Assembly: GCA_029891345.1 (NCBI GenBank)
Contig: CM056997.1
Location: 220,100,172-220,164,171 of the forward strand
Direction of reading: 5' to 3'
Length of the DNA: 64,000 nt
DNA from: Dryococelus australis
Taxonomy: Eukaryota; Arthropoda; Insecta; Phasmatodea; Phasmatidae
Shown here one piece after another: positions 1 to 64,000 of the stretch (the stretch's first letter is position 1; every line of letters begins with the position of its first letter). The notes beneath the pieces are model-generated. The model was not told the DNA's origin, ran no database searches, and worked only from the letters and a program-made list of their open reading frames with translations. The position numbers and the translations under genes are program-made.

Positions 1-294
1 TGAATAAATAAAGTTTTTATGTAATATTTTGTGAAAACAATCTTCAGCTTCCTACCAAATTTTGCAAACAAATAGCACTGCAGCAGGTGTTGTAAAATGG
101 TATGTTTTAAGTAGTTCAAACACTTATTTCCAAAATGGTGGCTATATAAATATTTTAGCTCACTATATTTTATTGACGAAACAAATTCCAACTTTACTTT
201 ATATGCTGGCAGTATCAATTGCAACCATCAAGTTTGTCTATATAGAGCCTCATTTCTCTGCTATTTTATAAGTTGGCCCCACAGTAAATATTAA
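1..294. other. AT-rich flank, no gene recognised
   Basis: AT-rich sequence to the left of the first hAT element. A 69-codon open frame at 62-271 has no recognisable motif and is probably chance. A polyadenylation-like AATAAA lies near position 10. Confidence 0.5.
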
Positions 295-302
295 GTTTTT
301 AT
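295..302. repeat. Target site duplication of hAT copy 1, left
   Basis: The eight bases GTTTTTAT stand immediately before the element terminus TAGGGATGGG and are repeated exactly at 5871-5878 after the opposite terminus CCCATCCCTA. Eight-base duplications are characteristic of the hAT superfamily. Confidence 0.9.
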
Positions 303-1162
303 TAGGGATGGGCTGATACCACATTTTGCGGATACTAAAGATACCGATTCTCAACTGCCGATGCCGCTGATTACCACGTGCCGATACCAGTTTTGATGAG
401 CACAATCATAATTCCCAATCCCCAATATTTGGAAATACTTTTTACTACTTAAATTTAATTATTCAGTTTTCTGAACTCTTTAAGCACTTTGTATTAGGTG
501 TCTACAGCATATAAATGAAATAAAACACTAATTTTAATAATAAATGATAAGGTAGGCAATTTAACTGGGCAACTAAGTCAAGGAAAAAATGTTACCACTT
601 AATTCAATATTAATTATTAATTACAAACTGAGTTCATTAAAGTCAACCTTTAAATCTTCAGGCAATCTGATGCGGACTTGGATATTATATCTGAGATATA
701 ACATATATAACCTCAACATGCATGTTTGATTAAAACCAACAGCCTAAAGATGTCATTGAAAATAATTTTTTGAAATCAATTTAATATAAAATATTCACTT
801 AAAATTGAGGGAATTTTTTATATTTATATTAATATTTTTGCTTGGTATTCCTTCATCGGCCGAGGCATACTTAATCCCGTGGTTAATATGACAACTGATA
901 CATTTGCCACAATTTTTGCCATTTATTTCTTTCAGAGTCTTATTCGGACCTTTACCTCTCTAACCAAAACCGCAGCAGACAGTTTCCAATAAGAACTACG
1001 CCCATCAATATCTTGTGTGTTTGCTTCCACTCATCACTTTCAATAACAACAGTGTTTTCATTGCCGCCAACCTACGAGTGCAGTAAACACATAAGAACAG
1101 GGCCACTTTCCATTACTTTCGTCACTGGTCAGTAATTTCAGTAGCGTCAGCTATTGTTCCGA

Positions 1163-1908
1163 TACTGCTGAAGGCACAGATGGCCACTGTTGGTCGCATC
1201 TGAGATGTACCCTGTGTGAGGCTACAATCGTTACTGAGATCACGTATACTGCTGAAGACACCGATGGCCACTGTTGGTCGCATCTGAGATGTACCCTGTG
1301 CGAGGCTACAATCGTTACTGAGATCACGTATACTGCTGAAGACACCGATGGCCACTGTTGGTCGCATCTGAGATGTACCCTGTGCGAGGCTACAATTGTT
1401 ACTGAGATCACGTATACTGCTGAAGACACCGATGGCCACAGTTGGTCGCATCTGAGATGTACCCTGTGTGAGGCTACACTCGTTACTGAGATCACGTATA
1501 CTGCTGAAGACACCGATGGCCACTGTTGGTCGCATCTGAGATGTACCCTGTGCGAGGCTACAATCGTTACTGAGATCACGTATACTGCTGAAGACACCGA
1601 TGGCCACTGTTGGTCGCATCTGAGATGTACCCTGTGCGAGGCTACAATTGTTACTGAGATCACGTATACTGCTGAAGACACCGATGGCCACAGTTGGTCG
1701 CATCTGAGATGTACCCTGTGTGAGGCTACACTCGTTACTGAGATCACGTATACTGCTGAAGACACCGATGGCCACTGTTGGTCGCATCTGAGATGTACCC
1801 TGTGCGAGGCTACAATCGTTACTGAGATCACGTATACTGCTGAAGACACCGATGGCCACTGTTGGTCGCATCTGAGATGTACCCTGTGCGAGGCTACAAT
1901 CGTTACGG
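1163..1908. repeat. 84 bp minisatellite, about 9 units, with a 252 bp higher-order pattern
   Basis: The unit contains GGCCACTGTTGGTCGCATCT and repeats every 84 bp. Units differ at a diagnostic spot (CAATCG, CAATTG or CACTCG, the last paired with CCACAGTTGG). Read in order they run A A B C A B C A A, so a three-unit block of 252 bp has been copied as a whole. Because 84 is 28 codons, minus-strand frames stay open for up to 282 codons and give a 28-residue protein repeat; this is a by-product of the period, not evidence for a gene. The array lies inside hAT copy 1. Confidence 0.95.
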
Positions 1909-2519
1909 AGATTGCTGATTTTTCTGCTGTTTAAATCGTCAGTGTATCCTAGGTTTGGTGGGTAGTTCAAGTCATGTTCGAGGAAATTATATTCATGGAT
2001 GCTCCAGGTGCTGAGGTAATCGGTTATAATATTGTAGTGCTGTCAGAAGATACCCAAAAAGCAGTAGAAGGTGAGTAACATTTTTACTGTTTTAGTCAAA
2101 ATGCTGTTTGAAAATTAGTGATGTTACTGTCCACCATACTTGTTTGTATTTTCCTGCACACGGGAATACTAGTGCCAACCGCTCCAAAATAATGGCCAAG
2201 AGAAATATTTGTTGCTTACTTATACTGTTCCATTATTGCTGGTGAACACTGATAAACCATCAGTGATTTCAGTGCTCGTCAGCAGTAACGGAAGGCGGCC
2301 TAAGAATACAGGTTGCTTTCTCATTGTTGCCAACATACAAATGCAGTAAAACCCGTAAAAATGTAAAAGAGAAAATAAAACAAAAAATTCTTGCGGAGTG
2401 TAAACAATACGATGAATAGCACCAGTTGTTAATTAACTGTGATGCGTGTCCGATTTAACTAAGCCTGGATCACGGTCATTGTGGCTTTAGTTGCGCTGTA
2501 GGTTTTTTGCTACGAGTCG

Positions 2520-4440
2520 TTTCCAGCTGGAGATGGTGACCGGGTACGTGACTTTACGAAGGGGCACCTAGGTTATAGATATTGCGTTGGACTAGCCCCT
2601 TGTGTTATCCTACCCTAGTACTAGTAATACGCTTGGTTATTACTGTTGACTGGCGGGAGGTGCTGGCGGTGTTAGACTTTATGACGTCTTGAGAACTCTT
2701 GATGGCTGGCTGCAGATGGTTGATGTGGTTTTAGTCAGCCTGGGCAGCAGCGTGGATGCTGGGTTCGACTACACAAAACTTATGATTCCACCTCGCTGCA
2801 GCTGAACTCCAAAAGGTAGCATTGGCAATTCCCAGGCGTACCTCAGTCTTGTTCACCACGCCACTCAGGACGGGATGTTAATCAGGGTGTGTACGAGTAG
2901 GAGAAGAAACAAGAGGGTACACAAGCACTGGAGTAGTAGATCTCTCTAATAAGTGGAGTGTGGTCTCTCGTTCCGCCTGCTGTTCTGCTGTAGGGGGAGC
3001 TAAACCAGTCTGCTTCTTGGCAGCAAGATGCGCAATCCTTTGCTCCTCGCTCCTTGCACATTGTCTCACCTTATATGGCATAGAGTAGAGAAGGCTGCTG
3101 AGAATGGCAGGTCGAGCACCACGGACACGAAGAGAAACCCTAGATTAGTTTCAGCCCAGTAACAGTTTGGTAGCATGAGCCCCGGTGCCGCAGAAGATCC
3201 CCCACTCCAACGGGCAGATCAGAGGCGTTGGAGCAGTGTGGGCCACCACTGCTATTACTGGGTGTGCGTTCTCAGTCAAGGCCAGGCCGTAGCACCTGAG
3301 CAAATATCCCTGCCAGCACCTAGGTGCTCGGTGTCGATACAACTCCGGTGTACTGTCTTTCCTGGGTTGAAAAGGTATTCCTAGTGGTTGGGGCTTTTCT
3401 ATGATATTCCTCCAGCACCTGGGTGCTTGGTAGTAATATGATAGCTGGCCGTCTAATGGGTGTGTGTTGGTCTGGAGCCTCCTGAGGGGATGTCTCCAGC
3501 CGTAGATAGTTCGTGTTAAAATTCTACGTCCCTGGTCAGTAGTGCACGACTCTAACACTTCCTAGCAGCTGGCTTTGGAAATACTCTAGGAATGTGACTC
3601 ACATTTGAAAGAAACAAAACTGTATTTATTAATCACTTACTAACACAATGACTCTTGCTCTCCTGCCAAGCAGGAAGTATCCTATGTTAGTGAGGTGTAG
3701 ACGACCTGGTTCTATGCTAATTGGGAATGGGAAGTTAATAAAAACTGTCAAAGATTGAACAAAGCAGAAACAAAGTAACTATAAATGAAGTGTTTATAAG
3801 AGACAGGAACATGTGTCGTGTGCAATGACTCTAGTTACTACTGAAGAGCTTCTGGTAAATGTTGATGGTTGCCGATTGGCGTCATTGGAGTGTCTGGTCG
3901 TGGGTGCTGCAGAGCTCTAACGGTGACGTCAAGGGTGGCGGCCTCTAGTAGCTGCTGAAGACTGTTGAGCAGTTGGTGGCAGCCTCTGGAGGGCTGCTGA
4001 AGATCTAACAGTAATCAGGGGCCCCAGCACTGGAAGTGGTGGAGCGAGCTCGAAGATTGAAGCAAACAACTGGTGAGGTCTGCCGCGTACTAACTTATAT
4101 AGTCAGGGTTGCAGGTGTCGCTGCGGCCGTAGGGGGAGGCGTGTGACGTGTCTGTGGTGCGAGGCCAGAGTGGGGTAACACCCTCTAGTCATCTCTCTGC
4201 CTTCGCGTATCTTTGGTGGCGCTCGGGCATGCCCTAAGACGGCTGACAGCTTGTAGGCTGACTTTCAGCGCGGGGGAGGGGTGGGTGACACGCCGCTGTT
4301 TTGCGCAACCCTCCTTGTCCACGTTTCCAGCTGCCCTCCAGGATTGTGGCAGGCCGCAACTTCTGTGTACGGGTTGGCACGGGGTTTGACTTACTCTGGG
4401 GTAGAAGTAGGTATACTAGGTTTGCAGTGAGATGAGTCAT
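2520..4440 (-). mobile_element. GC-rich LTR-retrotransposon-type block nested in hAT copy 1
   Basis: The base composition changes sharply from the AT-rich hAT flanks. On the minus strand there is a TATA-like ACTATATAAGTTA near 4092-4104 and, downstream, an AATAAA at 3625-3630. This is the promoter-then-poly(A) order expected of an LTR. Around 3470-3720 it resembles 19300-19560 (for example GTGTAGACGACCTG against GTGTAGGCGACCTG, and TGTATTTATT in both). Exact termini and target duplication were not found, so ends are approximate. Open minus-strand frames here (for example 3151-3558) show no recognisable domain. Confidence 0.5.
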
Positions 4441-5870
4441 AATCGTAATTAAATTGTTATTATGCATACTTGGGAAAGTTAACCAAAATAAAATTACTGA
4501 TTAATGTTAAAATTAATGCCTGAAAAAATTTGTAGATCAAAGTTAAAAGTTAACTTCTAAAAATAATAACTGATTAAAGTTAAGTTAAAGGCAAAATAAC
4601 TGATTAAAGTTAAAAGTTAAATAATCCCAAAATATTAGCATGAAAGAAAAGTTAAAGAATGTTTTGCAATGATAATTTTATTACAAAAAATACCATATAT
4701 TACTACTTTGAAAACAATTTTGATTCAGTTTCTGAAAACTACATTATTCAAATAATTTCTTTTCGTCAGTCAAAATCATGAAAACTGAAACTACTTATTG
4801 AAAAAATTGTTGAATTTCAGAAGCAGTTGCATTTTGAAGTTCCTATCAGCCATCCTGCTTCGCCTGGCTGAAAACGTATATCCAGTACATAAATTATAAT
4901 ATCTCCACAAATTACCTTCATGTGTATTTTTTTAATTAGATGCAGAGGTAACAGATGCCTTGATATATTTACATTTTCGCACATGTAAAACACACTTAAA
5001 AGTCTAATTGGTACTGCTTCCATCACTTTCGGTTCATTGAAAATAAGATGCAATCCCTGGCCACTGTGATGACATAATATAAGTTTTAAATAAATACCAT
5101 TCAAATAAAACTTTTAAAATACTGTAACATCAATACATCCAGCATGATGTTCAAGACCAGACAGAACAAAATATAACTGTAGAATGGTGATTCACAGGAG
5201 AACAATGTCGCTCTATGTGACTGTAAGTATCGATATGGCTGGTCGAGACAGTGGTGCCACCAACTATGTTATGTACGACTCGTTTCACTTTGTACAGATA
5301 GCACTAGTGCCAATATTTGTGTAGTGATTGGTGTATCTATCACCCAAACGTATTGTTTGCTATTTCAATTATTTTCTGCAATATTAGGCTTCCAAGTAGT
5401 TATCTTCAACAACAATCATTGGCCACTGAGACATTGAGAAACTAACCATCGTTAATTTTAATCCTTAACCAAAAATATTAACGACTGAAAGATGAAAGTT
5501 AATTAGTTTCAAAGGTAACAATTAAGTTAAATAGTTACCTGAATTTTTAATGGTTAATTTTAATTGTTAGTTTTTTTAATCATTAATCCCAAGTATGGAT
5601 ATAAGCGGCACACATCAACTGCGTTGTTTTGCATTCATGTAGTGTCCAAAAATGAATGTTCCAAATATATATTGGGTTTCGGACAGAATATCTGATTGAT
5701 GGATGTGGTAAATTAATGATTTACAAGATGTAGCATGCTGGTATATTTAACATTGTGTTAAATAAATGGGTGCTACTAATCTGTGAATAATGATTGGCAA
5801 ATAATGTTCAGATGCCGCCGGTGCCGATAGTCGTGGTATGGGCCAGCTAATCGGTATCGGCCCATCCCTA

Positions 5871-5878
5871 GTTTTTAT
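5871..5878. repeat. Target site duplication of hAT copy 1, right
   Basis: GTTTTTAT, identical to 295-302. Confidence 0.9.
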
Positions 5879-7560
5879 GTCATGTCTCGGGGAGCAGTCA
5901 ACCTATTCTTACCATATTCTAAAAATTATGTACAGTTCTTAGGGCCTACATGAACATAAAAATGAGTAAACTGTGACAGTATAAAAATAGGTTCTTAGGG
6001 GTGGAATCAGAATTGAAACCAGAATCTAACAAAAACTGAGAATCTGAATCTGAATTGAGGAAACTTGGAATCGACCCATCACTGATCATTATATAAAAGT
6101 ATGCAAAGATTGTGCTCACTGAGGAGCAAAGACGCCAAAATGTAGGCAGAATCAGTGTTCATGTATGCTGATTTACTTTCAGTGTCATCGTATTGAAAAA
6201 TATCTCTTAGTCAATGCAGTGATATTACTATATCTTCAAATTTAAACCTGAACATATTAAAACATTTAAAAACCTATAGTTCAATATTTGAAGAACTATT
6301 TTCAACAAAAATAAAAAATGATTATATACATATATTTTTCACTCTCACTCCAGTTTGGTGGCAGATGTATGGATTCAATCTTCGCTATCATTCCAACCCA
6401 GTGGCTACCATTTCATTTTGCATAATTTGAACCAATAGTTGCCTTCTTTGTGTTAAATTTTGTTTTGAAATTTTTCTTTTCAAGCTCAAGTGTCACTGAA
6501 CACGCATCAAAATCACAACAGTACATAATTACATTTGTGTTTTCAATTACTTTTGCCTTACCTTCAGCAGTATTTGGCATTTCCACACACACACACACAC
6601 ACACATATAAGTTAGTGTCCCAGATCCTCCATCCTCCACAGACTTTAAAGTGTTCCAGTACCTACTCCTTAAAGTTCAAGAAAAACATTCTATCCGAGTT
6701 TGCATTATTTTTCTCCTATTCTTCTGTCATATTTTCAGTGTGAGTCATATTTTCTTGGCAGCTTAGCCCTTATTCTTGGTTATATCTGGGGATGTTTTTT
6801 TTTTCTGATTGTTCGTGAGAGCAGAAAAATATCTACTCAAAATTTTTTCTGGTAAACTGCACAACAAATAGTTCTTTTTACAAAAAATTTAGTGACATAA
6901 TATGTCAAATATTTCTAAACATATGTATAAATTACTGTGTGATTGCTAAACAAATGTTTGACCCACCATGGAATGTCTCTTAAACGTTAATAATTCTTAA
7001 TGCATAACATTTTTTTTTTTTTTAAGAATACTTTGTAAAAACTATTTTGTTCAATAAATATGTTAGAAAATACAAATGGTAAGTAAGTATTGTTTCGGAG
7101 ACGTAAAACAGCAATCTTAATTTACATAACAGTAAAAAATTGATTATGATAATGAGTATTGCCCGGCATGTTTGTTAAGTTTATTTATACGTAATTGATT
7201 TAGTAATGTAATCTAATGAATTAAAAAATAAATAGCACTTGTTATAAATGCTTGGGCTATTTTTCGCTTTAAATTTCACAACATATACGTTTGGGGTACA
7301 TAATAATAAAAATGCAAATGCATGTTTCATTTGTTGAAATAACTGGGAAGTATTTGAGTAATGTGCTCATTCACAAGAGGTTATGAATGGGTTTCATCCC
7401 GCACTCTAAACCACGCATATGCTAACTATCAAAACAATTATAAGTATGCAAAGTTTTAGTTAAAATGCTCTGATATGTATTTTACAGATTGGATGGATAA
7501 ATTCTCAGATTCAGTGACTGGCTCTCAAGTAAAAAGGATGAGACAGATCTGTGTGTGTAT
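5879..7560. other. AT-rich intergenic stretch
   Basis: No protein domain or repeat family recognised. It includes a (CA)n microsatellite at 6584-6605. A pyrimidine-AG at about 7486 is followed by 41 bases that can be read as a micro-exon (frame WMDKFSDSVTGSQ), but support is weak. Confidence 0.5.
6584..6605. repeat. (CA)n microsatellite
   Basis: Eleven uninterrupted CA dinucleotides. Confidence 0.95.
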
Positions 7561-9400
7561 AAGCTATCGCTTATCTCTGTTGATGTAGACGTCCTTTGAC
7601 TGCTTAGGGCGAAATCATGGTCGAACACTGTTTGGTTTGTGTCTGTCAGGAACACGAGGGTTTAAGTCTTTCTCTACTACTTGTGGGCCGGACCACAGCC
7701 GGTGTATAGAGCAGAGAGTGTACTCTATCGACTTAATACAAAGTTATATGCCACTGTTACGGTCTGGCAGATTGGTTGGCACACTGCCATGGGTTTACCT
7801 GGCTAGATGGTGGCCTGGGGTGGCTGCTGCGACCTGTTGCGCTGGTCATACTGCAGCCACTTATGCTGGTTGGGATCCAGGATTGGTTGTTGCCAAACCA
7901 TGGGTTTGCAGTGCCAAAGGGGACATCCTCGACCCTGGGGATGGCTGCGACGATCGGGTGCGGGTACCCGGTTGTCTTGACGGGAGCTGAAAACGAGTGG
8001 GAGGTAGCTGGTAGGTGATTTCTCTCCAACTGGTGGGTAGTCTGAGCTCGTTCCTGTGGAGTGCTTTTGGAACTGGGATGCAACTCTGTTTGGCTTTGGA
8101 AGCGTAAGCTGCCTTTCTGACTTGTAGATGAGCACCACTTCTCTGGGTGTATGGTATACGGGAAGGAACAAATACCGGTCTTGTAAGAGGGATGCAGGCG
8201 ATTATGGTCCTTAGCTGTGTGTAAAACCAATGCTGAAGATGAACAAGCAAGAGGCGTACCCGGTGCTCCTTAATCCAGCACAGTTCAGCACGGTGGATGC
8301 AGGGCGGTGTGTTTCCTCAGGCTGCCTGTCAGTGATGCTTGGTTGTGGGTCCAAAGATGATCAGACCTTCAGGACTAGACTAGTACTCCCTCCGGCGCAG
8401 TTCAACACAGTGGGCGGAGTACACGCTGGGCTGGATGACTACCCGCCTTATGGATTGTCTTATGAGTGATGGAGGCTCTATCTTAATGTACAGCATTTTC
8501 AAAGTAGGGGTGGCCATAATGATCGAGTGTCGACGTACGTGTGTCCCGGTGAAGGGAGCACGCAGTCCTACACTATGGTTTTTAGTGGTTGAGGTAAAGT
8601 TTGCGGTCTCATGCTTCACTCTAATGGCTGTGGTGTCTATGTAGGGCTTGCATAGTTACCTTATGAAATGAATACTCAAGAAGTAAGCGAGAATATGAAT
8701 GTATTCTGTAAAGAATATATACAGTGGCCCTTACTACCTCCTAACTATCCCAGAGTTGAACCTTCTGGGGTTGCTGGTGCAATGGTTGTATAAGGTGTGG
8801 AAGGTGTTGGGGCAGCTGTTTAAGAGCTTCTGGGGAGATTCTAGGACCTGGTTGTCAGCAGAGAGCCCCAGCACATGGGGTGGTGAAGCACGCTGCGGGA
8901 GTTACTCTGACGTTTCTGGGCAGCGCATAGACATATATCCTGCCGGCCTGCCCTCGTCTGGGCTGTAGGGGTGCAGGTGGAAGCCAAGTAGCATCTGCTG
9001 GTGGCCAGAGCCAGGTAGAGGGCGGCACCATTCCTCAGCATGCCATTGAACTTCTTGACCTTGGAATTACGGTCTTGGCCGCTCTGTCGGTGGCTCATTC
9101 GCAGTTTGGGGAGGCGAATGTGATTTTTGACTGTGGTCAAACAGTACAATCTGATGTGTCTGTGACATCCCGTGCAACAAGTGGCTCATCCTGTAGCCAC
9201 TGGATTAGATGTAGTTTGTGGTTAAGAGGGGTGACATGAAGGCATGTGCTGATGAGATATATTTGATAAAAGATGTCACGCGTCACTGTTACTAGCTCAA
9301 AGTTGTTCAGATTGTTAGAATAAAGTAATGTCCAATTGTGAATGTAAAGGAATTGCGCTTGTGTTCCAAAGCTATCCTGTATCCGCATGTACCTGTAAAT
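7560..9400 (-). mobile_element. GC-rich LTR-retrotransposon-type block
   Basis: A GC-rich island in AT-rich sequence with several overlapping open minus-strand frames (7757-8250) but no recognisable domain. Around 8540-8610 it aligns by eye with 19320-19390: GAAGGGA, then CACTCCTAC/AGTCCTACA, CTATGGTT and CGGTCTC in the same order. I infer an old LTR-element remnant of the same broad group as the 2.5-4.4 and 18.5-20.1 kb blocks, in the same orientation. Ends are approximate. Confidence 0.4.
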
Positions 9401-10492
9401 TTCCTTGTAATTTACTAAGTGTTATTCTTTATACATCTTTGTTAACTTTCACATCACACTCACTGTGACCAAATGCATTCTATTTAACTATTTTAACTGC
9501 ACAAACACCCTTGCCAAGATCCATCCATACATTGTAAGTTAGCATCTAATGTATCTCTCTATTTAGTGGTGGTTTGCATTTTTTAGCCAAACATTCACAA
9601 GTCAGCGTGTCAGAAAGAAAATATATAACATACTTAAATTTATTTTCCATTTATTTTTACATCAGAAATCTGAGTCACTTTCCTTCCAATATGTTTCTGC
9701 CATGCATATAAGGGGCTACTGATATGCCTAGCCACTTGCCATGTTCTGCGCAACATGAGTGTGATATCAGTGCTAGACATTGACCCAACCGTAACATTGC
9801 ATAGTTCTCTGTCATCATGCCAAGTTCATAGCATCCATCCAGCTGTAGTGACCTTCAGATTTTACAACGTTCTGTTTTGTGAGCATCATGTTATAGATTG
9901 ACTTATGCTCTCATTATCTTTTTAATTCTTCATTTTCAGTAGTATTTTGCTATTAAAAGAATTGTTTTGTAGTATATAGGGCCTGCTTTTCTCTGGGAGT
10001 ACCGAAAGTTTAAAAATATGAAATTAATACGTTATTTTGAAAAATTATGTGGAAGTCATTGGATTCAAGTTGATATCTCAATAATGTAAGCAGTCCAGGA
10101 ATCAGTATTTTTCATGTGTTAAAGCTTGGAGAACCAACAACCTTAAGGCAGACAACAACTCTGCAATACTCAACAAAGTGACGCATGAATTTTCTTTTAA
10201 TTAATGATCGGAAATCAAAATAAGGCATTATGCAATATTTGCTAATGCCTTGCATCATGGGGCAGGAATGACAGTTTGTCTTACTGTACTTCTAATTTGA
10301 AACAGAATCTTGAAAGAGCACATTCTTAACAAAATAACAAATCAAATCTATTGCTATCGGTACATGTTCTGAAGACAAGTGCAACAGCTTGGTGTGAAGT
10401 TTTGGGGAGAGCAGCAGAAACTCCATCAATTGAAAAGCTGTCATGTAAACTAGAAAATTGTGATAAAGATATTTCTATTCGGGAATGCTAAA
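9400..10492. other. AT-rich stretch, nothing recognised
   Basis: No domain, TIR pair or array could be seen on either strand. Confidence 0.5.
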
Positions 10493-11134
10493 GAAATGTA
10501 TTACTTTACCTCCTTCACGCAAAGGAAATGTATTACTTTACCTCCTTCGCACAAAGGAAATGTATTACTTTACCTCCTTCGCTCAAAGGAAATGTATTAC
10601 TTTACCTCCTTCGCACAAAGGAAATGTATTACTTTACCTCCTTCCCACAAAGGAAATGTATAACTTTACCTCCTTTGCACAAAGGAAATGTATTACTTTA
10701 CCTCCTTCGCACAAAGGAAATGTATTATTTTACCTCCTTCGCACAAAGGAAATGTATTACTTTACCTCCTTCGCACAAAGGAAATGTATTAATTTACCTC
10801 CTTCGCACAAAGGAAATGTATTAATTTACCTCCTTCGCACAAAGGAAATGCATTACTTTACCTCCTTCGCACAAAGGAAATGTATTACTTTACCTCCTTC
10901 GCACAAAGGAAATGTATTACTTTACCTCCTTCGCTGAAAGGAAATGTATTACTTTACCTCCTTCGCTCAAAGGAAATGTATTACTTTACCTCCTTCGCTC
11001 AAAGGAAATGTATTACTTTACCTCCTTCGCTCAAAGGAAATGTATTACTTTACCTCCTTCGCTCAAAGGAAATGTATTACTTTACCTCCTTCGCACAAAG
11101 GAAATGTATTACTTTACCTCCTTCGCACAAAGGA
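10493..11134. repeat. 32 bp minisatellite, about 20 copies
   Basis: The unit is GAAATGTATTACTTTACCTC followed by CTTCGCACAAAG, repeated head to tail with single-base variants (CGCTC for CGCAC, TTAATT for TTACTT). The period is not a multiple of three, so all three plus frames show staggered open frames of 66-150 codons made of the same short peptide. None of these is a gene. There are no unique spacers, so it is not a CRISPR array. Confidence 0.97.
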
Positions 11135-11507
11135 GCTAATGTAGTAACAACACTGGTTGCAAATAATGCCCCTTGTTCCGGTATCGGTTGTTGCCAGTAA
11201 GGAAGTATCTATTCATACTGGCATCTTAAAAAATCTGTATTAGCTGAACTCTAATCATAATAAATCTTAAACAAGTAGTTGGGCGTGCCTTTAAGTAAAA
11301 TGAATGTGTAACTGATTCATGGATAGATGAATACTTTTGAAATAGACTTTTGTAAGAGTCTAAGAATGAATGGCAAAATGTGGTATCTACAAGTTTCTGA
11401 TGATTTGAGGTGATATAATGCTCAGTTGATTTGGGGATTTATGATGTTGAGGTGTAATGATGTTATTGCATGTAATTGAATTATTCACTTATTTAAAATT
11501 GTGAATA
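11135..11507. other. AT-rich spacer, nothing recognised
   Basis: Unique-looking AT-rich sequence between the minisatellite and the TIR element. It ends in the TA target of that element. Confidence 0.5.
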
Positions 11508-13240
11508 CCGTATTCACCCAAATATAAGACTATATTTTGTTCCAAATTTCACTTTCAAAAATTAAGGGGTCGTCTTATTTTCACACCTCAAGAAAAAAAA
11601 TTCAGTTACTATTTACACTTAATAGCATTTAGTTCATGGTTTCCAGAGAAATATTCTATTCTTTAAAAAACACAAGTTTGGTTAGTATTATCTAAAGAAA
11701 TAAAACAGTCCCAACAAAGCGTGAGGTTAACTTCAATTTCCGTCACGTTTTTCTTATAATGGGCTCCGTTACTGGTCTTCAATCCAGGCGGGCAGATATT
11801 TCTAATTATCATGAAACCACCTGACAAAACCACGCTAACATATTGGTACAAGTTTTAAATATGCATAAAGGGGTCAGTGCGTTACATTACACCACAGGCA
11901 GTGAGGTTTGGTCCGGTTCCTTTTACCAAAGATACATTTGTAGCATGGTGGTAAACTAAACATCTTGTGATCTAGAACAGCTACGTTACCATCAAAATGG
12001 CGTTGTGTCTGTGAACATGAATGATCAATGTTGTTTGATGACAAACTTTGGCGCTGAAGTTCAACTTTCCCAGAGTGAATACACATCTATGGTTGTGAGT
12101 ACGAGGTAGTAGCTGTATCTGTGACGGCTAATGGCTATATTTTTTTTTTTCTATTTTGTTTACTTCAGGTTGAAGCTGTTTTCCGGCTTTGTATCAAACA
12201 TACTGGTAAATAAAAATAAGCACGTGTTAATTCATTATGAGAGACCACGTTGAAAAAAAAGGTTCATCGGCGTCGCAACTAAGAAAATTTGAACGTTGTA
12301 GTTACGAAGCTAATTTTAAATTAATGACTTAAAAAAATGCTGCCTGTTTAATGCACTTGATGGCAGTGAAGACCATATTCTATGTGAAGATGAAAAAATA
12401 GCATCATCACACTCTTGAGGCCTTGTCCGAAATTACATTCGTTTTGTGATTTGTCATTTCATCATTTTAAAATTGGACACTGTCAATAGTCACTTCTTTA
12501 GCACTAGCAGCAACAAATTTTTACATTAACAGTGAAACTGTTTATCAAAAATTTAATGCTTAAAACTTACGTAATATTTCTAGAAGCATAACTGGAATGT
12601 TGAGAATATGTTCTTAAATATGAAAATAAGTTATTCAAGTATTACTTTAAAAATATTTTTGTTGCGAAATATATAAACGAAGCCCAGCACTTACTTTCTT
12701 TCTAAAACATGCCTAGTATATTTTATGAACAATTACGGTATTTCTTTTTAAAGACTTATAATTATGTATTCACGTATGTGTTTTGAAGGTCAAAACCAAC
12801 TTGGCACAGATTTTGTCATTTTGTATTTTTGCCAACATCCGCTAAGTTACAAAATACCAAATTACCAAATACATAGTCATTTTTGTATACAAAATTGGGT
12901 CACGTGATCATTTTGTCAACAAATTCTGCCATTTCGGACACAGCCTAAGGACCATTCTACTGTGCAGTCTTATTCAAATTATGAATAATTGACAGAAAAT
13001 AGTTTTTTTAATACCTCATTCTTTTCTCTGTCTTGTACATAAGGTTTGATGACTGGTAAGTTTTTACTTATTTTACTTATATTAAAAATGATTTTCATGG
13101 GACATTTGACTTTTTTATTTTTTTACCATCACGGCCTGTCAATAAGTATTTGTGGCAAAATTGAATTTTTCCCATTAGCAAAGGGCAAATGTAGGGGGTC
13201 ATCTTATATTCGAGGTCGGGTTATATTTGGGTTAATACAG
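11508..13240. mobile_element. TA-flanked TIR element (Tc1/mariner/pogo-like, non-autonomous)
   Basis: The left end CCGTATTCACCCAAATATAA matches the reverse complement of the right end, CTGTATTAACCCAAATATAA, at 18 of 20 bases. Both ends abut TA (11506-11507 and 13241-13242), the target duplication of the Tc1/mariner/pogo group. The second part of each end contains a GGGGTCGTCTTATTT / GGGGGTCATCTTATATT motif, so the inverted repeat extends past 50 bp with an internal gap. No transposase domain is visible in the 1733 bp, so it was probably mobilised in trans. Similar termini beginning CCATATTTAC or CCGTATTTC occur at 41752 and 42600. Confidence 0.75.
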
Positions 13241-13396
13241 TAGTTAATTTGTTTCAAGGTTGAAGTCAAGACTCGCAGTTCTTTGGATTGGTATCAGTTT
13301 TCATAAATGTGTGGTGTACATGTGTGTACCTATGATGATGCAAACAGGGCAACAGTAATCTCTGTGCTTGCTTTTTTCTGTGTCCCAACGGAGCAG

Positions 13397-13485
13397 AGAG
13401 CAATGATGATGACTGGGAGCGAGAGTTTGACCTTGAGGATGGCGAAGCAGACCCCTCAGTGACCAGCAAGTCAACCAAGCCATAA
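13397..13485 (+). CDS. Probable last coding exon of a host gene (acidic C-terminus)
   Basis: A pyrimidine-rich tract at about 13349-13388 leads into GGAGCAG, an acceptor, followed by an open frame ending at TAA 13483-13485. From 13399 the frame reads SNDDDWEREFDLEDGEADPS and then VTSKSTKP. There is no start codon, so this can only be a terminal exon. The composition (acidic, with a DDWEREFDLED core) is quite unlike the chance frames nearby. Short acidic tails with a DWEK/DWER core are known from BSD-domain proteins (BSDC1/SYAP1 type), but the match is too short to name the gene. Upstream exons were not found; the 1.7 kb TIR element ends only 156 bp upstream, so the last intron probably contains it. 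Splice phase is uncertain because three AGs lie within 8 bases. Confidence 0.45.
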
Positions 13486-15660
13486 TGTCTTCTAACCATC
13501 TGCAGTCTGCCACCTGCTAACCTGTTGTTGACGTTTATATTGTGCTGTTTGCCACAGCATTTTATAGTGGTTGTTTCATATTTTATGTTGGGACGCAGGT
13601 CATTAATCTTCACATTTTCAACTGTACATAGTGAACTTCACTTTTTTGGTTTATTTGACCTGCAGAGACGTGTACATAAGGATTTGACATGTTGGAAAAT
13701 TAATTTGATGGTTAGGTGGCGCATATGTAGTAACTAAGTTATTTTGAACATAAACATTTTGAGTTAAAGAGGCTTCAAGAAAGAAGCCTGATTTGGGATT
13801 TAAACCATGTGCTTATCATGTACAAAGATAGGACAGTTTGTCTTAGGTATGTATGTTGTTTTATTTGTATATGTTGTGTGCAAGACAACAGAAGATTCTT
13901 TATAGTTCCCTGTAATCTTTACTTTAAAATGCTTTGTTCGGAGATTTATTCAAAAATATTGTATTATTTATATATTCAATAGTACTGATTTACAATGAAG
14001 GAAGTGTGTATTCCTATTGTTTAATGTTAATGCATTGTTTTTACTGAAGTTAAGAAGTAAAGCACAAAGATAAGTTATGACATTTCTGTCCAGACTTCAT
14101 TGGGGAGTCTGTATTCAAATATGGTATGTTTTTTCTGCAAAAATATTTACCTATGGATTTGTGTATAATATTCCAGGTCTTTAATATATTTGTGGCCATA
14201 TAAACTTAGTATTGATAATATATTTGCATTAAAACAATGTTTTAATTTCTGAGGTGAATATGTTTATTATATTACACCTGTAGCTTTTTATGTGATTGAA
14301 AATACAGTATTGGGGCAAATATCCATAACTGTTGTATAGTTTTATTAACTGGACTGGTTAGCTCATTCGTCATGAATATAAGTGTGTTTGATACAATTAT
14401 ATTTTATTGTTGAAGTCTTTATCTATGTTTTATGCTTATGTTCAATGTGTTAAATGAGGCTTTAAATTATATTTTTTCTGTTTGATGCCCACATGTTATT
14501 TTTACAGGTACAAATATTACATACTGTGTTAAACAGTTACTGAAAATTTTATACCTTTTACTTTTATATTTTTCTATTATTTATTTTGGTGCCTACAAAT
14601 TATATTCCTAAGTAGGTATTGCATATATTGGAACATGAGTGTTCACTGGGAACATCACTAGACTTTTAATTACTATCTGGTCATATGCTGTATACAATAT
14701 ACATAATTATCGATATAATTGTGGCTGTGAGGAAGGGGAAACACTCATTATGCTGCTAATGTGATTTGTTAACTTTAATTTATGTTTTAATTTTGCATGT
14801 ACTGGATTTTTTTTTTTTTTTTTTTTTTTGCTAAAATTTGTCTTTAGTGAAAAAATTAGCTCCCATTTGTGCAGGCAGTTTAAGTTATACATGTGTTTCT
14901 TGATGTAATCCAGAGAAACACTCTCTCATCTTTATTCTACATTTCGTACTAACGTAGAATTTACATGCCTTTCTAAAAACTACAATTTTTGGATGTGACA
15001 TTACTGTCTGAGTATTTTGAGCATTTAATATTGTGTTTCAAATTGAAAAACATGTTGACAGTTGTGCTGTGGCTACGTAGTAAACTCACAGATGTCATTG
15101 ACTTGAGCTGTGACGTTATAGATGGAAAGTGCTAACATTCACAGTGAGGAATGTTGGAAATGGAATATCATATTGTAAATCAAGCAGAGGAAGCAGTCAG
15201 GAAGGAACTTACAATGGCCAAGGAAATTCTTGTGAAGCTACATGTTGCGCTGCTAGTAGGCACCATGAAAACATTCAGTTGTTGAGTGATGATGTCCTTT
15301 AGCATCTATCCTCTGTAATGATGAGAATGCATAGATGATTAAAGGCAATGAATCGAAACATTGTAGTCGCATGGGCTCTGTATTTTTTTTTTGACAACTG
15401 AATACATTCCACCTGGTCATGATCTAAGTCATCTTAAAGATCAATGCCATCTAAATCCACTACAACATTTAATAAAATATAAACAAATTTTTTTGTATAT
15501 CTTTTGTAGACGATTACTGTACGTTATTGATGTGTGCGAAATTGTAGTTGGGAGAAAATTAGTAACCGAGTTGCATTTATGACCTGAACAAATTGTGATG
15601 TTACATGCAAGAAACTACGCAAATATTACAGTGATGCTACTTGCTCTCTCTAACATACAG
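13486..15660 (+). other. Possible 3' UTR of the 13.4 kb exon
   Basis: AT-rich and free of recognised repeats. An AATAAA lies at 15471-15476. The unbroken low-repeat stretch directly after a stop codon fits a long UTR, but no transcript evidence is available. A poly(T) run lies at about 14810-14829. Confidence 0.3.
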
Positions 15661-16730
15661 TAGATTCATGTGGTTAGTGTTGCCTCTCTGGTGCAGACTA
15701 CTGGCACCTCGAGTGTCGAGGGGTTAAACCTCGGGTAGTGCTTAGTTTCTTTTCCTCTTCTCTATCTCACTCTGCAGCCTTATGGGTAATGCATTGTTTT
15801 GGGGGGGGGGGGGGTGTTATTTGGTGGCTTATTATACTCTGTCTTACCAGGGTGGCTATCATCCTCTGCAATGGGGGGAGGGGTAGGATGTGTCACTGAT
15901 TTTACCAGGTGAGGAGGTAGGTCTGCAACCGATGGCAGCTGGGATGTAGGTGGTGTCTCAAGGCTGTAGTCCCTCCTATTCCAGTCTCCCTAGAAAAGGG
16001 GGGCAGTAATTATGAAACAATTGGATAAACTGAATTTAACTAGGATAGGTGTCTTCCCTAATAAATGTACCAGCCTAGTTATTGGCCACACAAATTATTT
16101 TATTGGTCGTAGAGAACAAATGACCCAGATTTGAGGGCGGGGTCTAATTCAAGGTGTGTCTGAAAGAATAGCTCTTTGTGTACTTGTACGGATCCCCAAG
16201 GACGTGAGGTATCGGATGCTAATACCTCGGCTCTAGAACTCTTCAGCAGCGTTGCGGTCGTAGCTAATACTGGAATTCTTGGTTATCACTCGAGTGCTGG
16301 TACGGGGACTCTAGAGGCACAGTTGTTTGGATGGCGCGTCGAGCTTCACATGCCACTGCCATGAGCGCAGAATGCAACGCCTTCCTGACTTCTTCTCCGC
16401 CCCATCGCCGGCTGGCGGCGTGGCCGTATATGCTCACTGCTGGGCCGTCCACATTTGCAGCTATGCGTCTTGCGGGGCTACTAGGTGTTGGTGTGTTGTA
16501 TCGATGCTCACACAGGCGCAGTACACACTGACTTGTTTGCTAATGTTTTGTCGGGTGGAGGGTGCTTGTTTGCGGTGGCATTGTTATGACATTGGAACAT
16601 TAGAAATAAGCAATGTATGGCATGTGTCAACAGGACCCTCAAATAAGTGTTATGTTCAGGAATGTTATGACAGGGTGTTGTTATCACTTGTCTGTGCAAC
16701 ATTCACTTTAAGTTGCACACTTTGATTGAC
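15660..16730. mobile_element. GC-rich retroelement-type block, possibly starting with a tRNA-like (SINE) head
   Basis: The composition rises abruptly. At 15668-15740 TGGTTAGTGTTGCC resembles a pol III A box and GGGTTAAACCTC resembles a B box (GGTTCGANTCC), spaced as in a tRNA-derived SINE head. The rest resembles the other GC-rich blocks in composition but I found no domain and no target duplication. It contains a run of 14 G at 15801-15814. It interrupts the possible 3' UTR. Confidence 0.35.
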
Positions 16731-17752
16731 GTGACCAGACCTCTGGGAGTGGTGTGTGGCCAGTGACCACAAACCTTAAGAAAGGGAAAAATCAAACCGT
16801 GTGTTGTTTCATTTCCTTTGCTGCTTATTTCTTTTGAGCAAAGGCATGTTTATTGTGACAGTTTTGTGTTTATAACAATTCCCCCCCCCCCACCACCACT
16901 CGAGCATGTATCTATACATTTCTGTGCGACTACATTGTAAATTTTAACTGCCCAAAAATTTTAATATTTTTGTAACTGAATGTGTCCACCACTTTTGATA
17001 TGCCATTTCTTTAGCACATATTTGAAAAACTTGTACATTAGTGACTTCTAAGATGTAGAAATGTATGTATAGTGAGCGATGGCTATACTTGTCACATTTT
17101 GCATATTCTTCCAGTATGATGTTATGAAATCTTTGTTAAATAATTATGGGTGTGTGTGTGTGTGTGTGTATATGATGTACATAAAATTTCCTGTGATGTC
17201 TGTAAAATATATTTGTAAACATGTTGGTTGCTAAATAAAGTTAAAGTGGATTATAGTTATTTTTTCTGGTAATAATTTAATAAAATGCTTTATGTTGCTC
17301 ATTTGTGACATGATTTAAACACTACTATTTGCATAGGTAGTTATTGGTGTTGCAGTAGGTCATACAGTATATTCTATTTTGTATAAGAATTTCCCCCCCC
17401 CCCCCTTCCTCTTTAGATTGTGTAGTAGTAGTATCAAGTAAACAAATAGGCTACACAACCTGCCGCTACCACATGGTTTCGACACGACTTTCAAAGCCTG
17501 TTTCATCTGTAATGATAGACCTGGGATGTTAAGACTGTCTGCCTACGTCAAAACATGTTGGCAAGTTACTCATGCGTAAATAATAAGAAATGTATTAATT
17601 TTTATAGCGGCAAAAGCATAAGTTGATTGGATCCATAGTTTATTCACTTGAAAATTATGCATTGAAAATTGCAACTTTCTTGCCCAGCAAACAGAACTAC
17701 TACAACATAATTTTCACAGAAACTACTTAGTTTGATTTATGGAGGTAATATG
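16730..17752. other. AT-rich stretch with a candidate poly(A) site
   Basis: AATAAA at 17234-17239 is a candidate end of the transcript containing the 13.4 kb exon. C runs lie at 16881-16891 and 17393-17405. A (TG)n microsatellite lies at 17151-17169. Confidence 0.4.
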
Positions 17753-18515
17753 CAGGAATGGGCTGATACGAACGATACTGATTCTCAACTGCCAATGCCT
17801 CCGATTACAGCAATTCTGATACCAGTTTTGATGAGCACGATTATGATTCTCAGTATTTGAAAATACTTTCTATTACTTAAATTTAAGTATTCAATTTTGT
17901 GAAAATGTTAAGTACTTTGTATTGGGCATCCACAGCATAAAAATGGAATACACCACTAATAATATATGATAAGCTAGACAATTTAACTGGGCCAATAAGT
18001 AACTAACAGTCGAGGAAAAACTGTTACCAGACAATATAACATTCATTACAAATGGAGTTCATTAAAGTCAACCTTCAAAACTTCAGGCAATCTGATGCGG
18101 ACTTGGAGTTTAGATCTGAGAAATAACATCAACATGCATGTTTGTTTAAACCAACAGCCTGAAGATGTCATTAAAAAGAACTTATCGAAATCATTTTAAT
18201 ATTAAATATTCATATGAAATTGAGGGAAATTGTTTTTTATGTTAGTATTCCTTCGTCATCTAAGCCATACTCAATTCCTTGGTTAAAATGACGACTGATA
18301 TATTTGGGACAATTTTTGCCCATTATTACTTGCATAGTCTAATTCAGACCTTTAACACACTAACCAAACCCTCAGCTGACAGTTTCCATTAAGAACTCGC
18401 AAAAATTTAGTGAATTTACTTTCACATTCCATTTCCAAAACAACAGTGTCATAGGATGTGCAGTAAAACCTGTAATAATGTAATAAGACACTGAAACAAA
18501 ATATTCTTGCAGCAT
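17753..18515. mobile_element. hAT-type element, copy 3 (truncated)
   Basis: It begins CAGGAATGGGCTGATAC and then follows copy 1 (303 to about 1060) closely. Shared landmarks include GATACCAGTTTTGATGAGCA, GAAAATACTTT, GGCAATCTGATGCGGACTTG and AACATGCATGTTTG. After GTGCAGTAAAACCTGTAA it follows the copy 1 sequence beyond the minisatellite (about 2345-2395), so it lacks the 84 bp array altogether. It then stops at the start of a GC-rich block with no opposite terminus. Confidence 0.85.
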
Positions 18516-20110
18516 CTCAGGAGGTGGATATACCCTATACCGTGCAGTGCTAACAAGTGAAGCCAGTGTTTATCGTGGAGTTAGACTGTTGTTTTCCAGT
18601 ATAAAGGTCACGAGATCATTAGTAGCCAAAAAATTGCATGAGCTGATCTTTGACATGGAGGTACCTGCCTTACCAGGTGTTGCTTCAGTCACTGAAGAAG
18701 ATGGAGCTGATATTGCTGACTGGAACAGGCGATTCTAGTTGTTGGGTATTGGTACTGTGCGGATCAACACAGTACCGTTTATTCCACTCCACAACCGAGG
18801 ACTGGCTGCTCTGTACCTTACCTCAGTAGAGCATGCACCACTGGGAGGTACTCTCGGGCTATGGGGATGTGCGCAAGTTTGCCTGACAGAGAATATGCGT
18901 GCTCACTTGACGGCAGTATAGGTTATCTTTTGTTCCTCTCTATGTATGCTGTGCGTTTTTCCAAAAGGCATAGAGATTGGTTTTACACTTAACAATTTGA
19001 GACATCCCTATATAGGTGTATTTCCAATAGTGGTTGCCAATACAAGCTCGGTGCTCTATATTCAGTCCCCCACCACTGGTGTGCAGACCTAGTAGAGCAT
19101 TGAGCCATATGGGCTGCCTTCCTACTACTATTGGGCGAAGGTCGCAACAGGGGTTAGGCCTTCAGTCCCAAGTAAATGTCACTTCCAGTGCCGTAAGCAC
19201 TCTGGTGGAACACAACTTGAAGTGACTATCTCGCCCATGTTGCTAGTCGTCAGGGCTGTACCATTCTATCCCCTGGAGTGTAGAACGGGTGGCCGTCGAA
19301 TGGTGTGTGTGTCAAACATATGGATTCCTGAAGGGACTCCACACTCCTACTCTATGGTTCATACTAGTATAGCAATATCCGGTCTCGGTTGACGACATAT
19401 GGTTGATATAATTTCTCGTGGTCAAAGGAAAATACCTCTGGAATAGATACCTTCAGTGAAAGGAACAATTTGTATTTATTAAAGATAATAAATACACCAA
19501 TGCGTGCTACGTCCTAACCAAACAGAGTGAGAAACTGAAGTACAGGTGTAGGCGACCTGCTCCTAATCTAACCAAGATAGCTAGTGGCATTGATGGCTAT
19601 GAAAATAACTCTGGTCGCAGCTATTCTATCCAAGGGTCATCTAGAAGAGACTTTATATAAAAGGAATATACTACTTACGTAGGAGTGGGTGTAGTCGCCC
19701 CTACCAGCAAGTAGAGATGATCCTGAAGGAACAGCAGCAGATGGTGTGTTAAGTCTGCAGGTGTAGAAGCATCTGGTAGCGGGTGTTAGAGGTTGCTGGT
19801 GCCTCGGGCAACATCAATGGTAGCAGTATCTGGTGGCTGCCAAATACTGTTGACAGCGCACTAAGTGTTAGAGCGAGCTACTGGAGAAAGAAATAACTCC
19901 CGAACCTGGGTGTGCACAGTCTTAAATAGTCCGCCGGACAGGTGCAATGCCAGGCCACGGTGGGAGGTGTGATGTCGCCTAATGACTTCCCTCTCTTGCA
20001 AAACTGGGGTGGACTGTGCCGGACTTTGTGCATATTCGGGTGCATTCAGTTTTAGCCCAGAGGCGGGCGACGGTTTGTAGGCTCTTAGCATGAAACATTC
20101 ATAATTTCCG
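18515..20110 (-). mobile_element. GC-rich LTR-retrotransposon-type block
   Basis: A minus-strand AATAAA (plus TTTATT at 19475-19480) sits in the same context (TGTATTTATT) as in the 2.5-4.4 kb block, and GTGTAGGCGACCTG follows about 70 bp away in both. The segment 19320-19390 aligns with 8540-8610. The block has cut off the 3' part of hAT copy 3. No protein domain is recognisable in its frames (for example 19861-20268 minus). Confidence 0.45.
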
Positions 20111-21765
20111 ACTAACGAAGTTTCCAGCAATAAGAGGGTTGCCACCCCTGTTATTATTGTGAATTTGCTCTTTGAAGATTCCAATATCATAAAAAATTGT
20201 TCCGCAAACTGTACTGTCATCTTACCTGGTTTCCGATATTTCACAAAAAAACATTTCAAAATCTCCATTTTCGGGTACTTATTTTGCCCTTAATATTTAG
20301 TTCCAGTTTCTAAGTGTCCTGTGTATTTGCCACTTGATTTTGCATAAGGAATCATTTCACAAAGTTTGTCGGTCAAATTCAGCCCCACCCTTACAATATT
20401 CATATAGGCCTACATAAAGCATAAGAAATTTTAGGTTGAGAGAAATCTGTTTACAAGAATCTGTGTTCAGTTAAATAATTATAAATCATAGAAACAGTTT
20501 ATTGTAAGAAAAAATGTCAAAACTGCGATATTTCGCATGTGTAATAATCCCATCTTTAATAGCTCTCCCAAGTGGGCAGCAATTGCCTTTATGTACATCT
20601 TGGAAATTACAGTTACAAATGCTGGATTCATCAGCTGGTTCTGTAGTCATCCAATTTAAAAGAAACCAATTTCTTTATTTGTATCACAGCTTGCACGATG
20701 AAATTAGCTTTAACAACTACTTCATTAATTGGTCCTGCAGTAGTCCGGGAAAATACAATTACATGTCAACTGAGAATTTTATTGGTGATGTACGTGTCAT
20801 GAAAATGAAAGTAAACAAATATGGGTTGAATTACTTGGAGTAAAAACATGTTTCCAAACACTACATATTTGCAAAGGTGACTATTAATACTATCAATTAC
20901 TGCATAAATATCTTGTTTCTGTCACATCACAGATTTGTTTCTGGAAATGATTTCTACAGATCAAATATGAGCCTCCCTTCTTAAAAACATAAACACAGCA
21001 AACTAATGATTTTTTACTCTCACTCTCTCACTTTCATGCGTACATTAAGTTTTCTGCTACATAATTCTGTTATTTCAAACTGTTTATTGCCAGTTATGCC
21101 AGCGAAGTGGCAGTATATCATGCCCAGACGTGTAACCATGAGAATCATAATCTGCTAGTTTTGGTTATCAGCAATATTTTTAAGGTTTGCTTTACTGCAT
21201 TCATTCTTGTCCCTTTTCATTGGTGAAATTAGCATAATGTTGCAATAGCAATTAAAAAAATTCAGATATAAAGCAATTTTGAAATTAAGAGTGAGCGTGA
21301 GTCAGCGAAAATCCCGCGATTCTAGCTGTGGAAAGTAATAGGATAGAAAGGTAGATGATACGATGTTGCAATAATATACGTACCCCTTTGTTGACGACAC
21401 AGGATTAGCATCTCAATGGCATCTTTTTCCTTTCAGAAATTTAAGTTTATTTTCAAATCTGATGGGCATAGTGGTTTGTGCAGTTTAAATGTTGCCCAAT
21501 ATAGGCTGGCGACACTCGCGTAAAGGAAATGGACGTGGTCTTCTATTGAGCTGCAAATCGAAGCTTAGACATCTACAGGACTACTTTGGAGAAAAAGATA
21601 CGTTCCATGAATTTCATGCTAAATTTTACATCATCTAAGCATAGTATTAAATTTTATTGTCCAGATTATACAATATAGTCATACTGTGTGTGTAATATGC
21701 AACTTTTTACTATTTTATTTATATATAGGCCCTATTTCAAAGTTATTTCCAATTGAGGGATGGTG
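20110..21765. other. AT-rich stretch, one unassigned open frame
   Basis: A plus-strand frame of 109 codons at 20514-20843 starts with a hydrophobic segment but has no recognised domain or homologous feature in the window, and is probably chance. Nothing else was seen. Confidence 0.4.
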
Positions 21766-22000
21766 GAGTAGATATAGTTGGGCAGATATTAACAGATAAA
21801 GGGATGCATGAAGTGAATATAGACCGGCGCCTAGAATAAAGAGTGGGTGGAAATGCGGGATCCCAGAGAAAATCTGTCGGCCAACGGCATCGTCCGAGTA
21901 CGATTCCCGCATGCCAAAATCCAAGTGATCCCGCTAGGAATAAAGCCCAGATCACTTTGGTTGGAGGCAAACGTTCTAGCCGTTGGACCGCCGCCATGTA
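21765..22000 (-). repeat. tRNA-derived SINE-like fragment
   Basis: On the minus strand it starts with GGCGGCGGTCCAACGGCTAG and AACGTTTGCCTCC, resembling a tRNA 5' half with an A box. A degenerate B box (GATCTGGGCTTTATTCC) follows, then the SINE body GCGGGAATCGTACTCGGACG, CCGTTGGCCGAC and TTTTCTCTGGGATCCC. The body motifs recur at 22410-22590 (minus) and, in part, at 30330-30475 (plus). The family name is not known to me. Confidence 0.6.
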
Positions 22001-22409
22001 TCGCGTTATCAGTTAATGGCTTATGAAAGGTATGAATCGAGATGACATTAATATGTAATCGTTATATGCCCTTATGTTAATTGGGTTATTTTACGTGTAA
22101 TACATTTTCAAGCCTCTGTGAATATTCTCATTTCAACTGCAATATGCAATGCCATGTTTTATATTATGTACCTGAGGCACAAACTCTCACAAGCTATAAA
22201 TACAATGAAATTAAATGTTCGTGCTTACCAGTATGATGTAATTTCATATGAAGGTCAATGTTGTGTGTACACAGAGCAGGACAATATGTGAACATTTTTG
22301 TAATTATGTTCTTAAATTAATTTAGCCTATTTACTTGCATTTTATTGTACATTAATCCATCAGTCTTTCAACACGAGTGAACCCAAGCTAAGTTGAGTTG
22401 AGACACCTT

Positions 22410-22590
22410 AGGTCTTCAGAGCCAATAAGAAAAAAAATGAGGTGAGTTTGGAGCAGCACTGAAATGGGAAAGGTTGAGAAAACTTGAGACCCCTGAGAAA
22501 ACCCGCCAACCAGTGGCATTGTCCGGTACGATTCTCTAATGCTAATATTCGAGAGTGACCCCACAAGGGAACCAAAGCTAAGTAATAATG
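22410..22590 (-). repeat. SINE-like fragment, second copy
   Basis: On the minus strand it carries GAATCGTACCGGACAATGCC, then TTGGCGGGTTTTCTCAGGGG. These match the body of the 21765-22000 copy (GAATCGTACTCGGACGATGCC, TTTTCTCTGGG) in the same order. The tRNA-like head is reduced. Confidence 0.6.
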
Positions 22591-23961
22591 CTGTGTCTTT
22601 TCATTTACTCAGTTAAGTTTAGAGGTCTACTATTATTTATTACTCTTTCTAAATAATCACTTGAAATTTATTATTTTCAATAACCATGATATATTTTTTT
22701 TATAAAAAATTATTTTATTAATTGAATGCACGCAATTCAATTTAATAACGTTTACGAATTAAATGTGGGACTACTTATTTTAATACATAATATAAAAACA
22801 TTTTTAATCAAACTATATTTACTTAAGTATGTCACATTATCTTATTTCATTTACAATTATTTATTAATAATATCTTTGAGTGCTGAAACCTTTTTATACA
22901 TGTAGTATTGCTCAAATCCCATTCTGTGGGGAACTTGTGGGTCACTTATTGTTTTCACATTTTCTGCATCAGCGTCTGTTAATGTCCAGTTATGATTATT
23001 ACTAATTAATTAGTCATGCAATGGGGTAGTTTTTTTCAGCTGTAGGCATTCGTTTGAGGTACATTATTACTTTTTAAACTCGTGTAAACTAGTGCCTTAT
23101 TTTCTGGACCAGGCACAACTTCTTAAAACCTATTTATTTTTCACATGGCTGTACCACCAATGGCATGAATGGTGTTTGGTAATGTAGCTGAACTAATCAT
23201 CTGTCATGTGTTCCAATTTCACTTTACAGGGACAATTTCCTTTGTCACTTTTTTTTAAATACTTAGTGCAGTGTAGAGTACGGCTTAAAAATATTTTAAA
23301 GATTCGTAAATTTTAAACGTTTGAGATTCAGACTATACATTCATATGTTATTTTTGTTGGTTTTCGACCCTACTACTAGCTGCCTATGTTTGGACGTCTA
23401 TTCTCGAAACACCCAATATATAGGATGGTGATGAACTCTGTTGACAATCTTCGGCAGGTGATTCCTCATAAAAAGAAGTCAAAAATATACACAACTTATA
23501 GGCCAAGTCTGTTCCTAAGGGGTGTAACCACCCTTGAGAGTGTAGTTGCAGCAGAGGTGTTTTGTTAGTGACACTACCAGAATAAACAATGAATGTCTAA
23601 GATTATTGATACTGTAATTTTAAACGACGAAATAAAAACCATGACAAATCTGGATTCGGGTGTGAACCCATCACATGAAAACGGACTTATTGGAATCCCA
23701 TTTTAGCATAACACAATTGTCCTATATTTGTTGTTGTTTTCCTGCAGATTAGTATTCTACCGTCCACGGTGAACAAAAACTCTGTCTTTTGTTTTTACAC
23801 TACGTGCCACCGTTTTCGAGAAATGCATTATTGTGTGCCAAATTATTCGATTCGATAGATACGAATGGTAAAAACGTTATACAATAAATTGGTTTGCCAT
23901 GCACGATGGATTACCAGTTCACAACGAAAAAATATAAAAGTGCCAGACATTAAAAATTATA
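22590..23961. other. AT-rich stretch, nothing firmly recognised
   Basis: Low-complexity AT-rich sequence. A 60-codon plus-strand frame at 23386-23568 has no recognisable motif. Confidence 0.5.
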
Positions 23962-24131
23962 ATGAACAAACGGTGTGTGTTTCCCATTTGTGAATTTGAA
24001 AATTTAACATTTCAGAGTTTTGGGTTTTTTTTTTTTTTTTTGCGTATTGGACAGCCTATATAACGTGTGCGGCAGAAAAAAATGTTTTCACTGACCCCTG
24101 TACCAGCCACTTTTTGCAGTTTACTTTTTTT
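23962..24131 (+). pseudogene. Possible THAP-like C2CH zinc-finger remnant
   Basis: From ATG at 23962 the frame reads MNKRCVFPICEFENLTFQSF, a C-x4-C motif near the N-terminus followed by an aromatic-rich segment. After a poly(T) expansion (about 24027-24041) a second frame gives W...KNVFTDPCTSHF, a C-x2-H motif, with CGRK in the neighbouring frame just before it. The order (initial C-x2-4-C, W, then C-x2-H-F at about 50 residues) is that of the THAP domain, a DNA-binding module of P-element and Kolobok-type transposases. The poly(T) run and at least one frameshift break it. It lies about 230 bp upstream of, and on the same strand as, the Mutator-like exon, so it could be that gene's first exon. 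Assignment is tentative. Confidence 0.35.
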
Positions 24132-24364
24132 TAACACACCAATACCATTCAGCGGTTAGCGATTACTCTCTAAGTCAGCACTGATGAATTACCACTACTT
24201 GTTCAATGAAACAAAATAATGTTAAGTAATTTTACAAACTAACCAGTTTATTGGGTACTCGTAGCAATATACAGCTGACAGATATTTCATGTTATTTTCA
24301 TTTTTTTATTTCAGACAATTGTTCTTTCTATAAGATTTGTTTGTAATATTTTTATTTTCCACAG

Positions 24365-24971
24365 GAATAAATCGGATTCACCGTGTGTTGAAGTCAATGC
24401 TTCAGTTTACGCAGAAACGGATAATGAAATACTATCCCAGATGGTTACACAAAAACACAATATTTCTGTGCTTGACAGTCATCAACAACAAATGCAAGGA
24501 AGACAAATAGTGGACATACATTTTTTTATTTTTTCCTTAAAAGAGCCTGCTAGTCACAGCCAAATGGGGTGCACTATGAAAGATATGGACGTTGTCCGCG
24601 AAAAACGGTGTGGTTTGTGGAGTTTATATTTAAATTTCGAAATGCCCGTGTAGAGTGAAAAAGATCCAGAGAAAATGGACGTGAATACAGCTGCAGGGAG
24701 TGGAACTATTTCTTCGGGTGGCGGACACGCACAGCTTGAAGAAGTGTTATCAGCAATGGATGTACCTGTCTTAAGTAAGGCTTTCCATAAATATCGCAAT
24801 ATTGTGTGTGATGCTTGGGAAGAAATGCAGACTACTGCTCTTGAAGAGGCTAGGCTTGTAAAGGAAAAGGGAGAAGTTGATTCTGACGGCATTCTGACAA
24901 TAACGGCTGTTGCTGACGGATGCTGGTCTAAAAGTTCTTACAGAACAAACTACACTGCCTTGTCTGGAGTC
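24365..24971 (+). pseudogene. Mutator-like transposase, 5' exon (decayed)
   Basis: The exon follows the acceptor TTTTCCACAG. The frame NKSDSPCVEVNAS...SQMVTQK runs into GRQIVDI, then to a TAG at 24651. Continuation in shifted frames gives a KCPC zinc-ribbon-like piece and then TAAGSGTISSGGGHAQLEEV, LSAMDVPVLSK, KEKGEVDSDGILTITAVADG, CWSKSSYRTNY and ALSGV. This series, with the AVADGCWSK motif providing the first catalytic-type aspartate, is the hallmark of the Mutator-like transposase family common in insects and cnidarians (Pfam 'Mutator'). The exon ends at GGAGTC before GTATGT, a good donor, in phase 0. Lesions: at least one frameshift around 24640-24675, plus the TAG. Confidence 0.85.
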
Positions 24972-25669
24972 GTATGTACTTAATAGCACACATATGCACA
25001 TGAATGTTTCCTACTTGTTCTTAAACAAATTATAAATGGGCAAGGCCGGATCTGGGTTTGAAAAGGGGGCGCTGGATGCCCCAGCTGCTGGACTAAGGAA
25101 TCGTGGGATGGGCCGAAAGTTTTTAAACAACTTTAACAAAAATATTCAAAAGCAAATTTAATATATGTGATTTTATCATAGTGTTTTCGTGAGTGCAGAA
25201 CACTATATTATTGTTATAAATACAGTGTGTAATTAATGACTGCATAAATTTCAAATAAGAATTTTACATTGAAATGCACACTGAGGCAAAACTAACTATG
25301 CGAGATACGTTTATTTTTAGCAGGTTGGCGAGGAAAAACAGAAAAAAAAAAGGGGGGGGCATTGGGGGGGGGGGGGGGGGGCACAAATCACCATAATTTC
25401 TGCTCCGGGTGAAAGAAAACGTAGATCCGGCCGGTTTGAAGCCACGACCAAGGTAAATAGAACTCTAAAAAAAGAGGAGGTTAAACTCACTGATGGTAGA
25501 GAAAATTATGTGTTTGTTTTGATGTTAGAGTATAGTTATTTTTGCTATAAAAAAAGCTGGTTAGTATTAATTTAGAGGATACCTATTATAATAAAACCAA
25601 CACAATTGAGTTGTTATTTTTGCGTAAAAAACGAAATTGGTAATCAAGTCTTTTTTAAGTATATTACAG
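24972..25669 (+). other. Intron of the Mutator-like gene
   Basis: Donor GTATGT at 24972 and acceptor TATATTACAG ending at 25669 join two exons whose products are consecutive in the family. The intron holds a 389 bp TIR element. Confidence 0.65.
25044..25432. mobile_element. 389 bp MITE-like TIR element in the intron
   Basis: Perfect 10 bp terminal inverted repeats, GGCCGGATCT ... AGATCCGGCC. The interior has no coding capacity, and the right half contains G runs of 8 and 18 (25352-25359 and 25364-25381). No clear target duplication was found, so the superfamily is open. Confidence 0.6.
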
Positions 25670-27344
25670 ATCTGAATATCATTGGGGCCGTGAACAAAGT
25701 TAAACTAGTATGGAAGCAGCTGTGATAGTAGAAGGATTTTGTAAAAGTCAAGACATGTACGGTCTTAAGTACACAAAACTCATTGCTGATGGAGACATAA
25801 CAGTGTCTATAAGAAGATTCTTGACGGACGACCATACAAGAACACCATAGTCGAAAAAATTTAATGCACCAACCATCTACTTCTGCATTTTTGTAATAAG
25901 CTGAAAGATATTACAACAACCTGCGACAAGACCCAGAACACAGTCCTCATGAGAAAAAAAATCAGGGATTACATACTTTGGTTTAGAGCTGCTGTTAATA
26001 AAGCCATTGACTACAGAGGTTTAGAGCTGCTGTTAATAAAGCCATTGACTACAGAAGAAACGAAGGTACATCATTTTACACGAAGGTAGAGGAACTACGG
26101 AAAGATATACTCAACAGTGCCAGTCATATTTCCGGTGAACACAAGCAGTGCAACGAGAGAAATTACTTTTACAAATCTGAAAAAAGTGAAAATTTTGTAC
26201 CAGCGCTTCAGAAGTGCAGCCTGTTTCAAAAAGTGCAGAACGTTGTTAGTAACCAGAGCAGAAACCTCATTCACAAAGTTAACAGAAACAGAGTGGAGCA
26301 CTACAATGCAGTGTAGCAAAATTTGGAGGCAGAAAACGAGTTAACTTTTCTGCAGGCCGGTCATAGAGAAGATGTTCTGGAGCAGTTGTTCGCCACAACA
26401 CCGGAATGAATGCCAATGTACAAAATACACTAATTTATGTACGAGAAAAGTCCAGGCATCTTATGTAAGAACATGAGAGCATAGAAGGAAACGAAGATTG
26501 CAAAAAAAAAGAAAAAATAAAAACAACAGTCGGTGCAAAAAGAAGTTGTTGAGTAGAACTAAGGCAGGCAAAGATTACGGCCCTAATGTTGAGCGACCAG
26601 ATCTTGATCCGGAAACATTCAAGCAAGAATGTGACGAATTTCTAAACAAACTGCATCTCACAGAAAGTGAAAGACATGCCGTGGAGAGAGCAATTGTCTT
26701 ACAAAGAGAGAGTGGAGAACGAAGAAGAAACATTCTCAAGGGTTTGCAGAATGCTGCCGCACACAAGTTTTGCATCGACTGTGAAGACTATGCTGTATAA
26801 CCACGTGGAATGTGAATCCCTTGCATATAACAAAGAAAATGAAATCAGATCTACTGCTGAAATTGAAAGTAAACTTAATATGAAAACATACACAAATGTG
26901 GACTTTTTATTGATCCAGAAATACCGTACCTTGATTCTACTCCAGATCCATTAGTAGGGGCAGATGGCATAGTCGAAATAAAATGACCATTTTCATCTTC
27001 AAGAATGACGCCTCACGAGGCCATGGTAAAGAAAAAAGTTACATGTTGTTGTATTGACAAACATGGCAAAATTCTTAGCTTAAAGAAGAAACATCCATAT
27101 CATTATAAGGTCCAAGGTCAGCTCCATATTTCAGAGAGAAAATTGTGTCTGTTTTGTGTTTGGGCATCATTGGGGATTGAAGTTCAGAGTTTTTAACGAG
27201 ATGACGAATATTGGAAGACTGAAATGCTCCCGAATTTGATGAAAGTTTGCATGGAACTGGCACACCAGGTCCATGCCAATCCGAGACCCGGAATATATTA
27301 TTGAGGCACAAAGAAAACAACAACAAAAAAAGAAAGTGAAATAA
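25670..27344 (+). pseudogene. Mutator-like transposase (3' part) fused to YqaJ-type PD-(D/E)XK nuclease, decayed
   Basis: The transposase resumes with TSMEAAVIVEGF, YGLKYTKLIADGD (second catalytic-type Asp), IVEK, CTNHLLLHFCNKLKD, VEHYNAV and AKFGGRKRVNFSAG. Without an intervening terminator in the family layout it passes to ERPDLDPETFKQECDEFLNK, ERAIVLQRESGE and RVCRMLPHTSFASTVKTMLY. The nuclease core then follows: AYNKENEIR (Glu), CGLFIDPEIPYLDSTPDPLV (Asp of TPD), GADGIVEIK (E-x-K) and HPYHYKVQGQLHIS (Q motif). That is the full PD-(D/E)XK series of YqaJ/lambda-exonuclease-like enzymes. A basic tail (QQQKKKVK) ends at TAA 27342-27344. Lesions include several stops and frameshifts, a TGA at 26984-26986 directly after VEIK in an otherwise open frame, and a 38 bp tandem duplication at 25980-26055. 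It is a dead copy of a transposon gene; family assignment is strong, activity is excluded. Confidence 0.85.
25980..26055. repeat. 38 bp tandem duplication inside the pseudogene
   Basis: The 38 bases beginning GGTTTAGAGCTGCTGTTAAT occur twice in direct succession (25980-26017 and 26018-26055) with no differences. As 38 is not a multiple of three it shifts the frame. The identity of the two copies suggests a recent event. Confidence 0.95.
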
Positions 27345-28345
27345 ATTTCTTCCAACATTGTCAAAACTTCTCTCACAAAACCTGAACTGTTATCCCATTT
27401 TGATGAGAGACAAATTATTGTTATTATCCCACTAACTTAACCCAGCGGATTTTATAATGAACAGCCAAGTTACTATATTTTAAAATTTTTGAAATCACAC
27501 TTATATGGTTGGGTTATGAACAGTCACATTTATTTTGTATAAGAGTTGTTTTTAAAATGACTGCATCTTCTACATTGTTACACTGAAAACGAAAGAAGAG
27601 TGCAGATTTTAAAATTTAGTTGTTTCAAAATGTTCTTTTATGTATTATAACACAGTAAAAATGTTAGTATATTATTACAGATGACATGAAAGTGCTGATG
27701 ATGGGGCTGTGAAGTACTACAGTTGTAACATACCTTATATATTGTTTTATGAATTTTTACGTAACTCTGGAACTGTACCATGTATATATAATCAAATATA
27801 TATATATATTTATTTATTTATTTAATGTCTGTATTTTATCATTTTTCATTTTAATATGTTAAGAAGATGTTTGTTTGCACATGTGAGTGTGTCCAGTGAC
27901 ATTCGGGTAAGATTTCGCACCTGTGAACATATGGTATCACACATGATAATTTATTGATTTCAGTCATTTGCTTACGTTAAATAATTTGATTTATCTTCAA
28001 GGAAATACGTTTGATTTTATTGTATAATATGTAATATTTATATTTGGACATTATTATTTCTATATGGGGAATGGTGTTACGTCTATATTACCATGGGCTG
28101 CATTGTAAGTAATACACTGTTAACTATCGCACGACTTATATCAACATTAAATACGTAATTATATTTGTGTTGTATAAATATAGACAACAACTGAAACTTA
28201 ACTATTGTTTTATAATGTTATTTGTTTTAAAATTCTTAAAAATTTATTGTCTAATAATAGAAAAAAGATTTTGTTTGATATCTTATAAGAATGATAAGTA
28301 ATAAATAAAATGAAGTTGCAGTGCAATGCGTGTTTTATCTTGCAA
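27345..28345. other. AT-rich stretch downstream of the Mutator-like gene
   Basis: No domain seen. It presumably holds the 3' UTR and perhaps the terminus of the Mutator-like transposon, but no TIR partner to the left side could be matched by eye. Confidence 0.4.
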
Positions 28346-29097
28346 GTTAATGTACGACACAATCAACATTCAACCTAACGTCTAAAGTACAGCAACTTGT
28401 GAAGTTAATGTATGACACAATCAACATTCAACCTAACGTCTAAAGTACAGCAACTTGTGAAGTTAATGTACACACAATCAACATTCAACCTAACGTCTAA
28501 AGTACAGCATCTTGTGAAGTTAATGTACGACACAATCAACATTCAACCTAACGTCTAAAGTACAGCAACTTGTGAAGTTAATGTACGACACAATCAACAT
28601 TCAACCTAACGTCTAAAGTACAGCAACTTGTGAAGTTAATGTACGACAATCAACATTCAACCTAACGTCTAAAGTACAGCATCTTGTGAAGTTAATGTAC
28701 GACACAATCAACATTCAACCTAACGTCTAAAGTACAGCATCTTGTGAAGTTAATGTACGACACAATCAACATTCAACCTAACGTCTAAAGTACAGCAACT
28801 TGTGAAGTTAATGTACGACACAATCAACATTCAACCTAACGTCTAAAGTACAGCAACTTGTGAAGTTAATGTACGACACAATCAACATTCAACCTAACGT
28901 CTAAAGTACAGCAACTTGTGAAGTTAATGTACGACACAATCAACATTCAACCTAACGTCTAAAGTACAGCAACTTGTGAAGTTAATGTACGACACAATCA
29001 ACATTCAACCTAACGTCTAAAGTACAGCAACTTGTGAAGTTAATGTACGACACAATCAACATTCAACCTAACGCCTAAAGTACAGCAACTTGTGAAG
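28346..29097. repeat. 58 bp minisatellite, 13 copies
   Basis: The unit starts GTTAATGTACGACACAATCA, continues ACATTCAACCTAACGTC and ends TAAAGTACAGCAACTTGTGAA. Thirteen copies are nearly identical. Variants are CAGCATC for CAGCAAC (copies 3, 6, 7) and short deletions in copies 3 and 6. High identity points to recent expansion or homogenisation. No unique spacers, so not CRISPR. Confidence 0.97.
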
Positions 29098-30330
29098 TAA
29101 TGATACTTGTTCGGTTATTGTTATATTTTTTTTACTACTGCATTTAGTTCCAGTTTTAATCATAAGACTATGGTTTAAATCTGCACTTGTGTTTTCCTGT
29201 ATGATATATTTGCTGAAGTTTGAAGTATTAGCGAACCCTGAATTCGATCACATTCAATAATAGTTAGAAGTTTGCTACGTCAAACATGTAGAGAGAGAAA
29301 CAGAGGTTGTTGTAACGAGAGTGCATGTGAGATAAAATTATGCAAATAAAAATCTGTAAACTATTTGAAACATATTTCCTTAATCATGATTTTTTTTCCC
29401 ACAATTGAGTCATTGGGTTGCTAATGTAGTAAAATTTTATCACGGAACAAATACAGAAGAGCTTGAGATTTGCAGTTTTCAGATAGAAACGAACCAGTGT
29501 TAGTAAACAGTATGAGAGAGATTTCTGGACAGTAACCTTCCCCTTGAAAGCATTGTCTCCCCTTCCCCCCTCCTTCGCCAGGCTTGTTGTGATCGCGAGT
29601 GATGGGAACAATAGATAACGTCTGCAGATAAGTTGCCCCGGCTTGGTTTGAAAACAAACTATCTCCAGAAGCTACTGAAATAGCAAATATTAATATTAAA
29701 AATTATATAATTTCGGGGAAACTGTTAATAGCACCAATTTGTGATACATCACAAAAAGAATCCACAGAGTTTACTTGGTAACAGTTATAAAAAAGTTGCT
29801 AATACACTTACTATAAGAGGCAACAGCACGATCTCTTATACCATGTCATAGTGTTCACCAATCATTAAAAAAGTTTATTTATTATAAAATTACATAACAT
29901 TAAAATTTATATTTAGACAACATAGTTCTTTTCTTTTTATCAAGTGCGACAAAATAATGTTAACTCTCATTAAATTTGCACATTTAGAAATCTTGAAAAA
30001 GTCCAGTTAAATTTAACATTGCTTCTTATGGCTCACATTTTATGTACTGCTCACTCTTAAGTCTGTAATATTTTTTGCAGTATAATTAAAGCTCAAAGAT
30101 GTACAATTATTACATAACAGCAATAGGCCACCTACCGGTAGTTAATTTCTGTGAGGCACAGAAACATGGGAATGATAAGGGCAACACTGCCCCCATCGCT
30201 GCTAGACACACACCCACCCACCCCCGCACCCACACACAGCATGCAGTGTTTTCTGTCGCGCTACATGTAATCATGCATTTTTTTTTTTTTTTATGAAAAC
30301 CAGTTTATATCTAGTGAGGTTGCGCATGAT
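29098..30330. other. AT-rich stretch, nothing recognised
   Basis: Two overlapping minus-strand frames at 29384-29657 have no recognisable motif. Confidence 0.5.
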
Positions 30331-30475
30331 GTTCGCATGTGGGAAACATGGTGGATGGTGCTATTGACTGGTTGGTTTTCTCAGGGTTCTGTGGTTTCCG
30401 CCACCATTACCATTGCTGCTCCATATCCAAGTCACTTCACCCCCACCAACACTGAAATCCTCAGCCGTTAAGCGA
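30330..30475 (+). repeat. SINE-like fragment, third copy
   Basis: TGGTTGGTTTTCTCAGGGTT, then TGTGGTTTCCGCCACC, on the plus strand matches the body motif TTGGCGGGTTTTCTCAGGGG of the 22.5 kb copy. The tRNA-like head is absent. A short poly(T) run lies upstream at about 30278-30292. Confidence 0.5.
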
Positions 30476-31920
30476 CTCCCAAAACTATCACTATCATTAT
30501 GGCTAAAGACTAACAAAAACTAGTAAATAAATACATTAAAATTTTTTTTATTTGATGTACTTGGAATGAATACATTAAGTTAAATTTACATCTCGTCTCA
30601 CAATATACATCTCTCAACTTATACAGAAAATAACAGGATGACAGCATTATCTTCCCGTGTTTGGTGAAAATGCTGCTGTAGCACTGACAGCTACTCCAAG
30701 CAGCATTGCAGGTTCAGCAGAATAAACTGCTGCTAGCGACAATACTTTTCTTGGAGGGGTGTTTGTTTGTCAAGTTTCTGCAGTGTGGTTCTGAGATATT
30801 GAATATTTTTTAACGTATCCAGAGAAGAATTTCACATTTATTGCACGAGTTGGTAGGTAAAACAAAGAAATTTTGTCACAAATGTGTCTGTTGACCATTT
30901 TGGCAGTAGTTAGTACACATGCACGTCTTATCAACATCATTTCGTTGCATACATCTTTCACCTAATGTAGTTCGACAATGTATCCTAATCTAATTAAACT
31001 ACCCAAAGTAACCTAAAAAGCTGGTGAATATGTTATACATTTTAACCTAACCATAGGGTGGTGACTGTATTATACCTAAAAGTGTATTTGTAGAAATAAT
31101 AACCCATTGTAGTTTTCTCTCTCAATGTGAAATTTTTTTTTAGCATGTTCAGCAGAATTAAATTTGTGGCTACTGACAAAGCCCTTGGTTCTAAATTTCA
31201 CTTTTGGAGAAAGATTAAATACAATTTTTGTAGATATACTGAATAAAATTATCCAAAAATGTCTCCTGCCGCCCTGCCTTTTTTTATTCTGAAAAGTTGC
31301 TAAAATACTTGATTGTCCAGTGCAGGCAATGCAGTAAAAATTTTAATTTCAGTGTTTTAAGTCATGTACCACAGGTAACGTAACCCTGTCCAATATTGTA
31401 AATACAATAAACAAAACTGTACCCTACAATAACGGATAAATAAATATATAACTCTATCAGAACAGAGAACTAACTAAAATCGGATTTGAATTTATCTACC
31501 AGAAACCATTTACTATATTGACATTAAATATGTATAAAGGAGATGAAGCCATATTGATACCAAACTCTGGAGTCATTGATATTGTTAGGGATTTAAATAT
31601 AAATGCCAGCAAATAATTATTTATTCGTGGCACAGGAACACGTGAACTTTGCCTTCCAGAGATTCAGCTAGGCTGCTGGTCGCTGTTTTGTTACACTCAT
31701 TACTGATATGCAACCTGCACGACATTACACGACAATGGTATCACGCTTGTTATACTTTACAGAATTGTTTTCCACAAATCATGATATATGCTTATTGTCG
31801 CCCACAATTGAATAATGGCCCTTGGTCTCACACTCTTACGATTGGTAGTTTTATGATAAAATTATTTGACTATACAACTAACACAAGCCAATAATAAACT
31901 AGTGAAACTTCACGCCTGAA
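30475..31920. other. AT-rich stretch, nothing recognised
   Basis: No domain, array or TIR pair seen. Confidence 0.5.
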
Positions 31921-33900
31921 TTGTAATATATTGACGCATTCCGGCCTGTCCCATCCTAGACCGCTGCAAATTACCCCCCCCCCCCCCCCTCTGTGTTCTT
32001 CTATGGTCGCACTCTCACTCACTCGTTCGATGAGGCAGTGTGACAGCGCTTGGGTACACTATCTGTGGTGGACTAATCTAGGCGGATGAGAGTGCTGATT
32101 CCCTCCGGGGTTGACTGAGTTACCCTTCCGCAGTATAAAAATATCTAGGTGGTGTTTTGTCTGGTGGGTTGGGGACATTGGGAGATCTGGTGGGACACCA
32201 GCTGGAGGTAGGGTTGAGAGGTAATGGAGGGTAATCAAACGCCAGGGTGAGTTTGATCGTAAAGGTCTCCCTCCCAGGGAGCTCTACCTTACTCACTGTA
32301 AATGGCTGTCAAGAGTCGTAACACCAGCTGTCACTAATAAAAATAAAATCAAATGTGTATGGTTAAGTATGAGATGGGTAACTCGTATTCAGTTTCACTT
32401 ATGCTACCGGGGTGTTTCTATGGGGCTGGCCTGGTTGGTTTACGCACAGGGACAAAATCAGTCAAGGCGATCATTGCCTTATGTGTGCATACATGCTTTG
32501 GGAGAGTTACAATAATAAACACCTTCCTGGCTGTAATATGTACTTGACACGTTGTAGGAGGATTCGCTTCTGGCTTGGGTTCAGGGAGTTTTAAGTAACT
32601 GAGGTATTCTTGGTCTATCCATGGCCAACACATTCTTAGTAAGGAATCTAAATACGAGCTGAAGTCGTCTGTAATGGGAGGTACTTCTTTGACTGGGTTA
32701 AACAATCTCTCTACTGATTGAGGACAGGGTGCAGTAGCTTCACGGTGTTGATTAGAGGTTCTAACAACAACTGGCCGATTGAGTTCACGCTGTAATGCCC
32801 ATCAGGCTCGACATCTTAGTTGGCTGTTGTGCCCACCTCCTTTCTTGTGCATTTAAATAATTATTAATAAAAAAATTAAATAAACAAATAATATATTGGC
32901 TCGTAGCAATTTTTTTAATTTATTATTGCATGCTCACAACCTACCAGCGGCGCTCAAGCCCCCCTGGATTCTGTCTTATTCAGAAGTACCAAGGTAAAGA
33001 GCTAGTTCGAGAGACTGGATAGATGAGAGCATTTCTCTGGATGATTCGGGGGCTCCCGACACATTCCAGGAGTTCCCGGTCTTGTTAAGACAACCTTATT
33101 CAGTCTCCAGGAGTCCCAAGAGGTTTGGCCCACTCATGTCTAATCCAGAGCGGTCGCTTGGTTTCTAATGAGCTACAAGTTACACTGAACACAATTACAC
33201 TTTCTCATATTAAAGTAATGAAAGGGGAGCGTAACAATTAGTACAAAAGAATTCAAGTTTGCCATAAACATATTAATTATTATCTACTTGAAAACACGGA
33301 GATGCGTGACTCTGTATAAGAAATCAAGATTATTTAATGTTATGTTATGGCAGGTGAAGACGAACCTGCGTTATAAAAAAATAAGACAACTCCAAATTTC
33401 TAATCACAATTTGAACTGTAATTTGTGAAGGGTGGCTGTCCAGAAGGGACGATGTGTTCGACCTGCTCCCGCGGAGTACGTAGGATTGACTCCGGTACTG
33501 AGGGTGCAGGGGCAGGGACGCAGAGATAACCTGGAGCTTCCCTATTGGTGCTGGGAGAGTGTTTTCAGACCACAGAGCCTTCGGAGACTGAGGAGTCTTC
33601 TGCAGACTAGGAGAGCCCTCTGACATTCAGGTCGGCGGGCCGACGAACACTGGCGAGAGCGGTGTTGCTTCTCATATAGTGAAAATCACAGCTTGGCGGC
33701 TGCCACAGGGGTGTGGGGATTTCTAGCCTCATATCGCAGGGATTGTTTAAAACAGGGAAGTGGGCCGCATCACAATTTACTATCTCCTGTCTGCAGGTTG
33801 TTTACGTATTTACTGTCTCTACAAGGCACAGGCAGCAATGACATCATCAGTCGTAGGGTGCTACTCTCTTTCAGCATCCCTACTAACTAGCTTCTTCATC
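31920..33900 (-). mobile_element. GC-rich LTR-retrotransposon-type block
   Basis: It starts near a run of 16 C (31974-31989). On the minus strand a frame at 32418-32705 begins MFNPVKEV and contains DFVPVRKPTRP. A frame at the equivalent place in the 39.5 kb unit (39570-39962 minus) begins MFKPPTRI and contains DFVPIRQPAR, so the two are probably related. The motif GTGAAGACGAACCTG at about 33355 resembles GTGTAGACGACCTG in the other blocks. An AT-rich interval at about 32840-32940 separates two halves. Ends are approximate. Confidence 0.4.
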
Positions 33901-33904
33901 TCTG

Positions 33905-34005
33905 CCGTGTCGGTGGCTCGGTGGGTATAACAAGCTTCGACTGCATGTCCGAGTATGAGTGGGCAGTACAATTTACATTTTTATCTGCGTGTCTGTAGTT
34001 GTCCA
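33905..34005 (+). repeat. tRNA-like (possible SINE head)
   Basis: GGTGGCTCGGTGGGTATAAC resembles a tRNA 5' end with an A box (TGGCTCGGTGG), followed by GACTGCATGTCCGAGTATG, a weak B-box-like region. There is no complete cloverleaf, so a working tRNA gene is unlikely. Confidence 0.3.
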
Positions 34006-35790
34006 TACTGCACGGATCAACCCAGAAGCCATGAGATTCATTGCCTGCCGGCATGTGACTTGCCCCGAATTGCTTTCACCGCATGATGATTGGGCGAAGT
34101 CATAGAGTAGAGCTCACATGCTCGCTTCACAGTTGAGTGGCATGCGTCAATTGCCCACACACGGAAGCAACATGACCCATCTTCAAGCAAGGAACACTTC
34201 TGCTTCAGTTGGTTTAGTTAGCTACATTTGGGCATTAAACATTTCTGTTACATTTAGCCAGTGCCTGACGCAATAGCTCGTTCGACTAAGTTTACACATA
34301 CTCTTTGCACTTTCTGCTCAGCATGTTAGACCATAGCCTGGTACAATTGTTTGCCAATAAAGTTTACATTATTTATTAGGCTATTGCCTGGTACTAAATT
34401 TATTATTATCTGAAATTACGTTAAGATCAGTTGTCTTACGTACAGTTACCTTTCTGCTTCTCCAAACATTGTTCCCTAGAGCATCGTCTTTAGCACACGT
34501 GCCTTAACTTATTTTGCATTTATCATAATATATTTTTATTGGGATTCTTCCTCAATATTTCCATTCACACTCAGCTAACTCTGTATGGGTTTTAGCTATT
34601 ATTATTTTTAATTTAGCTTCGTTCTTTCACAAGTTTTAATGGAACAACATAATTATTTGTTTACTGATTAAGATAATAAGCTGTATCTTAAATCTCGCTC
34701 GCATACTTTCCTCTTACACTTTTTTTTCTACTGGCGAGATAAAATTGAACTAAATCTTGGAGTGATATCATTTGCTTAAAAAACTAATTTGAATTCTACA
34801 TGGGAACACTTCAATATTTCTTACGGCTACAAAACACATATTTATAAGGAATTATTCTCCTCTCTAACATATTCTATACTGGAGTTATTATTAGTAAGTG
34901 AGCATTATATACTATTCCAAATTCAAAGCTAGTTCTTTCTACCTTATTAGCGTGATATGTCCCTTGCAAACTTAACCTAACATTTCTGTACATTGTTGTT
35001 TATAAATTTTAGTTTACATTGGGCATTAGCATAATTGCTTTATTAGTAAGGCCGAGAATTTCCTGGGTGGCGGTTATGGCATGCTCACAGTGCGTTTTAC
35101 CTCGTGCTCTTACTGCAAAAACATTTTTGGGACTAACACAAAGTCGCCCAGAGACTCATTGTTAGGAGGGGTGAGGATTAGGCCTTTTAGTATACAGGCC
35201 TGCTGATAGACGTAATTATCACGCTTCTCACTTCTTAACTGTGCTCACTTTTCTCGTGGGACTTCATTAAACTTGTCATTCTTACACGTCATCTCTACAG
35301 CAATACTCTTACAGTTGATATTATTTATACTTTACGTGAGCATGTTTGGGGTTGGTGTGAATTAAGCATGAATTTTCCAGCTTGTTCGGGATTGACTCTA
35401 CGGTATTTCCTCCATGCTTTGTAGCAAACTAGGGACAAAATGATATTCACACATAGTAAAAATATTTACATTTGCATCATTGTCAGGAGGAAAGTCTATA
35501 GATTGAACAGGGCACTCGTTTGTGTATGACCTTGGTTCCTGGCAATGCGCTGCGTTTCTGAATTCCTAACCTTAAAAAATCTACACTAGCAACACATGAT
35601 TTATTAAATTTTGCTGCATATGCAAATTTCCCCCTTTTTTTTTTCCAGCGCACAAAGTGAAAACTCTTTGACTCTCTTTTCCTAACCCAAAGGTTAGGGC
35701 TCACTTAAGGACGTTCTTCATTGCCTAATTCTAACCTTCCCTACTCTAAGCTAACTATTACGAGTTCTCACACTCTCGTATGACATGCTT
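34005..35790. other. AT-rich stretch, nothing recognised
   Basis: Mixed AT-rich sequence without a recognisable domain on either strand. Confidence 0.5.
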
Positions 35791-37800
35791 TCCTATACTA
35801 TCACCCTACTACTTTTCATCATTTTCTGTGTTTCCTAATGGGGCATTAAAGGAAGTTGGCATAATCCAATACTCAGGTGACCCTGGGGATGTTTGGCGAC
35901 GTTTGGTGGTGTGATGCTTTGGCGGTTGTTCTCGCTTTCTCTGCGGGATAGCTGCAGTCGAAGGCCAGCGAACTGATGCAGCTGGCTGCCAAGGTGTTTC
36001 CCTGTAGCGCCCTGGGATGCGGATTGTGCGCGTGACAGGCAGTGGTGTTGCTTGTTGTGGTGGGACAGCAGCATGGGGCAGTCCTGGGACGGCAGCCAGG
36101 GTGATGATGCTGTCTACCTGGTGGACGTCTCTGGCAGCAGCCAGACACGTGGTGTAGCTTGGCTGGGTTGTAGGCATTTGACTCTGGAGTCTTCAACACG
36201 GCACTCACTGTGCTCGTCCGCTCCTGGCGTGGGAGGGGCTGTTTTGACTGCTCCGACACTTTCGAGCACCCGTGAAATTTAATTTAGTCTCTCATCTGAT
36301 TTACTTAACCGGTTAGAGGTCTCTCCATCTGCAGACTCTCCAGTAACATCGGTCGCCTGGTTGAGTGGTGCTGTCGCGGCTTCCTTGGTAGTCCGTTGGC
36401 TCTCTACTTTTGCTGTAGTAGTACTCCCTATGCCATGGAAGAGTGGAAAGGATGGAAGAGGTAGCAGATTGCGTATCCACCCATCCCTATCCTTGGAAAT
36501 TCCTATGCCCTCTGGGGGTGGCGTTGATGGAACTAAACCTGGGGGCAATGGGTACATGGCCTCATCAAGCTCAAGTTCCTGAGGTAGCGCTTTCCCTGCA
36601 TAGGAGTGAAGCATGTGGAGACGGTTCCGCCGGTCGGCAAGGTTGTCTCAGGGGTTTTCTGGCGTCTTTCAGCCAGGGATGCGGCAAGGGGTAAAGTAAA
36701 CGGAGTTGGCGGTTTTCTGACCGTAACCTTGGGTACGACTGGAGGTTCACTTGCCTCTGTGATGGTGCTCTCTGCAGGATGCCTTCTTATACTAACTCTA
36801 TCGGTGGGACTGCGCCACAAGCTTTCCATTATAGTACTGTGTTTTCCGGTCTGGCACCGGGGTGAATAAGGGCTATACGAGCTAGAGGTTGAGGGTAGTA
36901 TCCTGTCAGGAATACTACTCCTTGTAATATCTGGTGTGGGTATGGTCTACAGGATGTGGGAGGGGGTGATTCTTTCAGTTCCGTCTCCTGGGTTTAAGTC
37001 TTGCTGACCGGAGGTCAGGCATTTGTTTTGCTCGCTTCTTGGTGTTCGGAGTTTGGTTCCCTCTTCGGGTTCCATTGCTAGGGGGTCCACCTCTTTGCGG
37101 GAGGAGGGATTCTCCTTTCTGGAGCTTGCTGGTTCGAGCAGTGCTTGTTATAGTGCCAGCCCAGGCACTACCAGCAGCAAGGCAAGAGGGCGGTGGGTAG
37201 TGGAGGAGTCATGTCGCGCCCTGCAGGCGGTCTAGGGAATGGGGCTGGGCCAGCGTCCGTGGCGGCGCATGCCGGCGTGTTTATCTTACACTGTGGGTGG
37301 TTATTTTCCCTTGCCCTTCCTGCCAGCTCTTCTACAGTCTGCAGCCATGGGGTTAGCAGGATGTTTCTGAATGAAAGAAGAAGGGTGCAGCATGCGCCTT
37401 ACCCCTTGATTCTTGCTTTGTTCCAGGTATATGCATTTATGAATCTGCTCCTTTCGGCAGATGAACAGTTCAACCTTTTCATCAGGTTTGTGAATAGAAG
37501 TCGGTAATTAATTCCGACCAAACTTCGACTTCTCAATGAATGCTCCATACTTCTCCCACCATTTACGTGCATTTCCGCACAGCTGGTGGCGTGCCTTGCC
37601 TACCCCCTGTTTGGAAGGTATGAGACGCTCTCACATCTCTGGTTCACACTCATTTAAGAAAACAACCAGTTCCTCATGCAGCCATTCATTAAACTCCGGG
37701 AGTTGCATTTCGACGTACATGCCGGTGGTTACGTGGCTGATCCGTGGTCACGGGTTTGCACTGGTATAATTGCCCTGGATGCGTTGTCCATTCATCCTGT
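35790..37800 (-). mobile_element. GC-rich retroelement-type block with long low-complexity minus-strand frames
   Basis: Overlapping open minus-strand frames (35809-36177, 35873-36259, 36279-36614, 36533-36829) are rich in Pro, Ser, Thr and Gln and lack known domains. The composition and setting match the GC-rich stretch 46.24-47.59 kb next to the gypsy integrase, so a gag- or 3'-region remnant is a reasonable guess. No termini found. Confidence 0.35.
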
Positions 37801-37809
37801 TACCCTATG

Positions 37810-39215
37810 CACCTATGTTGTATTCTTATTGTTTTAATTGGTTTCTATTGTGTTTTGTTGGTTTCTACAGTGCTGTATCTGTTGATTTTGTTACCTTTCC
37901 TGTGATCTCCATTGGATTTATCTAAGTTTTGGTGGGTTTTTTTTTTTCATTTCCTTATTTTTCCATGGTTTTCAGTTCAGTTCTGTTTGTTTAGTTTTAT
38001 TTCACACTGTTAGTTTCTGATATTGCTTTATCTTAGTTTCTGTTGTTTGTGTTATTTTCTGTTCTATTTTTAGTGGTTTCCTGATTACAGTAATAACTAA
38101 TAAAAACAACATAAACAATACACAATAGGAACCAAGGGATACAGTAATATTACTTCAAAAAACCAACGGAAACAACAGAAACCAAAATTAATTACTGAGA
38201 ATACATCTAAATAAAACAGACTGAAATGCTAGGGAAACCAACAAAGTACAACAGAAACAAATGGGAATCACTAATACTACAACAGAAAACCACAAAAACA
38301 GCTGACACCAATAGAATTTACTGAGACTACATCAGGATACAACAGGATGAAATGCAACAGAAACTAGTGGAAACAACTAAATAACAACAGAAATCCCCAA
38401 AACATAACAAAAACCAACAGAAATTACTGGGACTAAATCAGAATACAACAGAAACCAATGGACACCACTATAATGTACAACAGAAAGCCACAAAACACAA
38501 CAGAAACCAATATAAATTATTAAAACTACATCGTCAGAAACCAACAAAATAAAACACAAACCAATAAAAACCACAAGATTTACAACAAAAAAAACACAAC
38601 AGAAACCAATAGAAATTACTAGAACTACATCAAAATACATGTGACACCAACAGAAATTACTTGGATTATATCAGAATACAACAGAATGAAATGTGACAAA
38701 AACTAACCAAATAAAACAAAAACCATTGGAAACCACTAAAAAATGCACCAGAAATCCACAACATATGAGAGAAACTAATAGATATTATTAAGACAATATC
38801 AGAATTCATCATAATGAAATGTGACAGAAACCAACAAAAAAAAACAAGGAACCAATTGAAACCACTAGAAATACAACCGAAAACTACAAAAACAACAGAA
38901 ACCAATTGAAATTACTCGGACTTCATCTGCATATAAAAGAATGTAATGCAAAGGAAACCTACAAAATACAACGGAAACCAATGGAAACTAGAAATAGAAC
39001 ACTAAACCACAAAACACATAAAAAACCCATAGAAATTACTGATACCACTTCAGAATACAACAGAATGAAATGCAACAGAAACCAATGGACACTGCTATAA
39101 TTGCAACAGAAAAAAACAAAAGAAATGGAAGTGTAACAATAGGATTTTATCTAAAACCAACAAGGTAAAATATAATACAAACCAACAAACCAGAACAGAA
39201 ACAAATGTGTGCTAT
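37810..39215. repeat. Degenerate satellite with an orientation switch
   Basis: From 37810 to about 38095 the sequence is built of TTGGTTTCTATTGTGTTTTG-like words. From about 38125 to 39215 it is built of their reverse complement (ACAACAGAAACCAATAGAAA), with a recurring landmark TTACTGAGACTACATCAG. Spacing between landmarks varies from about 50 to 130 bp, so units are irregular. Open minus-strand frames of hydrophobic residues (38377-38640, 38666-38905) are a by-product of this composition. Confidence 0.85.
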
Positions 39216-39524
39216 CAGTTCGAAAAATCTTGAGTAGGAATCACTCTAGAAAATCTATTGTAATGAGATAATTAAGTGTATAATTTATTTCGAGAAAAAT
39301 AAAAATGACTAGCAATTACTTTCTTTTAGTTAATAATAGAATTATATAACAGAATTCAATTAAATTAATATTCTAACATATATTTTTTCCTGTGCCCATT
39401 TCGAAACGATAATACCACTTCTCAAAAAAATTAATTTTCAAACTTACTACTGAGCTTAAGTCACACCACTACCAAAACAAACAGACAGAATCACACACCA
39501 ATGAAAACAGGTGGTAGTACTTGA

Positions 39525-39528
39525 TGCA
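39525..39528. repeat. TGCA target duplication, left (LTR-type unit copy 1)
   Basis: TGCA precedes TGACTGACCC and is repeated at 44588-44591 after AAGACATCA. Because TGCA is its own reverse complement and only 4 bp, the support is moderate. Confidence 0.5.
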
Positions 39529-40573
39529 TGACTGACCCGGCTGATCGGATGCCTGCAGCCCTGGGTGACTTATTCAACGCTAGGCGAAGTTGCGTCTTTG
39601 GATAAATAGGTGTCTCTTGACACTGGTGCCTGGCCGGAATACAATTCTAGCCTAGCAGGCTGCCGGATTGGTACAAAGTCTGCCTCTGGCAATACAACTC
39701 TGCGGTGTGCAGGCTTAGGGAGCGGGACGGAGCTCAAGCAAGCAAGACGGTGCGTCTGGCTCATGGGCGGTTGCACTAGTGTTAGTCCCTCGGCCCTAGT
39801 TGCACCTGACTGGAGCGTGGGGTGTGCGATTAACGTACTGGAGTTTTCCACTGGCGTGGAGCCACTAGTTACTGCCGTAGTGTAGGTGGATCCCTCGCCG
39901 AACAGGATCTCCTGCACCACTGGATGGTATCCTCCTGCTATACGAGTGGGTGGCTTGAACACTGCTGTAGGAGTGACAGATTTACTGGTATGGTGAGTCG
40001 TCGCAGCAAAGCATTTTGTTCACATGGACTCAGTAGCCCGAACCTACTGGGAAGGACGCTAAACCCTTGTGTATCCTTAATTGCGACAGCCCTCACCGTC
40101 ATAGCCTTCTTCTGAACACCACCCGTATGGGTGTAAGGTATCTAGCTCTAAACTAGGATCGGGCCAGCAGGAGTTACGCAATCAACGTGTTGGATTGCAA
40201 GTGTAGGTGTGGATTGCTACATGCCAACACCTCACCTTACTCTTGACTTCCCCAATGGCGTTGGTCTCCCCTGCACTGGAGTGCAACCCCACTCGGCACC
40301 GCAAAGTGTGCTATAAGAGGAGTTCACCACGGCTGGCAAGCCGATCCCACCACGAGCGATCCCACCATGAGCGTACGTAATGTCGTGGTTCTACCATTCC
40401 TCCCACCTGGGTGCAAGGAACGGGTGACTTTCTAATAGTGGTGACGTGAGTGTCCCGAGGCACTGGTCACCCCAAGCCCGAAGAAGTCTTCCTCATTGGC
40501 AACGCTGAGCGTGTGGTGATGCGGGGAATGACTTCAAGCTGGCAAGCCACCTTCCAGAGGATGGTATCATAGT

Positions 40574-40581
40574 GTTATGGC
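40574..40581. repeat. hAT-B target duplication, left
   Basis: GTTATGGC, corresponding to GTCGTGGC at 43629-43636 (two mismatches). The uninterrupted paralogue at 49925-49932 reads GTCGTGGC once, proving the site. Confidence 0.85.
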
Positions 40582-40830
40582 TAGGAATGGGATTTTCGAT
40601 GCCATGATACTTCTGTATTTTATAGTGTCAAGTATCACATTAGAATTTTCAAAAGTATCGAATCATAACACTTATTTTCGCATGTCATAATTATGGTATG
40701 AGCCTACCATTACTTTTGGAATGTATACAATTAATTTCCAAAAGCATACCATAAAATTTGGAATGTGTACAGTAATTTCGAAAATTGTACCGTAATTTAA
40801 TTACAAGTGTACCACAATATACCATAATAT

Positions 40831-42753
40831 TAGAGTTGTTCCGATAATGATACCAAAAACCGATACCAATGCCCTTCACACCGAATTTTAGAAAAAGTAT
40901 TACTCCTAATAATATATTAAAACATTTTCACTAGACTCATTAAAAATAAGTAAATAATGTCTTAAAATACTGTATGTTATTTATTGTAACCCGACACAAA
41001 ATGCAAGCTGACCTGAAACTTTCAAACCATCTGAAAATGCAAATAATATGACACCAAATGCAAGTCAAATTTCAAATGTCCTGCACGCACTATCAGCTAA
41101 GAGCGCACAGAGAAGTTATCGAGCAGGCAGTTTCATGTCTTGGTTTAATGGGGAGGTGACGCGGGCAGTGGGAGTGTGACCTCTCCACACCGCTACCTGT
41201 TGGCGACACCTTGCACACAATCTTTAATAAATAATCATTAAAAACCACGTCCTCTGGTTTTCCCTGTCATGAGTTACACTGCAATCGGCTCGGTGCATAC
41301 CTACCCATTATTAGACAGCAAAAGATGTCAAATAGGCACTTACATATTATCAGTTTATTCAAAGATGCGTAAAATATTGAAATAAATTAATATAAATCCT
41401 CCGATTTCCTGCAAGAAATTACTGAATACTTATAATACAAGTCGCTCGATGTTCAAACAATTTTTTTTGCTGACAAGTGCAAGTGGTAGAGTGAGTATAT
41501 GCTTTTGGGCATATCATTTTATTCGCGAAGATGCTGCCATAAATTAAATAAATAATAAGTTTTAAAGTCATGTTAATTTTATGCCAGATACGATATAAAA
41601 CCTTACCATATAAAATAACCTTTAAACACAAAAGAAAATATATTTACAAATAATAATTCGTTGTTAAAATGTTTTGCATAACATTTTCAGGTGAAACCAT
41701 TTGCTTTGAAATACAAGTGATGTTAGGTGCAACTATTTTGAGCGATGAATACCATATTTACTTGAGTATAGTGCGCACTCGTGTATACGTAGCACCATGA
41801 TTTTTGCAATGAGTTCCAGGGGAAAATTTTTTTAAAAATAAAATTGCATTAAAAATTTGTGGCGCCTGTTAGTAAGTATGGAACAAATGATTCTTTTTTA
41901 CATTAATGTGTGGTGATTGCGTTATGTTTGGAAAATACTTTAATTAAATAACTTATGTGCAAAAAGCCAAAATAAAAAAATCCGGAACCCTCCTTTTCCT
42001 ACTACTCAACTTTTCTAACTTAATTTTTCTTTTTTCTCCTTTCTCCTTTTAGCAGTGACCCGCTCTCTTTTTTTTTTTGCCGTGATAGAATGTTGCACTA
42101 TCCTTATCTAAAAAAAAAAGTCGCCATCCCCCTAGCAGAGGCTAGCGAGCCATCGCTGGCGCCTGCCATCAAAACAGAGAGAGATGGCAGAATTATCGAC
42201 TGGCAACCATCTGGGTGCAATTGCAAGGAGGTGGGGGGCCATAAACACGTGGTAACTCTGGTTTTGTGGCATGACCAGATGCCATTGTGACGGGTGGGGG
42301 GGAGGGGAGCTGTGTTTCGGCCTACACATAACTGAAGAGTCGCTGAGTGAGAAAAAGTGAGAAGGGGGGAGGAGTGATGTAAGAGCAAGAGATGAGCCAA
42401 CAGACAGTTCCGCTACTTCCCTCAACATCCTCGGACAATTTATGGCTAACACTCCCCCTTCCTTTTTTTTTTTTCCGTGTATAGCGAGCACCCCAGAATA
42501 TTTTTAATTTATTTTGGGGGGGGGGGGGGAAGGGTGCGCTACTCACAAGTAAATTTGTTAATTTTCTTTTAATGTGCGACGTATACAAACAGAAATACGG
42601 TCATTTTTGTGCCTAAAGAAAGTAATAACCTTAATTCATCGTCTACAACCGATACTAAAGTATCTGCCCAATACCATACCTGATACAGATACATAGGAAA
42701 AAGACGCAGTATCGGCCGATACCGATACTGGTATCGGTATCGGAACAACTCTG
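40831..42753. mobile_element. hAT-like element C nested in element B
   Basis: The left end TAGAGTTGTTCCGATAATG and the reverse complement of the right end, CAGAGTTGTTCCGATACCG, form an inverted repeat that continues as CCGATACC motifs. Candidate 8 bp flanks (CATAATAT and TATTTTAT) agree at only 5 of 8 positions, so boundaries may be off by a base or the duplication has decayed. No coding sequence seen apart from what the next nested element brings. Confidence 0.7.
41752..42600. mobile_element. TA-type TIR element D nested in element C
   Basis: The left end CCATATTTAC then GTGTATACGTAGCAC matches the reverse complement of the right end, CCGTATTTCTGTTTGTATACG then TCGCAC, with gaps. TA precedes the left end; the right flank reads TC, so the duplication is not intact. 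A run of 14 G lies near the right end (42516-42529). The terminal CCGTATT word is shared with the element at 11508-13240. Confidence 0.55.
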
Positions 42754-43628
42754 TATTTTATTCATTGCATAATATTCACACAGCTGCAAGCACCTTGTAG
42801 TGTTCTTAGGCAACCCATATATACAACAATTATGATTTTTGACATTTACTTTTGTAGTACATAATTGAGGTACAATAAAACCGGGTTGAGTGCTGCGAGC
42901 AAGTGCCATTAGGTGTGAGTGAGCAACTTGAGTAGTTACTGTATATCCAATACATACCACAATTATATGCTGCACCAAACTTTTTTGTTTAATTCCTTTT
43001 TATCCCATTAATCACTTGTGGTACATATTTCAGGTACAATAAAAGTAGGTGGAGTTGTGAACGAGCACCGATAGGCACGAACGAGCAAATTGAGTTATTT
43101 ATTGTACATGCCACACATACCATAATTATCTGATACCACTGCATTATTAAATATTCACAAAAGTAAATACCATAATTATCTGATACACCTGTCATGGCCT
43201 AGCCCACATATTCGGCAGGCTAGGCCACAATGGATGTATCAGATAATTACGATATTTATTTTAAATTAGAGTAGTTCCCTTGAAGTCGCAAAACAAAATT
43301 AAAAAAAACTGCGAAATTGCAAAATAAGTATGTACTGAGCTACCATTCTCCTCAAAATCTGATTACAGCATTTTGTGTGGAAATATAATTCTATAGATTC
43401 AAGGGAGACTGTTTTGGTTTATCATTGTTAAGGATGTTTGGTTTATAAGCCGCCCACGATTTATTTCCAATTTCTGTCAGCAACACTAGTAAAATTGCTA
43501 AGTTGTTTTGTGTCCATGACAATTTTAATTCGGTATCGAGAAAAGAATCAGTATTGAGTATTGTGAGAATGTTTTGGTATCAAAACTGGTATCGAGTATC
43601 GAAAAAATGTAGTATCAACCCATCCCCA

Positions 43629-43636
43629 GTCGTGGC
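43629..43636. repeat. hAT-B target duplication, right
   Basis: GTCGTGGC, identical to the single copy at 49925-49932 in the empty paralogue. Confidence 0.85.
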
Positions 43637-44591
43637 ACTACCATTCACTGTGCTGGGCAGAGAATGGGTGGCCCTCCAAGGATGTTTTGGTCTGTTGTCA
43701 GTGTGGATTCGGAAAGAGCAAACCCGATCTCCTGCTGTCCCCGTCAGATCCTATGATGGTGACGGGTAGGAGGTCGGAGCGATACTCAAGAAGGTAGGCA
43801 AGATCAATGTTTATTTTGCCATACAGGAAAATAAACAAAAATGGTGGAAGTACTACCTCCAATCAATTCGGACTTGGTGGAAGGCAAAACACCCTAGCGT
43901 AAAACAGGGGAAGGCGCGCTGTATACAGCTAAGGGAGTAGGCAGTTACTAGCTTGTGTGAACTTCAGTTTACTCCTCTGGGTTAGTTTTACTCTTGGTTG
44001 TCCATAAGGGACAGAATATGTGGCAGCGTGCTGAGCTGATGACGCCGCTGGTTCTTCTTTAGTAAATGGCTGGAGAGGATCTTCGACCCCATGAGGTATC
44101 AGTGAAGTGTTCTGGATTGGTACAGGCCTCTGCATCAATTCCTTGTACGATGAGAGCCCAGGAGAAGAGTCTGAAGACTGGTCAAATACTGAAGCACAAC
44201 TCAAGGTCTGGAGGCCGGGGCACATCACTTTATATACTCCTCAGCCATCCCTTCCTTCACTGGCATAGGGTGTCTGGAGAGCGGGTTAGCAGGTGCGAGC
44301 CAAGTGCCTAGATCCTCGGTGCAAGCAGCATAGTGAAGAGTTGTGGGATCTAGGCATCGTACTTGTGGCGGTATCCCACGGCATACTGCTGTACTAGTCT
44401 CGGACTTCATGCATGGTGCCGGTGGCTTATCAGGCAAAAACAATTTCAATTATTGGGACGTCTGCCGTGGTCCGATAGATCAAATAATCTTGTAGATGGT
44501 GGCGTTGACTCGACTCCATTGACAACTCCTAGTGGTGTAGTTGCACTGATGATTAGTAGTGGTTATTAATAAGTATATAAGACATCATGCA

Positions 44592-46240
44592 TCAATTCGC
44601 CCCCTCTCTTCCTGTGACGTAGACTCATCTGGGCAATAAGTAGAGAAGATAAAAAAAAATTCTTATGAGGGAATGTGGAACTGTACCCTCATAAACAATT
44701 AGTTTCTCTCTCGCTGGGCTTCTGTTGGGCCTTCAGCTCTGTGCATGGTGTGGCTAGCTCTCACTACTTGAATTACGTTCTGGCATATGAAACGAGGCAG
44801 GTGGCTGGTTTGGATGTATTCTTGCAGTAGCAGAGTCGGCTAGATGAACCCATCTCTCTCTCTCTGTCACATACAAGACTATCTTCCTTCTCTCTCTCTT
44901 TCTTCCCAGCTGCTGGTGGGCTGGAAGCGGCGTGCGTCTTCGTGGAGTGTAAGAGGAGTGTCGTGAGGGGTATCCGGTGTCTGTGATAACGCATGACCTT
45001 CTTGATTACAGTGTACCCACCTACATCAACAGCTGTAAGGCTTGATTACATACATAATGATTCTTACAAACCTGAGGAGAGCGCAAACATTTTTGGCGGC
45101 ACATGGAATAAGCTGCAACCCTAGGGGAACTGTCTTGTTTTAATACAATATATAATTTATTTAAAAATGTGCCCAAGGCCCCATTCCCAAGGCGTGCATT
45201 CTAGCTAACTGCTGTGGAGCCTGATGTGGTAGAGTACTTAGGCCCTGCCTTTGGCCTCCCTATCTTAACGCACAGCAGAACAAGTTGCAAAAAAAACTAT
45301 TGTTTTGCCAGCCAAGACCTTCTGTCATCTTGTCTGTACTCTAAAGTGGAGAATATAAGTGTATTGGCAAAATGGGGAAACAAAAGATGTACTTCACCAT
45401 CTTACATCGATATAGAGAAGAGAGACGGAAAGCACTTGTCACACATAATGCACTCAAATTGTTTAGCAAATTGAGACAAAAGATTTTCTTTTAATACCAC
45501 ATTCTTGATGCCTTGTTAAACTGTCCTTTCCTTGTTTGACTTTATCATCAACAGATATTTTGACGTACACCAACAGGTTTAGTTACAATTCTGATTGGCT
45601 GAATTTTTACATTGACAGTAAAACAAAATTCCTTTATATATATAAATTACTTGAACATTTTCGCTTCAGTACTGAACTTGCCTCATATTATTATTATTAT
45701 TTACATACGTTACTATTGAGAATTTTACGTTTCTTTCATTGCATTTATAGCAACCTTGCTTGACTTTTCACAGTTGAATTGTAATGATCTCTGCAACTTC
45801 CTTTTCAACACATGTTAACGAATATTATTATTTACACTAAGTTGTAGTAATATGAGCTGAATCATTGGTTAACCACTCAAAGCAAGAGGAAAAAGGCAAT
45901 GTTTCTTTTAGCATTACACATATTTACTCTTGTAATGATTATCTGAGAGAGTTTATACAAATTACATAATCAAAATTTTGATAGATTAGATTAGCCAGAA
46001 GTATCTTAGAGCAAATTTTTCATTTGTGTTTTCAGTTGGCTTACTTAAGGCTGTCAACACCATTACTATTACAGATCTCTCTTCACAGGATCATGCTTAT
46101 CAAGATCACCCCTAACTAACTATACGGCGTCCTTTTTGTTTCGTTGTACTGCACTTCAATGTCCTGTATGCATACATTGATGGTATGCCTACACTATTTA
46201 AGAGTGAAAAATCCTAGATCATCACTCACTCATGACATGT
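44592..46240. other. Mixed then AT-rich stretch, nothing firmly recognised
   Basis: 44592-45180 is moderately GC-rich with CT-rich tracts (44853-44865, 44888-44902) and may be more retroelement debris. 45180-46240 is AT-rich without a gene. Confidence 0.4.
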
Positions 46241-47594
46241 TGCGCTGCAGGACGAGGCTTCTCCCGCTTCTTCTTTCGAGGTCTCTGCCACTTTCTCCGG
46301 GCGACATGTGGTGGTGGGGTAGGCCTGGCGAACTTTGAGGGCAGCATCCAAGGCACCCTGCACTGGCCTGGCATCGAGGTGGCCCGGCAGGTTTGCTGAG
46401 GCTGCAGATGTCGACTTAGCAGGAACTGCTGTGTGGGCTCGCCCTTGCCAGCGGTTCAGGACTGACCGGCAGGCTGTGATGGCATAATGACAGGTCTACT
46501 GTCTGACATAGTTACCAGCAGGATTGCCGCCAGAGGCAGTGGTTCGGCTGGTACTACTGCCTCTTTGGTGGACGGTGTTAGGTTTGGGGACTCGGTAAGC
46601 GTACCCCCACGTTCACTGGCTGTTGGTCCTCCTCTCGTACGGATGAAGTGCCCCAGGTGTCTGCCTTGGTATGAGGCGACATTGGGGCTGCTGGCACCAT
46701 AAGGGGCAGGCCTTGGGATAGACCATCTTTTCCTGCTCCCCTGGTTGTAGTTGAAGAGAGGCCCCATGAGTTGAGGAGCAACATCGGGGCTGCAGCTTCC
46801 ATCTGGGGCAGGCCTCCGGCTGAAGTAGCAACGTTTCCACCCTCCAAAACTGAGAATGTGTCCGCGGTCGCGGTTCCTTCCGTCTCAGTTTTAGTACTTG
46901 AAGCAGACGGATGTTCCTTCTGGTACTGGGTGGCCGCCGGCACAAGCTCAACGAGGGTTCACATGATTGGTTCATTCAGGTGGGGAGTTCCGACCAGACC
47001 CTCGCTGTTGACCGGGGTGGTTAGGAACATTCCACTGGCTCTTCCTGGTGTGGCCAGGCATTCCCCTTGAGGCATCGTGATTGCGGTTTGTCTCAATTGG
47101 CTTGGCGCTTGGCTTCTCGCCCCTTTCGCAAACGGGGTTCAGAGTGGCCACAGTGGTAGTTTTTCCTGGTCTAGTAAGCTGTGCATTGATCACTCACTGG
47201 TGCTTGGAATCCATCTTCCCCCTCATGTCTTCATTTTACTCTTGAAGTCGGTGGGGGTGGATGGCAACGTACGACTGGCAGACCCTGCTGTTTTTGGTGG
47301 CTCCTTAGGCCAAGCGGGTGGAAGACAGCTCATTCCTTGGCTGTAGTTAGCTTCTTGTTAGACCAGTGGGCGGTGTAAAATCAATGGTGGGTTCGTCCAA
47401 TTCCTCTGAGACTTTGGAGGTAATGGAGGCAGCTATTTGCACTTCATGTTCAGTACTCTGGTGTGGGAAGGGCCGGATTTGTCCTCATGCTGCCTTGCGA
47501 ATCCGCCCCCAGAGGTCTTCCACCCAGTAGACGTTGCGTCGACTGACCACCTTCCCACTTGTCGGCGATGCCCGTGCTAAACTGGTTACTAGAT
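46240..47594 (-). mobile_element. GC-rich region 3' of the gypsy integrase
   Basis: It directly follows the integrase on the minus strand. Open minus-strand frames (46456-46767, 46578-46943, 46613-46975, 46972-47193) are low-complexity and rich in Ser, Thr, Pro and Gln, with no known domain. I infer it is the part of the element after pol, but no 3' LTR was found at its left end. Confidence 0.45.
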
Positions 47595-48890
47595 TTATGA
47601 GTGGATGGAGTCGCAGGAGTCCAATCTCACCCATATTAAGCATTCGGGAACCTGTTCTAGGTTACAGGTACTTGTGTTGTATATATCGTTTTCGGGCTTC
47701 CCTCGCTGCGTTGTGCGGGATAACGCGGCCAGACGAACATCTTCTGGCTGTGGCAGTTTGGATGGGGGACTCTCCCACTGCCAGTCCCCTGGTCGGCATA
47801 AGGTGGTTCCTAGGAAGAGTTGGCTTGGACTTGTGTTGGTGGCTTCGTTTGTCCTTCGCCTTAAGTCAAACAGTATTTTCGGGATGTGCATATCCCAATG
47901 TTTGTGGTGATCCCCGATGCTCAGACATTGGATTTTCTTTATTTCCTGATTTCTCCTTTCGGTGGGATTTCCTTGTGGGTGGTAAAGTGTGGTGGTCCAC
48001 ATCTCCACCCCCATTCTTCGCATGCTGCTAGCCATTTAAGACCTGTGAACTGCTTCCATTGTTTAAGAATCATTGTGTATATCTCCACTTAGGGAAAATT
48101 TCAGCCTCGAATTTTCCAATGATGTAATGCATTTCCTGGCTGGGTAGGGAAAATGCTTCTACCCAGAAAGAAAATAGGTCAGTAATGATGACCAGGTAAC
48201 GGTTGCAGCGAGTGTTTCTTGGGTATGTACTCATCAAGTCCGCCGAACTGGGTGTCCACAGCATTTGAGGGCAATACCCAGTATCACCCTTTGAGGGTGG
48301 TACTGGGTATCCCTTTTGCGGATAAACGTTTTGCAGCTACCACATATTGGCAGATCTCATGGTTCATCCCGTCCCAGATATAACATCCGGCTATATCTGG
48401 TAAGGTTTCATTGATACCCGGGTGTGCAGCTTCAGGGTGATCGTGGTAGTGCTGACAGATACCGGCGCGGAGAACTTTGGGTACCTACATCCTCAATTTT
48501 GCCCCGGGTTGACCATTGCGGGACCATACGACATCGTTCTGGACCATCGAAGCTTTTAATGTGTGTCTTGAGTAGTCTGTATGTCCGTTTCTTGTTGGAT
48601 GAGCTGTGATATAGCCTCTGTTGACTCTCAACTGTAGCAGTCCAATCTGCTCTTTCGGGTTAGTCTCCTGTGGTTGGGGTGGGGCCATTCGATTCCAATT
48701 AATTGAGAGACTGTGTTTGTGGCCTAAGTAGAACTTACGCTGGCTATGGTCCTTCACACATTGCTGTTAGTGGAGTCAGGGGTGGCCGAGAATGACCATT
48801 TGCTGGAGGCCGGGTACCACAATAAATTTGGCAGTGCTGGTTACTTTCTGAATCGTTAGCTCAGGGTTATCCACCTGTCTACGGTGAGAG
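47595..48890 (-). pseudogene. Ty3/gypsy-type pol remnant: protease tail joined to integrase
   Basis: Read on the minus strand from about 48890, a protease-like tail FIVVPGLQQMVILGHP comes first, followed by a linker (FYLGHKHSLSINW; VVWSRNGQPG). The integrase zinc-binding region at about 48475-48290 reads ICQHYHDHPEAAHPGINETL then YIWDGM and EICQYVV. Its two histidines are kept, but the expected C-x2-C is lost (VVAAKRL). The core follows: DLMSTYPRNTRCNRYLVIIT with D (first catalytic Asp), FWVEAF, then, across frameshifts, FTGLKWLAACEEWG, and TLYHPQGNPTERRNQEIKK with the catalytic Glu. The tail WDMHIPKILFDLRRRTNEAT is typical of gypsy integrases. Reverse transcriptase and RNase H, normally 600-700 residues between protease and integrase, are absent. 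Stops and at least two frameshifts make it non-functional. Confidence 0.85.
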
Positions 48891-49924
48891 TGCAGTCGGG
48901 CTTGGCCATGTGAACATGTGACAGACCCAGCTGATTGGCTGCTCGCATCTCTGGGTGACTTGTTTGATGCTAGGCGAGTCACCTCTTTGGGTAGCTAGTC
49001 ATCTCTTGGCACTGGTACCCAACCGGAACACAATACTGGCCTAGCAGGCCACCATCTTAGTATAAAGTCCAGCTCTGGCAATACAACTCTGCATGGTGCA
49101 GGCTTAGGGTGCAGGATGGAGTTCAAGCGAGTGGGACGGTGCATCTAGCTCATGGACGGTTGCACCAGTGTTGGATCCTCGGTCCTGGTTGCGCTTGACT
49201 GGAGCGTGGGGTGTGCGACTGAGGTACTGGGGTTATCCAGTCATGGAGCGCTGGGTAGTGCCGGAGTGTAGATGGACCCCTTGCAGAACAGGATCTCCTG
49301 CACCACTAGATGGTATCCTTCCGCTATACGGGTGGGTGGCTCGAACAATGCTGTAGGAGTGATGGATGGTACTGGTATGGTGAGTGTCATCGCAGCAAAG
49401 CAGCTTGTTCACGTGGACTGAATAGTCTGAGCCCACTGGGAAGGATGCTAAGCCCTTGTGGATCTTTAATTGAGGTAGGCCTCACCCTTATAGCCTTCTT
49501 CTGAACACCACCCTTATGGGCATAAGGCATCTGGCTCTAAACTAGGATCAGTCCTGCAGGACTTAGGCAGTCAACATGTTGGAGTGAAAGAGTAGGTGCG
49601 GATTACTACCACCAACACTGCATCTCACTCTTGACTTCCCCACTGGAGCTGTGGAAGTCTCGAGCTGCAGTGTGTTGGTTGCCGGAACTACATGGTGTTG
49701 TTCCAATGGGGTTGGTCTCTCCTGCACCAGAATGTAACCCCACTCTACAGTGTCTCCCACCTGGGTGCAAGAAATGGGTGGCCTTCCATTAGTGGTGAGG
49801 TGAGTCTCCCGAGGTCAATGGTTTCCCCAAGACCGAAGACTTTCCCCTCCTCGGCACCGCTGAGTGTGTGGTGAGGCAGGGACTTCAAGCTGGCATGCCA
49901 CCTTCGAGGGTATGGTATCTTACC

Positions 49925-49932
49925 GTCGTGGC
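49925..49932. other. Empty target site corresponding to the hAT-B insertion
   Basis: GTCGTGGC occurs once, between sequences that in copy 1 are separated by 40582-43628. Confidence 0.85.
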
Positions 49933-50245
49933 TCTACCTTTAATTGCACTGGGCAGAGAATGGGTGGCCTTCCTAGAATGTCTTGGTCTGTTGTCAGTGT
50001 GAATTCAGAAAGACCAAAATCTGTCTCCTGCTGTCCCCATCAGATTCCATGATTGGTGAAGGGTAGGAGGTCGGAGTGGTACTTGAGAAGTTAGGCAAGA
50101 ATAATGTTTATTTTGCCGTAAAGAATAATGAAGAAAGACGGTGGAAGTACTACCTCCAAACCACTCGGGTTTGGTGGAAGGAAAAACACCCTAGTGTAAA
50201 ACAGGCGAAGGTGTCCTGTACAAAGCTAACGGAGTAGGCAGTTAA

Positions 50246-50249
50246 TGGT
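50246..50249. repeat. TGGT target duplication, left
   Basis: TGGT before TGTAGCG; repeated at 58204-58207 after CGCTACA. Copy 1 at about 43943-43966 is continuous across the site with equal length once one TGGT is removed. Confidence 0.85.
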
Positions 50250-50892
50250 TGTAGCGATCCCCTTCAACCTAACACTCATCTATATACACTCTACTCCTCC
50301 TACGTATCATTCACTGACTTCTCCTTGCAATACGTAGATGCTGTGGAAGGGGTATAACTCAGTGAAGCGTAGCTGTTAATTATTGACTAATAAGAGGAGA
50401 ATTCTCTAAACACAACACTTTTATTAAGATGTTAATAACACAATGAAGAACAAAATATTTAATGTTTAACAGGACAAGATTAGTCAATAACATCAACTGA
50501 TATACACAAGGTTTGCAACTTACCAACATTTAAAAAAGTTGCAATGATACGACCTAACCTTGCCAGTAATTATTATTCAATTAAATGAATGGAGTAATGG
50601 TGTCTCGAGAAATAGACTTGCGCCTGTCAAGCGGAAGTATGCTCACAATATAAAGTCTGTAGGATGGCCCAGAGCTCCTCTAGGCCTGGTTGTAGCAATG
50701 CCCTCTTATTCGTTGTCAGCTCCGACAATTACATGTTACACTGGTCCAATCATTCTGCTGTGTCTAGGCAGGGGGGTGGTGTAGCGTGCTCTCTATATAT
50801 AGTCTTCAGGCAGTGGGTCATGCGGTGTTTGTTATGTCAACAGGTGGCTCGCTCCAAAAGTGATATCCCACGGCCCCTTAGTGGCCGCTACA
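50250..50892 (-). repeat. Putative 643 bp LTR of element E
   Basis: It runs from TGTAGCGATCC to TAGTGGCCGCTACA, so the ends are an inverted TGTAGCG/CGCTACA. On the minus strand there is a TATA-like ACTATATATAGAG at about 50792-50804 and an AATAAA (plus TTTATT at 50420-50425) about 370 bp downstream, the U3-R-U5 order. Confidence 0.6.
50792..50804 (-). promoter_or_regulatory. TATA-like element of the putative element E LTR
   Basis: The minus strand reads ACTATATATAGAG. Its position about 90 bp from the minus-strand LTR start suits a retrotransposon core promoter. Not tested. Confidence 0.45.
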
Positions 50893-50903
50893 CTGCCCCC
50901 TGA
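50893..50903 (-). other. Polypurine-tract-like sequence beside the LTR
   Basis: The minus strand reads TCAGGGGGCAG directly before the LTR start TGTAGCGG, where a plus-strand-priming polypurine tract would lie if this is the 3' LTR of a minus-oriented element. Confidence 0.45.
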
Positions 50904-51190
50904 TTGAAATTTCAGCTGTCCCAGCTGCTGCAGAGTAAGGTATCAGCTGGAGTCACGTTGGGGCCGAGGAGCTCAGACACTGGAGTAAGGTCGTAGACGA
51001 ATGGTGGCATGCGCGGATTTGTTTGGTTGCAGTATGGAAGGTGCAAGATTAAATTTGAGGCTACGTTTTACAATGAGTAGGAACTGCGTCAATACTCAGA
51101 ATTGAAATAGGTAATGTGTCTTGCATTCTTCCTTCCTTGCTAAAAGTAATAAAAACTATAGTATGTGATGTTTGACAAAAAATGCAACAT

Positions 51191-51193
<3 letters not shown>

Positions 51194-51249
<56 letters not shown>
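51194..51249. repeat. (TA)n microsatellite
   Basis: About 28 TA dinucleotides, directly before the left arm of the palindrome. Confidence 0.95.
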
Positions 51250-51251
<2 letters not shown>

Positions 51252-51368
51252 TCAAGTACAGGTCGACCTCGTGAATTCACTTATTGTAATATGTGTGTGT
51301 GTGTGTGTGTGTTTATATATATATATAACAATAAGTGAATTCACGAGGTCGACCTGTACTTGAGAATA
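51247..51368. repeat. Perfect 41 bp inverted repeat around a (TG)n/(TA)n loop
   Basis: Left arm 51247-51287 (contains CAGGTCGACCTCGTGAATTC) and right arm 51328-51368 are exact reverse complements over 41 bp. The 40 bp loop consists of (TG)11 and a short (TA) run. Each arm contains a GTCGAC and a GAATTC palindrome. The strand could form a stable hairpin. Confidence 0.95.
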
Positions 51369-53429
51369 CTTATGCGCGTCGTGTAGCAGGACCACAGGAT
51401 AGGTGGTACATTCACTGCCACATTTAATAGTAATTATGTAACCCCCAAGGCTAGGCGGTGGGCATGGGTAAAAGGAAGTATGAAAAATGTGCGTGCGTGG
51501 TACTAGTTCACTCTATAATGTGCTAGGAACATTTTTACGCTAAAGAATTTATATAATTGCAGTTGTCATGCCAGCTGGCTGAAAGCTTAAATCTGGAAGA
51601 ATATTGACTGCAAATGGCTAGAGTAAAATTGATTATCGTGATAAGCGATAGTTAAAACAAAAGGAAATACGTAAAATATAGGTAATGTTACTACCTGTGG
51701 GAAAGGTAGAATACACTCCACAGTTGGTAGTGCTGGACGGTCGTGCCATCTTTGTCGGGAATAGCAACTACTATAACACTTAGGTTCAAGTTTAGCCACT
51801 GTGTGGCGTAGGCATTGTTTTTACAAAGTGCAAAATACTTGTGTGCCAGAGTGGCTAACCATATTCTTGTACACAGCTAACAGATAAGTAGAAATGTTAC
51901 ATAAAACATTATAACCCTGTTTATGCAATATACCAGTGGTAATTACAGTTGATGTAAATACTGTCTGATGCCATATAGTAGATGTTAACTTGGTAGCAAT
52001 ATTATGATACAGAGCATAAAATAAACTTATGAGTGTTTAAATATATGCAAAAACTTAGCGTAATTGTTACATGACAAGTTAGTTACAATAATATAAAATT
52101 ATGAAAAGTGGTAACAGGAATGTATATTCTCATAGTGGCGGTCATAAATTTTTGTGGTACTTGTATGTTTACACATTCGCCTGTGGCATTTAGTTCATAA
52201 TATCTTGAGAACTGTGTATCACACAGTATTTTTGAGTGCCTTTTTGACGTACGGGAGACCCTACATTGACTATTATGGCAAAATATATTTATTATGGATT
52301 AAAATACAGTTCCGCATGACCATGAATATGAAAGTCACCAGTGGTACCAACCAACTTGCGATACAACCAAATCCGATCACCAATTTCCAATTTCATCTTC
52401 TTAAGTGAGAACATGGACACATTACCAAATACATTAATAACAGCGCAGTATTATCTGCCTTCCCTTCATGAACAGGATAAGTCTTCCAACATATTATATC
52501 ACAAGGATCAATATGACTAATTTCCTTAGGTGCAGGATCCTTTTGAGTACGAGTCTTCCTGAACAAACACAATTCCAACAAATCACTACCTGCCTTAGCA
52601 GTTATTCCTTGAAGACCATAACTGTAAAAAAATAACAAAATATAACTCTCTTCTACATGAACAACCTTAATGGTCCAGAACTTTATTGACATCCTTCCTG
52701 AAAGACAAAATATTACGGTATACCTTCTTAGGATAATACCTAGACACACAAGTCTGATGAGGCATCATAATGATGTGTCTCCTCTAATGACACGGAGCGA
52801 AATGAAGTACACCACCAGGTTACAACCTTTATATAAATGCTCCTGTGGAGCATTAAGTCACACAGACTTATAAACTACTTTATTTAACAAAGCAACACAA
52901 TCCATCTTGCCCACTACCCCTGGGTAAGACGGATAGCCATTCTCTCAAGGCCACTCAAGTTGTCGAAGGTTACAGAAACTGTCTAGTCTTCCATTAAGCT
53001 AGTCTTGACATAAATCGCAATAGTAGGCTCCCGCACCAGTGTAGGATGTACACACTTAATGTGCCCAGTCTTAACAGTCCCCGCACTGAATCCACTCTCC
53101 TTGTCCAGCAGTCGGCAAATGTTTCTGTGCAAACTAAACAGAGAGTTTCTTCTTGATATTCTTCTTTTTCTGAAAAAAGTTTTGTTGGTTTTTTATTTTT
53201 GTGGTTGTAGGCCTATGAACATTTCTAGAAGATGCTTTCTTGTTACGTGCTATCTGTTGTCGGCCCTTAAGATAAGACTTTTTTTGATTTTGTTTGTGGG
53301 GTGCTTGTAATGTATCTCTGACCGCTCACATTTTCTTTTGCGTTTTTCGTTCCGAGTCTCGTACAGCTTGAGTGTCTGCAACTGAAATAGACTTGTTTTC
53401 GAGGAGCATGCCTCCTGGTCTTCAAGAAA
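51369..53429. other. Interior of element E left of the pogo remnant
   Basis: Mostly AT-rich. A minus-strand frame of 118 codons at 52393-52749 continues after a one-base shift as KMKLEIGDRIWLYRKLVGTT, and has a possible acceptor (TTTTTTACAG on the minus strand near 52627) at its start. I do not recognise it. A frame at 53267-53458 minus may be a shifted C-terminal extension of the pogo transposase. GGGCAAGATGG-like words recur at about 52905, 55986, 56025 and 56370. Confidence 0.35.
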
Positions 53430-53728
53430 CTACTTCGGTGTGTCTGGAGGACTGGCAACTTGATCCTGGTTTGGAACTGTCTTGTCGAGAGGAGGGGGAC
53501 GATCTATGACTGTCGCTTGTGCAAAATTTTCTTCTCCGAAAATGTTTCTGTTAAAAGGCCACAATCCTGTTGATGAAAATCCTTGAACAGCATTTTTGGC
53601 CGATGCAGATTTTAGAAAAGCTGGAGTGACCCGTCTTGCAACATCTAGTTGGTTCATAATTCTTCCAGGATGTGCTTTTTGGAACGTGTTTATTTCTTGC
53701 GCAAAGAATGTCTTGAAGGGTCCATTTA
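53430..53728 (-). pseudogene. pogo/Tigger-type transposase, C-terminal part
   Basis: The minus-strand frame reads AVNGPFKTFFAQEINTFQKA, then MNQLDVARRVTPAFLKSASA, VQGFSSTGLWPFNRNIFGEE and NFAQATVIDRPPPL, ending at PDTPK and a stop at 53430. The GF..TG.WPFN..IF...FA pattern is diagnostic of the C-terminal region of pogo/Tigger/jerky transposases, which lies after the DDE catalytic core. The frame is cut at 53728 by insertion of a TIR element at a TA, and continues at 55512 as LQPLDRAV. Confidence 0.85.
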
Positions 53729-55509
53729 CAGCATAACATCTCTATTACGACCCCTCACAGTTCCTGATAAGTGTCAATAGAGGGGGGGGGGGGGGGGGAG
53801 TCGTAATATAAAATATGGAGAATTTTGTGTCGATTTTGAACTGCCCTTAACCGCTATGCCCCCAAACTTGCCATTTTTGGCATGAAGTATCTTCAACAGT
53901 CTCTAGCATATTAAAAAACCACTTTTTAAACTAAACATGTTTATTTTAATAGCTGGACGTCTCCTGATCAATTTGACACCCAAGAAAGGCATATTGGACC
54001 ACCCATTGCCTTAAAAAAGAAGGCCAATGAAAGTGTGTGAAAACATTAGACTATGTATTATTAAAATATAAAGTTATTATTAAAGATCTATTACGCAGGT
54101 CTTGTAGGTCATACATTGCTATGAAGCATGTAGCGATCAAAAAGTTTAGGTGGCATTGCAGAATACGTGTGTGCGCATCGTGCTCTCGCTTTGGTCTGGC
54201 CATGTACGTAGCTGGGCGAGCGCCTAGATCCTCTGCAACGCGGACGGGTGCGGGCGTGGCGGTTTGCTGCTGAAGCTTGGCCTTAGATCCTCAGGCTGAG
54301 CAGCTGTCGGTTGGTCACTACAAGATGGCATGCGGCAGCCACCTGCCCACCACCACTGCTGTCATTACAGGGCCAGTTCACTCCATAACAGCGGCCCGGC
54401 GTTGGATAACATGCTGATAGATGCGATTCACCTCAATGTGTTGAATTTATACTAAATGTAGGCAGCGTGTTGGCCTCTGCACTGGCACGATGAGGCCCAG
54501 CAATGTTTACGGGAATATAAATATTTAGTACGGTCTACTTGAATAATTAACTATCCCAAATTTCTCATCAAAAACTTTTGACGTTGCCTATACACGCACG
54601 CGGCCTCAATCGCAATAATATGGCACCGGTAACATAAGAACACATCTTAATTACACACACTTATCTTTATTCACTTTACACATAAAATTGTCTTCACAAG
54701 AAACAAAAAACAATTGCCCACACCACAATAAAAAACTAACATATTAAATAGGCGTGGGTGCACATAAACTTAAAAATAGTAATTAAATAAAGGGTGTACA
54801 ATGATTAAGAAACTAGTCTGCGTAATGTGCCACTGTTATTACAGCAAAAGGGGAGGGATAATGGAAGCAAAAAAAAAGACAGGGAGGGTAAGGTAGCGGC
54901 AGTGGCATGTGACTAGGGCAAAGTATCCTTACAGACCCGGCCTGCAATCCCCCCCCCCCCTCACAGTGCATTAAGCAATTTATTGCTTCTCGCTGCTTGG
55001 GACAACTAATGTCAAAGTCTATGATGGTAAAGGCCATTCACTGTAAAGTGAGCACTTTTGAAAGCCCTCTCATTTGGAATAATAGTCAATAGGTATGCTT
55101 TACTTTAGCCTTAGATGTTAACTTCCAAGTGCAGTGGAATATACACACTGTGTTTATTACTTACATAGCAATATTTGTTTAAAAAGATGTTTAAAGGGTA
55201 AAAAAATGGCTGAAAGGGAAAAGTAACCAGAAGTGCTCACTTTACCGTGAACAGCTTATAGCTTGAGAACTGCACGACAACTAACATCAGTAAGGGCTAG
55301 TTTTCCATAGACTAAAAACCGTGGATAATAGAAACTAGTACCGCAGTTGGAGAAAACGTCTACACAACAAATTTGCGCATAACTGAAACCGCAGTTCAAG
55401 ATACTGTGGATGGCGAGGGATTACTGTATCTATTTTTAGATGTTCAACATTTCACGGTTCCTCGGGATTAGGTCGTAATAGAGGTGGTCGTAATGGAGGG
55501 GTTTTACTG
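53729..55509. mobile_element. pogo-type TIR element inserted into a pogo transposase remnant
   Basis: The right end, read inward, is CAGTAAAACCCCTCCATTACGACC; the left end is CAGCATAACATCTCTATTACGACC, matching at most positions. Both abut TA (53727-53728 and 55510-55511). Removing it rejoins the flanking transposase frame exactly as LQPLDRAVNGPFK. It carries a run of 17 G near its left end (53782-53798) and 12 C at 54949-54960, and no transposase domain of its own. Confidence 0.8.
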
Positions 55510-55511
55510 TA

Positions 55512-55632
55512 CAGCTCTGTCTAGGGGCTGGAGTTTATTTCCCCAGATTCTCGAACAGCTGCGAGGGCAGCTTCCATGTCCTTTTCCTCCCGGGCTGCCA
55601 CAATTACTTTTCCTTTTATACGAGTACACCAT
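55512..55632 (-). pseudogene. pogo/Tigger-type transposase, N-terminal helix-turn-helix piece
   Basis: After the acceptor-like TTTTTATCTCGCAG on the minus strand an ATG (55632-55630) opens MVYSYKRKSNCGS; after a one-base shift the frame reads REEKDMEAALAAVRESGEI. This is the start of the HTH_psq DNA-binding domain of pogo-type transposases. A further shift gives LQPLDR, which normally lies some 300 residues later, just before the C-terminal part at 53430-53728. So the DNA-binding helix-turn-helix and nearly all of the DDE core were deleted before the 1.78 kb element landed at the TA within the GCTGTAAAT codons. Confidence 0.8.
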
Positions 55633-58186
55633 CTGCGAGATAAAAAGTTTTAAATAAATATATGAACACTGGCTAAACCATGCATGCTGTGAAATATGAT
55701 TTTTTTTTTAACAGCTAATTTTATCAAAGTACGCCTACAGAAAACATATATAGGCCTACCTTAAATACAAAAAAGAAACACAAGGACGGCCACACCAGTA
55801 TAAAAAGACAATTCCACTTTTACAAAATATCTATTTCCAATAGTCAAAATAACATATCAAGATTAATGTATGGGGTAGGCCTATCTGCAGAAATATCCCA
55901 TTACTTAAAAATACTAATATTTCTTTGAAAAATATCTCAATTTCGATATATCAATTTTTTTCCAGACATTCTTACCAGAAAAGAAAATGGGCGGGCAAGA
56001 TGGATACCTTTAGCTTTGCATTATCCATCTTGCCCGGTAGCATCACTCGGGAACGAAACCTCTCATAAATAATATACAATGTAAATGAGACTATTGTGTC
56101 AACAGGCGTTTGGAAGGTTAAAATTCAAGTAAAAAATTTCCTTCTCACATTAAATTACATTGTACAACACGTCATGAAATAAGGAAGCATTTCCATGTAT
56201 GAAAAATCAAAACTTTTACCTTGATATATTTCAAAGACGTCCCAGTCTTACCCAAACACAACCATGATGGCGATGATTCTGCTGGTCAATACAGTAGCAC
56301 ATCATCTTACTGCAAAATAATACTTGTGCTGCTATCTAGCGGAGTTACTGAGAAATACACAAAATCTATCTTGCCCGGGGTGTCCATCTTGCCTGGATCT
56401 CCTCCAGTAATGTCTGTGATAATAATAGTTTTTTACTGAAGCACAATTACATAATCCCACATATATGTGAAGTTTATATTGCGTGTAGCTTGCGTAGAAG
56501 CTGTTAAACAAGTAATTAATTTTAATTTTATGTTCACACAAATGATTTGAAATTATACAAAATGAAACATTAAATGAATATTATAACCTAAGTATGCTTG
56601 TTAGCTATGTTATAGAGAACCTATATAGTACAATGAAAACTTCCGAACACAATTTGTAAAATTGAAACAATTCTAATATTGCTACGAGATGACAGTGGTG
56701 AGAGTAATCTCTCCTTATACTTAATAACATAATCCAAAGTCAGATATTAGTCTCTTAAATTTAGTGTTCATAAAAAATTCTTTATTTCATTCCTTTCGTG
56801 TACACACACTTGTGAAAATGAAGACCACATATACCTTTAATTATGAACTCAATGTAATAATTATCGAAAGTTCTGATATTTCAGTTACCTATAAAAATAT
56901 TACATACAGACATGATTATATGAAATGAAAAAAATTGTGAGGTATTATACTGGTTACCTCAGATCATAAGGAAAATTGACATATTCTAAGTATATACAAA
57001 TGTATTCTGAATAAGCATAGGGAGTTATAACTGCAAGTTAAATTGTGTGTGAAGTCTTATCAGCAAACTACAATTATAAAAATGTATGGCTGTAAATGCC
57101 CACAATCAAAACAACTTGTCAACCGGAAGTGCCTGGAAGCAACTACTTGAAATCAAATACCATAATTAAATCTATTACACAGACAAATTGGTTTTTTCCT
57201 TGAAACCTTGCAAGACATTATTCAAATACTGTGCCTAATAAGAACCAACTACCGGTTCTTTCCTGAGGGCCTGAAGCTTTTTGCCCTTTCTCATCCAACA
57301 AAATTTATTATAGTGCAATGCACAGAGCATGAAACCTTGTTACCATGTTCAATAGTAGACCACACACTTACACCTTGAAATTCTGCATCAAACAACTGGT
57401 AAGTATAATTTCTGCGAGTCGTATTTGATGTGATTGCATACTTACGTCGTAGTGGTCAGACGTGACAGTATTATAGAGAGCTTTATAAGTTTGACATACA
57501 TCGCAGTAACAGTGAACGACACAGTAACGTAGTCATAATGGTGTGATTGTTTTCCTTAAACTTACCATGTGAGTAAAATTGAGCTACTGCTGTGAGTAGT
57601 GGGAATGCAGTGTGATTAATCAGCCAGTTTGTGTCAAGAGCAGTACTAATGTTGTAAAAATGTATACCAGCTGTTAAGGATAATTGGTGCAAGTGAATAG
57701 ATTGATGGTTTAGCCAATGCACAGGTATCACAGTTTGTTGTAAAGGAACTGTAGGCACACGTACATCACACAGGTGCGTGGCCTCAACATTAGGAAGTAT
57801 TGGCTACACTGTATTATTCATGTGCCATGGTATTCTCTGAGTACACTGTTTTCCACTACCTACATGTATTCATTATTTTTTTTATTCATGTAGCTATTCG
57901 AATTCTGGTTGTCACTGGCGACACATACATGTTCATTAATTGAAGCAGGTCTGGTAGATAAGTGTAAGGGACTGGCATGGGTCGTGTAGGTGGCGGGACA
58001 GCAAGTGTTGCTGGTAGGACAATGAACAGTGCCCCTACAACCTTGGCTGCATAGTGAGCGGGGTGGGCTCCCCACTCCTCTGCTCTCGAGCTGGTGCAGC
58101 GATTGGTGTCGCCATGGCGCATGCGTAAAGTGTGCCTCGTGCCCGCACAGTAGCTGCTACAGTGGCACCGCACTCAGTGTGCAGCT
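55633..58186. other. Interior of element E right of the pogo remnant
   Basis: AT-rich to about 57850, then GC-richer to the right end. No gag, protease or reverse transcriptase motif was seen on either strand. Several frames at 57860-58250 overlap in the GC-rich end and look like chance. Confidence 0.4.
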
Positions 58187-58203
58187 CCTTAGTGGCCGCT
58201 ACA
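58187..58203 (-). repeat. Right terminus of element E (17 bp matching the left LTR)
   Basis: CCTTAGTGGCCGCTACA, identical to 50876-50892, followed by the TGGT duplication at 58204-58207. Confidence 0.8.
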
Positions 58204-58879
58204 TGGTGCGTGTGCACTTCAGTTTACTCTCTACTCTCGGTTGTCCATAAGGGACCGAACGTGTATCAGCATCCTGAGCTGATGACGCTGCTGGTTCTTC
58301 CTTAGTAGATGATTGGAGAGGATCTTCGGCCCCGTGAGGTAGTGGTGAAGTGTTTTGGATTGGTGCGGGCCTCTGCACCGATTGCTTGTGCGATGAGAGC
58401 CCAGGAGAGGAGTCGGAAGACTGATCACGAACTGAAGCACTCTCACGGCGCTATATACTCATCCGCTATCCTTTCCTTCACTGGCATAGGGTGTCTGGAG
58501 AGGGGGTTAGCAAGTGCCTAGACCCTCTGTATGAGCAGCATAGTGGAGAGTTGTGGGATTCGAGCATCATACTTGCGGCAGCATCTTGCAGCACACTGCT
58601 GTACTAGCCCTGGACCTCTTGCATGGTCGACAACTGCTGGTGGTGTACTTGTATTGATGAGTAGTAGTAGTAGTTTATTAATAAGTGTATAAGACATCAT
58701 GCTAGAAACACCAAAGATCCAGTGTAAAACACTATAATACAAAAGAAACCAACCAGTTACAGCACAACAGTATCTTACAACAGACGTTACAACAGCTCAG
58801 ATATAGAAACAAATAAAAAAATATCAATTGTGTTTTCTGTTGGTTTTTGTTGTAAATTTTCAATAGGATTTCTATTTCA

Positions 58880-58922
58880 AGAGGATCTCTATTTGAGGGG
58901 TCTTAGAAACGAGAGTTGACTG
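58880..58922. mobile_element. Orphan pogo/Tigger-like terminus
   Basis: Read inward from the right it is CAGTCAACTCTCGTTTCTAA, then GACCCCTCAAATAGAGATCC, next to TA at 58923-58924. This style of terminus (CAGTNNACTCTCGTT) is typical of Tigger-type elements. No matching left end was found nearby. Confidence 0.4.
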
Positions 58923-60969
58923 TATATCCATACAGGTACTTCAGTTAACATTAATGATTTGGTTTGCCTAAGGCTGAAGGGACTGCGAAGTAAGTGGAAG
59001 GAATAAGGATGGCTAAGAGGCAAAGCTGGGACGGTGAATGCATGGGTTTATTTCTACATGCACATATACCTCTGTGCCTGGGTACCTAAAGGACAAGGTT
59101 AAGTAGACTGCCAAGTGTGTCAACAATGCGGGGGAGCATGGGGTAAGTTTTAAAAACTTATATAATTACAGTCATGTGAAGTAATATATAATATTTCTTT
59201 TAAAAAAATTTTAACATGCCAATATTTATGAAAAATTGAACCAGCAAGATGAAAGAAAAATCAGATTTCAAAATAGTGATTTATTTTTGTATAAAATAAC
59301 ATGGTATATAAAAAAGTTGGAACTATGTATATTAAGTACTATGGTTAAAAGAACTATTCCATTGTCATTCCAACAGCAAATAAGTTATACAGCAATCAAT
59401 GTCCCTGTCAATCAATACTGTAGATAAAAATTCCCAAAATTCTGCACATAAGAATGCATATATTCCACAATTATATCTCAAAACAATAATTACAAAAAAA
59501 AAATTATTATATAATTTCATACTATATCCCCACATCACAAAATTTTGGTAATCTCTAAAAAAAACTCATGCCTTCTAATACTGATAACTAAACTACAGTA
59601 TACACACTCAGATCAATTATTATAAGATAGTCTGATATTGATTATAAATCCTATTTTAATATTTAAAAAAAAAAACCTTTTTTGAACTGTTACAAGGCTA
59701 GAACAGTAACTTCTGTGCAAAAATATCACAACGGAAATTAAATCTCAAAACTTGAGTAATGGAACAGCAATGTAAATAATTAGCTGTTTGCAATAAACAA
59801 GTTGCCAGTACAGATCACAGCAACCAGCATCTTTGAAACGTAGTTGTACTGGAGATTTGGACAGAGTTACTCACAGTGACAGAAAGTGTCTTAACAGGAA
59901 CTCCCTCCAAAATGTAGCATAAAAAAGACCACAGCAACCAGCCAACTGTCCGTGTTTGCTGCTGCCTAGTTTGTCAACACCTGAAAAATTGTTCACATAA
60001 CTTACATGAACAGGACACATTTACGCAATGTAGTCAACATAATTAAATATTCATGTTTTCCATCCAGCTGTACACACAAAGCACATCAAAAGGCAATTAT
60101 TTGATATGAAAAATTTTCATAAAATCTGCATTCAACTAGCATATAAATACTTCTTCCTGACAGGACCAATTACATCAGCCCAAAACAATCCACATTCACC
60201 AAAATAAAGCAAGCAGGCTCGCACAGCTGGATGCTGAAAGGAGTTGAGAAAAATGTGGTTGAATTAGCATATTACTTCTTCCTGCCAAGGTTTCAGGCAT
60301 TGTTTTTTATCGACAAGAAAGTCGATGAACCAAGCAAGCCTGACAGATGATCAAACAAGTGGTTTGCTACTGAGGTTAGTCAGTTCTCTTCTTTAACATG
60401 TACAAATTATCATCTGAACCCTGTGTGACTGAATCTTATAAGCAGTTTTGGCTCTAGCATTCTCCACTGTTCAAAAATTACATTGCAATTCAGTATTAAA
60501 TAATTAATAAACACAAACTTTAAGTTATCACATAAATATGCATTCAGCTCTAAGCTCCAACAGTGAACATGTTGTACAAGTACGTAAATAAGTAAATTGC
60601 TACATATAAATGATGATTAAGGTCAACATGCTGAATACATGAAGAAGGTAAATTTACCATTGCAGCTGTGTCAGAGACTTTGCTACACCAAGAGGAGAAC
60701 AGCTTGCTGAGACCAAACTAAACTAATGGAAGACAACAATACTAAACGCATGCCTACACAATACCTCTGCACCAAAATGCTGGAAATGAATAAAAACTAT
60801 TAAACATTTAAACCGTAAACACATATATAGACACAAACGCACAAAAAACACACACATAAGCATTGTTTCGGTTTAATTTATGGGTGAAAAAGACTTGCTG
60901 ATAAAAGGTATTGTTTAGTGCGGAAAATTGCAGAACCCTTACAATACCCATTGTGGAGAGAGAATAAAC
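58923..60969. other. AT-rich stretch, nothing recognised
   Basis: Very AT-rich; no domain or array seen. Confidence 0.5.
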
Positions 60970-62951
60970 TAGGGACGGGCCGATGCCGATTAACTGGCCG
61001 ATACCACGACCAACGGCATCTGAAAATTATTTGCAGATTATTATTCACCAATTAGTGGCGCTAATTCATTTAACACACTGTTAAATACACCAGCATGCTA
61101 CATCTCGTAAAGTATTAATTTACCACATCCATTAACCAAATATCCTGTCCGAAACCCAAAACATATTTAGAACAATTGTTTTCCGATGATTTTCTCCTTT
61201 TGTTTACATTTTACCGTATTTCACGTTGGTACATTTGCCAAAGATTTTGTGCATCATTCGTTTTTGGACACTATGTGAATGCAAAACGCAACTTAGGGTC
61301 CCCGAAAAATTGTGAAGTGCGAAAACTTACGAAATTTGCCATTATTAACAGTTTTACGTAAATTTTCACCATTTGTTTTTTAAACACAAAGTTATACCTG
61401 CAAAAAAATGTATCTTCCCGATTGTTTACATCACATGCGAGACGTCACCTCACTAACGAATGTTGTTAGAACAGATAGTAACCTTAATAGACAGTGCACG
61501 TTATTATCTCAAAGATCCAAAAGAGGGCAGTAAATTCGACAAATAAGTGTTTGTATGACATATATCAATTGTTATTTGGATCGATTGTGAACCGAAAGAG
61601 AGCAGCACAAGAAATTCATACATGTTTTCTCGCAAGAACAAAATATATCTCATGTAGTCTTCGGGCATTGCATTCCCAGGCAGTGTTCCCTTCCCTGCGC
61701 TGATGTGACCAGCTCCATAGCCGCCAGTTGTTATTCTGTTACTCCATGCATTTATTGCTGGGCTGGGGAACGGAACAACTTCTATGCTCTGTTTTCGGGC
61801 ACTTAATTTGAGCGTTTTATTTACGAATGGCAAGACATTTACATATACGGCGATGGTAAACCCATGATCCTGTCATACAATTTGACAGGATAACGTGTTT
61901 AAAATTGTAATATATGTAAACAAGGCATAATAAAATTAATTGAATATTAAATATTTAACAGCAACCAAGTATTCATATTAACCTCAAAGTCGTACACACA
62001 GCAGATAAATATGTCACAGGTTGGCATTACAATCTCTTTTATTTTCGCCTAGTTACATTTTCTTAACTTCAATGGGAAAAAGGAAGCAGTATTTTGTTTT
62101 GAGGGAGGGCTTTAGTTTACAATGTCTTTCATGAGACGACTTTGTTATGATGGAGCATTGGAAAATTTTGCTCGTATGGAAATAACATTCAAATTATTGT
62201 AACTCCAAAAAATTTCAACTTCAATGGAAAAACCAAACCTGATTAATACATCGCTGTTTGTATTGTACAGATGTAGCAATACACACACGCAACAAACACA
62301 CTTTGACCGAAGTTAACTTTACACTCGCTGAATTCACTATATAGGCAAAGAAACAAATATTATTTACACACCACTAAAGTGTTGAAAGTGCAACTTTATT
62401 AGGCCACGTGCATTTCAATAATTATAGTAACAGTTTCCAAATACATTAATTACAAAACATGCAAACTTACTGTTAGTTAAATTTGCAACATCGTAAAAAC
62501 ATGTTTTCCTATGTAAATCCTTACAAGTTTACTTCACCAAAATCACGTTTGTTCATCATTAGCATATTATAATTTATTTACAGAATCATTCAGTAAAATC
62601 AACACTGCGCACATTGCCTAAAACCAACAAACTTGCCCTTTGGACTCCGCCAAAGCTAGCTAACCTCTCAATTCTCACTTTTCTGGCATTTTCCCACCAC
62701 TGTGACGTCAGCACACGAAGCATTTATGCTTTTCCATAATGTTGTTTATGCGTGAGAATGGCAAGAAATAGAACGACGTAGGAGGTACACCAATGCGCCT
62801 GCGAAAACGGATTGGAACTACTTTGCCGCGCATATTTAGCATTGTGCAGGTAACGGAAAACTGCCTCAATCCCAACTGAAATTTATTGTGTTTATTGTTT
62901 TGATTGTTTTTTTTTTTTAAGTTGAATTGTGCGTTACCTAAAGCCCACAAA

Positions 62952-63158
62952 ATGCCGAAGATTTTGTCAATTACGAATTGTGAAAGGGAGTACAAAAATT
63001 ATGGATTTTATATATTTGATAGAAAACATGAAATAATTATGTGTAGGTTTTGCAACGTGCACGTGGACTGGATGTGCAAAATCACGTGCGCAAAACATGT
63101 GTCCAATGAAACACACAAACAAAACAAAGATAGTCTATCTACGTTGTCAACAATATAA
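62952..63158 (+). pseudogene. BED/CGGBP1-like zinc-finger exon of the hAT element
   Basis: From ATG at 62952 the frame reads MPKILSITNCEREYKNYGFY, then IFDRKHEIIMCRFCNVHVDW, MCKITCAKHVSNETHKQNK. C-x2-C followed by H-x4-H at the usual spacing, with the RK.SC.DH..S..H setting, is the BED-like finger seen in CGGBP1 and in the N-terminus of related hAT transposases, where it binds the element's ends. The frame stops at TAA 63156-63158. A longer frame from 62904 adds only a Phe-rich stretch from poly(T) and is less likely. It could act as a free DNA-binding protein or be the first exon of a lost transposase. Confidence 0.65.
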
Positions 63159-63224
63159 GTTTCTATTGGTAAATTGCTTCAAAACGAAACCACTTTGCAG
63201 AAAAACAAACAAAAATCCGTGTAA

Positions 63225-63355
63225 GATTTTGTGGAAATGATGGCATCATCCAGCATTCCCTGGAAAAAGCAGACAATCCCAGTATGAGAAACTGGCTAGA
63301 AAAATATATTCAAGCTGAGTTTAGCATACAATTCCATGTACATTTTCCACGGCGG
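63225..63355 (+). pseudogene. Continuation of the hAT/CGGBP1-like protein, frameshifted
   Basis: One frame gives DFVEMMASSSIPW and the next gives LEKADNPSMRNWLEKYIQAE. Together they match the segment that follows the zinc finger in CGGBP1-like hAT proteins (F..M..A..IPL.K.D.P..R..L). A one-base shift at the run of A's near 63263 separates them. GTAAGT at about 63356 is a candidate donor. No dimerisation (hATC) domain follows in the remaining few hundred bases, so the element is non-autonomous. Confidence 0.6.
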
Positions 63356-64000
63356 TAAGTATTTTGTTTTTCAGTGTAGTAGCCCTTGTGAATATACAAG
63401 CTGCATTGAACCTAACCTCAAATAGCAGAAACGAACCTAGCAACTTTAATTTTTTCCTTTGTTGTTTAATGTTTAGACCTATGTTGCACAACATGCCTGT
63501 TTCCACTTGTGTAACGTGACTAGGGCTGGGTTGTAATTATTTGCAAGATTAATTTACATAATACAGCAAGGATATAATTATTTCCTAAGGGACAGAGAAA
63601 AATAAACCATTGAGGGACAGGTAGTAAAAGAAGATAAAATTATTAAAAATAATAAATGAGATTTATATGTATTATATTTCATAGTTCTAAAAACCAAGTA
63701 TTTAATTAACTCAGTTTGTATGTAATTAATGCTGTATTGTCTGGTAAATTTTTTTCTTGACTGTTAAATTACTTATTTGCCCAGTTAAATAGTCATCTTC
63801 TCATTTTATATATTTTCTCATTTTGTATTTCATTTCCATGCTGTAGACACCTAATACAAAATGCTTAAAGTGTTCGTAAAACTGAATACTTAAACTTAAG
63901 TAAGTAATAAAAAGTATTTCCAAATTTTGGGTATTGGGAATTATGATTGTGCTCATCAAAACTGGTATTGGCATTGGTGTTATCAGCGGCATCGGCAGTT

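Follow-up and report, generated by a model that had tools for sequence, protein, structure and literature searches.

A probable Kolobok transposon of Dryococelus australis from a family that fuses its transposase to a lambda-exonuclease-type nuclease

Results

An element bounded by TTAA

The window, a stretch of 64,000 nucleotides of the Dryococelus australis genome (C5:220100172-220164171), contains the broken coding region of a transposase followed on the same strand by that of a nuclease, inside a larger repeated element (Table 1). Searches of the insect's own genome, from which the loci carrying L numbers below are taken, covered 3.415 Gb in 646 contigs. The limits of the element were obtained by comparison with locus L032 and its neighbours L041 and L042, which together form a second, independent copy with about 84% identity to the window. 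In both full copies the homology is bounded by TTAA on each side and the flanks are unrelated, so that the element corresponds to 21285-30060. The inverted ends of the window element are 8 bp long (GAGTGAGC...GCTCACTC). The termini are GA...TC in the window and in L032, and the right end TC is also displayed by L028, in agreement with a 5′-RR...YY-3′ pattern.

A genome search with the right end, in which 40 of 249 candidates were scored, allowed 14 copies to be cut out, the window among them. Their flanks differ, and the TTAA is exact in 12 of the 14, window included, the remaining two having TTGA and TCAA. The right-end segments of these 14 copies show a mean corrected distance of 0.087 (range 0.047-0.118). 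On the left, where 40 of 146 candidates were scored, 34 of 39 separate outer pieces begin within the first three bases. Pairing of the left and right match lists gave at least 13 places with both ends, including the window, with lengths of about 4.5-9.4 kb. Both ends were established for the family of the window. A second subfamily (L028), for which only the right end could be established, finishes in ...CGACTC followed by TTAA. Its sisters L021 and L022 share the same end point, but with TTAG and TTGC, respectively. The 5′ ends of subfamilies besides that of the window were looked for and not found.

The minisatellite in the 3′ non-coding part of the window element corresponds to roughly a single unit in L032; the array has therefore expanded in the window copy.

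Table 1. Features of the element in the window (positions in the window)
Feature	Position	Strand	Remarks
Whole element including TTAA on each side	21285..30060	+	about 8.8 kb; homology with the independent copy L032/L041/L042 begins and stops here
Left TTAA target-site duplication	21285..21288	.	comparison with the independent copy
Left terminal inverted repeat GAGTGAGC	21289..21296	.	comparison with the independent copy
Broken exon, transposase N-terminal part	24365..24971	+	after AG; first catalytic D 24915; PF20700 match 24654-24980; GTATGT donor at 24972
Intron remainder	24972..25680	+	acceptor and start of next exon with CCHC finger deleted
Broken transposase C-terminal part	25681..26380	+	DGD 25788, CTNH 25865, E 26296
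38-bp tandem duplication inside transposase part	25980..26055	+	
Broken linker and lambda-exonuclease/YqaJ nuclease	26477..27344	+	PD motif, D 26945; ExK 26975-26983; Q 27113; stop 27342-27344
58-bp minisatellite	28344..29102	+	13.2 copies, 98% match; 3′ non-coding part of the element
Right terminal inverted repeat GCTCACTC	30049..30056	.	copy comparison and right-end search
Right TTAA target-site duplication	30057..30060	.	copy comparison and right-end search

The transposase part, its intron and the lesions of the window copy

The Pfam family PF20700, named "Mutator", matches positions 24654-24980 with an E-value of 3.9e-20 and 25704-25847 with 1.3e-6, and the piece 26011-26313 gives a weak match (0.004) below the cut-off. 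No transposase family besides PF20700 was matched in the Pfam search at E 0.01, and a profile of the transposase part compared with solved structures gave no meaningful match. The exon carrying the first D is interrupted by an in-frame stop at 24651-24653. Since it starts directly after an AG, a further exon upstream of 24365 is likely; none was found. The CxxH motif is present in six of the seven aligned rows that cover it, and the CCHC finger following the first D is complete in five of six. In the family of the window this finger is kept by L032 and deleted in the window copy.

Ahead of the next exon, L022, L028 and L034 display TTTTACAG acceptors and L021 displays TTTTACAA. Many PF20700 matches in the genome are interrupted at profile position 176, which fits an intron there; L003 and L005 read through. 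For a G-rich stretch near 25350, we considered a nested transposon interrupting the exon; as L032 homology continues across this stretch, we regard it as part of the family's intron. In the case of L037, a break near the intron position was likewise rejected as an intron. It turned out to be a different insertion of about 1.5 kb (L037:1529-3064) with its own inverted ends (TTACCCCACTTA-type), located almost exactly at the intron position of the sister subfamilies and absent from its relatives L003 and L006.

The window copy is dead: its last exon changes frame about seven times, in-frame stops occur, 38 bp are duplicated in tandem, and about 465 bp that L032 and L044 retain have been lost at 25680. 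The first-pass annotation, made on the letters of this stretch, had already called it dead. It had also read an ordered transposase-to-nuclease series on one strand, which is indeed present, spread over three frames, and its limits of 24365-27344 fit the coding part, from the AG just before to the final stop, within a larger element.

Both domains in one frame

Evidence for a single protein comes from L043 (C1:72.87 Mb), a member of the window's family with 84-88% DNA identity. There, one stop-free frame of 462 aa contains PF20700 (residues 4-115, 3.9e-13) and the nuclease family PF09588 (residues 299-404, 4.2e-6), and aligns to window 25790-27184 with 48% identity (E 4e-125). L043 is not a whole gene, as sequence corresponding to window 24218-25192, including the first-D exon, is missing from it; none of the copies examined is stop-free over the whole gene. 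L044 (C5:61.94 Mb) also belongs to the window's own family, pieces of the two loci aligning with the window at 77-88% DNA identity. It displays a 428-aa frame with the nuclease and the E-motif region, the Pfam transposase match being in an overlapping second frame. L023, at 40% protein identity to L043, has the same architecture, interrupted by a single stop in its transposase part. Its last frame, of 384 aa, is stop-free across the E-motif region and the nuclease.

When this last frame was searched against the insect's own genome, 112 matches were obtained. In four of these, counting the query itself, no stop interrupts the two domains over an interval that begins ahead of the E motif of the transposase (query residue 69) and extends past the ExK of the nuclease (residue 310): C13:29008203, C5:61944704, C1:72875802 and C1:220086928, two of which were inspected as full loci (L043 and L044). 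As these other copies are stop-free through both domains, the fusion of transposase and nuclease in one protein frame stands. A fusion had been proposed from the window alone, to be abandoned if intact relatives always encoded separate genes. The single frame of L043 speaks for it, as do the order and strand, which recur.

At least 126 PF20700 and at least 150 PF09588 matches are present in the genome. Among the matches listed, 19 pairs lie within 5 kb of each other; all 19 share one strand, with the nuclease following the transposase match at a distance of 558-890 bases, and opposite-strand pairs number zero (chance expectation about 0.06 pairs). The other 131 of the 150 listed nuclease matches have no listed PF20700 match within 5 kb, which may stem from the lists being lower bounds. 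Individual loci were scored with profiles whose source rows include some of the loci scored. On that basis, all eight loci chosen for PF20700 only (L001-L008) have a nuclease downstream on the same strand, as do ten of 11 loci taken by place and having no listed nuclease (L028-L034, L036-L038, L040; the other nine of that set of 20, with a listed nuclease nearby, were left out). From the opposite direction, among the PF09588 loci L009-L020, considered with about 1.5 kb of flanks, a transposase is found upstream in nine of 12 and is absent from L012, L013 and L016.

L038, the exception among the 11 loci taken by place, has an open PF20700 transposase copy (L038:2698-3771), while its sole nuclease match is weak and lies about 2.2 kb further downstream; it may represent a nuclease-free lineage.

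The nuclease and its conservation

None of four nuclease-side pieces of the window (26477-27193) matches Pfam YqaJ alone. A profile made from genome copies matches the window nuclease at 26594-27202 with 1e-64. For structure comparison, a profile of nine genome copies was used and recovered LHK-Exo (3SYY, 4.8e-15), mimivirus R354 (5YET, 1.4e-11) and lambda exonuclease (1AVQ, 9.5e-8), the D...ExK and downstream Q regions being aligned. The nuclease profile also matches a PHROG exonuclease family (1.6e-7) and, below its cut-off, the NCBIfam lambda-exonuclease family; the broken window pieces gave nothing significant against PHROGs. Viral contigs scanned with the 462-aa frame of L043 yielded one pattern match and no confirmed relative. 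Lambda exonuclease, LHK-Exo and R354 are free-standing recombination enzymes, whereas the nuclease here is fused behind a transposase.

The catalytic residues of the lambda-exonuclease family are largely kept here. In a set of 64 aligned stretches, which includes split ones and counts L010 twice (within L024), those covering each column retain D in 40 of 45 cases, E and K in 40 of 44 each, and the two Q residues in 38 of 45 (first) and 42 of 45 (second). L043 has E in place of the D, and the window copy K in place of the first Q, substitutions that would count against activity of those single copies.

Comparison of the subfamilies with one another shows saturation at synonymous sites, with differences of 0.75-0.91 for the nuclease and 0.75-0.93 for the transposase, against nonsynonymous proportions of 0.26-0.46 and 0.26-0.42, respectively. 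The nuclease therefore shows signs of purifying selection about as strong as that on the transposase, a reading which uses the between-subfamily contrast only, within-family dN/dS being 0.38, 0.54 and 0.76.

Discussion

The element of the window very probably represents an autonomous DNA transposon, now decayed, of the KolobokE type within the Kolobok superfamily, as judged by published feature descriptions. Kolobok elements are described by TTAA duplications, 5′-RR and YY-3′ ends and a C/DxxH signature (Kojima and Bao 2022, PMC9587614). The TTAA, the 5′-RR...YY-3′ ends, the CxxH and the CCHC finger after the first D are published Kolobok marks, which places our element among a known kind. TTAA and AG ends are also reported for Kolobok copies of Xenopus (PMC6004289). 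The KolobokE lineage has already been named for the pairing of a transposase with a nuclease (PMC9587614), and two of its features, the CCHC finger after the first D and the lambda-exonuclease-type nuclease, are found here. Consequently, the earlier suggestion that this combination be defined as a family has been overtaken. The passages on KolobokE consulted here do not state whether its two components share a frame; one frame is what we observe. KolobokD and KolobokP resemble our element as Kolobok lineages with a CCHC finger and an added nuclease, but this nuclease is of the DEDDh or His-Me finger type, instead of PD-(D/E)XK (PMC9587614). PiggyBac was also considered on the basis of TTAA and rejected, PF20700 being the only transposase family matched at E 0.01.

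How such a protein might work can be proposed by analogy. As in Kolobok, the DDE part would catalyse excision from, and integration into, TTAA sites. The fused nuclease could trim 5′ strands at the transposition breaks (5′-to-3′ resection), and this resection might favour repair from a homologous copy, so that the donor site would be refilled and copy number would rise. We offer these last steps, taken together, as a tentative scheme. Resection of transposition ends seems to us the likeliest role for the nuclease, although with less than even confidence; the removal of by-products, or activity against other DNA, is at least as open. More doubtful still is the broader idea of a cut-and-paste transposase whose built-in 5′-to-3′ resecting nuclease would steer the repair of the element's excision breaks towards homologous copying, and so provide a self-contained cut, resect and refill system for gaining copies, selected through several diverged subfamilies of one genome.

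Alternatively, the nuclease could have a function other than donor-end resection: clearing failed by-products, acting on foreign or rival DNA, or a mainly structural or DNA-binding one. We would give this an even chance. Lambda-type exonucleases act on free duplex ends whatever their origin, and conserved catalytic letters fit any nuclease role. A purely structural part, on the other hand, is at odds with the fact that about 90% of the covering stretches keep D, E, K and Q.

It is very unlikely that the two domains are separate genes of one element which look continuous only through decay, as a comparison with ISL2EU might suggest. That DNA transposon does carry a YqaJ nuclease, on an open frame of its own (PMC4482050); most copies here are broken, and the domains of L003, L021 and L022 now lie in different frames. 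However, both domains are crossed without a stop in L043, in the last frame of L023 and in the other stop-free matches, and the spacing of the listed same-strand pairs is constant. ISL2EU differs further by a PHIS-type transposase with THAP and an A|AT|T target.

The view that a true Mutator-like element (MULE) has captured a YqaJ nuclease is hardly tenable, the "Mutator-type" label of the first reading having no support beyond the Pfam name of the transposase domain. Mutator-like elements make duplications of 8-11 bp, against the 4-bp TTAA found here. Although Kolobok and MuDR transposases have the C/DxxH signature in common (PMC9587614), Mutator elements typically carry far longer inverted repeats (PMC6446971) than the 8-bp ends observed. 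The extra CCHC finger and the lack of any Pfam transposase match at E 0.01 other than PF20700 also speak against a MULE, and the element ends, TTAA with short GA...TC termini, fit Kolobok and largely refute it.

In the literature searched, no title or abstract except that of PMC9587614 reports the fusion, "YqaJ" and "Kolobok" occur together in no paper, and "KolobokE" is confined to PMC9587614. The window family may be undescribed. Our analysis adds the exact ends, the intron, the lesions, the evidence for one frame and the signs of selection on the nuclease. Animal proteins annotated with Pfam "Mutator" and YqaJ may be Kolobok elements. Moreover, the evidence that transposase and nuclease form one physical protein, and that the nuclease was kept under purifying selection, makes a role of the fused exonuclease in transposition testable in cell culture.

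Outside the element, the window contains two pieces of other repeat families. About 235 bp at 55025-55263 are common to L020, L034 and L041 with 68-79% identity, and about 490 bp at 62142-62632, of an unrelated family, are 78% identical to L037:2179-2658, inside the L037 insertion.
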